NCBI GenBank assembly: GCA_015056415.1
Contig: SVGJ01000009.1
Span: 1 to 46,043 of the forward strand
DNA: 46,043 bases
From: Clostridiales bacterium
GTDB taxonomy: Bacteria; Bacillota; Clostridia; Christensenellales; Aristaeellaceae
Direction: 5' to 3'
The notes beneath the pieces are model-generated. The model worked only from the letters and a program-made list of their open reading frames with translations. It made no database searches and was not told the DNA's origin. Positions 1 to 46,043 of this stretch are shown here, piece by piece. A program made the translations under genes and the position numbers. Position 1 is the first letter of the stretch; the number at the start of each line of letters is the position of its first letter.

Positions 1-548
1 CCCAGCTTGCGGGCGGTGAGCCAGGAGTAGCTCCACCACACGTTGGAGTATTCGCCGTTGTGCTGGGGATCGGGCTTGCCGGCGTATTCCTCCGCCTCGC
101 TGACCTCGCCCGCGGAGACGCTGTCGCCATAGACCTCCATGCGGCGGGGGAGGCGCTCCGGCGGAGGCAGCAGATGGCCGTTTTCCGCGATGATCAGACC
201 GTGGAAGGTGAAAGCGTGGCTGGAATCCTGCCGCTTGAAGACGTGTACGTCGTTCACACCTTCGTGCAGGAAGCCGGAAAGATCGATGACGGCCTGCCCG
301 TTCTCGGGCAGGAGCGCGGCATGGAGCCGGCCATCCACCATAACGCCCAGGCGGCTCTGCCAATAGTTGGTGCGGTTGGTGATGCACACCTTCAGAACGC
401 CGCCGGTGACGCGCACCTTCAGCCCTGTGGCAACAAATTCAAAGCCGTAGGCGGAGGGATCCTCATCGTCGATACGGCCGGAGTACCGGATCATGGGATC
501 GTTGGGCAGGATAAGCTTCTCGCCGGGGTTGACAGCAAAACGCTCCAT
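1..548 (-). CDS. CE2-type carbohydrate esterase / SGNH-GDSL hydrolase, 5' part only
   Basis: The gene runs off the left edge of the window; the first 182 codons are present. The N-terminal ~130 residues look like the jelly-roll domain of family 2 carbohydrate esterases (motif NDPMIRYSGRID near residues 16-27). The protein then enters the SGNH hydrolase domain, where YGDSVSAGE carries the block-I GDS with the presumed catalytic serine. CE2 enzymes deacetylate plant polysaccharides such as xylan or glucomannan. The start ATG is preceded by GGAGG at a suitable distance and by a SigA promoter. No signal peptide is seen, so a cytoplasmic enzyme acting on imported acetylated oligosaccharides is the simplest reading. 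The catalytic Asp-His pair would lie outside the window. The family call is by recognition; substrate is unknown. Confidence 0.8.
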   Translation of the reverse strand, partial: MERFAVNPGEKLILPNDPMIRYSGRIDDEDPSAYGFEFVATGLKVRVTGGVLKVCITNRTNYWQSRLGVMVDGRLHAALLPENGQAVIDLSGFLHEGVNDVHVFKRQDSSHAFTFHGLIIAENGHLLPPPERLPRRMEVYGDSVSAGEVSEAEEYAGKPDPQHNGEYSNVWWSYSWLTARKL

Positions 549-579
549 GGAAACGCCTCCAGTTCATTCAATACATATG

Positions 580-608
580 ATGATAAAGCCCGGGAGGCGG
601 ATTGTCAA
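580..608 (-). promoter_or_regulatory. SigA-type promoter of the CE2 esterase gene
   Basis: On the minus strand TTGACA (608-603), a 17-bp spacer and TATCAT (585-580) lie about 30 bp upstream of the start codon. The -35 box overlaps the -35 of the opposing helicase promoter by five bases. Confidence 0.75.
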
Positions 609-630
609 TGGCGGCAGGATGTGATATAAT
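602..630 (+). promoter_or_regulatory. SigA promoter of the DEAD-box helicase gene, extended -10
   Basis: TTGTCA (602-607), a 17-bp spacer and TATAAT (625-630), with TG one base before the -10. A transcript would start near 637 and have a leader of about 45 nt before the ATG at 683. Confidence 0.8.
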
Positions 631-682
631 AAAAAATGGCGCGTTTTTCGGCGCGCTGAGATCAAAGAATAGGATCGTGTGT

Positions 683-2083
683 ATGACGTTTGAATCCCTG
701 GGATTGATCCCTCAATTATTGCAGAATGTAAAGCGCTCCGGCTATGAGGAGCCCACCCCCATCCAGAAGGCCACCATCCCGCTGGTGCTGGAAAACAAAG
801 ACGTGCTGGGCTGCGCCCAGACCGGCACCGGCAAAACGGCGGCCTTCGCCCTGCCGATGATCCAGAACCTGTGCAAAAACCCCCGCAAGCAGGGCGAAGC
901 CTGCGTGATCCGCGCGCTGATCCTGACGCCTACCCGGGAGTTGGCGCAGCAGATCTATGACAATTTCGTTCAGTACGGCAAAAAGCTGCCGGTGACCCCG
1001 GCGGTGATCTTCGGTGGCGTGGGCCAGCAGGCCCAGGTGGACGCCCTGCATCGCGGAGCCGATGTGGTGGTGGCCTGCCCCGGCCGGCTGTGGGACCTGA
1101 TGAATCAGGGCTACGTGCGCCTGGATTGGGTGGAGACCTTCGTGCTGGACGAGGCCGACCGTATGCTGGATATGGGCTTCATCCATGATGTGCGCCGCAT
1201 TGCCCAGAAGCTGCCTGACAAGCACCAGACGCTGCTGTTCTCCGCCACCATGCCCGCCGAGGTGGAAAAGCTGGCCATGGATCTGCTCCATCAGCCTGAG
1301 AGCGTGAAGGTGGATCCTGTTTCCTCCACGGTGCAGGCCATCGATCAGTGCCTGTACTATGTGGACAAGGCCAACAAGAAGCACCTGCTGGCCCACCTGC
1401 TGAGTCAGCCGGATGTGGAGAACGCGCTGGTGTTCTCCCGCACCAAGCACGGCGCTGACCGCATCGTACGCGAATTGAAGAAGGCGGGTATCGACAGCTG
1501 CGCCATCCACGGCGACAAGAGTCAGGGCGCCCGCCAGGCCGCGCTGAGCAAGTTCAAGTCCGGCCAGTGCAAGGTGCTCATTGCCACGGACATCGCCGCC
1601 CGGGGCATCGACATCGCCGGCCTGAGCCACGTTTTCAACTACGACCTGCCCATGGAGCCCGAAGCCTATGTGCACCGCATCGGCCGCACAGGTCGCGCGG
1701 GCCGGGAGGGCAAGGCCATTTCCTTCTGCTGCATCGACGAGATCAAGCAGCTGGGTCAGGTGGAAAAGCTTATCAAGAAGAATCTCCGGGAGGAGAAGAG
1801 CGATTGGCCCATGCAGGTGCTGACGCCCACCGATCCCAAGGAAAAGGAAGCCGCGCGGCAGCTGGCCAAGGCGGCCCGCATGGCCAAGCTTGGCAAAGCC
1901 GCCGCCATGCCCAAAAAGGTCAGCGCCAGCGGCCAGGCCGTGACCGAGAAGCGCAAGCCCCTGCCCAAGGCAGGCCAGCCCATCACCATTGGCAAGGACG
2001 GTAAGCTGAAATCCGCCTCCAAACCCACCCAGCTGGCCAGGCCCGTGCAGCGGATCAACCGCCGCCCCAACAAAAAAGGATAA
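683..2083 (+). CDS. DEAD-box ATP-dependent RNA helicase (RhlE/CshA-like)
   Basis: A 466-residue ATP-dependent RNA helicase, probably acting in ribosome assembly or mRNA turnover. All hallmark motifs are visible: Q motif GYEEPTPIQ (20-28), motif I AQTGTGKT (45-52), Ia PTRELAQQ (83-90), II DEAD (156-159), III SAT (187-189), V ARGIDI (306-311) and VI HRIGRTGRAG (331-340). Motif Ib is CPGR instead of the usual TPGR. The last ~90 residues form a Lys/Arg/Ala-rich basic tail, typical of RNA-binding extensions. The ATG at 683 is chosen over the in-frame ATG at 602 because the latter overlaps the promoter and extends the protein beyond the family N-terminus; AGGA lies 8 nt upstream. It is monocistronic and followed by a strong terminator. 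The exact subfamily cannot be fixed by eye. Confidence 0.95.
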   Translation: MTFESLGLIPQLLQNVKRSGYEEPTPIQKATIPLVLENKDVLGCAQTGTGKTAAFALPMIQNLCKNPRKQGEACVIRALILTPTRELAQQIYDNFVQYGKKLPVTPAVIFGGVGQQAQVDALHRGADVVVACPGRLWDLMNQGYVRLDWVETFVLDEADRMLDMGFIHDVRRIAQKLPDKHQTLLFSATMPAEVEKLAMDLLHQPESVKVDPVSSTVQAIDQCLYYVDKANKKHLLAHLLSQPDVENALVFSRTKHGADRIVRELKKAGIDSCAIHGDKSQGARQAALSKFKSGQCKVLIATDIAARGIDIAGLSHVFNYDLPMEPEAYVHRIGRTGRAGREGKAISFCCIDEIKQLGQVEKLIKKNLREEKSDWPMQVLTPTDPKEKEAARQLAKAARMAKLGKAAAMPKKVSASGQAVTEKRKPLPKAGQPITIGKDGKLKSASKPTQLARPVQRINRRPNKKG

Positions 2084-2091
2084 TCATCACA

Positions 2092-2121
2092 CCGCATGAC
2101 AGCCTGTCATGCGGCTTTTTT
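2092..2121 (+). terminator. Intrinsic terminator of the helicase gene
   Basis: A perfect 10-bp stem (CCGCATGACA paired with TGTCATGCGG) with loop GCC is followed by C and a run of six T, starting 8 nt after the helicase stop. Confidence 0.9.
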
Positions 2122-2141
2122 GCACCCCAGATGCCGCAAAG

Positions 2142-2174
2142 AAAAAACCCACTTTCAACACAGAAAGTGGGTTT
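2142..2174 (-). terminator. Intrinsic terminator of the secD-secF operon
   Basis: Read on the minus strand, a 12-bp perfect stem (AAACCCACTTTC with GAAAGTGGGTTT) has a 6-nt loop and runs into a T tract. It lies directly after the last unit of the hairpin array that follows secF, and its left arm continues that unit's sequence. Confidence 0.85.
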
Positions 2175-2281
2175 CGAAAGGGCCGAAGGGCCCTTCGCGG
2201 GGTGCAGGGGCAGAGCCTCTGCCGGGATCCCCAGGGGCAGAGCCCCTGGGCAGGGTTTCCAAAGGGGCAGAGCCCCTTTGG
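2175..2281 (-). repeat. Post-stop hairpin array behind secF (four units)
   Basis: Starting with the base after the secF TGA, the minus strand carries four consecutive GC-rich hairpins of about 31, 29, 24 and 30 nt. Unit 1 is CCAAAGGGGC / TCT / GCCCCTTTGG; the others vary the stem but keep complementarity (for example CCAGGGGC with GCCCCTGG). Short linkers of the type GAAACCC(T)G separate them. The same kind of array occurs at 11891, 20040 and 29944, always in the sense direction of the gene it follows. Individual units lack a T tract, so they are not classic terminators. Confidence 0.85.
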
Positions 2282-3169
2282 TCATGCCTTTTTACGGAGC
2301 TTGCGGTTTTCCAGGGCGGCCCAGATGTAGCCATTGATCATGTTGGCGGAGTACACGCCGCTGAGAATGCCGATGATGATGGGCAGCGCGAATTCCTTGA
2401 TGGCGTCCACGCCCAGCACATACAGCGCGGTGATGGTGATCAGGGTGGTCAGCGTGGTGTTGATGGTGCGGCCCATGCATTCCCTGATGGAGCGGTTCAC
2501 CACGTCAACGCGGTCATCGGCGGGCATCTTGCGGGCGTTCTCGCGGATGCGGTCGAAGATGACGATGGTATTGTTGATGGAGTAGCCCACGATGGTCAGC
2601 ATGGCGGCGATGAAGGAAGAGTTCATCTGCACCACGTTGCGCAGGAGCACCATGAAGGCCAGCATCATCAGCACGTCGTGCACAAGGCCGGTCACGGCGG
2701 CGAGGCCGGAGTTGAAATCAAAGCGGATGGCGATGTAGATCAGCATCAGCGCGCTGGCGATCACCACGGACCAGAAGGCGTTCTTCAGCAGGGTGGCGCC
2801 GGCCACGGGGCCCACATAGTTCACATCGCCGGACAGGGTCATTTCGGGGTAGGTTTCCTTCATGCGCTGCTCAAAATCAGTCTGCACGGCCTGAACGTCG
2901 CTTTGGCCGACGGACTTGATACGCACGGTGACCTCGTCCTTGTTGGCGCCCTGGGTGGTCACGGTGAACACATCCACGCCCATTTCCTTCAGGGCGTTGC
3001 TCACGTCGCTTTCCTCAAAGGCGCCGCCCATGTTATACTGCATGGCCAGACCGCCGGAAAAATCAATGCCCAGATTGATGCCCATGCCCAGCATGGAGAG
3101 CACGATCGCGATCACCATGATGGCCGCGGAGACCATCAGGCAGATCTTCGAATGGTTCTTGATGGTCAT
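2282..3169 (-). CDS. secF: Protein translocase subunit SecF
   Basis: A 295-residue inner-membrane partner of SecD that uses the proton motive force to help pull secreted proteins through SecYEG. TM1 (about 10-30) is followed by the family signature GIDFSGG (34-40), a periplasmic-type domain (about 45-125) and five further membrane segments. GYSINNTIVIFDRIRE (195-210) is the conserved TM4-loop signature. Its ATG overlaps the secD stop (ATGA), so it is translationally coupled. The stop codon is directly followed by a hairpin array and then an intrinsic terminator. Confidence 0.97.
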   Translation of the reverse strand: MTIKNHSKICLMVSAAIMVIAIVLSMLGMGINLGIDFSGGLAMQYNMGGAFEESDVSNALKEMGVDVFTVTTQGANKDEVTVRIKSVGQSDVQAVQTDFEQRMKETYPEMTLSGDVNYVGPVAGATLLKNAFWSVVIASALMLIYIAIRFDFNSGLAAVTGLVHDVLMMLAFMVLLRNVVQMNSSFIAAMLTIVGYSINNTIVIFDRIRENARKMPADDRVDVVNRSIRECMGRTINTTLTTLITITALYVLGVDAIKEFALPIIIGILSGVYSANMINGYIWAALENRKLRKKA

Positions 3170-4485
3170 ACCTGTCCCTCCTTCACAGCCTTCACGCCGG
3201 ACGTGAACAGCTTTTCATTGGCAGCGCCCAGATTGATGATGTGGCGCATGAGGAAACGGGTGACGACGATGGCCGTGAACATGGAGACCACCACGCCCAG
3301 CAGCAGCGTCTTGGCGAAGCCCTGGATGGAGCCGGTGCCATAGATCAGCAGCACCACGGCGGCGATCAGGGTGGTGATGTTGGCGTCCAGCACGGCGGAC
3401 ATGGCATTCTTGAAGCCGGCGCGGACAGCGGCCTTCAGCGGGCGGCCGTTGCGGACCTCCTCGTTGAAGCGCTCGAAGATGATCACGTTGGCGTCCACCG
3501 CCATGCCGATGCCCAGCACGATGCCGGCCAGGCCGGGCAGCGTCAGCTGGATGCCGGGCAGGATGGCCAGCAGCAGGAACAGCACGATGATATAGATGCA
3601 CAGCGCCCAGGAGGCCACCACGCCATTGAGGCGGTAGCGGATGATCATCAGCAGCATCACCAGCGCGATGCCGATGATCGCGGCGGTAACGGAGGTGGAA
3701 AGGGCGTCGTTGCCCAGGGTGGCGGAGACGGTATCCACCTTCTGCTGGGTCAGCTCCAGGGGCAGCGCGCCGGATTGGATCTGGGCGGCGATGGTCTGGG
3801 CACGCTCGGCGGAGCCCATGCCGTTGATCACGCCGCTGCCGCCGGTGATGGCGCTTTCCACCACGGGATCGATCAGCAGTTCGCCGTCCAGGTAGATGCC
3901 CAGCGTGTTGCCGATATTGGCGGCGGTCACGTCGGCAAAGATCTTCGCGCCCTCGCTGGTGAGGTTAAAGGACACCTGATGGTCGCCCTGGTCGTAGTAA
4001 TAGCCGGCGGTTTCCACCATGGAGCCTTCCATGAACACGTTGCCGTCGGGCGTTTTGAACTCCAGCTTGGCGGGATTGCCAATGAGCTCCAGCACGGCGG
4101 AGGGATCAGACACATCGGGGATCTCCACGCGCAGGCCGTTGCTGCCGAGGCGCTGCACGGTGCTTTCCGCGTAGCCCTTGTCAGTCAGGCGGTGCTGGAT
4201 CACGCTGATGGTTCCTTCCATCAGGGTATCAAAGTTGGCCTCGCTGTCGGTGGGCTGGGCGGCGGAATATTCCACATAAACGCCGCCGCGCAGGTCAAGG
4301 CCAAGGCCCAGGGCCGCGGGCCAGTTGGCGGCGTCAGTGGTGGGCATCCAGCCCTTGAGCCTGTATGCGCCCATGGAAACGCCGGTCACGCCCACCACGC
4401 CGATGACGATGGTCAGCGCCAGCACGATGGTCAGCGCGATGATGGACTTGGTTTTGCCATTGGCGCGCTTGCGGTTCTTTTTCAT
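3166..4485 (-). CDS. secD: Protein translocase subunit SecD
   Basis: A 439-residue membrane subunit of the SecDF accessory motor. A basic N-terminus and TM1 (about 14-37) are followed by DLRGG (64-68), a long extracellular domain (about 75-265), then five TM segments holding VDANVIIFERF (330-340), whose Asp is in the conserved proton-path position. The start is placed at 4485, preceded by AGGAGG, instead of at the longer in-frame ATG at 4605, which would read through the promoter. It forms a two-gene operon with secF by a 4-nt overlap. In many Bacillota secDF lies beside recJ-rel; here about 7.5 kb of other genes separate them. Confidence 0.97.
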   Translation of the reverse strand: MKKNRKRANGKTKSIIALTIVLALTIVIGVVGVTGVSMGAYRLKGWMPTTDAANWPAALGLGLDLRGGVYVEYSAAQPTDSEANFDTLMEGTISVIQHRLTDKGYAESTVQRLGSNGLRVEIPDVSDPSAVLELIGNPAKLEFKTPDGNVFMEGSMVETAGYYYDQGDHQVSFNLTSEGAKIFADVTAANIGNTLGIYLDGELLIDPVVESAITGGSGVINGMGSAERAQTIAAQIQSGALPLELTQQKVDTVSATLGNDALSTSVTAAIIGIALVMLLMIIRYRLNGVVASWALCIYIIVLFLLLAILPGIQLTLPGLAGIVLGIGMAVDANVIIFERFNEEVRNGRPLKAAVRAGFKNAMSAVLDANITTLIAAVVLLIYGTGSIQGFAKTLLLGVVVSMFTAIVVTRFLMRHIINLGAANEKLFTSGVKAVKEGQV

Positions 4486-4545
4486 TTCGCTTGTTTCCTC
4501 CTGTCGGATCATGCGGCGGGCAGCGCCGCAGCAAAGATAGGAAAT

Positions 4546-4574
4546 ATTATACTGTTTTGGGCCTGATTCGTCAA
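4546..4574 (-). promoter_or_regulatory. SigA promoter of secD-secF
   Basis: On the minus strand TTGACG (4574-4569), a 17-bp spacer and a perfect TATAAT (4551-4546) lie about 60 bp upstream of the SecD start. Confidence 0.85.
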
Positions 4575-4591
4575 GCAAGGGGCGAGGATGG

Positions 4592-4622
4592 AAAAAGCCG
4601 GACACGGCGTTCCGTGTCCGGC
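4592..4622 (-). terminator. Intrinsic terminator of gpmI
   Basis: An 11-bp perfect stem (GCCGGACACGG with CCGTGTCCGGC) with a 4-nt loop is followed, on the minus strand, by five T. It lies 26 nt past the gpmI stop and just upstream of the secD promoter. Confidence 0.9.
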
Positions 4623-4648
4623 AGGGGAGTTGCGTTGGCTTTGCGCGA

Positions 4649-6226
4649 TTACTTGAGCATGGATTCTTCCCAGCAATCGTAGGGCTTCAGGCCCAGCAGG
4701 GCGGCCACGGTGGGGGCCACGTTGGCCAGGCCGAAGTGGCTGCCTTCCTTCAGCTCGTGCTTCTCGTCCTTGTCGTAGACGATGAAGGGAACGGGGTTCA
4801 GGCTGTGAGCGGTGCGGGGAGCGATGCCGCCCTTCTTGTTCTTCTCCAGCATCTGGTCGGCGTTGCCGTGGTCGGCGGTCACCAGCAGGATGGCGCCGTG
4901 CTCGTCGCAGGCCTTCTTGATGCGGTTAAGGCACAGGTCAACGGTTTCCACAGCGATCTCGGTAGCCAGCACATTGCCGGTGTGGCCTACCATGTCGCCG
5001 TTGGGGAAGTTGCAGCGGATGAAGCCGTACTTGCCCTTTTCCAGCGCGGCGATGACCAGGTCGGTGACCTCGGTGGCCTTCATCCAGGGGCACTCGTCAA
5101 AGGAGCGCACGTCGGAGGGAACCTCGTCCCAGTCCTCCAGCGCCTCGGAGAACTTCTCGCTGCGGTTGCCGTTCCAGAAGTAAGTCACATGGCCGTACTT
5201 CTGGGTCTCGGAGCAGGCATACTCGGGGATGCCGGCTTCCACCAGCAGCTCGGTGAGAGTGTGGCGGATCTCCGGGGGATTCACCAGGAAGGCCTTGGGG
5301 ATGTTCAGGTCGCCGTCATACTGCAGCATACCGGCGTACTTCACCTGGGGCACCACGCCGCGGTCGAAGTGAGCGAAGGTCTCGTCGCCGTCGAAGGCCA
5401 TCGAAATCTCCTGGGCGCGGTCGCCGCGGAAGTTGAAGAGGATCACGGAGTCGCCGTCGTTCATCTTGCCCACGGGCTGGCCGTTCTCGGCAATGACGAA
5501 GGCGGGCAGATCCTGGTCGATGACGCCCAGCTCGGCACGGTAGGTCTCGATGGCTTCCTTGGCGGAGGCGAACAGACAGCCCTCGCCGTGGACGTGGGTC
5601 TCCCAGCCGGCCTTGACCATGGCCCAGTTGGCCTGGTAGCGGTCCATGGTGACCTGCATGCGGCCGCCGCCGGAGGCGATCCTGCCGTCGAAGGTGGCGT
5701 CGTTCAGGGTAGCCAGCACGTCCTCCAGCTGCTGCACATAGTCCAGGGCGGAGGTGGCGGGCACGTCGCGGCCGTCCAGCAGGATGTGGCAGCGCACGCG
5801 GGCGATGCCCTCAGCCTTGGCCTGGCCAAGCATGGCGATCAGGTGACTGATGTTGGAGTGCACGTTGCCGTCGGAAAGCAGGCCGATGAAGTGCATGGTG
5901 GAGCCGTTCTGCTTGCAGTTGCCGGCCAGGTCCTTCCAGGCTTCAGAGGTGTAGATCTTGCCGGACTCGATGGATTCGTTCACCAGCTTCGCGCCCTGGG
6001 AGTAGATCTGGCCGCAGCCCAGTGCGTTGTGGCCAACCTCAGAGTTGCCCATGTCGTCATCGGAGGGCAGACCCACGGCCGCGCCGTGCGCCTTGATGAC
6101 CTGCCAGGGGTGATTGGCCTTAAGCTCGTCCAGGGTGGGAGTGGTGGCGGAGAGCACCATGTTGCCCAGGGTCTCGGGGGTTTCGCCCACGCCGTCCATC
6201 ACGACCAAAACAACGGGTTTATTCAT
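4649..6226 (-). CDS. gpmI: 2,3-bisphosphoglycerate-independent phosphoglycerate mutase
   Basis: A 525-residue Mn-dependent cofactor-independent mutase interconverting 3- and 2-phosphoglycerate in glycolysis. Seen: VVMDGVGE (first metal Asp at 11), DMGNSEVGHNALG (59-70) with the phosphorylated nucleophile Ser62, ILLDGRDVP, and near the C-terminus TADHGNADQ, the second metal cluster of the alkaline-phosphatase-like fold. The length is normal for the family. The start at 6226 (AGGAGG 11 nt upstream) is preferred to the in-frame ATG at 6259. It stands alone between its own promoter and terminator. Confidence 0.97.
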   Translation of the reverse strand: MNKPVVLVVMDGVGETPETLGNMVLSATTPTLDELKANHPWQVIKAHGAAVGLPSDDDMGNSEVGHNALGCGQIYSQGAKLVNESIESGKIYTSEAWKDLAGNCKQNGSTMHFIGLLSDGNVHSNISHLIAMLGQAKAEGIARVRCHILLDGRDVPATSALDYVQQLEDVLATLNDATFDGRIASGGGRMQVTMDRYQANWAMVKAGWETHVHGEGCLFASAKEAIETYRAELGVIDQDLPAFVIAENGQPVGKMNDGDSVILFNFRGDRAQEISMAFDGDETFAHFDRGVVPQVKYAGMLQYDGDLNIPKAFLVNPPEIRHTLTELLVEAGIPEYACSETQKYGHVTYFWNGNRSEKFSEALEDWDEVPSDVRSFDECPWMKATEVTDLVIAALEKGKYGFIRCNFPNGDMVGHTGNVLATEIAVETVDLCLNRIKKACDEHGAILLVTADHGNADQMLEKNKKGGIAPRTAHSLNPVPFIVYDKDEKHELKEGSHFGLANVAPTVAALLGLKPYDCWEESMLK

Positions 6227-6276
6227 AGAAAAAGCAACCTCCTGTTCATGTAGGTGCAATTAACGCATACATCAAT

Positions 6277-6305
6277 AGAATAGTGCATTGTGATTGAATT
6301 GTCAA
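6277..6305 (-). promoter_or_regulatory. SigA promoter of gpmI
   Basis: On the minus strand a perfect TTGACA (6305-6300), a 17-bp spacer and TATTCT (6282-6277), about 50 bp upstream of the start. Confidence 0.8.
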
Positions 6306-6353
6306 TGAGAAAGTACATCCCACAGGCAAGTACTGCCCAAAAATCCCGCCCTC

Positions 6354-6383
6354 TTGACAAGCCCGCTTCCCTCAATATATAAT
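6354..6383 (+). promoter_or_regulatory. SigA promoter of the MutS2-like gene and its leader
   Basis: Perfect TTGACA (6354-6359) and perfect TATAAT (6378-6383) with an 18-bp spacer. Transcription from about 6390 gives a leader of roughly 240 nt before the MutS2-like start at 6631, far longer than other leaders in this window. Confidence 0.85.
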
Positions 6384-6412
6384 GGATCCATCCTAAATCC
6401 CCGGAGGTAAGT

Positions 6413-6430
6413 ATGTTGTCGGTGCTGTAA
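6413..6430 (+). CDS. Putative 5-codon leader peptide (Met-Leu-Ser-Val-Leu)
   Basis: A textbook Shine-Dalgarno GGAGG (6403-6407) stands 5 nt before ATG TTG TCG GTG CTG TAA, about 23 nt into the predicted transcript. The stop is 17 nt before the first arm of the attenuator-like fold. So strong an SD on so short an ORF in a long leader suggests a regulatory uORF at which ribosome position controls RNA folding, as in antibiotic-responsive attenuators. Translation is inferred, not shown. Confidence 0.5.
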   Translation: MLSVL

Positions 6431-6446
6431 CGGCATGAGCGCGAGG

Positions 6447-6562
6447 CTCGCAGCGGTGGCATGACCGCTTGTTTGCTTATGCGTTTTTGCTCTTTCACAC
6501 AGCCCGATGACCAAGCCTCCGCTGCGGGAACATCCAGCGCGGCCAGTTTGGTCGCGCTTTTT
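6447..6562 (+). promoter_or_regulatory. Attenuator-like leader fold ending in an intrinsic terminator
   Basis: Three mutually exclusive pairings can be drawn. Arm 1 (6447-6459) pairs with arm 2 (6516-6528) over 10 contiguous pairs plus 3 after one mismatch. Arm 2 (CGCTG, 6520-6524) can instead pair with arm 3 (CAGCG, 6535-6539). Arm 3 is also the left side of a terminator: 6536-6544 pairs with 6550-6558 over 9 bp with loop AGTTT, ending in five T (6558-6562). A 1:2 fold would permit termination; a ribosome holding arm 1 open would favour 2:3 and readthrough. I recognise no known riboswitch or T-box consensus. The terminator is clear; the switching is inference. Confidence 0.65.
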
Positions 6563-6630
6563 GCGTGCTGTTTGAGCCATGCCGCTTCCAATTTCCTCAT
6601 GCCGCATCACATCATGAGGAGTCGAGCAAA

Positions 6631-8526
6631 ATGAATCAGGATCACATCACATTGGAATTTCCCCAAATCATCGCACAGATGCAGGAGCTGGCTGTATCCC
6701 AGACCGCCCGTGACGAGCTGGCGCAGCTTGCCCCCAGCATGGAGGAAGCCGTCTGCCGCAGCCGGATGGAGGCCACCACCGCCGCCCGCCGGGTGCTGGA
6801 CGCGGCCGGCTCGCCGCCGCTGGCCATCATGGACGGGCTGGAGGAGTCCGTCAGCGAAAGCGTCATGGGCGGCATGCTCACCCCGGAGCAGCTCGCCGGC
6901 GTGATGAGCTTCGCCGTCAGCTGCCGCCGCATGGAAGCGTACCTTTCCGGCGTGGCGGGACAGAGCGCGGGCATCGCCGCCTATCGTATGGAGCTGCCTG
7001 ACCTGAGCGACCTGTGCCGGGATATCGAAGCCTCCGTCCGGGAGGATAAGGTGTTGGACGAGGCCAGCAGCCTCCTGCGCGACCTGCGCCGCAGGCATGA
7101 GAACCTGGAGACCGCCATCCGTGACAAGCTGAACCGCATCCTGCAAAGCCGCAAGCAATACCTGGCGGACAGCTACATCACCACCCGCGCCGGCCGCTAT
7201 GTGGTGCCTGTGCAGCGCAAATTCCAGAGCGCCTTCGGCGGTACTGCGGTGGACGTCTCCGCCAAGGGAACAACGGTGTTCATGGAGCCCTCCAGCATCG
7301 TTCCCCTGCGCCAGGAGCTGGACAGCGTGGCGCTCATGGCCGATGAAGAAGAGCGCCGCGTGCTTTATGCCCTCAGCGACCGGGTAGCGGAGGCGGAAAC
7401 GGAGATCCGCCGCGGTATGCGCCTGATGACCGAGCTGGACGCGCTGTTCGCCAAGGCCAAGCTCAGCCAGCAGATGGACGCCCGGGAAGTGGAACTCACC
7501 GGTGAAAGGCGCATCCTTTTGCGCAACGCACGCCATCCCCTGCTGAACAGGGAAAAGGCCGTGCCCCTGAACTTCATCGTGGAGGACGCTACCACCGGCG
7601 TGGTCATCACCGGTCCCAATACCGGCGGCAAAACGGTCTGCGTGAAAACGGTGGGCCTGCTGTGCCTGATGGCTCAGTGCGGGCTGCACATCCCCTGCGG
7701 CGAGGGCAGCGTGGTAGCCCTGCGGGACGCTTTCCTCTGTGATATCGGCGACAGCCAGTCCATCACCCAGAACCTTTCCACCTTCTCCGGCCACATGACC
7801 AATGTGATCCGCATCCTGGATCGCGCCAGCCGGGACAGCCTTGTTCTGCTGGACGAGCTGGGCTCCGGCACCGATCCGGCCGAGGGCATGGGCATCGCCG
7901 TGGCGGTGCTTGGCGAATTGAGGCGGCGTGGCTGTCTGTTCCTGGTCACCACCCACTATTCCCAGGTGAAAACCTGGGCGGAGACCACCCCTGGTGTGAT
8001 GGCTGCCCGCATGGCCTTTGACCGGGAGACTCTGGCACCGCTGTACCGGCTGGAACTGGGCAAATCCGGCGAAAGCTGCGCGCTGGACATCGCCAAACGG
8101 CTGGGCCTGCCGGAATGCCTCATCGCCGGGGCGCGGGAGGCGGCCTACGGTACGCCTGCGGGGCAGGAGCCGGCGATGAAGATCCCCCACAGCAGGCTGA
8201 AGCGGTATGTGCCCAGGCAGGAAGCGAATCCCCCTTCCTTTGCCGTGGGCGACAGCGTCAGCATCGCTCCGAACGGGGTGAAGGGCATCGTCTACCGCCC
8301 CGCGGACGATCAGGGCGAGGTCATCGTGCAGGTGCAGGGGAAGAAGCTTGCCGTGCGTCATACGCGACTCACCCTGCTGGTGTCCGCTGACCGGCTTTAT
8401 CCGGAGGATTACGATTTTTCCATCATCTTTGATACGGTGGCAAACCGTAAGGCCGATCATCTGATGAGCCGGAAATTCGACGCGGAAGCCCTGATCATCC
8501 ATCAGGAGGGCCGGATAACTGAGTGA
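6631..8526 (+). CDS. Short MutS2-like ATPase without Smr domain
   Basis: A 631-residue MutS-family protein. The N-terminal ~300 residues form the MutS core/lever region (YVVPVQRKFQ, about 190-199). The ABC-type ATPase follows: Walker A GPNTGGKT (328-335), DIGDSQSITQNLSTFSGHM (371-389) and Walker B LLDELGSGTDP (406-416). Unlike the full-length MutS2 at 22791, it lacks the long charged coiled coil and the C-terminal Smr nuclease-like domain, ending instead with a KOW-like segment (GDSVSIAPNGVKG) and about 60 residues of no known motif. MutS2 proteins act in recombination control and in rescue of collided ribosomes; which role this paralogue has is unknown. The start has GAGGAG upstream and agrees with homologous N-termini. 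It sits alone behind an attenuator-like leader. Confidence 0.88.
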   Translation: MNQDHITLEFPQIIAQMQELAVSQTARDELAQLAPSMEEAVCRSRMEATTAARRVLDAAGSPPLAIMDGLEESVSESVMGGMLTPEQLAGVMSFAVSCRRMEAYLSGVAGQSAGIAAYRMELPDLSDLCRDIEASVREDKVLDEASSLLRDLRRRHENLETAIRDKLNRILQSRKQYLADSYITTRAGRYVVPVQRKFQSAFGGTAVDVSAKGTTVFMEPSSIVPLRQELDSVALMADEEERRVLYALSDRVAEAETEIRRGMRLMTELDALFAKAKLSQQMDAREVELTGERRILLRNARHPLLNREKAVPLNFIVEDATTGVVITGPNTGGKTVCVKTVGLLCLMAQCGLHIPCGEGSVVALRDAFLCDIGDSQSITQNLSTFSGHMTNVIRILDRASRDSLVLLDELGSGTDPAEGMGIAVAVLGELRRRGCLFLVTTHYSQVKTWAETTPGVMAARMAFDRETLAPLYRLELGKSGESCALDIAKRLGLPECLIAGAREAAYGTPAGQEPAMKIPHSRLKRYVPRQEANPPSFAVGDSVSIAPNGVKGIVYRPADDQGEVIVQVQGKKLAVRHTRLTLLVSADRLYPEDYDFSIIFDTVANRKADHLMSRKFDAEALIIHQEGRITE

Positions 8527-8592
8527 AACGGTAAAAAACCGACATTTTTTCGACAAGTTACAAAATCATTCGCTTTTTTTCTCGAAAAATGC

Positions 8593-8621
8593 TTCTCAGA
8601 CGGCGAAAAATAAGGTATAAT
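8593..8621 (+). promoter_or_regulatory. Probable SigA promoter of the PRPP synthetase gene
   Basis: A perfect TATAAT (8616-8621) lies 17 bp after TTCTCA (8593-8598), a 4-of-6 match to the -35 consensus, in an AT-rich gap. The preceding stretch (8527-8592) holds only A and T runs and a weak 4-5 bp hairpin (about 8529-8541), not a convincing terminator. Confidence 0.6.
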
Positions 8622-8660
8622 AACAGATGGGAAAAATCCAAGCGGAATGAGGTTAAAGGC

Positions 8661-9878
8661 ATGACTGATTTTGTTAGCACTTGGAATAACGAGTCTTTCC
8701 TGACGAATCCTATCGGCCCCCTGGGCTTGATCGCCATGCGCGGTACCGAGGAATTGGGCGAGAAGATCAATAAATGGCTGCTGAAGTGGCGCGATCATAC
8801 CGAGGAGACCCTCCCCGGCGATATGCGCACCACCCCCGGCGCCGAGCGTGAAGATTTCCTGATCAAGGTCTCCTGCCCCCGCTTCGGCAACGGCGAAGGC
8901 AAGGGCATGATCAAGGAAAGCGTCCGCGGCTACGATATTTACATCCTCTGCGATGTGGGCGCTTACAACTGTACCTATAATATGTATGGGCAGGAAGTGC
9001 CCATGAGCCCCGATGATCACTTCATGGATCTCAAGCGCATCATTGCTGCCCTGGGCGGCAAGGCCAAGCGCGTGACCGTGATCATGACCATGCTTTACGA
9101 GGGCCGCCAGCACCGCCGCTCCACCCGCGAGAGCCTGGACTGCGCCATGATGCTGCAGGACCTGGAGCGCATGGGCGTGAACAACATCATCACCTTCGAC
9201 GCCCACGATCCCCGTGTGCAGAACGCCATTCCCTACGGCGGATTCGAGAGCGTGATGCCTTCCTATCAGATCTTCAAGGCCCTGCTGCGCAACGATCCCT
9301 CCCTGCAGATCGATAAGGATCACATGATGATCGTCTCTCCGGATGAGGGCGCGCTGGACCGCAACATCTTCTATGCCTCCGTTCTGGGGCTGGACATGGG
9401 CATGTTCTACAAGCGCCGCGATTATACCCGCATCATCAACGGCCGTAACCCCATCGTGGCCCACGAGTACATGGGCGATTCCGTTGAGGGCAAGGACGTC
9501 TTCGTGGCTGACGATATCCTCTCCTCCGGCGAATCCATCATCGACCTGGCCCGCGAACTGAAGAAGCGCAAGGCGAACCGCATCTTTGCCGCCGCCACCT
9601 TCGCGCTGTTCACCAACGGCCTGGACATCTACAACAAGGCCTATGAGGATGGCATCATCGACCGGGTGATCTCCACCAACCTGACCTATCGCACCCCCGA
9701 GCTGAAGGCGGCGCCCTGGTTTGTGGAGGCCGACATGAGCAAGTATATCTCCTACATGATCGCTACCCTGAACCACGACCGTTCCCTGTCGAAGCTGCTC
9801 AACCCCTACGACCGCATCCACGGCCTGCTGGACCGCTACAACAAGCAGCAGACCGAATCCGGTATCCGGCTGGTGTAA
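8661..9878 (+). CDS. prs: Ribose-phosphate pyrophosphokinase (PRPP synthetase), long clostridial form
   Basis: A 405-residue enzyme that makes 5-phosphoribosyl-1-diphosphate from ribose-5-phosphate and ATP for nucleotide, His and Trp synthesis. Recognised from RQHRRSTRESLDCAMM (flexible-loop region), TFDAHDPRVQNAIP, the second phosphoribosyltransferase half, and the PRPP-binding loop DVFVADDILSSGES, where the two Asp bind ribose. It is longer than the ~315-residue classical enzyme, as in some Clostridia. The start at 8661 is preceded by GAGG; the upstream in-frame ATG at 8589 precedes the promoter. A GNAT gene follows after 6 nt. Confidence 0.92.
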   Translation: MTDFVSTWNNESFLTNPIGPLGLIAMRGTEELGEKINKWLLKWRDHTEETLPGDMRTTPGAEREDFLIKVSCPRFGNGEGKGMIKESVRGYDIYILCDVGAYNCTYNMYGQEVPMSPDDHFMDLKRIIAALGGKAKRVTVIMTMLYEGRQHRRSTRESLDCAMMLQDLERMGVNNIITFDAHDPRVQNAIPYGGFESVMPSYQIFKALLRNDPSLQIDKDHMMIVSPDEGALDRNIFYASVLGLDMGMFYKRRDYTRIINGRNPIVAHEYMGDSVEGKDVFVADDILSSGESIIDLARELKKRKANRIFAAATFALFTNGLDIYNKAYEDGIIDRVISTNLTYRTPELKAAPWFVEADMSKYISYMIATLNHDRSLSKLLNPYDRIHGLLDRYNKQQTESGIRLV

Positions 9879-9884
9879 CACGCG

Positions 9885-10385
9885 ATGGCAGAGCTGAATA
9901 TTCGATTGGCCACCATGGAGGATATCCCCCGGCTGGCAGCGCTGAAAAGCACCTATGTGCGCAGCCTGTACCGCGGCTTCATCCCCCAGGAGCTTTTGTG
10001 CCGCGCCTCTGTGGAGCGCTACATCTCCGCCATTACCGAGTGGATGGAGACCGGCCTGTATCATGTCGCGCTCATTGAGCGGGACGGCGTCATCGGCAGC
10101 TACATCGTCTACGGCCGCAACCCTGAGGAGCCCTTCAACGGGCTGGTCTACGAGGGCGTGTGCGACCACCTTGCCACCACCGAGGAGAAGCGCCTGCTGG
10201 TGGATCATTGCCTGAGCAGCCTGCGTGGGCAGGGGCATACCATCGCGTACCTGTGGATCCTGGTGGATAACTTCCGCGTCCGCTACCTGTTCGAGACGTT
10301 GGGCTTCCGCCCCGACGGCGCCCGGGAGACCCGGGAGATGTTCGGCCAGGAGCTGCGCATCGCCAGGTACCAATACAAGCTGTAA
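9885..10385 (+). CDS. GNAT-family N-acetyltransferase
   Basis: A 166-residue acetyl-CoA-dependent acetyltransferase of unknown substrate. It shows the GNAT pattern: RLATMEDIPRLAALK at the N-terminus (beta1-alpha1), a central HVALIERDGVIGSYIV hairpin, and the C-terminal LWILVDNFRVRYLFETLGF, the beta5-alpha4 signature in which N and R/Y contact the acceptor side. The pyrophosphate-loop motif is poor (SSLRGQGHT). It begins 6 nt after prs with no clear SD, so it is probably translated by coupling. A strong terminator follows, closing the prs operon. Confidence 0.85.
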   Translation: MAELNIRLATMEDIPRLAALKSTYVRSLYRGFIPQELLCRASVERYISAITEWMETGLYHVALIERDGVIGSYIVYGRNPEEPFNGLVYEGVCDHLATTEEKRLLVDHCLSSLRGQGHTIAYLWILVDNFRVRYLFETLGFRPDGARETREMFGQELRIARYQYKL

Positions 10386-10394
10386 TACAAAAAG

Positions 10395-10422
10395 GCACAC
10401 GGAACATTTCCGTGTGCTTTTT
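10395..10422 (+). terminator. Intrinsic terminator of the prs-GNAT operon
   Basis: A 10-bp perfect stem (GCACACGGAA with TTCCGTGTGC) with loop CAT and a run of five T, 9 nt after the GNAT stop. Confidence 0.9.
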
Positions 10423-10447
10423 CCTTGCTCTTTCGCGCCTTCCGCCC

Positions 10448-10476
10448 TTGACAAATCCTTAACTTGCGCCTATGAT
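10448..10476 (+). promoter_or_regulatory. SigA promoter of glyQS
   Basis: TTGACA (10448-10453), 17-bp spacer, TATGAT (10471-10476). Only about 30 nt remain before the ATG, so there is no room for a glycine T-box, which often controls this gene in Bacillota. Confidence 0.85.
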
Positions 10477-10513
10477 ACAGGGGTATGACTTTATACTTTG
10501 GGAGGAATCAACC

Positions 10514-11893
10514 ATGGCTGAACTGACGATGGATAAGCTCAAGGCTCTGTGTCAGAACCGCGGCTTTATTTTTGCCGGCTCCGAGATCTACGGCGGCCTG
10601 GCCAACACCTGGGACTTCGGCCCCCTGGGCGTGGAATTCAAGAACAACATCAAGAAGGCCTGGTGGCAGAAGTTTGTTCAGGAGAGCAAATACAACACCG
10701 GCCTGGATTGCGGCATCCTGATGAACCGCGAGGTGTGGGTCGCTTCCGGCCACGTGGGCGGCTTCAACGATCCCCTGATGGACTGCAAGGCCTGCAAGGC
10801 CCGCTTCCGTGCCGATAAGCTCATCGAGGACTTTACGAACGGCGCCGAGACCGGCGACGGCTGGAAGAACGAGGAGCTGGAGCAGTACATCGCCGAGCAT
10901 GACATCGTCTGCCCCGTGTGCGGCAAGAAGGATTTCACCGGCATCCGTCAGTTCAACCTGATGTTCAAGACCCACCTGGGCGTGAACGAGGCCTCTGCCT
11001 CCGAGGTGCTGCTGCGCCCCGAGACGGCTCAGGGCATCTTTGTGAACTTCCTCAATTCCATGCGTACCACCCGCAAGAAGCTGCCCGCCGGCATCTGCCA
11101 GATCGGCAAGTCCTTCCGTAACGAGATCACCCCCGGCAACTTCATCTTCCGCGTGCTGGAGTTCGAGCAGATGGAGCTGGAATTCTTCTGCAAGCCCGGC
11201 GAGGATCTGGAGTGGTTCAACTACTGGCGCTCCTTCTGCAAGGAGTGGCTGCTGAGCCTGGGCATCCAGGAGGATAAGCTCCGCCTGCGCGATCACGAGC
11301 CCGAGAAGCTGGCCTTCTATTCCAAGGCTACCACCGACTTTGAGTACCTCTTCCCCTTCGGCTGGGGCGAATTGTGGGGCATTGCTGACCGTACCGATTA
11401 CGACCTGAAGCAGCACATGAACCACTCCGGCAAGTCCCTGGAGTACATGGATCCCGTGACCAACGAGAAGTACATCCCCTACTGCGTGGAGCCCTCTGTT
11501 GGCGTGGAGCGCCTGGTGCTGGCCTTCCTGTGCAACGCCTATGACGAGGAGGAGCTGGAGGGCGGCGACGTGCGCACCGTGCTGCACCTGCATCCCGCTC
11601 TGGCGCCCTTCAAGGCTGCCGTGCTGCCCCTGCAGAAGAACAAGTTGGGCGGCCTGGCCAGCGAGATCCATGCCGAGCTGTGCAAGTATTTCCCCGTGGA
11701 TTACGACGAGACCGGCTCCATCGGCAAGCGCTACCGCCGTCAGGACGAGATCGGCACGCCCTTCTCCATCTGCGTGGACTTCGACACCGAAGAGACCCAG
11801 TCCGTCACCGTCCGTGACCGTGACACCATGCAGCAGGAGCGCGTGGCTCTCAAGGATCTGCGCCAGTACATCGAAGACAAAATGCGTTTCTAA
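10514..11893 (+). CDS. glyQS: Glycyl-tRNA synthetase, alpha2 type
   Basis: A 459-residue class II synthetase charging tRNA-Gly. It belongs to the homodimeric type, not the alpha2-beta2 GlyQ/GlyS form. Seen: [19 protein letters not shown] at the N-terminus, paired cysteines (DCKACKARF and CPVCGKKDF, likely a zinc site), motif 2 [29 protein letters not shown], motif 3 [14 protein letters not shown], and a C-terminal anticodon-binding domain ending YIEDKMRF. The start has GGAGG 8 nt upstream and matches the family [10 protein letters not shown]-terminus. The stop codon TAA is itself the first three bases of a hairpin array. Confidence 0.97.
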
Positions 11894-12034
11894 GGGGCTT
11901 TGCCCCTTAACCCTACCAGAGAGGGCGCTGCCCTCTCTGGACTCTTCTGCCAAAGGGGCCTTGCCCCTTTGGAAACCCCACGAAGGGCTTTCAGCCCTCT
12001 CGACACCCATTCGGGGCGACCGCTGCTGGTCGCC
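11891..12034 (+). repeat. Post-stop hairpin array behind glyQS (four to five units)
   Basis: The first hairpin, TAAGGGGC / TTT / GCCCCTTA (11891-11909), includes the glyQS stop codon in its stem. Further units begin near 11916 (CCAGAGAGGGC stem), 11950 (CCAAAGGGGC), 11981 (CGAAGGGC, imperfect) and 12015 (GGCGACC with GGTCGCC). Spacing is 30-34 bp after the first unit. No unit ends in a T run. The rest of the gap (12035-12087) shows no clear promoter, so it is uncertain whether recJ has its own start or is reached by readthrough. Confidence 0.85.
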
Positions 12035-12099
12035 TCCTTTGCGTTGAGGGAGGGGAGCAGTTTGTGGTTTGATTATGTGCGATTCCCGGAGGTGAGGGT

Positions 12100-14421
12100 A
12101 TGCTGGAGTTTATCAGGCGCGGGGCGGAGCGTGAGGCGACGCCCATTGGCGAATTGCCCCTGTGGCTTTTGTCGCTTTTGCGTACCCGGGGAATCGATAC
12201 GCCGGAGAAGGCGGAGCGGTTTCTGCATCCGGCGCTGGAACACCTGCACGACCCATTCCTGATGCAGGGCATGGACAAGGCGGTGCGCATCATCCGCGAG
12301 GCTGTCGGGACTGGGGAAAGCATCCTTATTTACGGCGATTATGATGTGGACGGCGTGTGCGCCACCTCCATCCTGATGGAGACCCTGGGGGAAATGGGCG
12401 CGCGGGTGGATTTCCGCATTCCCAGCCGGCATGGCGAGGGTTATGGCCTGAACTGCGACGCGGTGAGAGAGATCGCAGCGGAGCACAGGCTGCTGATCAC
12501 CGTGGACTGCGGCGTGACCAACCATGAGGAGGTCAGGCTGGCCCAGATGCTGGGCATGACGGTGATCGTGACCGATCACCACCAGCTGGCGGACACGCCC
12601 TCGCCGGCGGATGTGGTGCTGAACCCGCTGCTGGGGGATTATCCCTTCCGCAGGCTGTGCGGCGCGGGCGTGGCGCTGAAGCTGACCCAGGCCCTGCAGG
12701 GCATGGAGGGTGTGCGCAGGCGTATCGAGCTGGCGGCGCTGGCCACCGTGGCGGATATCGTGCCGCTGATCGATGAAAACCGCGTCATCGTGCGTGAGGG
12801 ATTGCAAGCTATGGCGGACTCCGACAGGCCGGGCATCAAGGCGCTGCTGATGGTCTCCGGTGTAACGCCGCCTGTAAGCGCCGGTCAGGTGGGCTTCCGG
12901 CTGGCGCCGCGCATCAATGCCGGCGGCCGCCTGGAGGACGCCTCTCAGGGCGTGACGCTGCTCACCACCCGGGACGAAATGCTGGCCGAGCGCATCGCCG
13001 CTCACCTGGAGGACGCCAACAGCCAGCGCCAGGCCATCGAGCAGGATATCACCCAGAGGGCCATGCAGGAGATCGCCGAGAAGGTGGACTTCCTGAGCGA
13101 CCGGGTGATCATCGTGATGGGTGATGAGTGGAACCACGGCGTCATCGGCCTGGCGGCGGGGCGCATCTGCGAGAAGTACCATTTCCCCACTATCGTGCTG
13201 AGCCGTCAGGGCGATGTGGCGGTGGGCAGCTGCCGCTCTATCCCCGGGGTGAATATCCACGCCATGCTGGCGCTGTGCAAGGATCTGTTCATCCGCTTCG
13301 GCGGGCATGAGCAGGCGGCAGGCCTGACCATGCAGGCGGAGCTGGTGCCGGAACTGCGGCGGCGGCTGAACCTGTGCATCACCGAAAACTGCGACCTTCG
13401 CTGTTATGTGCCGACCAAGGAATATGACCTGGCGCTGCCGCTGAGCCAGGTGAACCTGGAGCTGATCGACTCCCTGAGCCTTCTGCAGCCTACGGGCTAT
13501 GGCAATCCCGCGCCGGTGTTCCTCTGCCGGGGTGCTCAGGTGCAGCTTATGCGCAGGGTGGGCCGGGATCAGCAGCACCTGAAGCTCTCTCTGCTGGACG
13601 GCAATTCCGTGCGCGACGGCATCGCCTTCTCCATGGGGCATCTGGCGGATGAGGGCCTTGAGATGGTGGACGTGCTGTTTTCGCCCGAGCGGAACGAGTT
13701 CATGGGCCGGGTCACGGCGCAGCTGCAGGTGCAGGCCATGCGCCCTGCGGAGGGCACCGCGCCCCTGCCGGATGAGAACGTGCTTTTTCGGGCCGTTTTG
13801 CAGGAAATAACCCTGCTTGCGGCGAATGCTAACCAAATCCCCTCGCCGGAGGCGATCACCCCCGCCGCCGCCCGTAAGCTGATGAACAGCGGCCGGGGCG
13901 TGCTGCTGATCGCCCACGAGCGGGCGCGTGCCGCCAGCATGCTGGTGGACACCCTGACGGACGCTGCCCTGGCACAGGTGAAGGACGAGCGAGCCTTCAA
14001 TACCGTGCTCTGCGCGCCGGAGATCTCCAGGCTGCGGGATGTATGGGAGCATATTATCCTGCTGGATGGCGACGTGCTGCCCGGTGAGGCGGCGGCCATC
14101 GCGGCCCAGTGCCCCCGCGCGCAGCTCCATGCCATGAAGCCCAACCCGGCCTTCCTTGACCAGCTGAAGGAGCTGGCGATGGAGGATGAGCCCCTGCGGG
14201 ATCTCTACCGCCGGCTGCGGCTGGGCGGCAACACCATGGCTTCGCAGCTGGCGCAGGATTGCGGGCTGACGGTTCCACAGGTACTGGTGGGCCTGACGGC
14301 CTTCAGCCAGGTGAAGCTGGCGGAGGTCTCGCTGGAGCCCTATGCCGTGCGGCTGCTCCCTCCCGTGAAGTGTCGCATGGACGACAGCCCGGTGATCCAT
14401 TATTTACGAGGTCTGACCTGA
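12100..14421 (+). CDS. recJ: Single-stranded-DNA-specific 5'-3' exonuclease RecJ
   Basis: A 773-residue DHH-family exonuclease used in recombination and repair. N-terminal catalytic core: YGDYDVDGVCATSIL (78-92, motif I), ITVDCGVTNHEE (133-144), VTDHHQL (157-163, the DHH motif), NPLLGDYPFRRLCGAG and SCRSIPGVNIHAML, then the DHHA1 part with RFGGHEQAAGLT. A long C-terminal region (about 450-773) includes an OB-like nucleic-acid-binding part and a final domain shared with Bacillota RecJ proteins. The start follows GGAGGTGA. First gene of a run with rel, dtd, an MBL hydrolase and hemZ on the same strand. The apt gene that often lies between recJ and rel is absent. Confidence 0.95.
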   Translation: MLEFIRRGAEREATPIGELPLWLLSLLRTRGIDTPEKAERFLHPALEHLHDPFLMQGMDKAVRIIREAVGTGESILIYGDYDVDGVCATSILMETLGEMGARVDFRIPSRHGEGYGLNCDAVREIAAEHRLLITVDCGVTNHEEVRLAQMLGMTVIVTDHHQLADTPSPADVVLNPLLGDYPFRRLCGAGVALKLTQALQGMEGVRRRIELAALATVADIVPLIDENRVIVREGLQAMADSDRPGIKALLMVSGVTPPVSAGQVGFRLAPRINAGGRLEDASQGVTLLTTRDEMLAERIAAHLEDANSQRQAIEQDITQRAMQEIAEKVDFLSDRVIIVMGDEWNHGVIGLAAGRICEKYHFPTIVLSRQGDVAVGSCRSIPGVNIHAMLALCKDLFIRFGGHEQAAGLTMQAELVPELRRRLNLCITENCDLRCYVPTKEYDLALPLSQVNLELIDSLSLLQPTGYGNPAPVFLCRGAQVQLMRRVGRDQQHLKLSLLDGNSVRDGIAFSMGHLADEGLEMVDVLFSPERNEFMGRVTAQLQVQAMRPAEGTAPLPDENVLFRAVLQEITLLAANANQIPSPEAITPAAARKLMNSGRGVLLIAHERARAASMLVDTLTDAALAQVKDERAFNTVLCAPEISRLRDVWEHIILLDGDVLPGEAAAIAAQCPRAQLHAMKPNPAFLDQLKELAMEDEPLRDLYRRLRLGGNTMASQLAQDCGLTVPQVLVGLTAFSQVKLAEVSLEPYAVRLLPPVKCRMDDSPVIHYLRGLT

Positions 14422-14443
14422 TTCTTTCGGAAGGAGGATGCGT

Positions 14444-16642
14444 ATGAGTTATACTGCCTATGAAGCCATGCCGCTTTATCAGATGATCGGACGTGTGCAG
14501 AAGTACGTCCCCGGCGACGGCTACAAGCTGGTGGAAAAGGCTTATCAGTTTGCCGAGAAGGCTCATGCCGGACAGAAGCGCAGGAGTGGCGAGCCCTATT
14601 TTATCCATCCCTGCTTTGTGGCCAGCATCCTGACCGAATTGATGATCGATCCGCCCACCATCGCGGCGGGTCTGCTCCACGATACGGTGGAGGATTGCGA
14701 GGATATCACCCTGGAGACCCTCCAGCAGGAGTTCGGCGAGGAGGTCGCCCACCTGGTGGATGGCGTGACCAAGCTGGATAAGCTGGATTTTGCCGACCGC
14801 GAGGAGGCCCAGGCGGAATCCCTGCGCAAGATGATCCTGGCCATGTCGAAGGACATCCGCGTGGTGCTGATCAAGCTGGCTGACCGCCTGCACAACATGC
14901 GCACCCTGAAGCATCAGTCCGAGAACCGTCAGGTGGCCATCGCCCGGGAAACGCTGGATATCTACGCCCCCCTGGCCCACCGCCTGGGCGTATATGCCGT
15001 GAAGCAGGAGCTGGAGGATCTCTCCCTGCGTTATATCGACCCGGCCGGCTATCAGAACCTGGTGGACAAGGTGGGCCAGAAGCGCTCCGAGCGCCAGCAG
15101 AACATCCGCATGGTCATTGACGAGCTCTCTGCCAAGCTGGATGAGCAGGGCGTGCATTACGATATCGACGGCCGCCCCAAGCACTTCTACTCCATCTACC
15201 GCAAGATGGTCTTGCAGAACAAGCCCTTCGACCAGATCTACGACCTGATCGCCATCCGCGTGCTGGTGGATACCATCCCGGATTGCTATGCCGTGCTGGG
15301 CATCGTCCACACCCTGTGGAACCAGATCCCCGGCAGGTTCAAGGATTATATCTCCGTGCCCAAGGCCAATATGTATCAGTCCCTGCACACCACGGTGGTG
15401 GGCGGCCGCAAGATGCCCATCCCCTTCGAAGTGCAGATCCGCACGTGGGAAATGCATCGCGTGGCCGAGTACGGCATCGCCGCCCACTGGCGCTACAAGG
15501 AGGGCGGCAAGGAGGGCAGCCTGGACAGCAAGCTGACCTGGGTCCGCCAGATCCTGGACTGGCAGAACGAGACCCGCGACAGCAAGGAATTCGTCGATAC
15601 CCTCAAGACCGACCTGTTTGCCGAGGAAGTGTTCCTCTTTACCCCCAAGGGCGATGTGATCTCCATGCCCAAGGGCGCCACACCCCTGGACTTCGCCTAC
15701 CGCATCCACTCCGCTGTGGGCAACAAGTGCGTCGGCGCGAAGATCAACGGCAAGATCGTTCCCCTGGATACCCCCCTGGCCACCGGCGACCGGGTGGAGA
15801 TCATGACCTCCGCCTCCTGCAAGGGCCCCTCCACGGACTGGCTGCGCATCTGCAAAACGCCCCAGGCCAAGGCCAAGATCCGCCAGTTCCTGAAGAAGGA
15901 AATGAAGGCCGAGAACATCGAGCTGGGCCGGAACATGGTGGAAAAGGAATGCAAGCGCCGCGGCGTGAGCATGAGCGATCTGCTCAAGCCCGAATACTAC
16001 GAGGGCATGCTGCAGAAGTACGGCTTCACCGGGCTGGAGGACATCTTCGGCTCCGTGGGCTACGGCGGCATGGCGGCGGTGTATGTGGTATCCCGCCTCG
16101 TCGAGGAGCAGAAGGCCAGGGAGCCCGCTCCCGCTGTGAAGCTGGAGGATCTGCCCCAGCAGGTGGAGCAGCGCGTCAATCAGAGCCGCGCCAACCACGG
16201 CATCATCATGATCGGCAACGAGGATATGGACATCCCCGTCCGCTTTGCCAAGTGCTGCTCTCCCGTGCCCGGCGACGAGATCGTGGGCTACATCACCCGC
16301 GGTCGGGGTGTGACCATCCACAAAGCTGAGTGCGTCAACGCCCTCAACGGGGAGGAGGAGCGCAAGGTGCAGGTGGACTGGGCCGATAACAACACCGGCT
16401 CCTTCTACGCTACCATCAAGGTGGTGGCCTACGACCATGTGAGCCTCCTGGGCGAGCTGGCCACCTATATCGGCGAAATGAACGTGCCCATCAAGGCGAT
16501 CTCCGCCTCGGTGGACGAAAAGACTCAAACCTCCGCCATCCGCCTGACCATCGAGGTGCGCTCCCGCGAGCAGATGGACAAGGTGATGAAACAGCTGCGG
16601 AAGAAATCCGACGTGATCGACGTCTATCGCGTACAGGGGTGA
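14444..16642 (+). CDS. rel: Bifunctional (p)ppGpp synthetase/hydrolase Rel
   Basis: A 732-residue long RelA/SpoT homologue that makes and degrades the stringent-response alarmone (p)ppGpp. Domains in order: HD hydrolase ([26 protein letters not shown]), synthetase ([28 protein letters not shown]), TGS ([18 protein letters not shown]), a helical region, the Cys-containing zinc-finger-like part ([20 protein letters not shown]) and a C-terminal ACT domain ([13 protein letters not shown]). The HD residues are intact, so both activities are expected. ATG 14444 is chosen because GGAGG (14433-14437) lies 6 nt before it; the ATG at 14438 abuts the SD. It starts 22 nt after recJ. Confidence 0.96.
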
Positions 16643-16646
16643 TCAT

Positions 16647-17096
16647 ATGCGCTGTGTGATCCAGCGGGTGTCCCAGGCCTTCGTGACCTCCGAGGGGGAG
16701 GAGACGGGCCGCATCGGCAAGGGCTTTATGGTGCTCATCGGCGTGTGCGCCGAGGATACCGACAAAGATTTGAAATACATGGCCGAGAAGGTGCCGAACC
16801 TGCGCATCTTCGAGGATGAGAACGGCAAGATGAACCTGTCCCTCAAGGATGTGGGCGGCGATATCCTGGCGGTGAGCCAGTTCACCCTTTGCGGCGACGC
16901 CCGGGGCAGCCGCCGGCCCAGCTTCATCACCGCCGCAAGGCCCGACAAGGCCAACGAGCTTTACGAGAAGCTGGTGGAAAGCTGGCGTGCCCAGGGCATC
17001 AGGGTGGAGACCGGGCGCTTCCGCACGGATATGCAGGTGAGCCTGACCAACGATGGCCCGGTGACCCTGCTGATGGATTCCACCAAGCTGTTTTAA
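16647..17096 (+). CDS. dtd: D-aminoacyl-tRNA deacylase
   Basis: A 149-residue enzyme that hydrolyses D-amino acids (and mischarged glycine) from tRNA. Characteristic [14 protein letters not shown] start, [18 protein letters not shown] (with the SQFTL catalytic motif) and [11 protein letters not shown], the Gly-cisPro motif. Full length for the family. It starts 4 nt after the rel stop with AGGGG upstream; rel-dtd adjacency is conserved across Bacillota. Confidence 0.97.
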
Positions 17097-17106
17097 GGAG
17101 AAAGCC

Positions 17107-17673
17107 ATGCTGAACATCACTTGCCGCACAGTAGGCATGCTGGGCACCTGCTGCTACGTTCTCTGGCAGGATGGGCGGGAGGATTGCGTGGTGATCGATC
17201 CCGGCGCGGACGCCGCTTCCATCCGCAATGCCTGCGGGGGAAGGCGCATCGCCGCCATCTTGCTGACGCACGGGCACTTTGACCACATGAGCGCCGTGGC
17301 GGACCTGATGGAGGAAGGCACGGAGCTGGTCATCCACCGGGCCGACGCCGCCATGCTGGGGGATCCCCACACCAATGTCAGCTGGATGATCGGCGAGAGC
17401 ATCACCTGCCCTGCGGCCACCCGTCTGGTGGGGGAGGGCGACGTGGCGGATTATGCCGGCATTGCCCTGACGGTACTGCATACCCCCGGCCATACCCCGG
17501 GCAGTGTGTGCTATGAGGTGGGGGAGCATCTTTTCACCGGCGATACGCTCTTTGACCACGGCTATGGCCGCTTCGATCTGCCCGGCGGCAGCGCGAAGGC
17601 CCTGATGGAATCGCTGCGGCGGGTGATGCCCCTGCAGGAGGACCACCAAATCTACGCCGGTCACGGGAGTTGA
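17107..17673 (+). CDS. MBL-fold metallohydrolase (glyoxalase II-like), short C-terminus
   Basis: A 188-residue metallo-beta-lactamase-fold hydrolase of the glyoxalase-II-like group usually found between dtd and hemZ. Metal ligands are visible: THGHFDH (54-60, HxHxDH), HTPGHTPGS and GDTLF. The protein ends directly after IYAGHGS, where relatives usually continue about 15 residues beyond the GHG ligand motif. The stop TGA lies within the next gene's ribosome-site region, so this is either a real short form or a recent C-terminal truncation. AAGGAG precedes the start. Substrate unknown. Confidence 0.88.
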   Translation: MLNITCRTVGMLGTCCYVLWQDGREDCVVIDPGADAASIRNACGGRRIAAILLTHGHFDHMSAVADLMEEGTELVIHRADAAMLGDPHTNVSWMIGESITCPAATRLVGEGDVADYAGIALTVLHTPGHTPGSVCYEVGEHLFTGDTLFDHGYGRFDLPGGSAKALMESLRRVMPLQEDHQIYAGHGS

Positions 17674-17675
17674 AC

Positions 17676-19103
17676 ATGAACCAGTATCTTGATACTTTAC
17701 AGCCGGAGCTGATGAACGTCACCCGGTTGTTTCACATTCCGGACGAATGCTGGGAGGGTTCGCCCCGCTTCACCTATGAAGCATGGGCGGCGGAGGGGCA
17801 ATACCACTGCCGTATGCTGGACGGAGAGCAGTCCGCCCATGGCGCGGTGGATATTCCTGATGACGCGGACGAACGCATCCGGGAGCTGCACCGCAAGCGG
17901 GCCGCCCGCAGGCTCTGCAAGCAGACACTCTACGATCTGTGCCGCCGGGTGACCGGGGAGCATCCCGCCTGGGGCAGCCTGACGGGTATCCGGCCCACCC
18001 ATCTGATGTACGAGGCCCTTGCCCAGGACATGAGCATGGACGAGGCCGCCTCTCACCTGATCCGCACCTTCGATGTGACGAAGGAAAAGGCACAGCTCCT
18101 TAAGGACATCGTCCGTGTGCAGAATCAGCTGCCGCCCCCGGATGACCGGTGGATGGACGTGTACATCGGCATTCCCTTCTGCACCACACGCTGTACTTAT
18201 TGCTCCTTCTCCTCGGGAGAACTGGGGAAGGGCAAGCTGGTGGAGCCGTACCTGGAGGCGCTGTTCCGGGAAATGGAAGCCGGCGCACGGCTCCTGCGGG
18301 ACGCGGGCAAGCAGCTCCGGGCGGTATATGTGGGCGGCGGTACGCCTACCTCGCTGAACGAGGGGCAGCTCGCCCGGCTGCTGGAGCGCATGATGACCCT
18401 CTACCCCGGCGCGATGGAATACACCGTGGAGGCCGGACGCCCGGATACCATCACATCGGGCAAGCTCAGCGCTATCCGGAATGCCGGCGTGGGGCGCATC
18501 AGCATCAACCCTCAGACCATGAATGACCATACCCTGCGCGTCATCGGCCGGGCGCACACCGCCCAGCAGGTGGAGGAAGCCTACGCCATGGCCAGGAAAG
18601 CGGGCGTCCGCCACATCAATATGGATGTGATCGCCGGGCTCCCCGGAGAGACGCTGGCGGACTTTGCCCATACTATGGAAGCTGCCCGCCGCCTGAAGCC
18701 GGAGAGCCTCACCGTGCATACGCTGGCCATCAAACGCTCCAGCCGCCTGCATCTGGAAAACGCCCCTCTGCCCGATGGCGAGACCGCTGCCGCCATGGTG
18801 CGCATGGGCCTGGAAACTGCCCGCGGCATGGGTCTGGAGCCATACTATCTCTACCGGCAGAAGTACATGGCCGGCAACCAGGAAAACGTGGGCTATGCCC
18901 TGCCCAGCCACGCCTGCCAGTACAATGTGGATATCATGGAGGAGACCACCCACATCCTGGCCCTGGGCGCGGGGGGAATCTCCAAACGAGTCTACCCGGA
19001 GGAGGGACACATCGGCCGCGCGCCCAATGTGAGCAACATCGAGCAGTATATTGCCCGGGTGGACGAGATGACGGAGCGCAAGCAGGCATTGTTTCTGGCC
19101 TGA
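17676..19103 (+). CDS. hemZ: HemZ-type radical SAM coproporphyrinogen dehydrogenase-like protein
   Basis: A 475-residue radical SAM protein of the HemN/HemZ group. The 4Fe-4S motif is C169-T-T-R-C173-T-Y-C176 (CxxxCxxC), preceded by DVYIGIPF. The glycine-rich SAM segment is VYVGGGTPTSL; NMDVIAGLPGE and the C-terminal YLYRQKYMAGNQENVGYA are typical of HemZ. An N-terminal ~155-residue domain precedes the barrel, as in HemZ. Proposed role is anaerobic oxidative decarboxylation of coproporphyrinogen III, although the substrate of HemZ proteins is not certain. The ATG at 17676, 2 nt after the MBL stop, is preceded by GGGAG inside the MBL gene. Last gene of the recJ operon. Confidence 0.9.
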   Translation: MNQYLDTLQPELMNVTRLFHIPDECWEGSPRFTYEAWAAEGQYHCRMLDGEQSAHGAVDIPDDADERIRELHRKRAARRLCKQTLYDLCRRVTGEHPAWGSLTGIRPTHLMYEALAQDMSMDEAASHLIRTFDVTKEKAQLLKDIVRVQNQLPPPDDRWMDVYIGIPFCTTRCTYCSFSSGELGKGKLVEPYLEALFREMEAGARLLRDAGKQLRAVYVGGGTPTSLNEGQLARLLERMMTLYPGAMEYTVEAGRPDTITSGKLSAIRNAGVGRISINPQTMNDHTLRVIGRAHTAQQVEEAYAMARKAGVRHINMDVIAGLPGETLADFAHTMEAARRLKPESLTVHTLAIKRSSRLHLENAPLPDGETAAAMVRMGLETARGMGLEPYYLYRQKYMAGNQENVGYALPSHACQYNVDIMEETTHILALGAGGISKRVYPEEGHIGRAPNVSNIEQYIARVDEMTERKQALFLA

Positions 19104-19128
19104 GAACATACAATAAACAGGCCAAAGC

Positions 19129-19157
19129 TTGCAAAGAAGCCCCAATGCTGGTACAAT
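19129..19157 (+). promoter_or_regulatory. SigA promoter of the cyclophilin gene
   Basis: TTGCAA (19129-19134), 17-bp spacer, TACAAT (19152-19157). It lies about 25 bp after hemZ. A short inverted repeat (GGCCTG/CAGGCC, 19098-19123) just before it lacks a T run and is not called a terminator. Confidence 0.7.
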
Positions 19158-19212
19158 AAGGGATGATTCCCATTGCGCATATCTGCACCGCAGTTTTGAA
19201 AGGAGACTCACC

Positions 19213-19728
19213 ATGGCTAATCCTACGTTTGTCATCACCATGGCCGACGGCCGTGAAATGAAGGGCGAGCTCTATCCCGAGATCGCTCCCCAGTCCGTGG
19301 GCAACTTCATTGCCCTGGCCAACAGCGGCTTCTATGACGGGCTGATCTTCCACCGTGTGATTCCCGGCTTCATGATCCAGGGCGGCGACCCCAAGGGCAC
19401 CGGCATCGGCGGCCCCGGCTACCGCATCAAGGGCGAGTTTGCCATGAACGGCGTTCCGAACCCCCTGAAGCACACCTATGGCGTTCTGAGCATGGCCCGC
19501 AGCATGATGCCCGATTCTGCCGGCAGCCAGTTCTTCATCATGACCAGCAACAGCCCCCACCTGGACGGCCAGTACGCTGCCTTCGGCAAGGTGCTGGAGG
19601 GCATGGACGTGGCCGACGCCATTGTCAGCGTGAAGCGTGACCGTATGGATAAGCCCCTGGAGCCCCAGCAGATGAAGTCCATCCGCGTGGAGACCAACGG
19701 CGAAACCTATCCCTTCGATCAGATGTAA
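19213..19728 (+). CDS. Cyclophilin-type peptidyl-prolyl cis-trans isomerase
   Basis: A 171-residue cytoplasmic cyclophilin catalysing cis-trans isomerisation of X-Pro bonds. Key motifs: [31 protein letters not shown] (the active-site FHR and QGGD), [17 protein letters not shown] and [10 protein letters not shown]. No signal peptide. The start follows AAGGAGACTCACC; the in-frame ATG at 19129 lies within the promoter. zapA follows 67 nt later, probably co-transcribed; the gap shows no promoter or terminator. Confidence 0.95.
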
Positions 19729-19795
19729 TCCACAGGCGCGGGCGAGCTTTGGCTTTCCTGCGCCTTCATTCGTTTTTGTGCGGAAGGAGATCACC

Positions 19796-20074
19796 ATGGA
19801 AAAGCAGAAAACCACCGTCCGCGTGGCGGGCCGTGACTACACCCTCGTGTCCTCTGACGCGCCGGAATACATCACCCGCGTGGCCGCCTATGTCGACCGC
19901 AAGATCACCGAGACAGCCCTGGCCACCCGTATGAACGTAGACAAGGCCGCAGTCCTCGTCTCCCTGAACATTGCCGACGAGCTGATGAAGGCCCACGACG
20001 AAAACTCCCGCCTGCGCCGCGAGATCGCTGCCCTGCGGGCCAAAGGGGACGTCGTCCCCTTTGGAAACCCCTGA
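19796..20074 (+). CDS. zapA: Cell division protein ZapA-like, C-terminus formed by a repeat
   Basis: A 92-residue ZapA-family protein that cross-links FtsZ filaments. The N-terminal globular part (TTVRVAGRDYTLVSSDAPEY) and helix (VAAYVDRKITE...) are followed by a C-terminal helix ending LRREIAALRAK. The position just upstream of a U32 peptidase and mutS2 is conserved in Clostridia and supports the call. Odd: the last codons, encoding AKGDVVPFGNP and the stop, lie inside the first unit of a hairpin array (stem CCAAAGGGGAC with GTCCCCTTTGG, 20040-20064), so the native C-terminus was probably replaced or extended by the repeat. AAGGAG precedes the start. Confidence 0.88.
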   Translation: MEKQKTTVRVAGRDYTLVSSDAPEYITRVAAYVDRKITETALATRMNVDKAAVLVSLNIADELMKAHDENSRLRREIAALRAKGDVVPFGNP

Positions 20075-20194
20075 GCAGAGGGCGCTGCCCTCTGCACTCC
20101 CGCTTAAGGGATTTCATCCCTTAAGAATCCCTTTCGGGAAGGGCGTTGCGTACGCCTGCCAAGCGGGGGGCACGGCGCGAATACAGTCGCGCCG
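20040..20194 (+). repeat. Hairpin array starting inside the 3' end of zapA, with trailing module
   Basis: Unit 1 (20040-20064, perfect 11-bp stem) is inside the zapA reading frame. Unit 2 (GCAGAGGGC / GCT / GCCCTCTGC, 20075-20095) starts on the base after the TGA. Unit 3 (CTTAAGGGAT with ATCCCTTAAG) lies near 20103-20124. After an irregular stretch, a separate hairpin CGGCGCGA/TCGCGCCG (20173-20194) is followed by CGACG. The same trailing layout follows the array at 29944. Confidence 0.8.
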
Positions 20195-20257
20195 CGACGT
20201 GGGAATGCGGCATAGCGGAGAGCGCTTGCTTTGCGGATGAACTGTGGAGGCTTTGAT

Positions 20258-20521
20258 ATGCCGGAAATCAGAGGGAAATGTGGCACGGACTGCAACAAGT
20301 GCAGCTTCAGGGAGAAATTCAACTGCAACGGCTGCCTGAAGCAGCAGGGCAAGATCTTCTGGGGCGATTGCGCCATTTACAGCTGCGCTACAGAGCGGGA
20401 CTGCCAGCATTGCGGCCATTGCCGGGAGTTGCCTTGCGAAAAGCTGTTGGCCTTCATCAAAAACGGCCATAACCCCGACCGCCTGACGAATCTGAACAGG
20501 TGGAAGAACGAAAACGCATAA
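20258..20521 (+). CDS. DUF3795-type cysteine-rich small protein
   Basis: An 87-residue protein with eleven cysteines in metal-binding-like pairs: CGTDCNKC (8, 12, 15), CNGC (23, 26), C38 and C43, then CQHCGHC (49, 52, 55) and C60. The pattern and the ending of the type FIKNGHNPDRLTNLNRWK match DUF3795 proteins, whose function is not established; a zinc or iron-sulfur site is likely. TGGAGG precedes the ATG. It sits between zapA and the U32 gene, a position where these two are normally adjacent, and directly after a hairpin array, so it may be an insertion in an otherwise conserved order. Confidence 0.8.
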   Translation: MPEIRGKCGTDCNKCSFREKFNCNGCLKQQGKIFWGDCAIYSCATERDCQHCGHCRELPCEKLLAFIKNGHNPDRLTNLNRWKNENA

Positions 20522-20537
20522 TATTGGAGGATACCCC

Positions 20538-22775
20538 ATGGAAAACCTTGCTCCTGCAGGAACACCGGAAGCCCTGGAGCGTGCCGTCGCCGCTGGTGCG
20601 GACGCGGTGTATTTGGGCTGCTCCGCGTTCAGTGCAAGGGCGGGTGCGGGCAACTTTGACGAGGAGCAGCTCCGCCGGGCTGTGTCGTTTGCCCATCTGC
20701 ATCATGTGCGGGTGCACGTCACGGTGAATACCCTCATCAAGGATGCGGAAATGGACGAGGTGAAGGAGCTCCTTCGCCTGCTGAATGAAGTGCGGGTGGA
20801 TGCGGTGCTGGTGCAGGATCTGGGTGTGCTGCGCATGGCCAGGGAGTGCTTCCCTGACCTGCCCATCCACGCCAGCACACAGATGGCGATCCATAACGCC
20901 ACGGGGGCCGGATGGTGCGCCCGCATGGGTATGACGCGTGCTGTGCTGGCCAGGGAATGCAGCCTCAGCGAGATCGCGCTGGCGGCAAAGCAGCCCATCG
21001 AGATCGAGGTCTTCGGTCATGGCGCGCAGTGCGTGGGCGTCAGCGGACAATGCCTGTTTTCCTCCATGATCGGCTCCCGCAGCGGCAACCGGGGGCGCTG
21101 CGCCCAGCCCTGCCGGTTGGACTATACCTACCGTGGCAAGCGGAGCGCGTGGCTCTCGCCCCGGGACGTGTGCCTGCGGGACTACCTGCCCGAGCTGAAA
21201 AAGGCCGGTGCGTGCTCCATCAAGATCGAGGGCCGGCTGAAGCGGCCTGAGTACGTGGCCGTGGTGGCAGGCAGTTACCGTCGGGGCCTTGACGGTAAAC
21301 CGGCCGATGCGGCCGAAAAGCAGGGCCTTTTGCAGATCTTCCAGCGCGGCGGCTTTATGAAGGGGTACGCCATGGGCGCGGAGGACGCGGTGGTCATCGA
21401 TCCCACCCGGGTGAATCATGGCGGCGTGGCTATTGGCAGCATCGAGGCTGTCAGCGGGCGGCTGGCCAGGGTGCGGCTGACGCTGGACCTGCACGACGGC
21501 GACGGCCTGCAGATCCGCCATGGGCATGAGGATCACGAGATGATCTATGCCGGCAGGGACGCCCTGGCTGGCGACGTTGCTGTGCTGCGCCTGCGCCCTG
21601 ATATGCGCGTGCAGCCCGGCGATACGGTGGTGCGCCTGACCTCCGCCCGTCAGCTGGAGGAGGCGCGAAGCCTGACCATCCCCGAGATCCCCTGCGATAT
21701 GACCCTGGTGGCGCTGCCCGGCGAGCCGCTGACCCTTACCGTCACCGATGGGGTGAGCATTGCCACCGCCACGGGTGACGCGGTCTCCGCCGCCCAGAAG
21801 CGCGCCATGTCCGAAGAGGACGCACGACGCAGCCTGGAGAAGACCGGCGATACGCCCTTTGCGCTGCGTGAATTGACCGTATATACCGATAACGCCTTTG
21901 TACCCGTCTCGGCCCTGAACGCTCTGCGCCGTGATGCGCTGGATAGGCTGGCCGCCCAGCGGACGGACGATTTTGCCCGGAGCGGGGGAGCGGAGCAGCC
22001 TGAAGCTGAAGCGCGGCTCCCCGTCGGCCCTGTGCCGCCCATGACGGTCTGCCGCACGCCGGAACAGCTGAAACAGGTGACCGACGGCATTGCCTGCTGG
22101 TATCCCGAGGACTTCCGCGAGGCGGCGCTGGCGGCGGCTCTGCCGCGGCTGCCGCAGGGCACGTGGCTGCATCTGCCCATGGCCTGCGAGGAAGCCACCC
22201 TGCTGATGCTCCACCGCCTGGTGACCGAATATGCAGACAGGCTGGGCGGCGTGGTGCTGGGTAGCGTGGGTCAGCTGGGGCTGAAGTGGCCCGTGCCATA
22301 CGGCGCGGGCAGCGGCGTCCCAGTGATGAACCGCCGTTCCGCCGTGCTGCTTTTTGAGCAGGGCTGCGCCTTTGTGACGGCCTCACCGGAGCTTTCCGGC
22401 GCGGAGACGGCCGTGCTGATGGCCGGAAAGCCGCCCATCCTTGTGCCCGCTTATGGCTATGCCCAGCTGATGCTTTTGCACCATTGCCCGGCCCGCACTT
22501 ATCTGGGGCTGGACAAAGGCCACGCCGCCTGCGGACTGTGCGATGTGAACGACGCCAATGCTTTGCGGGACACGGCGCTGACCGACCGTAAAGGCGTATC
22601 CTTCCCGCTGTTGCGCCAGCGTTTGCCGGAGGGCTGCCTGGTGCGGTTGATGAACGCTCTGCCCACGGACAATCTGGCCCGGGTGAAGGCAGCGGGCTAT
22701 TCGCCCCTGATCGAACTGACGCTGGAGGGCGGATGCGAAGCCACCTCCGGCCATTGGAACCGACCTGTTGAATAA
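20538..22775 (+). CDS. U32-family peptidase with DUF3656 region (RlhA-like)
   Basis: A 745-residue U32 protein. The N-terminal TIM-barrel begins NLAPAGTPEALERAVAAGADAVYLG and includes ASTQMAIHNATGA, FGHGAQCVGVSGQC, RGRCAQPCRL and the signature SIKIEGRLKRPEYVA. The middle (about 280-500) looks like DUF3656, and the C-terminal part repeats a degenerate barrel ending in a Cys-bearing segment. E. coli RlhA of this group is needed for 23S rRNA C2501 hydroxylation, so an RNA-hydroxylation role is as likely as proteolysis. GGAGG precedes the start. It follows the DUF3795 gene by 16 nt and precedes mutS2 by 15 nt, suggesting one operon. Confidence 0.92.
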   Translation: MENLAPAGTPEALERAVAAGADAVYLGCSAFSARAGAGNFDEEQLRRAVSFAHLHHVRVHVTVNTLIKDAEMDEVKELLRLLNEVRVDAVLVQDLGVLRMARECFPDLPIHASTQMAIHNATGAGWCARMGMTRAVLARECSLSEIALAAKQPIEIEVFGHGAQCVGVSGQCLFSSMIGSRSGNRGRCAQPCRLDYTYRGKRSAWLSPRDVCLRDYLPELKKAGACSIKIEGRLKRPEYVAVVAGSYRRGLDGKPADAAEKQGLLQIFQRGGFMKGYAMGAEDAVVIDPTRVNHGGVAIGSIEAVSGRLARVRLTLDLHDGDGLQIRHGHEDHEMIYAGRDALAGDVAVLRLRPDMRVQPGDTVVRLTSARQLEEARSLTIPEIPCDMTLVALPGEPLTLTVTDGVSIATATGDAVSAAQKRAMSEEDARRSLEKTGDTPFALRELTVYTDNAFVPVSALNALRRDALDRLAAQRTDDFARSGGAEQPEAEARLPVGPVPPMTVCRTPEQLKQVTDGIACWYPEDFREAALAAALPRLPQGTWLHLPMACEEATLLMLHRLVTEYADRLGGVVLGSVGQLGLKWPVPYGAGSGVPVMNRRSAVLLFEQGCAFVTASPELSGAETAVLMAGKPPILVPAYGYAQLMLLHHCPARTYLGLDKGHAACGLCDVNDANALRDTALTDRKGVSFPLLRQRLPEGCLVRLMNALPTDNLARVKAAGYSPLIELTLEGGCEATSGHWNRPVE

Positions 22776-22790
22776 CGGAGAACGATTTAT

Positions 22791-25145
22791 ATGATGAGTG
22801 AACGTACACTCCGCGTACTGGAGTTTACCAAGATCCGCGACCAGCTGGCCGCCAAGGCGCTGACCCCTATGGGCGCGGAGCGCTGCCAGGCGCTGACGCC
22901 CTCGTGCAATATGCAGGAGGTGCTGGAATGGCAGCAGGAGACCGAGGAGGCCTCCGTGATCCTGACCTACATCGGCAGCCATCCCATGGTGGCCTTTGCC
23001 GACGTGCGGCCCTCTCTGGCCCTGGCCGATAAGGGCGCGACGCTCTCGCCCAAGGCGCTGCTTTCCGTGGCGGAGCTGCTGCGTGCCTCCCGCGCCGCCC
23101 GGGACGCCCTGGTCACCGACCGTCAGAACACCCCCCGCCTGACCCGGAAGGCTCAGAGCCTGTGCGTGCTGCGCCACCTGGAGCAGGATATCACCGACGC
23201 CATCCTTTCCGAGGATGAGATCGCCGACAGAGCCTCCTCCGAGCTGATGAACATCCGCCGCCACCTGCGGGGCGCCACCGAGCGTATCAAGGACAAGCTG
23301 AATCAGATGATCCACAACCCGTCCTTTGCCAAATACCTGCAGGATCCCATCATCACCGTCCGCAACGACCGCTATGTGCTGCCGGTAAAGGCGGAGCACC
23401 GCGGCAGCGTGCCGGGCCTGGTGCATGACCAGTCCACCTCCGGCGCGACGCTCTTCATCGAGCCCATGGCCGCGGTGGAAATGGGCAATGAGCTCAAACA
23501 GTGGGAGCTGAAGGAGCAGGCGGAGATCGAACGCATCCTGGCTGCCCTCTCTGCCGAGGTGGCGCCTTATGCCGCCCAGCTGCGGGAAAACATCGATATT
23601 CTGGCGGAACTGGATTTTATCTTCGCCAAGGGTCTGCTCAGCCGCGAAATGTTCGCTGTCACGCCCAGGCTGAACAAAGAAGGCTATATCAACATCATCC
23701 GGGGCCGCCATCCGCTGATCCCCGCGGACAGGGTGGTCCCCTCCAACCTGTGGATGGGCAGGGATTTCACCACGCTGATCATCACCGGCCCCAATACCGG
23801 CGGCAAAACGGTGACGCTGAAGACGGTGGGCCTGTTCACCCTGATGGCCCAGGCCGGCCTGCAGGTGCCTGCCGATCTGGGCACGGAGCTGGCGGTATTC
23901 GGCCAGGTGTTCGCGGACATTGGCGACGAGCAGTCCATTGAGCAGAGCCTGTCCACCTTCTCCAGCCACATGACCAACATCGTGACCATCATGCGTGAGG
24001 TCACCCCTCATGACCTGGTGCTCTTTGACGAATTGGGCGCCGGCACCGATCCCACCGAGGGCGCGGCCCTGGCCCAGAGCATCCTGACCAGGCTCCTGCA
24101 CATCCGTGTGCGGACGTTGGCCACCACGCATTACAGCGAACTGAAGGCCTTCGCCCTCTCCACCAAGGGCGTGGAGAACGCCTCGGTGGAGTTCAACGTG
24201 GAGACCCTGCGTCCCACCTACCGCCTGTCCATCGGCGTGCCGGGCAAGTCCAACGCCTTTGAGATCAGCCGCAAGCTGGGCCTGCCGGAAAACCTCATCG
24301 ACGCCGCCAAGACGCTGCTCACCAGCGAGTCCATCCGTTTTGAGGACGTCATCGCCAACGCTGAGTATCACCGCCAGGTGGCCGAAAAGGAGCGCGAGCT
24401 GGCGGCAGAGGCCTCCAGAGAGACCACCCGTTTGCGGGATGAGGCCGAGAGGCTGCGCAAGGAAATGGAAGAAAAGCGGGAGACCTCCATGCGCAAGGCC
24501 CGCGAGGACGCCCGCCGCGTGCTGGAGAACGCCCGGCGCGAGGCTGAGAGCATCCTTACCGACCTGAAGAAGATGAAGAAGAACGCTGCGCCTGACAACG
24601 ACGCAGCCGCCCTGCGCCGTCAGCTGGAGAAGAGCATCGACAACCTCTCCGAGGGGCTGGTGCAGAAGGTGGATACCGTCACCGCGCCGCCCAAGACCGT
24701 CAAGCCCGGCGACCGGGTGGATATCCTCACCCTGGGCAGCCAGGGCACGGTGCTCTCCGCGCCCAACGCCAAGGGCGAGGTGGAGCTGCAGGCCGGCGTG
24801 ATGAAGTTCAAGGCCCATATCAGCCAGCTGCGCCTGGTCAAGCAGAAGGAGCCCCAGAAGAAATCCTCCGTCAAGACGCAGACCGGCGCCATGACCCGCA
24901 CCGTTTCCATGGAGTGCGATGTGCGCGGCATGATGCTGGAGGAGGCCATCGCCGCCGTTGACCAGTACCTGAACGAGGCCATCATGGCCGGACTGGGTGA
25001 GGTTCAAATTATCCACGGCAAGGGCACCGGCGTACTCCGATCCGGCATCCAGCAGCACCTGAAGCGCCATATGCTGGTGAAGGAATTCCGCCTGGGCGTT
25101 TACGGCGAGGGCGAAAGCGGCGTGACGGTGGTCACGCTGAAATAA
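22791..25145 (+). CDS. mutS2: Endonuclease / ribosome-rescue ATPase MutS2, full length
   Basis: A 784-residue MutS2. Order: core/lever region (YVLPVKAEHRGSVPGLVHDQS), ABC ATPase with Walker A GPNTGGKT (333-340) and Walker B FDELGAGTDP, a long charged coiled coil (about 520-600), a KOW-like segment (GDRVDILTLGSQGTV) and a complete C-terminal Smr domain (CDVRGMMLEEAI, VQIIHGKGTGVLR). MutS2 limits recombination and splits collided ribosomes. Two adjacent ATGs (22791, 22794) are possible; GGAG lies about 11 nt upstream. It shares the ATPase family with the shorter protein at 6631 but is the standard form. Confidence 0.96.
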   Translation: MMSERTLRVLEFTKIRDQLAAKALTPMGAERCQALTPSCNMQEVLEWQQETEEASVILTYIGSHPMVAFADVRPSLALADKGATLSPKALLSVAELLRASRAARDALVTDRQNTPRLTRKAQSLCVLRHLEQDITDAILSEDEIADRASSELMNIRRHLRGATERIKDKLNQMIHNPSFAKYLQDPIITVRNDRYVLPVKAEHRGSVPGLVHDQSTSGATLFIEPMAAVEMGNELKQWELKEQAEIERILAALSAEVAPYAAQLRENIDILAELDFIFAKGLLSREMFAVTPRLNKEGYINIIRGRHPLIPADRVVPSNLWMGRDFTTLIITGPNTGGKTVTLKTVGLFTLMAQAGLQVPADLGTELAVFGQVFADIGDEQSIEQSLSTFSSHMTNIVTIMREVTPHDLVLFDELGAGTDPTEGAALAQSILTRLLHIRVRTLATTHYSELKAFALSTKGVENASVEFNVETLRPTYRLSIGVPGKSNAFEISRKLGLPENLIDAAKTLLTSESIRFEDVIANAEYHRQVAEKERELAAEASRETTRLRDEAERLRKEMEEKRETSMRKAREDARRVLENARREAESILTDLKKMKKNAAPDNDAAALRRQLEKSIDNLSEGLVQKVDTVTAPPKTVKPGDRVDILTLGSQGTVLSAPNAKGEVELQAGVMKFKAHISQLRLVKQKEPQKKSSVKTQTGAMTRTVSMECDVRGMMLEEAIAAVDQYLNEAIMAGLGEVQIIHGKGTGVLRSGIQQHLKRHMLVKEFRLGVYGEGESGVTVVTLK

Positions 25146-25158
25146 GAGGTGACTACAG

Positions 25159-25860
25159 ATGATCCGTGGTGAAGGCGCGTGCCTGGTATGCGGCAAGCCT
25201 CTGGTATACTTTGATGAAGCAAGGGAGCTGACGTGCAGCTGTTGCGGCAAGACCTTCAGCAGTAACGCCAGCTGCGAGGATGGTCACTACATCTGCGACC
25301 GCTGCCATGCGGCCCAGGGTGTGCAGGCGGTGATGGGATGCTGCCTGCAGAGCGATTCCCGCGATCCCATCGCCATGCTGCGGGATATGATGGAGCACCC
25401 GCTGATCCATATGCATGGCCCGGAGCACCACATCATGGTGGGCGCCGCGTTGATCACCGCTTACCGCAACAGCGGCGGAGAGGTCGATCTGCCCGCTGCG
25501 CTGGAGAAGATGCGCCAGCGGGGCAGCCAGTATCCCGGCGGAGCCTGCGGACTGTGGGGCTGCTGCGGCGCTGCGGTCAGCGCGGGCATGGCGGTGAGCG
25601 TCATCACCGGCGCCACTCCCCTGGCTGCGCTGCCCTGGCGTCAGGCCAATGAGACGACCTCCCGCTGCCTCCATGCCATTGCGGAGCTGGGCGGCCCCCG
25701 GTGCTGCAAGCGTAATGCGTTTACCGCCGCGAAGGTGGCGGCGCAGTACATCGGCGAGGCGCTCCACGTGACCATGGAGCTGCCGGAAACCATCCGCTGC
25801 GATTATTCCGTCGAGAACCGCCAGTGCAGGAAGCACGCCTGCCCCTATTACGCGCAATAA
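25159..25860 (+). CDS. DUF5714-type cysteine-rich protein
   Basis: A 233-residue protein of unknown function. The N-terminus has two zinc-finger-like CxxC pairs (CLVCGK, CSCCGK) and CDRCH, followed by a helical domain with HHIMVGAALITAYRN, GGACGLWGCCGAAVSAG, a run GPRCCKRN and a C-terminal CRKHACPYY. This arrangement resembles DUF5714, which elsewhere accompanies radical SAM or methyltransferase genes in anaerobes. GAGGTGA precedes the start, 13 nt after mutS2, so it is probably the last gene of the zapA-U32-mutS2 run. The 69-nt gap to the response regulator shows no convincing promoter or terminator. Confidence 0.75.
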   Translation: MIRGEGACLVCGKPLVYFDEARELTCSCCGKTFSSNASCEDGHYICDRCHAAQGVQAVMGCCLQSDSRDPIAMLRDMMEHPLIHMHGPEHHIMVGAALITAYRNSGGEVDLPAALEKMRQRGSQYPGGACGLWGCCGAAVSAGMAVSVITGATPLAALPWRQANETTSRCLHAIAELGGPRCCKRNAFTAAKVAAQYIGEALHVTMELPETIRCDYSVENRQCRKHACPYYAQ

Positions 25861-25929
25861 GGCGGGGGCAGTTTCGATGCTCTGTACCGTAAACGCTGTT
25901 TTCCATTCACTTCCCGGAGGTGACACACC

Positions 25930-26622
25930 ATGAAGGACAAGCCCTATATCCTGCTTGTTGACGACGATCCCAACATTTCCCGCCTGGTGCAGCTTTACCT
26001 GGAAAAGGAAGGCTTTGAGGTCGCTACCGCCGACCGGGGCGACGACGCTCTGGCCCACTTCCGCAAGCTGCCCCCGGATCTGATGCTGCTGGACGTGATG
26101 CTCCCCGGCATGGATGGCTGGCAGGTGCTCAAGGCTGTGCGCAAGACCAGCAGCATTCCGATCATCATGCTCACCGCCAAGGACGAGACCTTCGACAAGG
26201 TGCTGGGACTGGAGCTGGGCGCGGATGATTACATCACCAAGCCCTTCGATACCAAGGAGCTGGTGGCCCGGGTGAAGGCCGTGCTGCGCCGCACCCAGGG
26301 CAGCGATGACGATAAGACCGACATCCTGGCCTTCCCCGGCCTGACGGTGAGCCTCAGCCAGTATGAGGTGAACTATCAGGGCGAAAAGGTGGAAATGCCC
26401 CCCAAGGAGCTGGAGGTGCTGTACTTCCTGGCCTCCCATCAGAACCAGGTGTTCACCCGCGAACAGCTGCTGGAGCAGGTGTGGGGCTTTGATTTCTATG
26501 GCGACAGCCGCACGGTGGATGTGCACATCAAGCGCCTGAGGGAAAAGCTCCCCGAGTGCGAGAAGCACGGCTGGTGTATCCGCACCGTGTGGGGTGTGGG
26601 CTATAAGTTCGAAATGAAGTGA
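25930..26622 (+). CDS. OmpR/PhoB-family response regulator
   Basis: A 230-residue two-component regulator. Receiver domain 1-120: acidic pocket DDD (11-13), phosphoacceptor Asp55 in LMLLDVMLPG, T82 and Lys104 (ITKPFD). Winged-helix DNA-binding domain about 130-230 with FTREQLLEQVWGFDFYGDSRTVDVHIKRLREKL and the terminal IRTVWGVGYKFE. GGAGGTGA precedes the start. The cognate kinase begins 4 nt downstream. Regulon unknown. Confidence 0.95.
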   Translation: MKDKPYILLVDDDPNISRLVQLYLEKEGFEVATADRGDDALAHFRKLPPDLMLLDVMLPGMDGWQVLKAVRKTSSIPIIMLTAKDETFDKVLGLELGADDYITKPFDTKELVARVKAVLRRTQGSDDDKTDILAFPGLTVSLSQYEVNYQGEKVEMPPKELEVLYFLASHQNQVFTREQLLEQVWGFDFYGDSRTVDVHIKRLREKLPECEKHGWCIRTVWGVGYKFEMK

Positions 26623-26626
26623 CGCT

Positions 26627-28087
26627 ATGATACGACAGGAACGAGATATGTTTTCCCGCATCATGGGCGTGGTCATGGCGGTGATCCTGATGGTGACCAT
26701 CGGCATTTCCGGCCTGAGCTACTTCGTTATGCGGAACCAGCAGATCACCTCCCGCCTGGAAAGCCTGATGCAGGAGGCACGGGAGATATCCTATCTGGCG
26801 GCGCGGAATTCCTCCAGCTCGGTGGGGATCCTGTTCGGCCAGAGCGACTCCACCATGAATTATATCCGCTGGAAATCCGAAAAGGTCTATCAGGATTACG
26901 GCGCCTACATCCTTGTGGTGGATCGTCGGGGCCGTGTGATGGACAATATGCGTACCGCCTATGCCGAGGATCCGGATTTTGTGGCCTCTCTGGATGGGCA
27001 GGACATCAGCCTTGCGCTGACCATGGTGCTTTCCGGCCAGGAGGTGGCCCTGCGCCTGCCCATCGGCGGCGCCCCGGCCTTTATGGTGGGCGTGCCCTTC
27101 GTGCAGGATGATACCGTGCTGGGCGCTGTGCTGATCCAGACCAAGGCTCAGATCATCGAGGGCGGCCTCATGGCCCTGATGCCCCAGACGATCCTGGTGG
27201 CTGCCATGGCCATGTCCATCGCGGCGGCGCTGGTGTTTTTCTATGTGCGTTCCGTGATGAAGCCCCTGAACGATGTGACCCGCGCGGCCCGTGCCATGGC
27301 TGACGGCAATTTCGACGTGCGCGTCGCCAATGAGACCGGCAGCCCCGAGATCACTGAGCTTTCCGCCGCCTTCAACAGCATGGCGGGCAAGCTTTCCGAG
27401 GTGGAGAGCAGCCGCAGGGAATTCGTGGCCAACGTCAGCCACGAGCTGCGCAGTCCCATCACCTCCATCAGCGGCTTTGTGGAGGGCATGGAGGATGGCA
27501 CCATCCCTGCTGAGGAGCATCCCAAATATCTGGCGCTGGTGGGGCAGGAGACCCGCCGCCTGTCCAAGCTCATCGGCGATCTGCTGGCGCTTTCCCGCCT
27601 GGAGCGGGACGACGCCGCCCTGGAGATCAGCGAGTTCGACGTCAACGAGATGCTGCGCCGGGCCATCATTCGCCGGGTGAACGATCTGGAGAATAAGCGC
27701 ATGGAGGTGGAGTGTGATTTCCGCCAGGAGCCCTGCCTTGTGCGCGCCGACAGCGACCGTATTGAGCAGGTGGTGGTGAACCTGCTGGATAACGCCATCA
27801 AGTTTACCCCCGGGGGTGGGAAGATCACCCTGACCACCGAAACGGAAAGGGACGATTGCATCGTGACGGTGCGGGATAACGGCGTGGGCATCGCCCCGGA
27901 AGACCGGGACAAGGTGTTCGACCGGTTCTTCACGGCGGACAGAGCCCACACCGCCGGCAAGGGTACAGGACTGGGCCTGAGCATCTGCCAGCGCATCATG
28001 GAGATGCACGGGCAGAGCCTGCGCCTGAAGGATACTGAGGAAGGAACGGCCTTCGTCTTTACGCTGGAGCGGGCGAGGGGCGTCTGA
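26627..28087 (+). CDS. Membrane sensor histidine kinase (HAMP, HisKA, HATPase)
   Basis: A 486-residue kinase partner of the upstream regulator. TM1 about 8-31, an extracytoplasmic sensor of ~160 residues with a PAS/Cache-like pattern (YQDYGAYILVVDRRGRVMDN, FMVGVPFVQDDTVLGAVLI), TM2 about 185-207, HAMP (VMKPLNDVTRAARAMADG), HisKA with phosphoacceptor His272 in NVSHELRSPITS, then N box NLLDNAIKFTP, G1 DNGVGI and G2 GKGTGLGLS. Start choice is open: ATG 26627 would be coupled to the preceding stop; ATG 26648 has AGGA 7 nt upstream and removes seven residues. Signal sensed unknown. Confidence 0.93.
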   Translation: MIRQERDMFSRIMGVVMAVILMVTIGISGLSYFVMRNQQITSRLESLMQEAREISYLAARNSSSSVGILFGQSDSTMNYIRWKSEKVYQDYGAYILVVDRRGRVMDNMRTAYAEDPDFVASLDGQDISLALTMVLSGQEVALRLPIGGAPAFMVGVPFVQDDTVLGAVLIQTKAQIIEGGLMALMPQTILVAAMAMSIAAALVFFYVRSVMKPLNDVTRAARAMADGNFDVRVANETGSPEITELSAAFNSMAGKLSEVESSRREFVANVSHELRSPITSISGFVEGMEDGTIPAEEHPKYLALVGQETRRLSKLIGDLLALSRLERDDAALEISEFDVNEMLRRAIIRRVNDLENKRMEVECDFRQEPCLVRADSDRIEQVVVNLLDNAIKFTPGGGKITLTTETERDDCIVTVRDNGVGIAPEDRDKVFDRFFTADRAHTAGKGTGLGLSICQRIMEMHGQSLRLKDTEEGTAFVFTLERARGV

Positions 28088-28100
28088 GGGGAGAATGGAT

Positions 28101-28388
28101 ATGAAGGAGCTGGAGGACATCCGGCAGGAGCTGGACGCGGTGGATCGCCGGATCGTGGCGCTTTTCGAGCAGCGCATGGCCCTCGCCAGGGATGTGGCGG
28201 CCTATAAGATGGCCCATGGTATGCAGGTGCTGGATCGCTCCCGTGAGGAGGCGGTGCTGGCTTCCCGGGTGGACATGCTGCGGGATGGTCACTGGGCCGG
28301 AAGTGTCCGCGCCCTGTATGAGGAGATCATGCGGCTGAGCCGCGCTGAGCAGGAGCGCATCCTGAAGGAGGCAGAAAGCCATGCTTGA
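28101..28388 (+). CDS. Chorismate mutase, AroQ type
   Basis: A 95-residue all-helical chorismate mutase making prephenate for Tyr/Phe. N-terminal IRQELDAVDRRIVALFEQRMALARDVAAYK contains the active-site Arg and Lys pattern of the AroQ fold; ALYEEIMRLSRAEQ is the third helix. ATG 28101 is chosen over 28095 since the SD (GGAG, 28090-28093) is only 1 nt from the earlier ATG and 7 nt from this one. The gene overlaps the shikimate kinase start by 8 nt and follows the kinase gene by 13 nt, so this aromatic pair may be co-transcribed with the two-component system. Confidence 0.93.
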   Translation: MKELEDIRQELDAVDRRIVALFEQRMALARDVAAYKMAHGMQVLDRSREEAVLASRVDMLRDGHWAGSVRALYEEIMRLSRAEQERILKEAESHA

Positions 28389-28893
28389 GCGTCATGTGTT
28401 TCTGATCGGTATGCCCGGCTGCGGCAAGAGCAGCCTGGGCAAGCGGGTGGCCGGTAACCTGCGTGTGCCCTATGTGGACATGGATCAGCGTATTTCCGAA
28501 ACGGTGGGCTGCACTGTTTCCGAGATGTTTGACCGCTATGGCGAACAGGCCTTCCGCAACGCGGAGACCAACACGCTCATCCAGCTGACCCGGGAAACGC
28601 CCAGCATGATCTCCACCGGCGGCGGCACCGTGCTGCGGGAAAACAACCGCGCCATTATGCGCAATCACGGCGTGATCGTGCTCATCGACCGTCCTCTGGA
28701 GGAGATCATGAGCGATATTAAGCTGGATCGCCGGCCTCTTCTGGCCCAGAAGGGTCTTGGTGAGGTGGAGCGGCTCTATCACGAGCGTATTGAGATCTAC
28801 CGCTCCGTGGCGGATTTTGTGATGGATAACGGCAACGGCTATCATGCGGGCTTGCGTGGGCTTGAAATGATCATGCGGCACATGGGCTGCTAA
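28381..28893 (+). CDS. aroK: Shikimate kinase
   Basis: A 170-residue NMP-kinase-fold enzyme phosphorylating shikimate in the chorismate pathway. Walker A GMPGCGKSSLGK (10-21), shikimate-binding DMDQRI, FRNAET and STGGGTV, and the lid with DRRPLL. Strong SD AAGGAGG lies inside the overlapping chorismate mutase gene. The arrangement places the kinase step and the mutase step of aromatic synthesis in one transcript. No terminator follows. Confidence 0.96.
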   Translation: MLERHVFLIGMPGCGKSSLGKRVAGNLRVPYVDMDQRISETVGCTVSEMFDRYGEQAFRNAETNTLIQLTRETPSMISTGGGTVLRENNRAIMRNHGVIVLIDRPLEEIMSDIKLDRRPLLAQKGLGEVERLYHERIEIYRSVADFVMDNGNGYHAGLRGLEMIMRHMGC

Positions 28894-29118
28894 GCCGTTC
28901 GATCAGATGACAAGTCTTTTGATCGAGGAATTGCACTCAGCCGTTGGTCGCTGCGCTCCCGGACACGGTTTCGCGTAAGGTATATTTTCCGCAAGCGGAA
29001 AATGCTCCGCCCCGCCGGCAAAGCCGTGGGATACGATCACAGTCAGAGGGTCTGCGGGCTCTCCGATACCACCGGAAGACGCAAGCTGAAGAGGATGGAA
29101 ATACAGGAGGTTATTCCA
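28894..29118. other. 225-bp gap with palindromes, no gene recognised
   Basis: The gap holds a CGATCA/TGATCG inverted repeat near the aroK stop, a perfect 9-bp palindromic pair ATTTTCCGC / AA / GCGGAAAAT (28984-29003), and CGGC/AAA/GCCG (about 29015-29027), none with a T run. No T-box consensus was found, although proline-type T-boxes can precede related kinase genes. No convincing -35/-10 pair; TATATT at 28981-28986 lacks a -35. The end carries AGGAGG for the next gene. Confidence 0.5.
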
Positions 29119-29943
29119 ATGGACTACCAATTCGACCTGGTTGGCAAGATCGGTTCCATGGCCCTGATCCGCAGGGAGGATCAGGATATCGACTATAATA
29201 TTTTCTCCCGCCTGGGCGCGGAGCTGAAGCCCGGCATGATCTGGGTCACCTCCGGCGCCACGGAGATCGGCCGTCTGGATTATATCAAGCGCACCGGCTG
29301 CGAGCTCTACGGCGATCCTGAGCAGGACAAGACGGACTATGCCGCCCAGGGCCAGAGCATCCTGATGCAGAACTATCGCCAGTTCATCTCCCCCGAGTAC
29401 GGCGTGCGCCAGCTGCTGGTGGAGCACACCCACTTCAATGATGCGGAGAAGCGCGAGCACATCCGCAAGCTGCTCATCCGCGCCGCCATGCAGAAGACCA
29501 TTCCCATCGTGAACTACAACGACCCTGTTTCCGATGAGGAAAACCGCAAGATGGAGCTGGCTGCCCGCCGGCAGCAGGGCGGCGAGGTGCACGAATGCGT
29601 GGATAACGACGAGACAGCCGCCGTCATCGCCAATCTTGTCCGGGCGAAAACCCTGGTGCTGATGACATCCACCGAGGGCATCTACCAGAACCCGGCGGAT
29701 CCCTCCACCCTCGTGCGGGACGTTACCGGCAAAACTGTGGAGGAAGTGGAGACCGCTGTGCGCAAGCTGCAGTCCAACTGTGTCGGCGCCAGCCGCGCCG
29801 GCGCCAACGGCGCCCGTGCCAAGCTGGAATACGCCCTGGAATCCGTGCGCAACGGCACCACCGTCATCATCGGCCATGCCCGCCACCGTCTCAGCGACCT
29901 GGTGGATGGCAAGGTGGCCTGCACCCGCATCGGTGTGGAGTGA
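29119..29943 (+). CDS. Amino-acid-kinase-fold protein (UMP kinase / glutamate 5-kinase-like)
   Basis: A 274-residue member of the amino acid kinase superfamily. Seen: WVTSGATEIGRLDY (near the VSSGA-type motif), PIVNYNDPVSDEE and CVDNDETAAVIANLVRAKTLVLMTSTEGIYQNPADP, the nucleotide-binding DND and TxxxGIY segments. The substrate loop differs from canonical ProB, PyrH and ArgB, so I give no symbol; glutamate 5-kinase-like is the nearest match by eye. The start follows AGGAGG; the longer in-frame ATG at 29002 lies within the palindrome region. No proA is adjacent. The TGA is directly followed by the longest hairpin array in the window. Confidence 0.8.
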   Translation: MDYQFDLVGKIGSMALIRREDQDIDYNIFSRLGAELKPGMIWVTSGATEIGRLDYIKRTGCELYGDPEQDKTDYAAQGQSILMQNYRQFISPEYGVRQLLVEHTHFNDAEKREHIRKLLIRAAMQKTIPIVNYNDPVSDEENRKMELAARRQQGGEVHECVDNDETAAVIANLVRAKTLVLMTSTEGIYQNPADPSTLVRDVTGKTVEEVETAVRKLQSNCVGASRAGANGARAKLEYALESVRNGTTVIIGHARHRLSDLVDGKVACTRIGVE

Positions 29944-30156
29944 CCAGAGGGGCTCTGCCCCTCTGGACTCCCCGCCAAGGGGGCTCTGCCCCTTTGGATT
30001 CCCCGCCAGAGGGGCTCTGCCCCTCTGGACTCCCCGCCAAGGGGCTCTGCCCCTTTGGATTCCCCGCGAAGGGTCTTCGACCCTTTCGAAACCCGCTTTC
30101 CTGGGCGGAGGGGGGCGCGTTTTTTGCAGGGGTCACGGTGCGCGGAGGGCGCACCG
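29944..30156 (+). repeat. Post-stop hairpin array behind the amino-acid kinase (five units) with trailing module
   Basis: Units start at 29944, 29975, 30006, 30037 and 30067, that is 31, 31, 31 and 30 bp apart. Units 1 and 3 share the stem CCAGAGGGGC/GCCCCTCTGG; 2 and 4 use CCAAGGGG(G)C/GCCCCTTTGG; unit 5 is CGAAGGGTC/GACCCTTTCG. Linkers are A(C/T)TCCCCG. The array starts on the base after the TGA. It is followed by a stretch with a six-T run (about 30120-30125) and a separate hairpin CGGTGCGC/GCGCACCG (30136-30156) before CGACG, resembling the tail of the zapA array. Confidence 0.9.
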
Positions 30157-30196
30157 CGACGCGATGCAGTGACATCCTGGGTTGAGAGGTGAGGAT

Positions 30197-31405
30197 ATGC
30201 TCTGTGATGCGATCGGCTATTTTACCGAGGAGAAGCGTATTCTTTCCTGCCTGAGTGTCACCTGTGGTACGGCGGAAAGCGAATACCATGCCATGCGAGG
30301 CGTGGCGGACAGGGATGGCGCGCCTGTTCATGAGGGCAGCCTTTATGATCTGGCAAGCCTGACCAAGCTTTTTACCGGGCTGATGGTCATGCGTCTGCGG
30401 GAGGAGGGACTGCTGGATATCTCGCGCCCGGTAACGGATTATGCGCCGCAGTTCACGAAGCTTGACGGCGTCAGCGTGGATCAGGTGCTTGGCTTTGAGA
30501 TCGCTCTGGTCACGCCGGAGCGTGTCGATACCCAGCCGGACCGGGAAGCAGGATTGCGGCAGCTGTTCGCTGTGGAGCCCCGGCCTGTGACGGGACGGGC
30601 TTATTCCGATATGCACGCCATGGTGCTGAAGTATGTCATCGAGGGCGCGGCGGGGGAACGCTATATGGATGTGCTGTCCCGGCGTGTTCTGCGGCCCTTG
30701 GGGATGGAGAGCACCTTCGCCCATGTACCGGAAAGCAGGCTGAGGGACTGCATCTGCTATGACGGGGAGCATCGTATCGAGGGCGAAAGGTGGCTCGTGC
30801 GGGAGGGCATTGCGCCCGGAACGCCCCACGACCCGAAAGCCCACCTGCTCATGCAGGGGGGCGATGTGTGCGGCCATGCGGGGCTGTTCTCTACCCGGGG
30901 CGATATGACCCGGCTGTGCCAGGGCGTTTTGCGCTTGGATGTGGTGAGCCGGGAAAGCCTTAGGTACATGGCGCGCAACCGGACCGGGCGTCGCCTGCCG
31001 GATGGCGGCTGGACGCAGTTCCTTGGCTGCCAGTGCTATGTGAAGCACCCTGAACAGTATTATTCCGAGATACCGCTGTACATGTCCGACCAGGCCATCG
31101 GCCTGAGCGGCTTCACGGGGCATCACATCGGCATTGATCCGGTGACCGGCGTGTTCACGCTTTTCCTGGGCAACCGGGTGATGGACAGGCTTACCGTTCT
31201 GGTGCCGGCGCAGGGCCGCTCTCGCGCCGATTATGGCCTTGCTGAGGATGGCTCGGGACAGGTTCGTTGGAGCGATGGACGCCTACTGTTCTCGTCAGTC
31301 GACTATGTTCATCAGAAGGATTCGAAACTGCACGCTCCCATTCGTGCGCTTCTCCGCCTGCCCCATTGGCGCCCGGAGGGCAATGGATGGCCATCATGTC
31401 CGTGA
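30197..31405 (+). CDS. Beta-lactamase-fold serine hydrolase (class C/PBP-like)
   Basis: A 402-residue serine hydrolase of the beta-lactamase superfamily. SxxK is S54-L-T-K57 in YDLASLTKLFTG, the second element is Y136-S-D in GRAYSDMH, and GFTGHHIGIDP fills the place of the third motif. VLRPLGMESTFAHVPES and GGDVCGHAGLFSTRGDMTRL are typical of esterase or D-Ala-peptidase-like members. No signal peptide, which argues against a secreted beta-lactamase. ATG 30197 is preceded by GAGGTGAGG. The C-terminal ~70 codons overlap a minus-strand gene; relatives seem to end near LHAPIRALL, so the last ~12 residues may be readthrough. Confidence 0.85.
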   Translation: MLCDAIGYFTEEKRILSCLSVTCGTAESEYHAMRGVADRDGAPVHEGSLYDLASLTKLFTGLMVMRLREEGLLDISRPVTDYAPQFTKLDGVSVDQVLGFEIALVTPERVDTQPDREAGLRQLFAVEPRPVTGRAYSDMHAMVLKYVIEGAAGERYMDVLSRRVLRPLGMESTFAHVPESRLRDCICYDGEHRIEGERWLVREGIAPGTPHDPKAHLLMQGGDVCGHAGLFSTRGDMTRLCQGVLRLDVVSRESLRYMARNRTGRRLPDGGWTQFLGCQCYVKHPEQYYSEIPLYMSDQAIGLSGFTGHHIGIDPVTGVFTLFLGNRVMDRLTVLVPAQGRSRADYGLAEDGSGQVRWSDGRLLFSSVDYVHQKDSKLHAPIRALLRLPHWRPEGNGWPSCP

Positions 31406-31511
31406 GCTCCTCCTGGCCGTCCATGGTGGGCGGCATGGCAGGCATGAGTCCCGTGCACTCGGTGGCAGAGGCCAGTTTTTCGACGGAATAGAAGGAATGA
31501 TCTCTTTTCAT
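31191..31511 (-). CDS. Small ATECTGLMP-motif protein of clostridial type
   Basis: A 106-codon minus-strand ORF whose first ~45 residues look like a real, conserved small protein: FYSVEKLASATECTGLMPAM at 7-26, then ELTDMMAIHCP. I associate the ATECTGLIP/LMP motif with short, uncharacterised clostridial proteins of about 50-70 residues. The ATG is preceded by GGGAGG. The remaining ~60 residues run antisense to the 3' end of the serine hydrolase gene and look like shadow sequence (low-complexity, HSRLTRTVGVH...), so an original shorter stop may have been lost. No membrane segment. Function unknown. Confidence 0.7.
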   Translation of the reverse strand: MKRDHSFYSVEKLASATECTGLMPAMPPTMDGQEELTDMMAIHCPPGANGAGGEAHEWERAVSNPSDEHSRLTRTVGVHRSNEPVPSHPQQGHNRRESGPAPAPER

Positions 31512-31541
31512 GGCTTTACCTCCCTTTGACGTTCATAGAAT

Positions 31542-31577
31542 ATCCCGCGTTCTGCACAGAAATCGCGGGATTTTTTT
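31542..31577 (+). terminator. Intrinsic terminator behind the serine hydrolase gene
   Basis: An 8-bp perfect stem (ATCCCGCG with CGCGGGAT) with a 14-nt loop and a seven-T run. It lies 136 nt past the serine hydrolase stop and 30 nt upstream of the small minus-strand gene, so the plus-strand transcript covers that gene completely in antisense. Confidence 0.85.
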
Positions 31578-31587
31578 CATGGTGTGA

Positions 31588-33162
<1,575 letters not shown>

Positions 33163-33191
33163 GTATCCTGCCCGGTGAAGGGCGAAAAGAA

Positions 33192-33219
33192 ACCCCTCTG
33201 CGTGAACCTGCAGAGGGGT
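33192..33219. terminator. Convergent terminator between arabinofuranosidase and deaminase genes
   Basis: A 10-bp perfect stem (ACCCCTCTGC with GCAGAGGGGT), loop of 8. On the minus strand it is followed by TTTCTTTT and should serve the deaminase operon; on the plus strand only CTTTG follows. Confidence 0.75.
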
Positions 33220-33233
33220 CTTTGTGTTGCGTG

Positions 33234-33758
33234 TCAGTTTTCGCCGGATCGCTGCTTTGCTTTGATCTCGTCCATTTCGGCGATCAGCTCGCTCAGAGGA
33301 CGGAATTCGCCGCCCCACCATTGGAAAACAAGCATACCCTCGTCTTCCAGGACGGATTCTGTCAGCTTCATCCTGATGCCCAGCCGGGCAAGAATGGCTT
33401 CCCTGTCCAGGGGCGTGTGATCAAAGGGCAGCAGCCTGGAGAATGCCTTGTAGGAAACGCCGCAGACCACCGTTTCGATCCCCAGGGAGGCAATGGCGCA
33501 CAGGCAGCGCTCGCAGGGAGCGCAGCTGGTGAAGAGGATGGATTCCTTCAGCAGCTGATCGGGGAACCGGTTAGCGCACTGGTGAACCAGATTGAACTCG
33601 GCATGGCCGAAGATGCCACGCTCATAATCGGCAGTGTTTTCCGCCTCGGCGATGATCCTGCCATCGTGGACGAGAATGGCGCCGAAGGTATCGTGCCCCT
33701 TCTTGCCGGCGCTGATGGCCAGCTCATAGCACCTTTTCATGTATGACGCGTGATCCAT
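33234..33758 (-). CDS. CMP/dCMP-type nucleoside deaminase (TadA/guanine deaminase-like)
   Basis: A 174-residue zinc deaminase. The catalytic HAE is His52-Ala-Glu54 (GHAEFN) and the zinc ligands are Cys82 and Cys85 in CAPCERCLC. Preceding HDGRIIAEAENT is the usual strand. The C-terminal ~70 residues (LLPFDHTPLDREAIL...) resemble nucleobase or nucleoside deaminases more than tRNA-editing TadA. Substrate cannot be assigned. GGGAGG precedes the start. Third gene of a minus-strand operon, 22 nt after the MBL hydrolase. Confidence 0.87.
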   Translation of the reverse strand: MDHASYMKRCYELAISAGKKGHDTFGAILVHDGRIIAEAENTADYERGIFGHAEFNLVHQCANRFPDQLLKESILFTSCAPCERCLCAIASLGIETVVCGVSYKAFSRLLPFDHTPLDREAILARLGIRMKLTESVLEDEGMLVFQWWGGEFRPLSELIAEMDEIKAKQRSGEN

Positions 33759-33780
33759 ATTCAGCCTCCCGGTGCGTTTT

Positions 33781-34542
33781 TCACAGCTTCTCTTCGGCGT
33801 AAACGATGATCTCCAGGGGATCCCGGGTCACGGGGTGCTGCCAGCAATCGCCGTCGAAGTAGTGATAGGGCTGGTCGTTTTCACGCTGACCGGAGAGCAG
33901 CTCCTCGCAGCCTCGGAGCTGATTGTCCAGCAGGGATTTATCCAGAAAGCCCTGGGCGTGACCGGTGAGGATGTGATCGAACTCGTGGCCGTGGGCGGCA
34001 TTGAGGGCGGCGTAGGTGTCGCGGATCTGGGCGATGGGCAGGCTCTCGTCCAGCTGGGCCCACAGGTGGGGGATCACGCCGTCGCCGGAGAAGAGCAGGC
34101 GGTCCTGACGGTCAAGCAGGCCGATGGAGCCCGCCGTGTGACCGCGCAGGCACACGACCTCCAGCTCCAGGCCGCCCAGGTCGAACACATGGCCAACCGC
34201 CACCTCGCGGAAGGGGCAGGCCTTCAGGCCACGCTTGTCATACTCCTCCTGGAACATGGCGAAGTGCTCCGCGGCCAGGGGAAGGTCGGCAGGGTGGATG
34301 TAGGCCTCCTCAAAGAAGGCGTTGCCGTAGATGTGGTCGCAGTGGCCGTGGGTATTCACCACCAGCAGCGGCAGGTCGGTGAGGGTGCGGACAATGGCGT
34401 GCAGGTCCTCCATACCGTTGACGGTATCGATGACCATGGCCCTTTCCGTGCCGCAGATGACGTAGCAGGTGCTTTCGCCCGCGTCGTCGATGAGGTAGAG
34501 GTGGGGCAGAAGCCGGGTGATGCTGGCGCGCTGGTTGCTCAT
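33781..34542 (-). CDS. MBL-fold metallohydrolase
   Basis: A 253-residue metallo-beta-lactamase-fold hydrolase. Metal ligands: H65-G-H67-C-D69-H70 (THGHCDH), RGHTAGSIGLLD, SGDGVIP and LTGHAQGF. A partner of the dehydrogenase upstream (12-nt gap) and the deaminase downstream. Strong AAGGAGG precedes the start. The N-terminal LLPHLYLIDDAGESTCYVICG is typical of the glyoxalase-II/lactonase-like branch. Substrate unknown; association with a hydroxyacid dehydrogenase suggests thioester or lactone hydrolysis, which is inference. Confidence 0.9.
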   Translation of the reverse strand: MSNQRASITRLLPHLYLIDDAGESTCYVICGTERAMVIDTVNGMEDLHAIVRTLTDLPLLVVNTHGHCDHIYGNAFFEEAYIHPADLPLAAEHFAMFQEEYDKRGLKACPFREVAVGHVFDLGGLELEVVCLRGHTAGSIGLLDRQDRLLFSGDGVIPHLWAQLDESLPIAQIRDTYAALNAAHGHEFDHILTGHAQGFLDKSLLDNQLRGCEELLSGQRENDQPYHYFDGDCWQHPVTRDPLEIIVYAEEKL

Positions 34543-34554
34543 GGGCGATCCTCC

Positions 34555-35514
34555 TTAGTAGCCGATACGCCTGTCCACCACATGGGTCAGGGGCTGGCCC
34601 TTGCCGTAGCGGTCCAGGTTTTCGGTAATGATGCGGTAGATGGATTCTCCGTTGACGGTATCCTCGTTCCTGCCGGAGATGTGGGGCGTGATGATCACAT
34701 TCTCCATATGCCACAGCGGGCTTAAGGAGGGGAGCGGCTCCGCCTCGGCTACGTCCAGCACGGCGCCGGCGATGCGGCGCTCAAGCAATGCCTGGGCAAG
34801 GGCGGCTTCATCCAGGGTGGAACCACGGCCGCAGTTGACGATGATGGTACGCTCGTCCATGTGGGCGATGATCTCCTCATTCACCATGTGCCGGGTGGCG
34901 GGGGTGCCGGGCAGCGCCATGACCACAGCGTCCACGTCGGTGACGGCCTGGGCCAGCTGGTCGGAGGGATAGACCTCGTCGAAATCGGCGGGAATGTCCC
35001 CGGCGGTGCGGCGTACGCCCCGGATGGTGGCGCCCATGGCTTTGGCGATATGGGCAAACCGGCTGCCGATATCGCCCATGCCCACCACGGTGATGGTGCT
35101 GCCCCAGACGCTGCGGCACTGGCCCACCCGCTGCCACAGCTTGTCACGCTGGTTGGCGGCATAGGCGGGCATCAGGCGGAAGAGCATCATCAGCCCGGTA
35201 AGCATATACTCGGCAATGGCGACGCCAAAGGCGCCGGAGCAGTTGGTGAGCAGAGCGTCTTCATTGGCCCATTTCGCGGCGCAGAGCTTATCCACGCCGG
35301 CATAGGCCGTCTGCATCCATTTCAGGGCGGGGAGCTGCGTGAGAAGCTCCGGGGGGAAATTGCCGATGAGCACCTCACAGTCCTGCAATTCGCAGGCCTG
35401 GGGCGTTGCGTCATCGGCATACCATAGGGGCGTGAGCCCGGCGGACAAGGCCAGGGCGTTGAGCTGCTCCTGCTGCTCCGGGCGGAGGAACAGATGACGG
35501 AATGCGATCTTCAC
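34555..35514 (-). CDS. D-2-hydroxyacid dehydrogenase (NAD-dependent)
   Basis: A 319-residue dehydrogenase interconverting a 2-ketoacid and a D-2-hydroxyacid. Rossmann motif VVGMGDIGSR (143-152), catalytic Arg in VNCGRGSTLDE, Glu in DVAEAEPLP and His in TPHISGR. It resembles the GhrA/YcdW-like short glyoxylate-hydroxypyruvate group, but specificity is not readable. The GTG at 35514 is chosen because AAAGGAG lies 7 nt upstream and the protein then begins with the usual KIAFRHLFL strand; the in-frame ATG at 35607 would read through the promoter. First gene of a three-gene operon. Confidence 0.92.
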   Translation of the reverse strand: MKIAFRHLFLRPEQQEQLNALALSAGLTPLWYADDATPQACELQDCEVLIGNFPPELLTQLPALKWMQTAYAGVDKLCAAKWANEDALLTNCSGAFGVAIAEYMLTGLMMLFRLMPAYAANQRDKLWQRVGQCRSVWGSTITVVGMGDIGSRFAHIAKAMGATIRGVRRTAGDIPADFDEVYPSDQLAQAVTDVDAVVMALPGTPATRHMVNEEIIAHMDERTIIVNCGRGSTLDEAALAQALLERRIAGAVLDVAEAEPLPSLSPLWHMENVIITPHISGRNEDTVNGESIYRIITENLDRYGKGQPLTHVVDRRIGY

Positions 35515-35542
35515 ATGGATTCTCCTTTGATTTGTTGATCCC

Positions 35543-35571
35543 ATTATACAGGAAGTAGATTTTTGTTTCAA
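35543..35571 (-). promoter_or_regulatory. SigA promoter of the hydroxyacid dehydrogenase operon
   Basis: On the minus strand TTGAAA (35571-35566), 17-bp spacer, perfect TATAAT (35548-35543). The divergent TetM-like gene must use this same 129-bp gap, but no equally clear plus-strand promoter is seen. Confidence 0.82.
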
Positions 35572-35643
35572 GGGATAAAAGGGTTTATGCACTTGATGAC
35601 GAATCATTCAACAGACGAGGCTGAAAAGGAGATACAAACGAGC

Positions 35644-37572
35644 ATGCAGCTGCGGAATATCGGCATTTTTGCCCATGTGGATGCGGGCAAGACCACGCTG
35701 TCGGAGCATCTGCTGATGCACGCGGGGGCGATCCGCCAGGCGGGCAGCGTGGATAGCGGTACCACCCGCACGGATAACCTGCCTGTGGAACGCAGGCGGG
35801 GCATATCGGTGAAGGCCAGCTGTGTGAGCCTTGCGTGGCAGGGGACGGTCATCAATCTGATCGATACCCCCGGACACGTGGATTTCTCCGCCGAGGTGGA
35901 GCGATCCCTGTGGGCGTTGGACGGCGCGGTGCTGGTGGTTTGCGCCAAGGAGGGCGTGCAGCCCCAGACGGAGGTGCTCTTCGAGGCGCTGCATCGGCAG
36001 AAGGTGCCTACGGTGATCTTCATCAACAAGACCGACCTGGAGGGCGCCGACGCTGCCCGAACGCTGCGGCAGCTCCGGCGCAGGCTTTCCCCGGCCGTGG
36101 TGCCGGCAGAGGACGTCTCCGCCATGACAGAAGCCGTCTGCGAGCAGGACGATGAGCTGCTGGAGAGATACTTCTCTGGCGAAGAGATGGACGAGGCGAT
36201 CATCCGGCAAAGATTTACCGATCTGGCCCGGACAGGCGTACTGTATCCGGCGTTCACCGGCTCTGCCCTGCGGGATGAAGGCGTACTGGCTGTGCTGGAT
36301 GCCATTGTGAAATATCTGCCCCCGCCGGAAACGATGGAGGAGCTGTGCGGTGTGGCCTTCGCCGCCCAGCAGGACAGAGTGCTGGGCCGGGGCGTGTGGA
36401 TGCGCCTGTACGGCGGCCAGCTGGAGAACCGCGCGGCCGTCACGCTGCCAGCGGGAGTGGATCCCATCACCGGCGAGACCCGCTGGGTGCAGCGCAAGGT
36501 GACGCAGATCAAGTCCGTCTCCGGCAGCGACGCGGGCGCGCTGCGCGCCGGGGAGATCGGCATTGTGTATGGCCTGGGGGATATCCGCATCGGCCACGTG
36601 CTGGGCAATGAGAAGCTCCTGCCCCGCCGGGTGGAGCCGGGCCTTCTGCGTACGCCGCTGATCACCGTGCAGGTGATCCCCGACAAGCCCGAGGAGATGC
36701 AGGCCCTGCGCCTCGCCTGCGAGACCCTGGCGGGCGAGGATCCGCTCCTGCAGGCTCACTATGCCCGGAACCTCAACGAGATGCAGCTTCATGTGATGGG
36801 CGCCATTCAGCTGGAGATATTGCAGGAGCTGCTGGACACACGCTTCGGGCTGAAGGTCACCTTCTCCCAGCCCACGGTGATCTATCGCGAAACCGTTGCG
36901 CAAACAACCAACGGCTTCGTGGCCTACACCTGGCCCAAACCCTGCTGGGCGATCATGGATTTCACCATCGAGCCCGCGCCCCGGGGCAGCGGCGTGACCT
37001 TTGCCTCGGTGGCCCCGGTGAAGGACATTGCCCTGCATTATCAGCATCAGGTGGAGCAGGCGCTGCCCCTGGCCCTGGCTCAGGGCCGCCTGGGCTGGCC
37101 GGTGACGGACGTAAAAATCACGCTGAATGGCGGCAGTCACCATCAGTTCCACACCCACCCCCTGGATTTCATCGTGGCTACGCCCATGGGTATTCAGGAC
37201 GGATTGCGCCGGGGCGGCAGCGTGCTGCTGGAGCCCATCCTGGATGTAAAGTTCCTGCTTCCGCCGGAATGCGTTGGCCGCGTCATGAGCGATGTGGCCA
37301 CCATGCGGGGCGAGGTCACCGAGACCGTCACCGATGACGACCGGGTGATCCTCACCGCTACGCTGCCGGTGCAGACCAGCATGGACTACGCTTCCACGCT
37401 GGCGTCTCTCTCCAGCGGCCGGGGCGGCATGAGCATCCGGCTCAAGGGCTACCGGGAATGCCCGCTGGAGCTGGGCGCTACCACGCCCCGCCGGGGCGTT
37501 GATCCCCTGGACACGAGCAAGTATATCCTGGCCGCCAGAAGCGCGCTGGAAGGCGGCATATTTGATTATTAA
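35644..37572 (+). CDS. TetM-like ribosomal-protection-family translation GTPase
   Basis: A 642-residue EF-G-like GTPase closest to Tet(M)/Tet(O)-type proteins. G1 AHVDAGKTT (10-18), a switch region with GSVDSGTTRTDNLPVERRRGIS, G3 DTPGHVDF, G4 NKTD, then domains II-V ending TSKYILAARSALEGG. The N-terminus matches Tet(M) well. In domain IV, the loop that in Tet(M) carries the Ser-Pro-Val tip reads HHQFHTHPLDF here, without that proline by my alignment, so tetracycline resistance should not be assumed; a housekeeping paralogue or factor for another stress is possible. The start follows AAGGAGA; in-frame ATGs upstream lie in the promoter gap. Confidence 0.88.
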   Translation: MQLRNIGIFAHVDAGKTTLSEHLLMHAGAIRQAGSVDSGTTRTDNLPVERRRGISVKASCVSLAWQGTVINLIDTPGHVDFSAEVERSLWALDGAVLVVCAKEGVQPQTEVLFEALHRQKVPTVIFINKTDLEGADAARTLRQLRRRLSPAVVPAEDVSAMTEAVCEQDDELLERYFSGEEMDEAIIRQRFTDLARTGVLYPAFTGSALRDEGVLAVLDAIVKYLPPPETMEELCGVAFAAQQDRVLGRGVWMRLYGGQLENRAAVTLPAGVDPITGETRWVQRKVTQIKSVSGSDAGALRAGEIGIVYGLGDIRIGHVLGNEKLLPRRVEPGLLRTPLITVQVIPDKPEEMQALRLACETLAGEDPLLQAHYARNLNEMQLHVMGAIQLEILQELLDTRFGLKVTFSQPTVIYRETVAQTTNGFVAYTWPKPCWAIMDFTIEPAPRGSGVTFASVAPVKDIALHYQHQVEQALPLALAQGRLGWPVTDVKITLNGGSHHQFHTHPLDFIVATPMGIQDGLRRGGSVLLEPILDVKFLLPPECVGRVMSDVATMRGEVTETVTDDDRVILTATLPVQTSMDYASTLASLSSGRGGMSIRLKGYRECPLELGATTPRRGVDPLDTSKYILAARSALEGGIFDY

Positions 37573-37584
37573 GGAGGTATTCCC

Positions 37585-38478
37585 ATGGATCGCCGTTCCC
37601 TTTCTTCCGATCATATCACCCGTGCCTACATCGACAGCCTGCTGGTGGAGGTCCGCCACCTGGATGCCGTGCTGCCCGATACCACCCTGAACCTCTACGG
37701 CAAGACCTTCAGCACCCCGGTGATGACCGCCGCGCTCTCTCACATGGCCAATACCTATCCCGACGGCATGAAGGAAATGGCGCTGGGCGCTAAAATGGCG
37801 GACGCCGTGTGCTTCAGCGGCATGGGCCCCAATGACGAGTTCCGCCGCATGGTGGACACCGGCGCGGACGTGATCAAGATCATCAAGCCCTATGCCGACC
37901 GTGACAGCGTTCACGAGAAGATCCGCCTGGCCGAGGAGCTGGGCTGCCTGGCCGTGGGTATCGATATCGACCATGCCTTCAGCCGCAAGGGCTATGACGA
38001 GATCGAGGGCATGGAGATGCGCCCCGTGACCACCAGGGAACTGGCGGAATTGGTGAAGATGACCAAGCTGCCCTTTGTCATCAAGGGTGTACTGAGTCGC
38101 CAGGACGCCCGCAAGTGCCTGGACGCCGGTGTGCAGGGCATGGTGGTCTCCCATCACAACGGACGCATCGATTGCGCCGTGCCCCCGCTGATGATCCTGC
38201 CGGAGATCCTGCAGGAAACCGAAGGCAAGGTGCCGCTGTTTGTGGACTGCAGCATGCAGTCCGGCCTGGACGCATTCAAGGCCCTGGCCCTGGGCGCCAC
38301 GGGCGTGTGCGTCGGCCGTCCGCTGATGCCCCGCCTGAAGGAAAAGGGCGCGGAAGGCGTGCGTGAGGTGATCGAAGAGATCACCAAGGAGCTGCGCTAT
38401 ACCATGACCCAGACAGCCACCCCCGACCTCGATCATTTTGATCCTACTGTGGTGCGCAACAGCATCCATCATTGGTAA
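37585..38478 (+). CDS. FMN-dependent alpha-hydroxyacid oxidoreductase family protein
   Basis: A 297-residue TIM-barrel flavoprotein of the lactate oxidase/glycolate oxidase group, shorter than the classical ~350-residue enzymes. Seen: FSTPVMTAALSHMANTYPDG (N-terminal FMN region), LPFVIKGVLSRQDARKCLDAG (FMN-binding Lys), VVSHHNGR (catalytic His-His-x-Gly-Arg region) and TGVCVGRPLM. It starts 12 nt after the TetM-like gene with AAGGAGG, and the isomerase-like gene follows 18 nt later. Its substrate, perhaps a sugar acid or 2-hydroxyacid, is unknown. Confidence 0.87.
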   Translation: MDRRSLSSDHITRAYIDSLLVEVRHLDAVLPDTTLNLYGKTFSTPVMTAALSHMANTYPDGMKEMALGAKMADAVCFSGMGPNDEFRRMVDTGADVIKIIKPYADRDSVHEKIRLAEELGCLAVGIDIDHAFSRKGYDEIEGMEMRPVTTRELAELVKMTKLPFVIKGVLSRQDARKCLDAGVQGMVVSHHNGRIDCAVPPLMILPEILQETEGKVPLFVDCSMQSGLDAFKALALGATGVCVGRPLMPRLKEKGAEGVREVIEEITKELRYTMTQTATPDLDHFDPTVVRNSIHHW

Positions 38479-38496
38479 TAGAAGGAGGAAAGCATT

Positions 38497-39336
38497 ATGC
38501 GTCTTGGCGGTTCTGTGATGAAACCCTATAACAGCCCCTCGGAATGGCTGGCCCATGTGAAGGAATATGGCTACAGCGCGGTGATCTTCCCCGTGGATTC
38601 CACCGCGCCCAGGCAGGTGTGGAAGGATTACCTGCAGTGCGCGAAGGATAACGACCTGCTCATCGGCGAGGTGGGCATCTGGCGCAATGTGATGGCCCGG
38701 GACGAGAAGGAGCGTCAGGCGGCGCTGGACTACTCCTACCGGCAGATGGAGCTGGCTGAGGAGGTGGGCGCCAATTGCTGCGTGAATATCTCCGGCTCGG
38801 TGGGCACGCTGTGGGATGGCTACCACCCCGCCAATGCCTCCCGTCAGGTGTATGATATCATCGTGGAGACCAGCCAGAAGATCATCGATACGGTGAAGCC
38901 CACCCGCACCAGCTACTCCCTGGAGCCCATGCCCTGGATGTGCCCCGAATCCCCCGAAGAGTACCTGCAGCTGATCAAGGATGTGGATCGTCCCGCCTTC
39001 AAGGCTCACCTGGACTATTGCAACATGATCAACGGCCTGGACCGCTACCGTGATTCCGACGCCTTCATCCGCAAGTGCTTCGACCTGCTGAAGGAGCATA
39101 TCGTCAGCATCCATGCCAAGGACGTGCTTCTGCGGGACGGCGCGCTGCCCATCGTGATCGAGGAGATCCAGCCTGGTCAGGGCGGCATCGACCTGGCGCT
39201 GGTCTGTGCCGAGGCGGAGAAGCTGGGCGCGGATATCCCCGTGTATGTGGAGCATCTGCCTGATCATGCCTCTTACATGGCGGCGGCCGCCACCATGCGG
39301 GAGGCAGCCAGGAAGGCCGGCGTATTCTGCAAATAA
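38497..39336 (+). CDS. Sugar phosphate isomerase/epimerase-like TIM-barrel protein
   Basis: A 279-residue xylose-isomerase-like TIM barrel (AP endonuclease 2 family). Supporting residues: SYSLEPMPWMCPESPEEYLQLI with a metal-ligand Glu, HLDYCNMI, SIHAKDVLL (metal His) and a terminal YVEHLPDHASY. GAAGGAGG precedes the start. Paired with the FMN oxidoreductase, it suggests a small catabolic module for a sugar acid or polyol; the reaction is not identifiable. A palindromic terminator follows. Confidence 0.88.
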   Translation: MRLGGSVMKPYNSPSEWLAHVKEYGYSAVIFPVDSTAPRQVWKDYLQCAKDNDLLIGEVGIWRNVMARDEKERQAALDYSYRQMELAEEVGANCCVNISGSVGTLWDGYHPANASRQVYDIIVETSQKIIDTVKPTRTSYSLEPMPWMCPESPEEYLQLIKDVDRPAFKAHLDYCNMINGLDRYRDSDAFIRKCFDLLKEHIVSIHAKDVLLRDGALPIVIEEIQPGQGGIDLALVCAEAEKLGADIPVYVEHLPDHASYMAAAATMREAARKAGVFCK

Positions 39337-39350
39337 GTGAACAACGAAAA

Positions 39351-39375
39351 AAGTGGCCCTTTGGCCACTTTTTTT
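39351..39375. terminator. Bidirectional terminator between the isomerase-like gene and def
   Basis: The stem AAGTGGCC/GGCCACTT with loop CTTT is flanked by A on the left and T on the right, extending to AACGAAAA...TTTTCGTT, so both convergent transcripts end here. Confidence 0.9.
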
Positions 39376-39377
39376 CG

Positions 39378-39788
39378 TTATATCAGGATCCCCTCGCAGT
39401 GATCTACCTCATGCTGGATGATCTGCGCCGCGTATCCGCTGAAGCGCTGCTGGCGGGGCTTGAAGTCCATGTCCTGAAAGCTGACGTCGATCTCCTGATA
39501 GCGGGTAGTCTTCCGTACACCTGCCAGAGAGAGGCAGCCTTCCTCGGCCTGGTAGGGGCCGGATTTCTTTGTGATCACCGGGTTTATCAGCACCATGGGC
39601 GCGAAACCCGCGTTGATCACGATGATCCGCTTATGCACGCCGATCATATTGGCGGCCATACCCACGCAGCCATCCGCATGGGCGTGGAGGGTGTCCAGCA
39701 GATCAAGGGCCACCTGTTTGTCGGCGGCGGTGGCAGGGGCGGAGGGCTGGGCCAGGAAGAGGGGATCGTGCATAATGGGTCGGATCAT
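39378..39788 (-). CDS. def: Peptide deformylase with altered motif I
   Basis: A 136-residue deformylase removing the N-formyl group from nascent proteins. Motif II EGCLS (83-87, metal Cys) and motif III HEVDH (126-130) are intact. Motif I reads GMAANMIG (43-50) where the canonical form is GLAAPQIG: the Gln that helps stabilise the transition state is Met48. I have seen this GMAANMIG form in clostridial homologues, so it is a subfamily trait; whether it is the main deformylase is uncertain. Last gene of the cotH operon, 13 nt after bcp, with AAGGAG upstream. Confidence 0.92.
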   Translation of the reverse strand: MIRPIMHDPLFLAQPSAPATAADKQVALDLLDTLHAHADGCVGMAANMIGVHKRIIVINAGFAPMVLINPVITKKSGPYQAEEGCLSLAGVRKTTRYQEIDVSFQDMDFKPRQQRFSGYAAQIIQHEVDHCEGILI

Positions 39789-39801
39789 GATGTTTCTCCT
39801 T

Positions 39802-40260
39802 TTACTGGCGCAGGGCAGCCAGAACGTCTGCAGCGTTGGTATCGGGTTTGACCTTGGGCATCACGTGGGTGACGCGTCTGTCAGCGCCGATGATATAGGT
39901 GGTGCGTACCACACCCATGCCGGTCCTGCCGGCCATCTTTTTTTCCTGCCAAACGCCGTAAGCCTCGATGACGTTGCGCTCCGGGTCGGCAAGGAGGATG
40001 AAGGGCAGGCCGTATTTCTCCGCGAATTTCTGATGCGAAGCCACGGAATCCTTGCTCACGCCGATCACCACGACGTCCTCCGCCCTGAAGGCAGCGTAGG
40101 CCCCCGCGAAGGCGCAGGCCTGACGGGTGCAGCCGGGGGTGTTATCCCGGGGATAGAAGTAAAGCACCACGCGCTTTCCAGCGAAGTCGCTGAGGGAAAC
40201 GGTGTTGCCGTGTTGGTCGGAAAGGGTGAAATCCGGGGCGATGGCGCCGATCTCAAGCAT
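39802..40260 (-). CDS. bcp: Thiol peroxidase of the Bcp/PrxQ family
   Basis: A 152-residue peroxiredoxin reducing hydroperoxides. Peroxidatic Cys44 and resolving Cys49 in DNTPGCTRQACAF, the typical five-residue spacing of PrxQ-type Bcp. Start region LEIGAIAPDFTLSDQHG. ATG 40260 is chosen since it overlaps the end of the upstream gene by 8 nt and has AGGGAGG upstream; the in-frame start at 40323 is inside that gene. Member of the four-gene cotH-yqxD-bcp-def run. Confidence 0.94.
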   Translation of the reverse strand: MLEIGAIAPDFTLSDQHGNTVSLSDFAGKRVVLYFYPRDNTPGCTRQACAFAGAYAAFRAEDVVVIGVSKDSVASHQKFAEKYGLPFILLADPERNVIEAYGVWQEKKMAGRTGMGVVRTTYIIGADRRVTHVMPKVKPDTNAADVLAALRQ

Positions 40261-40714
40261 GGGTGTTACCTCCCTGAATGGTTTGCAGCAGTCGGGTGAA
40301 GGCCTGCTCGAAGCGCTCGTCATCTTCGCGGGAACGCTTGCGGGGGCCTTTCAGGTGATGTTTGCTGCTCTGGCGGGCCTTCCTGGACAGGTGGCGCTCC
40401 ATGAGCAGCTGGTCGATATTCTCGTTGGTATACAGTCTGCCGCTCTGGTGGATGCCGTATGCGCCCTTGCCCAGCGCCATGGCAGCCACGCCGTAATCCT
40501 GGGTGATCACCACATCGCCGGCGTGGCAGAGGTTGAACAGGGCGAAATCCACCGCGTCGGCTCCCGCGCCGATGATGCGCACCTCGCTGTAATCCGATCG
40601 CAGAATGTGGTTGGTGTCGCACAGCAGCGTTACCGGCAGGCCGAAGCGGCGGGCGATCCGCTCCACGATGTCCACCACCGGGCAGGCGTCGGCATCCACA
40701 AGGATGTTCGGCAT
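40253..40714 (-). CDS. YaiI/YqxD family protein (DUF188, UPF0178)
   Basis: A 153-residue PIN-like-fold protein of unknown function. DUF188 features: ILVDADACPVVDIVERIA at the N-terminus, VDFALFNLCHAGDVVITQDYGVAAMAL and GRLYTNENIDQLLM. The C-terminal ~40 residues are highly charged (KGPRKRSREDDERFEQAF). A nuclease-related role is suggested by the fold, not shown. It starts 9 nt after the cotH stop with AGGAGG and overlaps bcp by 8 nt. Confidence 0.92.
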   Translation of the reverse strand: MPNILVDADACPVVDIVERIARRFGLPVTLLCDTNHILRSDYSEVRIIGAGADAVDFALFNLCHAGDVVITQDYGVAAMALGKGAYGIHQSGRLYTNENIDQLLMERHLSRKARQSSKHHLKGPRKRSREDDERFEQAFTRLLQTIQGGNTHA

Positions 40715-40723
40715 GGTACCTCC

Positions 40724-42694
40724 TTATTCCGGGCGGGCGTTGGTGACCTCCAGCAGGGCCTGCACCTCACCGAAGTAGAGTTCGACCTCCTCATCGGTGA
40801 GCTTCATGGCTTTCTGAAGCATCTCGGCGATCTTGCGGGGGCGTACCCGGGCGTAGTACTTGATGGCGCCGATGTTCTTGTTCCAGTTGGAGCGCTTCAT
40901 GTTGTCCCAGCGGCGGATGTGCCGGTCGAGAATGGGATCCAGCTGGGCGATGACATCGTCAAATCGGGCCTCCACATGGGGCCACTGGAAGCATTCCTCC
41001 AGGATCTCCGCCACACGGGTGAGGAACTTTGCCTTGTATTCCGGCACCGCCAGCAGGGCGTTCAGCGGCTCATGCCGGAAGCCCTGCACCTTGGCGCTGA
41101 CCTTTTTGATGTAGTATTCCGTGGGCGTGGCGTCCAGGTTGCGCCAGCAGGCCTCCACGTCGAAGAGGAGATACTTCCACTTGCCGCCGGGCACACGGTA
41201 CACGCGCACGTTGGTGTAATCCACATTGCCCAGGATGATCTCGAAGGCGGCATGGGTGAACATATTGTCCACATCCAGCCGGTCCAGGACGTACTGCAGG
41301 TTTTCCGGGTCGTTCAGATCGTTGGTTTTGCAGAAGTCGGCCAGGGCCTCCCAGTCCGCGTTATCGCCGTTCTGGGTAAAGCGGTCGGTGCCGTTGCGGG
41401 CAAGGATGTCGATGTTATCGATGTCCTTTTCGTCCGTCACGCCCTCATACTGGGCGATGAAGTGCTTGTTGATCTTCTCCCGCAGGTTGTAATGGCCCCA
41501 GTATTCGCCGTTGATGTACACCTGGATCACCACATGATCCTGATACAGAAGGCCCTGGCCCTCCGCCAGCGAGGAGGCCACGATGTCCCGGATGCGGGTG
41601 GCGTAGGTATCGGAGTTTGCGGCGCGGAGCAGCAGGGATTTATAGTCGGAATAATCACGGGTGGGGAAGGGGTTGAAGGTGAAGGTGTCATCGCCGTACT
41701 CATTGCGGGCGTAGAGGGCGATGGATTTCTGCGCGTTGACCCGGGCGGAATGGCCGGAGCAGGTGAAGGTGCCCATCTGGTTGATCTGGCACTGGCCCTC
41801 CAGGGTGTAGTATTCGATATTGACGGGGTACTCCAGCTCCTTGGCGTAGTTGGGCGTTTCGCCGCTGCCCTTCACCAGCGCGCCGGTTTTGCTGTTGAAG
41901 AGGTATTTTTCATCCGTGATGAGCGAGACTACAGGAGTCTTGAGCGTATCGCCGATGAAGTAACTGGCGCTGACCGCCTGGGAGGAAACAGCGTCCTCGC
42001 GGAAGGCCTTGACGCGGAGCACGGTGGTCTTTTTGATTTCCAGCCCCTTTGCCGGGAACTCCTTGGACTTGGCGGTGGGGGTGGTGCCGTTGGTGGTATA
42101 GCGCAGGGTCGCGCCCTCGGGCGCGGTGGCGGTGATGGTAACAGCCTCGTCATAAAAGCCGCCGGGGGTGGTGATGACAGGCTCATCCACACGGAAGGTA
42201 TACGCGGTCTTATCGTTCTTTTTGCCGCGGGTATCGTTTTCGAAGAAGCCGTACTCCGTGCCGCCGGCGGGCAGACCGTAGGTCACGCAGCCGTACTGCT
42301 GGGGCACCTCCAGCGTTTGCAGCAGGTTGCCCTCGCTGTCGGAAAGGTAGAGCTTCTCGCCCCCGGAGGAGATCTTGAAGGTGGAATAGAAGGTAGCTTC
42401 CCTCCCCGGAGCGATGTCCTCCTCGCCGGTGCAGTACACGGTCAGGTAAGCGCCCTTCTTGAGCTTTGTTCCCTTGGGGAAGGCCCACTTCTGCAGATCT
42501 TTTTTGCTGTCGCTCAGGTACCAGCCGGAAAGATTCACCGTCTTGGTGCCGTTGTTATACAGCTCGATCCAGTCGTAGGCATGTTCATTCTTATAGGTGC
42601 CGTTGAGGCCGCAGACCTCGTTAATGATAACGTCAGCGAGGGCCGTTATGGGCAGGAGCAGCACAAGCAGGCAGAGAATCAGCTTTTTCGGCAT
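40724..42694 (-). CDS. Secreted CotH-kinase-family protein with lamin-tail domain
   Basis: A 656-residue exported protein. Signal peptide about 1-20 (basic KK, hydrophobic LILCLLVLLLP, cut near ALA-D). A lamin-tail domain follows (VIINEVCGLNG ... DWIELYNNGTKTVNLSGWYLSD, about 22-125), then an Ig/chitobiase-C-like segment (ITTPGGFYDEAVTITATAP, RYTTNGTTPT) and the CotH kinase-like domain (about 240-620) with KSLLLRAANSD, YWGHYNLREKINKHF and KWKYLLFDVEACW. CotH proteins are atypical kinases that phosphorylate secreted proteins; in non-spore contexts such multidomain forms are often surface-associated. It leads an operon with yqxD, bcp and def. Confidence 0.92.
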   Translation of the reverse strand: MPKKLILCLLVLLLPITALADVIINEVCGLNGTYKNEHAYDWIELYNNGTKTVNLSGWYLSDSKKDLQKWAFPKGTKLKKGAYLTVYCTGEEDIAPGREATFYSTFKISSGGEKLYLSDSEGNLLQTLEVPQQYGCVTYGLPAGGTEYGFFENDTRGKKNDKTAYTFRVDEPVITTPGGFYDEAVTITATAPEGATLRYTTNGTTPTAKSKEFPAKGLEIKKTTVLRVKAFREDAVSSQAVSASYFIGDTLKTPVVSLITDEKYLFNSKTGALVKGSGETPNYAKELEYPVNIEYYTLEGQCQINQMGTFTCSGHSARVNAQKSIALYARNEYGDDTFTFNPFPTRDYSDYKSLLLRAANSDTYATRIRDIVASSLAEGQGLLYQDHVVIQVYINGEYWGHYNLREKINKHFIAQYEGVTDEKDIDNIDILARNGTDRFTQNGDNADWEALADFCKTNDLNDPENLQYVLDRLDVDNMFTHAAFEIILGNVDYTNVRVYRVPGGKWKYLLFDVEACWRNLDATPTEYYIKKVSAKVQGFRHEPLNALLAVPEYKAKFLTRVAEILEECFQWPHVEARFDDVIAQLDPILDRHIRRWDNMKRSNWNKNIGAIKYYARVRPRKIAEMLQKAMKLTDEEVELYFGEVQALLEVTNARPE

Positions 42695-42726
42695 GGATAC
42701 GCCTCCGAATCATTCAGTACAAAGCT

Positions 42727-42755
42727 ATTATAAGCGCCAATGCCTGGAATGGCAA
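42727..42755 (-). promoter_or_regulatory. SigA promoter of the cotH operon
   Basis: On the minus strand TTGCCA (42755-42750), 17-bp spacer, perfect TATAAT (42732-42727), about 30 bp upstream of the cotH ATG, which has GGAGG before it. Confidence 0.82.
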
Positions 42756-42806
42756 GGGGTGGAAATCACGGCGTGTACTTTGTTTGCACAGGGGGAGAGC
42801 GGCATT

Positions 42807-42835
42807 GTTTTTCGGGTCGATTGGGAGTATAATGT
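42807..42835 (+). promoter_or_regulatory. Promoter of the membrane-paralogue cluster
   Basis: TTGTTT (42807-42812), 17-bp spacer, perfect TATAAT (42830-42835). Leader about 30 nt to the GTG start. Confidence 0.72.
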
Positions 42836-42870
42836 ATTTTGATGGGATGTAAGGAAGGAGGCTTCTTTTT

Positions 42871-43461
42871 GTGAAAGCGATCAAATGGATGAGCTTCGTT
42901 GCGGCGGGGCTGTGGGCGACGCTGATGCTTGCGTCCATTGTGCTTACCGGCTCGTTTCCGCTGCGATTGGCGATCCGTGTGAGCCTGAATATCGCAAGCC
43001 TTGTGCTGCTGCTTATTTCGGTGTTTGGCCGCAAACCGGCGCTGGGGTACATTGGCGTGGGCATCAAGATCACCGTCATTGTTTATTCGATGGCGCGGAA
43101 TATCATGATTTACGACATCCGCGCGGATGTCATGTACATCCTCAACGTGTTCCTGCAGGAGGGCATGGCGCTGGCGCTGTGGGTGCTGTGGCTCTTTGCG
43201 CTGAAGAACAAGGCCGTGGCGATCATCACGATGGTATTATCGGCGCTGCTGGCGCTGTGGCAGTTCGGCCTGATCGCGTCTGTGCTCACGTCTGATCTGC
43301 TTGGCACGTTCCTGCGCATATACATTGGGATAGCGGTGGACTATGTCAGCGTGGTCTTCTATTATCTGAGCGTTGCCCTTACGGCATTGTGGCTGATCCT
43401 CAGGAAGAAGGAAGCCGTCCCTGCGCCCGAAGCGCTGCCTGCCGCCGGCCCGGAGCTCTGA
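42871..43461 (+). CDS. Six-helix membrane protein, paralogue 1 of 3
   Basis: A 196-residue integral membrane protein of unknown function. Six hydrophobic segments: about 7-27, 34-53, 58-80, 92-111, 114-138 and 150-177, with a conserved ALWVLWLFAL block in helix 4 and a C-terminal LTALWLILRKKE before a short Pro/Ala tail. The start is GTG, preceded by AAGGAGG. The MKAIKWMSFVAAGLW N-terminus is a variant of the MKALKYISYSLAGL start of the next two genes. No enzyme or transporter motif seen. Confidence 0.85.
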   Translation: MKAIKWMSFVAAGLWATLMLASIVLTGSFPLRLAIRVSLNIASLVLLLISVFGRKPALGYIGVGIKITVIVYSMARNIMIYDIRADVMYILNVFLQEGMALALWVLWLFALKNKAVAIITMVLSALLALWQFGLIASVLTSDLLGTFLRIYIGIAVDYVSVVFYYLSVALTALWLILRKKEAVPAPEALPAAGPEL

Positions 43462-43491
43462 CAACACAAACGATAACAGGAGGATGAAACA

Positions 43492-44097
43492 ATGAAAGCC
43501 TTGAAGTACATCAGCTACAGCCTGGCGGGATTGAGCGTGCTTTTTGCGCTGATCAACATAATTGATTGGGTGGTCAATTCAAACATCATTACAGCGTCGA
43601 TCGCGACGTCTCTTTTGTATATTGCCTGGGATACTGCTGTGATTGTACTCATGCTCATTTATGTGTTTGCGCAGAAAAGGGCAATGGGGTATATTGCAGT
43701 GGGTATGATGCTCACCACACTAACGATATCTTTTACGCAAAGCTTGATTTCCCAGCTCCAACAGGTACAGTATGTGGGTGTATTGCCGATCATGCTGTGG
43801 GTGCTCACGGAAAGCCTGACCTTCGCGTTCTGGGTGCTGTGGCTCTTTGCGCCCAGGAGCAAACCGATGGCGATCACGGTATTTGTCCTGGCCATTGTAA
43901 TTATACTCTTTGCGGCGCTGGATATGGTCCAATGGATCGGCCTTGTCGTCCTTGGTAACCTTAGTTTCGTTCTGAACTGCGCAGAGCGGATTTGCTACTT
44001 CCTGAGCCTCGCTATTGCTGCGTGGTGGCTGGTTCTCAGGGGAAAGAAGTCCCTTTCCGCCGGTGGGGAGGAAGTCATCTGCGAGGGCGTTGAGTAA
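43492..44097 (+). CDS. Six-helix membrane protein, paralogue 2 of 3
   Basis: A 201-residue membrane protein clearly related to its neighbours: MKALKYISYSLAGL start, six hydrophobic segments, FAFWVLWLFAPRSKPMAI in the middle and AAWWLVLRGKK at the end. It follows paralogue 1 by 30 nt with AGGAGG. Its first 39 bases are identical to those of paralogue 3, although the rest has diverged strongly. Codon use is more AT-rich than in the surrounding housekeeping genes. Function unknown. Confidence 0.85.
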   Translation: MKALKYISYSLAGLSVLFALINIIDWVVNSNIITASIATSLLYIAWDTAVIVLMLIYVFAQKRAMGYIAVGMMLTTLTISFTQSLISQLQQVQYVGVLPIMLWVLTESLTFAFWVLWLFAPRSKPMAITVFVLAIVIILFAALDMVQWIGLVVLGNLSFVLNCAERICYFLSLAIAAWWLVLRGKKSLSAGGEEVICEGVE

Positions 44098-44118
44098 TTC
44101 CCGGGATGGGTATATAAT
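44090..44118 (+). promoter_or_regulatory. Internal promoter of paralogue 3
   Basis: TTGAGT (44090-44095, overlapping the last codons of paralogue 2), 17-bp spacer, perfect TATAAT (44113-44118), 30 bp before the start. Confidence 0.65.
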
Positions 44119-44148
44119 GACTATATGGAAGGATAAGGAGGAAATTAC

Positions 44149-44874
44149 ATGAAAGCCTTGAAGTACATCAGCTACAGCCTGGCGGGACTCTGGATCGCTT
44201 TGGATATCGCCTACCTGACCGGGATCGGAGAACTGTCGATCCTGAACATTGCCATGTCAGTTACTATGAGCGCCGTGCCGCTGGTGCTGTTGTTTATTGG
44301 CGTTTTCCATCAGAAGCGGGTGCTGGGGTATGTTGCGATTGCCTGGATGATAGTCAGCTGGGTAGCTTCTCTGGCCCAAACGATTTATTATAATATGGAT
44401 CATCTCCAATATCTGACCGTGAGCTTCATTCTGCAAGGGATCACTCTTCTCTTCTGGGCACTGTGGCTGTTTGCGTTGAGGAGCAAGCCTGTAGCAATTG
44501 TCGTTTTTGTTTTGGCGAATCTGCTTTTTGTTTACAATCTGCTGGCGATGGTTTCGCTCAATCCCTTCAATGCCGTGTCTCAGAGGAACCTTATATTCTG
44601 GGTTGGCGTGGAGCAGCTGTCGGCGGCCTGCTGGTATCAGTGCCTCGCCCTTACCGCGCTGTGGCTGATGCTCAGAAAGAAGGCCATTCCTTCCTCCGGG
44701 GATGATCAGGAGACCAGCATGCCCTGCGATGAAAACGTTCCGCAGGCCATCCCCGTCAGCGCAGCCAACGGCAACGTGGAAGCCATCCGCGGCCTGGCGC
44801 AGCTGTATCAGCAGGGGATCATCACCGAGGAAGAGTTCCAGCGGAAGAAGACCGAGCTGCTGAAACAGATCTAA
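44149..44874 (+). CDS. Six-helix membrane protein with C-terminal SHOCT domain, paralogue 3 of 3
   Basis: A 241-residue membrane protein: the same MKALKYISYSLAGLW start and LFWALWLFALRSKPVAIVVF block as its neighbours, then after the last helix (LTALWLMLRKK) a polar linker (about 180-212) and a SHOCT-type domain (IRGLAQLYQQGIITEEEF, 213-230, ending KKTELLKQI). SHOCT is a short oligomerisation-type domain common at the ends of membrane proteins. Only this copy carries it. AAGGAGG precedes the start. Function unknown. Confidence 0.87.
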   Translation: MKALKYISYSLAGLWIALDIAYLTGIGELSILNIAMSVTMSAVPLVLLFIGVFHQKRVLGYVAIAWMIVSWVASLAQTIYYNMDHLQYLTVSFILQGITLLFWALWLFALRSKPVAIVVFVLANLLFVYNLLAMVSLNPFNAVSQRNLIFWVGVEQLSAACWYQCLALTALWLMLRKKAIPSSGDDQETSMPCDENVPQAIPVSAANGNVEAIRGLAQLYQQGIITEEEFQRKKTELLKQI

Positions 44875-44901
44875 CAACTACCTGTCCAATACGGATAACA
44901 C

Positions 44902-44930
44902 AAAAGGATGCCCTGTGGGGCATCCTTTTT
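44902..44930. terminator. Bidirectional terminator after the membrane-paralogue cluster
   Basis: A 12-bp perfect stem (AAAAGGATGCCC with GGGCATCCTTTT), loop TGTG, followed by T; the A run on the left also allows use by the convergent gene at 44979. Confidence 0.9.
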
Positions 44931-44978
44931 GCGATGGCTCACCAGGAGCAACAAGCAAAGGGCAGGGGAGAGCTGGCC

Positions 44979-45620
44979 TTATGATTTCTTCTGCTTCCGG
45001 TTTTCAGCGGAGAGCATGCTTGCGATCCGGGCAAGATGCTTGTTTGTTGCAGCCAGCTGGTCGTTGGTGTCGTCCAGCTTGGCATTGATCCTGCCAATGG
45101 CAGAGGCGACGCTCAGTACAAGCATGATCATGGCGAAGGTAAGCATCGTTCCGATGATGCCGCCGATGATAACGCCCCAACCGTTTGCCCGTGTCATTTG
45201 CAACTGCGTCAGCGGGACGCCAATCAGCAGACTCAAAACAATGCCGGCAATAAGGAGAATCACAGCGAACACAGAAAGGAAAGAACACAGGCTCTCGATA
45301 GAGCTGCCTGGAGAAACAGCTTCCGTTTCCTGCTGGTGTTCGATTTGCTCACGTTCATTGAGCATCTGGATATCCTGCGAATCTTCGTTGGTGAAGATCC
45401 TATTCACCGTTGCGATCACGACGTGGCCGGCGTTGCTGTTTTTCATCTTTGCTTGAAGCTGCGCATGAAGCTCCTTCCGCTCCGGGGCATTCTGGTCGAG
45501 TTCCTCCGCTTTATCAAGAATTCCTGCGCAATCGGCACAAATGGGCACAGTTCTTCCATTGATCAGCAGGCCGCCCAAGTTCAAATCAGCGTCATGACCA
45601 CAGATGCAACAGCGTTCCAT
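44979..45620 (-). CDS. Zinc-ribbon membrane protein of unknown function
   Basis: A 213-residue protein. The N-terminus has a treble-clef-like pair CCICGH (4-7) and CADC (28-31), consistent with a zinc ribbon. A charged linker follows (about 35-105), then two membrane segments (LCSFLSVFAVILLIAGIVLSL and a Gly-rich GWGVIIGGIIGTMLTFAMIML) and a C-terminal coiled-coil-like heptad stretch (INAKLDDTNDQLAATNKHLAR). GAGGAGG precedes the start. The upstream gap (45621-45745) is AT-rich with a nine-T run and a possible TTGCAC -35, but no clear -10. Confidence 0.8.
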   Translation of the reverse strand: MERCCICGHDADLNLGGLLINGRTVPICADCAGILDKAEELDQNAPERKELHAQLQAKMKNSNAGHVVIATVNRIFTNEDSQDIQMLNEREQIEHQQETEAVSPGSSIESLCSFLSVFAVILLIAGIVLSLLIGVPLTQLQMTRANGWGVIIGGIIGTMLTFAMIMLVLSVASAIGRINAKLDDTNDQLAATNKHLARIASMLSAENRKQKKS

Positions 45621-45745
45621 ATCCAGTCCTCCTCAGTTTTTCTCGTATATTGTTTTTTTTTCGACAAAGTGCAATGAAATCCTTCACGAGAAAAGGAGGA
45701 GCCCTTGCACAGCTTATTGGGCGCTGGCACTCTTCTTGAATGCAA

Positions 45746-45778
45746 GAAACCGGACACCCTCAAGGGGCGCCCGGTTTC
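45746..45778 (-). terminator. Terminator-like hairpin after tRNA-Pro
   Basis: A 14-bp stem, including two G-U pairs, with loop CTTGA lies a few bases past the tRNA 3' end on the minus strand; the T tract is short (TTTCTT). Confidence 0.65.
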
Positions 45779-45783
45779 TCTCA

Positions 45784-45860
45784 TGGTCGAAGTGGCGGGA
45801 TTCGAACCCGCGGCCTTTTGGTCCCGAACCAAACGCGCTACCAAACTGCGCTACACCTCG
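45784..45860 (-). tRNA. tRNA-Pro, anticodon CGG
   Basis: A 77-nt cloverleaf with encoded CCA (45786-45784). Acceptor stem CGAGGTG/CACTTCG (one G-U), discriminator A, D arm GCGC...GCGC, anticodon stem TTTGG/CCAAA with loop TTCGGGA (anticodon CGG), and T arm CGGGTTCGAATCCCG. No promoter is visible directly upstream; a 93-bp repeat abuts the 5' end. Confidence 0.95.
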
Positions 45861-46043
45861 GTCTTCGGCCATCCCACGGCGCAAGGCCGTGTGCTGGCTA
45901 CGCTCGGCGATTGCGAGCAATCGCTGTCGCTAGTCGGGCAAGCCCGACCTACGGTCTTCGGCCATCCCACGGCGCAAGGCCGTGTGCTGGCTACGCTCGG
46001 CGATTGCGAGCAATCGCTGTCGCTAGTCGGGCAAGCCCGACCT
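45861..46043. repeat. 93-bp tandem repeat, two copies, at the window edge
   Basis: The sequence starting GTCTTCGGCCATCCC at 45861 recurs without change at 45954 and runs to the window end, giving a 93-bp period (second copy 90 nt as seen). Each copy holds hairpins CACGGC/GCCGTG, GCGATT/AATCGC and GTCGGGC/AA/GCCCGAC. Copy 1 abuts the first base of tRNA-Pro. No ORF, promoter or T tract is evident. Confidence 0.9.

Follow-up and report, generated by a model that had tools for sequence, protein, structure and literature searches.

The window analyzed here is a stretch of 46,043 nucleotides from a Clostridiales bacterium (Aristaeellaceae; contig SVGJ01000009.1). On its forward strand, a gene encoding a short MutS2 paralogue of 631 aa without Smr (6631..8526, with ATG at 6631) is preceded by a leader with several recognizable elements. 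The promoter TTGACA-18-TATAAT (6354..6383) has an 18-nt spacer and 12 of 12 consensus bases. It is followed by a Shine-Dalgarno (SD) sequence GGAGG (6403..6407) and the uORF ATG TTG TCG GTG CTG TAA, encoding MLSVL-stop (6413..6430), both lying within the 5' strand of a helix designated P1, the 3' strand of which is arm X (6499..6521). The segment after the uORF stop, CGGCATGAG (6431..6439), is the 5' strand of a long-range pairing, L1. Next come hairpin P2 (6453..6468), whose loop (6457-6464) is the 5' strand of a second long-range pairing, L2, and a conserved TTGTTTG (6469..6475). A terminator-like intrinsic hairpin (6536-6558) with its U-run occupies 6536..6563. Closer to the gene are CATGCCG (6578..6584), assigned by eye as a possible L1 3' site, and a hairpin CCTCATG...CATGAGG (6595..6619), which contains the L2 site TCATGCC (6597-6603) and masks the SD of the gene, TGAGGAG (6615..6621). 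The initial annotation had described a promoter, SD, five-codon uORF, hairpins and terminator in front of an Smr-less MutS2 relative; all of these are present, with the promoter just 5' of the span it had covered.

The leader (6390-6565) folded at -81.2 kcal/mol (z -4.6), and none of 200 shuffles was equally stable. Comparison with the covariance models of Rfam release 15 (4227 families) matched it to no family. The sole Rfam match of the window at gathering thresholds was a tRNA gene on the minus strand (45787-45860).

The short MutS2 matched TIGR01069 (mutS2) over residues 7-504 with 559.7 bits against a cut-off of 400, and its core and ATPase were homologous to B. subtilis MutS2 (7qv3) over residues 7-503 (E 1.2e-100). 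No Smr domain was detected in the window protein with Pfam, and its other NCBIfam and Pfam matches were to MutS-type models and KamC only. Among 37 short proteins scanned, MutS_V was found in all 37 and Smr in none at E 0.01, and Pfam MSSS appeared, below threshold, in one (the window protein). In an hhalign comparison, a KOW/SH3-like stretch aligned to full-length MutS2 with an E of 3.4e-5 and a probability of 72%. This stretch is followed, in place of Smr (8402-8526), by the tail LYPxDYDFSIIFDTVxNRK, which is nearly invariant in the 37 aligned proteins and is covered by no Pfam match. Because the core and ATPase are present and the C-terminal Smr is absent, the protein was regarded as a paralogue of MutS2 and not as a canonical MutS2.

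A full-length MutS2 is encoded in the same window (ORF 22791-25145), 14 kb downstream. Of 60 genomes, 11 encoded a short MutS2; ten of these also encoded a complete full-length MutS2, and the eleventh (G003) a fragment of it at a contig edge. In the phylogenetic tree the short (33 rows) and full-length proteins (20 rows, all from one order) were split by one branch with an SH-aLRT of 100. In B. subtilis, stalled ribosomes are split by the ATPase of MutS2, and the DLR motif of Smr is not required for this; KOW contacts uS10, Smr and KOW aid recruitment, and deletion makes the strain sensitive to chloramphenicol, tetracycline and erythromycin (PMC10897456). Since the ATPase does the splitting and the DLR motif is dispensable, an Smr-less paralogue could still split ribosomes.

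The leaders of the first ten relatives (L002-L011; proteins 54-100% identical to that of the window) contained the SD, the uORF, P2 and a promoter-like sequence, the promoters being recognized by eye. A covariance model, R1, was built from the SD, uORF and P2. In the genome of the window itself it gave a single convincing match (3.8e-23, the next one at 0.015), and it gave 69 strong leaders among 308 family genomes, with a gap in E-values from 6.6e-8 to 8.7e-4. The genes behind these 69 leaders encoded short MutS2 in 64 cases (51-100% identity), GNAT acetyltransferases in four and a broken short mutS2 in one (L079). In L079 the leader is intact and the gene stops after about 28 codons, reflecting decay or an assembly error. 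Three weak R1 matches, L107, L108 and L109, whose per-genome E-values ranged from 8.7e-4 to 0.015, were excluded; the first two are located inside or next to unrelated reading frames.

A second search, based on the C-terminal region of the protein, detected short MutS2 in 71 of the 308 family genomes, and 64 of the 71 had an R1 leader. In the other seven, two genes were cut by contig ends, one had no readable start and four were divergent (38-49% identity). The four divergent genes nevertheless have short uORFs, namely MSVC, MSASC, MLSLVSVIFN and MSVSIVEKLHN (MSVC and the last two found by eye, the last two pattern-checked). Outside the family, the model R2 detected no leader among 396 sampled genomes from the order and 391 from the class. 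Since R2 scored the window's own leader at only E 1.1e-4 and missed genome G013, which has an R1 leader, absence from these genomes is only weakly supported. A search of viral contigs with the P2 pattern gave no exact match. The TTGTTTG 3' of P2 is conserved in the window and its relatives, and some distant leaders share words of the TTTGTGTAC type 3' of the uORF.

The family uORFs are 4-5 codons long and end in [Ser/Thr]-Val-x-TAA. Among 68 distinct leaders, the stop was always TAA, the third residue from the end was Ser in 47 and Thr in 21, and the next was Val in all 68, encoded by four synonymous codons. The last sense codon occurred in ten forms, and in the 50 leaders analyzed for pairing (below) its second position is the pair column with the most double changes (26, of five pair types). 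The retention of Ser/Thr-Val with varying bases, and the drift of the last residue with pairing kept, therefore argue for a uORF that is translated and constrained as a peptide. On these grounds we infer that the uORF, with its SD between promoter and gene, is translated. A leader responding to amino-acid or tRNA starvation, in which the ribosome would await charged tRNA for Val, Ser or Leu, would account for the retained Val and Ser/Thr. However, the uORFs have no codon run for a single amino acid, Thr can replace Ser, the last codon varies freely, and the short MutS2 gene is not biosynthetic. The starvation leader was rejected on codon grounds and is considered highly improbable.

Pairing of the uORF was analyzed in 50 of the 69 leaders as a 33-pair hairpin consisting of P1 (SD/uORF with arm X), P1b and P2; the structure was derived from the same sequences, which mildly favours it. 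Standard pairs made up 88%, and double changes were found in 20 of the 33 pairs. Double-change cells numbered 98, compared with 30.6 +/- 4.2 after shuffling, where kinship is not fully corrected, and with 15-31 when the partners were slid. In 63 distinct leaders, the SD/uORF paired with its own arm X at -16.6 kcal/mol and with those of other species at -13.6 kcal/mol, a difference reached in 0 of 10000 permutations (uncorrected for kinship). Clade-specific co-changes, together with recurrence in distant genera, are difficult to attribute to shared ancestry alone. RNAalifold missed P1 on the 50-row alignment because the arms differ by bulges, and averaged single-sequence base-pair probabilities recovered it. 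Conserved start and stop codons of the uORF and compensatory changes in the arms had been named in advance as the support to look for, and both were found in the family leaders by the covariance model, the codon table and the double changes. As a correction, the main helix joins the SD/uORF (6402-6430) to arm X (6499-6521) and does not quite follow the three arms listed at that time.

The position of P1 relative to the terminator differed within the family. In MFE folds of the 63 leaders from outside the window's genus, at least six of the last 13 bases before the U-run paired with the SD/uORF in 57. The exceptions to P1 abutting the U-run were L009, L054, L097, L100, L104 and L106; in L054 the arm is lost, and in L106 the terminator is absent while L1 and L2 are present. 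Because the bases up to the U-run pair with the SD/uORF, P1 would itself be the terminator stem in most relatives; leaders from the window's genus have a distinct terminator 3' of P1. The nucleotides of the uORF thus take part, in the relatives, in a conserved structure beside the terminator, and an intrinsic terminator lies between uORF and gene. When the SD/uORF was occluded, the bases before the U-run re-paired elsewhere in 50 of the 63 relatives (MFE). In several family leaders (e.g., L047 and L053), GGGCA of arm X could, as seen by eye, also pair with TGCCC just 3' of it, ahead of another U-run, possibly forming a second terminator.

The L2 pairing was widespread. For the P2 loop, usually RCAUGA, a perfectly complementary stretch of 7 nt or more was present in the 100 nt 5' of the gene start in 51 of 64 leaders, compared with 3.6% of shuffles, and this site was mostly located about 34 nt from the gene start. 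Where the loop is unusual, the site departs in a matching way, such as CACGA with TCGTG in L094 and, read by eye, TGCTGACC with GGTCAGCA in L106, which precedes a GNAT gene. In the window, GGCATGA (6458-6464) lies opposite TCATGCC (6597-6603), inside the hairpin that masks the gene SD. For L1, a stretch of 7 nt or more complementary to the 11 nt after the uORF stop occurred within 110 nt 3' of arm X in 40 of 68 leaders, compared with 5.1% of shuffles, and the pairing occurs in several co-varying versions. In the window, the post-stop segment is complementary to 6596-6604 and partly to 6578-6584. These results suggest that L1 and L2 may provide a second, translational layer of control.

Control could be mainly translational, with the leader hairpin and L1/L2 setting access to the gene SD, the terminator secondary and a ribosome on the uORF still the sensor, as in toiL. 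The conservation of L1 and L2, which extends to the terminator-less L106, is in line with this, as is the location of the window's L2 site in the SD-masking hairpin. However, 57 of 63 relatives have P1 directly adjoining the U-run, and strict terminator-like hairpins precede 33 of 50 distant genes; primarily translational control is therefore judged unlikely. The conserved RCAUGA loop and the unpaired UUGUUUG would also suit a binding site, so that the leader could be a small-molecule riboswitch or a protein-bound autoregulatory RNA (bound, for example, by the short MutS2 itself) with an incidental uORF. The conservation of the loop is, however, explained by its pairing partner, the synonymous Val changes with fixed amino acids favour translation, and the uORF motif is also present at loci without a recognizable P2. 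An RNA sensor of this kind thus appears improbable.

Four of the 69 strong leaders (L075, L099, L102 and L106) precede GNAT genes. Pfam GNAT was found in the three proteins scanned (L075, L102 and L106), and the L099 protein was 64.5% identical to that of L102. Two of the four genes encode proteins of about 600 aa with the GNAT domain near the N-terminus. Three of the four genomes (G085, G087 and G155) also have a short MutS2 with its own leader, and none was found in the fourth (G023). Other genes such as ABC-F were sought behind the 69 strong leaders and none was found, GNATs being found instead. In another family of the order, a GNAT gene is located directly 5' of the short mutS2 in an operon-like arrangement (L141, L142 and L143), and no uORF was visible before the GNAT gene in these three pairs. 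The GNATs behind the leader and those beside short mutS2 are similar to one another and both distantly similar to E. coli YjhQ; the L106 protein showed 30% identity to YjhQ over 169 residues (61 bits), with E-values that refer to eight sequences only. Because GNATs form a broad superfamily, this similarity was taken as a lead only. It may hint at a connection between translation stress and YjhQ-like acetyltransferases beyond Proteobacteria.

The uORF is not confined to the family. Named genomes were scanned with the window protein and the best 80 of 561 loci were kept, including loci of Lachnospiraceae, Oscillospiraceae and Desulfosporosinus; removal of seven from the same family and four with short upstream regions left 69 loci. 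A wide motif for a short uORF with an SD (M-L-x-V/A, M-(L/E)-S/T-V and close variants of these), defined after the peptides had been seen, was present before 50 of these 69 short-MutS2 genes from other Clostridia, compared with 4.5% of shuffled upstream regions; it was not found at the other 19 loci of this set. In the controls, it preceded 8 of 238 other ORFs of the same loci and none of 19 full-length mutS2 genes. Examples include MLNVSVMVIFN (Desulfosporosinus), MLIVSVCGR, MLSVVRMENQDN and MTSIVRREDSAN. The 33 genes with a strict terminator-like hairpin belong to these 50 motif-bearing loci, where uORF and arm paired modestly better than in shuffles: the mean z was -1.61, and 11 of the 50 fell into the lowest 2%. 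At an E of 2.3e-5 or better, R1 was convincing in only seven of the best 80 loci, and six of these belong to the same family; what is shared outside the family is therefore the uORF and the layout, and not the whole RNA.

In plasmid and phage collections the relatives were all distant (at most 39% identical among the matches listed), and six of them were examined. Their uORFs were MLGVVLN (Cytobacillus), MSVNVLN and MTTGVLN (Paenibacillus), MSVIVLL (Acetoanaerobium, Clostridium-class), MSVVGI (an Enterococcus record, frame assigned by eye) and MSVAGI (a Listeria record); MTTGVLN deviates from the motif. The link between uORF and short MutS2 thus extends to other Clostridia and a few Bacilli records. 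Two unannotated phage-labelled records with short mutS2 (L236 and L238) may be host DNA. A chance arrangement, with promoter, short ORF and terminator merely co-located, could be imagined since terminator-like sites as a class were at chance level in the scan (4 found versus 3.9 expected). For conservation it is refuted by the conserved and co-varying leader, the uORF and the short-MutS2 association, and it is hardly credible as an explanation.

Judged by its architecture and conservation, the leader is real and conserved and probably acts as a translation-linked attenuator. The comparative data show a conserved uORF, conserved and co-varying pairings and a wide association with short MutS2, and the co-occurrence of such a leader with a relative of a ribosome-rescue factor in many bacteria therefore suggests that the protein is made when ribosomes stall. 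Our preferred reading, to which we assign a probability of roughly 75%, is a ribosome-mediated attenuator that controls a dedicated paralogue of MutS2 without Smr, MutS2 itself being a ribosome-splitting factor. The translation-sensing attenuator proposed earlier is supported in this respect by the conserved uORF, the covariation and the short-MutS2 link, with the revisions that the wiring differs, P1 itself usually being the terminator, and that a second, translational layer absent from that proposal may exist.

In the proposed mechanism, free-running ribosomes would complete the uORF before arm X is transcribed, the SD and uORF would then pair with arm X, and transcription would terminate at the U-run. 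In most relatives P1 would act as the terminator, and in the window's genus it would leave the separate terminator intact. If a ribosome were arrested on the uORF, P1 would be blocked and RNA polymerase would read through. Stalling would thus be the signal, with ribosome-targeting antibiotics as presumed inducers and with this direction of the switch. In the readthrough RNA, L1 and L2 could pair with two sites just 5' of the gene SD, the second in the SD-masking hairpin; such pairing may open or tune translation. The short MutS2 would then split or clear stalled ribosomes, as MutS2 does. In equilibrium folding of the window leader, the terminator formed with p 0.95 in the free RNA and p 0.66 when a ribosome occupied the start codon, and ribosomes in mid-uORF or at the stop codon left it at 0.93 and 0.95, respectively, so that the switch predicted for the window's own leader is weak. 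The gene SD was calculated to be hidden in all three full-leader states tested, the L1/L2 pseudoknots being outside the scope of the program.

The leader attenuators of Erm and ABC-F genes combine a uORF, alternative hairpins and a ribosome-related output. The present leader shares the uORF and alternative hairpins with them, but differs in downstream gene, leader peptide and RNA. HflX is a GTPase family unrelated to MutS2, and no HflX homology was detected in the window protein with NCBIfam and Pfam. The HflXr of Listeria (rli80 leader), as described in part of PMC6310831, resembles the present system in being an extra splitting-factor paralogue behind a small ORF and a terminator with ribosome-dependent transcription attenuation, the last being proposed for the present leader. 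However, the small ORF of HflXr has 14 codons and an RLR motif (same part of PMC6310831), whereas those described here have 4-5 codons and Ser/Thr-Val. Since both protein and leader peptide differ, the relation to HflXr is one of analogy and not of membership.

In E. coli, the stall-sensing uORF toiL controls topAI-yjhQP (parts of PMC12121999). It is likewise a short uORF that pairs along its length with a control hairpin, and its operon includes the YjhQ acetyltransferase, which is distantly similar to the GNAT behind the present leader. However, toiL acts by occlusion of the RBS and Rho (parts of PMC12121999), whereas intrinsic terminators, Bacillota and a MutS2 relative are involved here. 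Chloramphenicol, as quoted in the same paper, arrests ribosomes after Ala, Ser or Thr; with Ser/Thr in front of Val, the present uORF would be expected to respond to this drug, and arrest on the start and stop codons would, as with toiL, point to retapamulin, tetracycline and erythromycin. Compared with B. subtilis MutS2 (7qv3; PMC10897456), the core and ATPase are homologous, but the present protein lacks Smr, has a different conserved tail, falls on a separate side of the tree and has its own leader. The RNA is absent from Rfam, and a search of literature titles and abstracts, outside which most subscription papers lie, found no description of this class of target gene, either as an attenuator before a MutS2 relative or as an Smr-less family. 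The term 'mutS' is absent from the main text of PMC2965389.

A wider proposal, held tentatively and at a little under even odds, is that the Smr-less MutS2 paralogues of Clostridia and some Bacilli form a drug-inducible ribosome-clearing system, the counterpart of HflXr. The old leader peptide M-[L/E]-[S/T/I]-V and its variants would be a general stall sensor, and the two-level RNA device of one gut family, with its two long-range pairings, would also drive YjhQ-like GNATs of the same response. If true, there would be a second, unrelated lineage of inducible ribosome-rescue factors beside HflXr, common in gut Clostridia and present in some Bacilli, and the leader would offer a sequence handle for finding the natural translation stress met by the carrier bacteria. 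B. subtilis likely has ribosome-splitting factors beyond MutS2 (part of PMC11633108), and the short MutS2 may bear on these additional factors.
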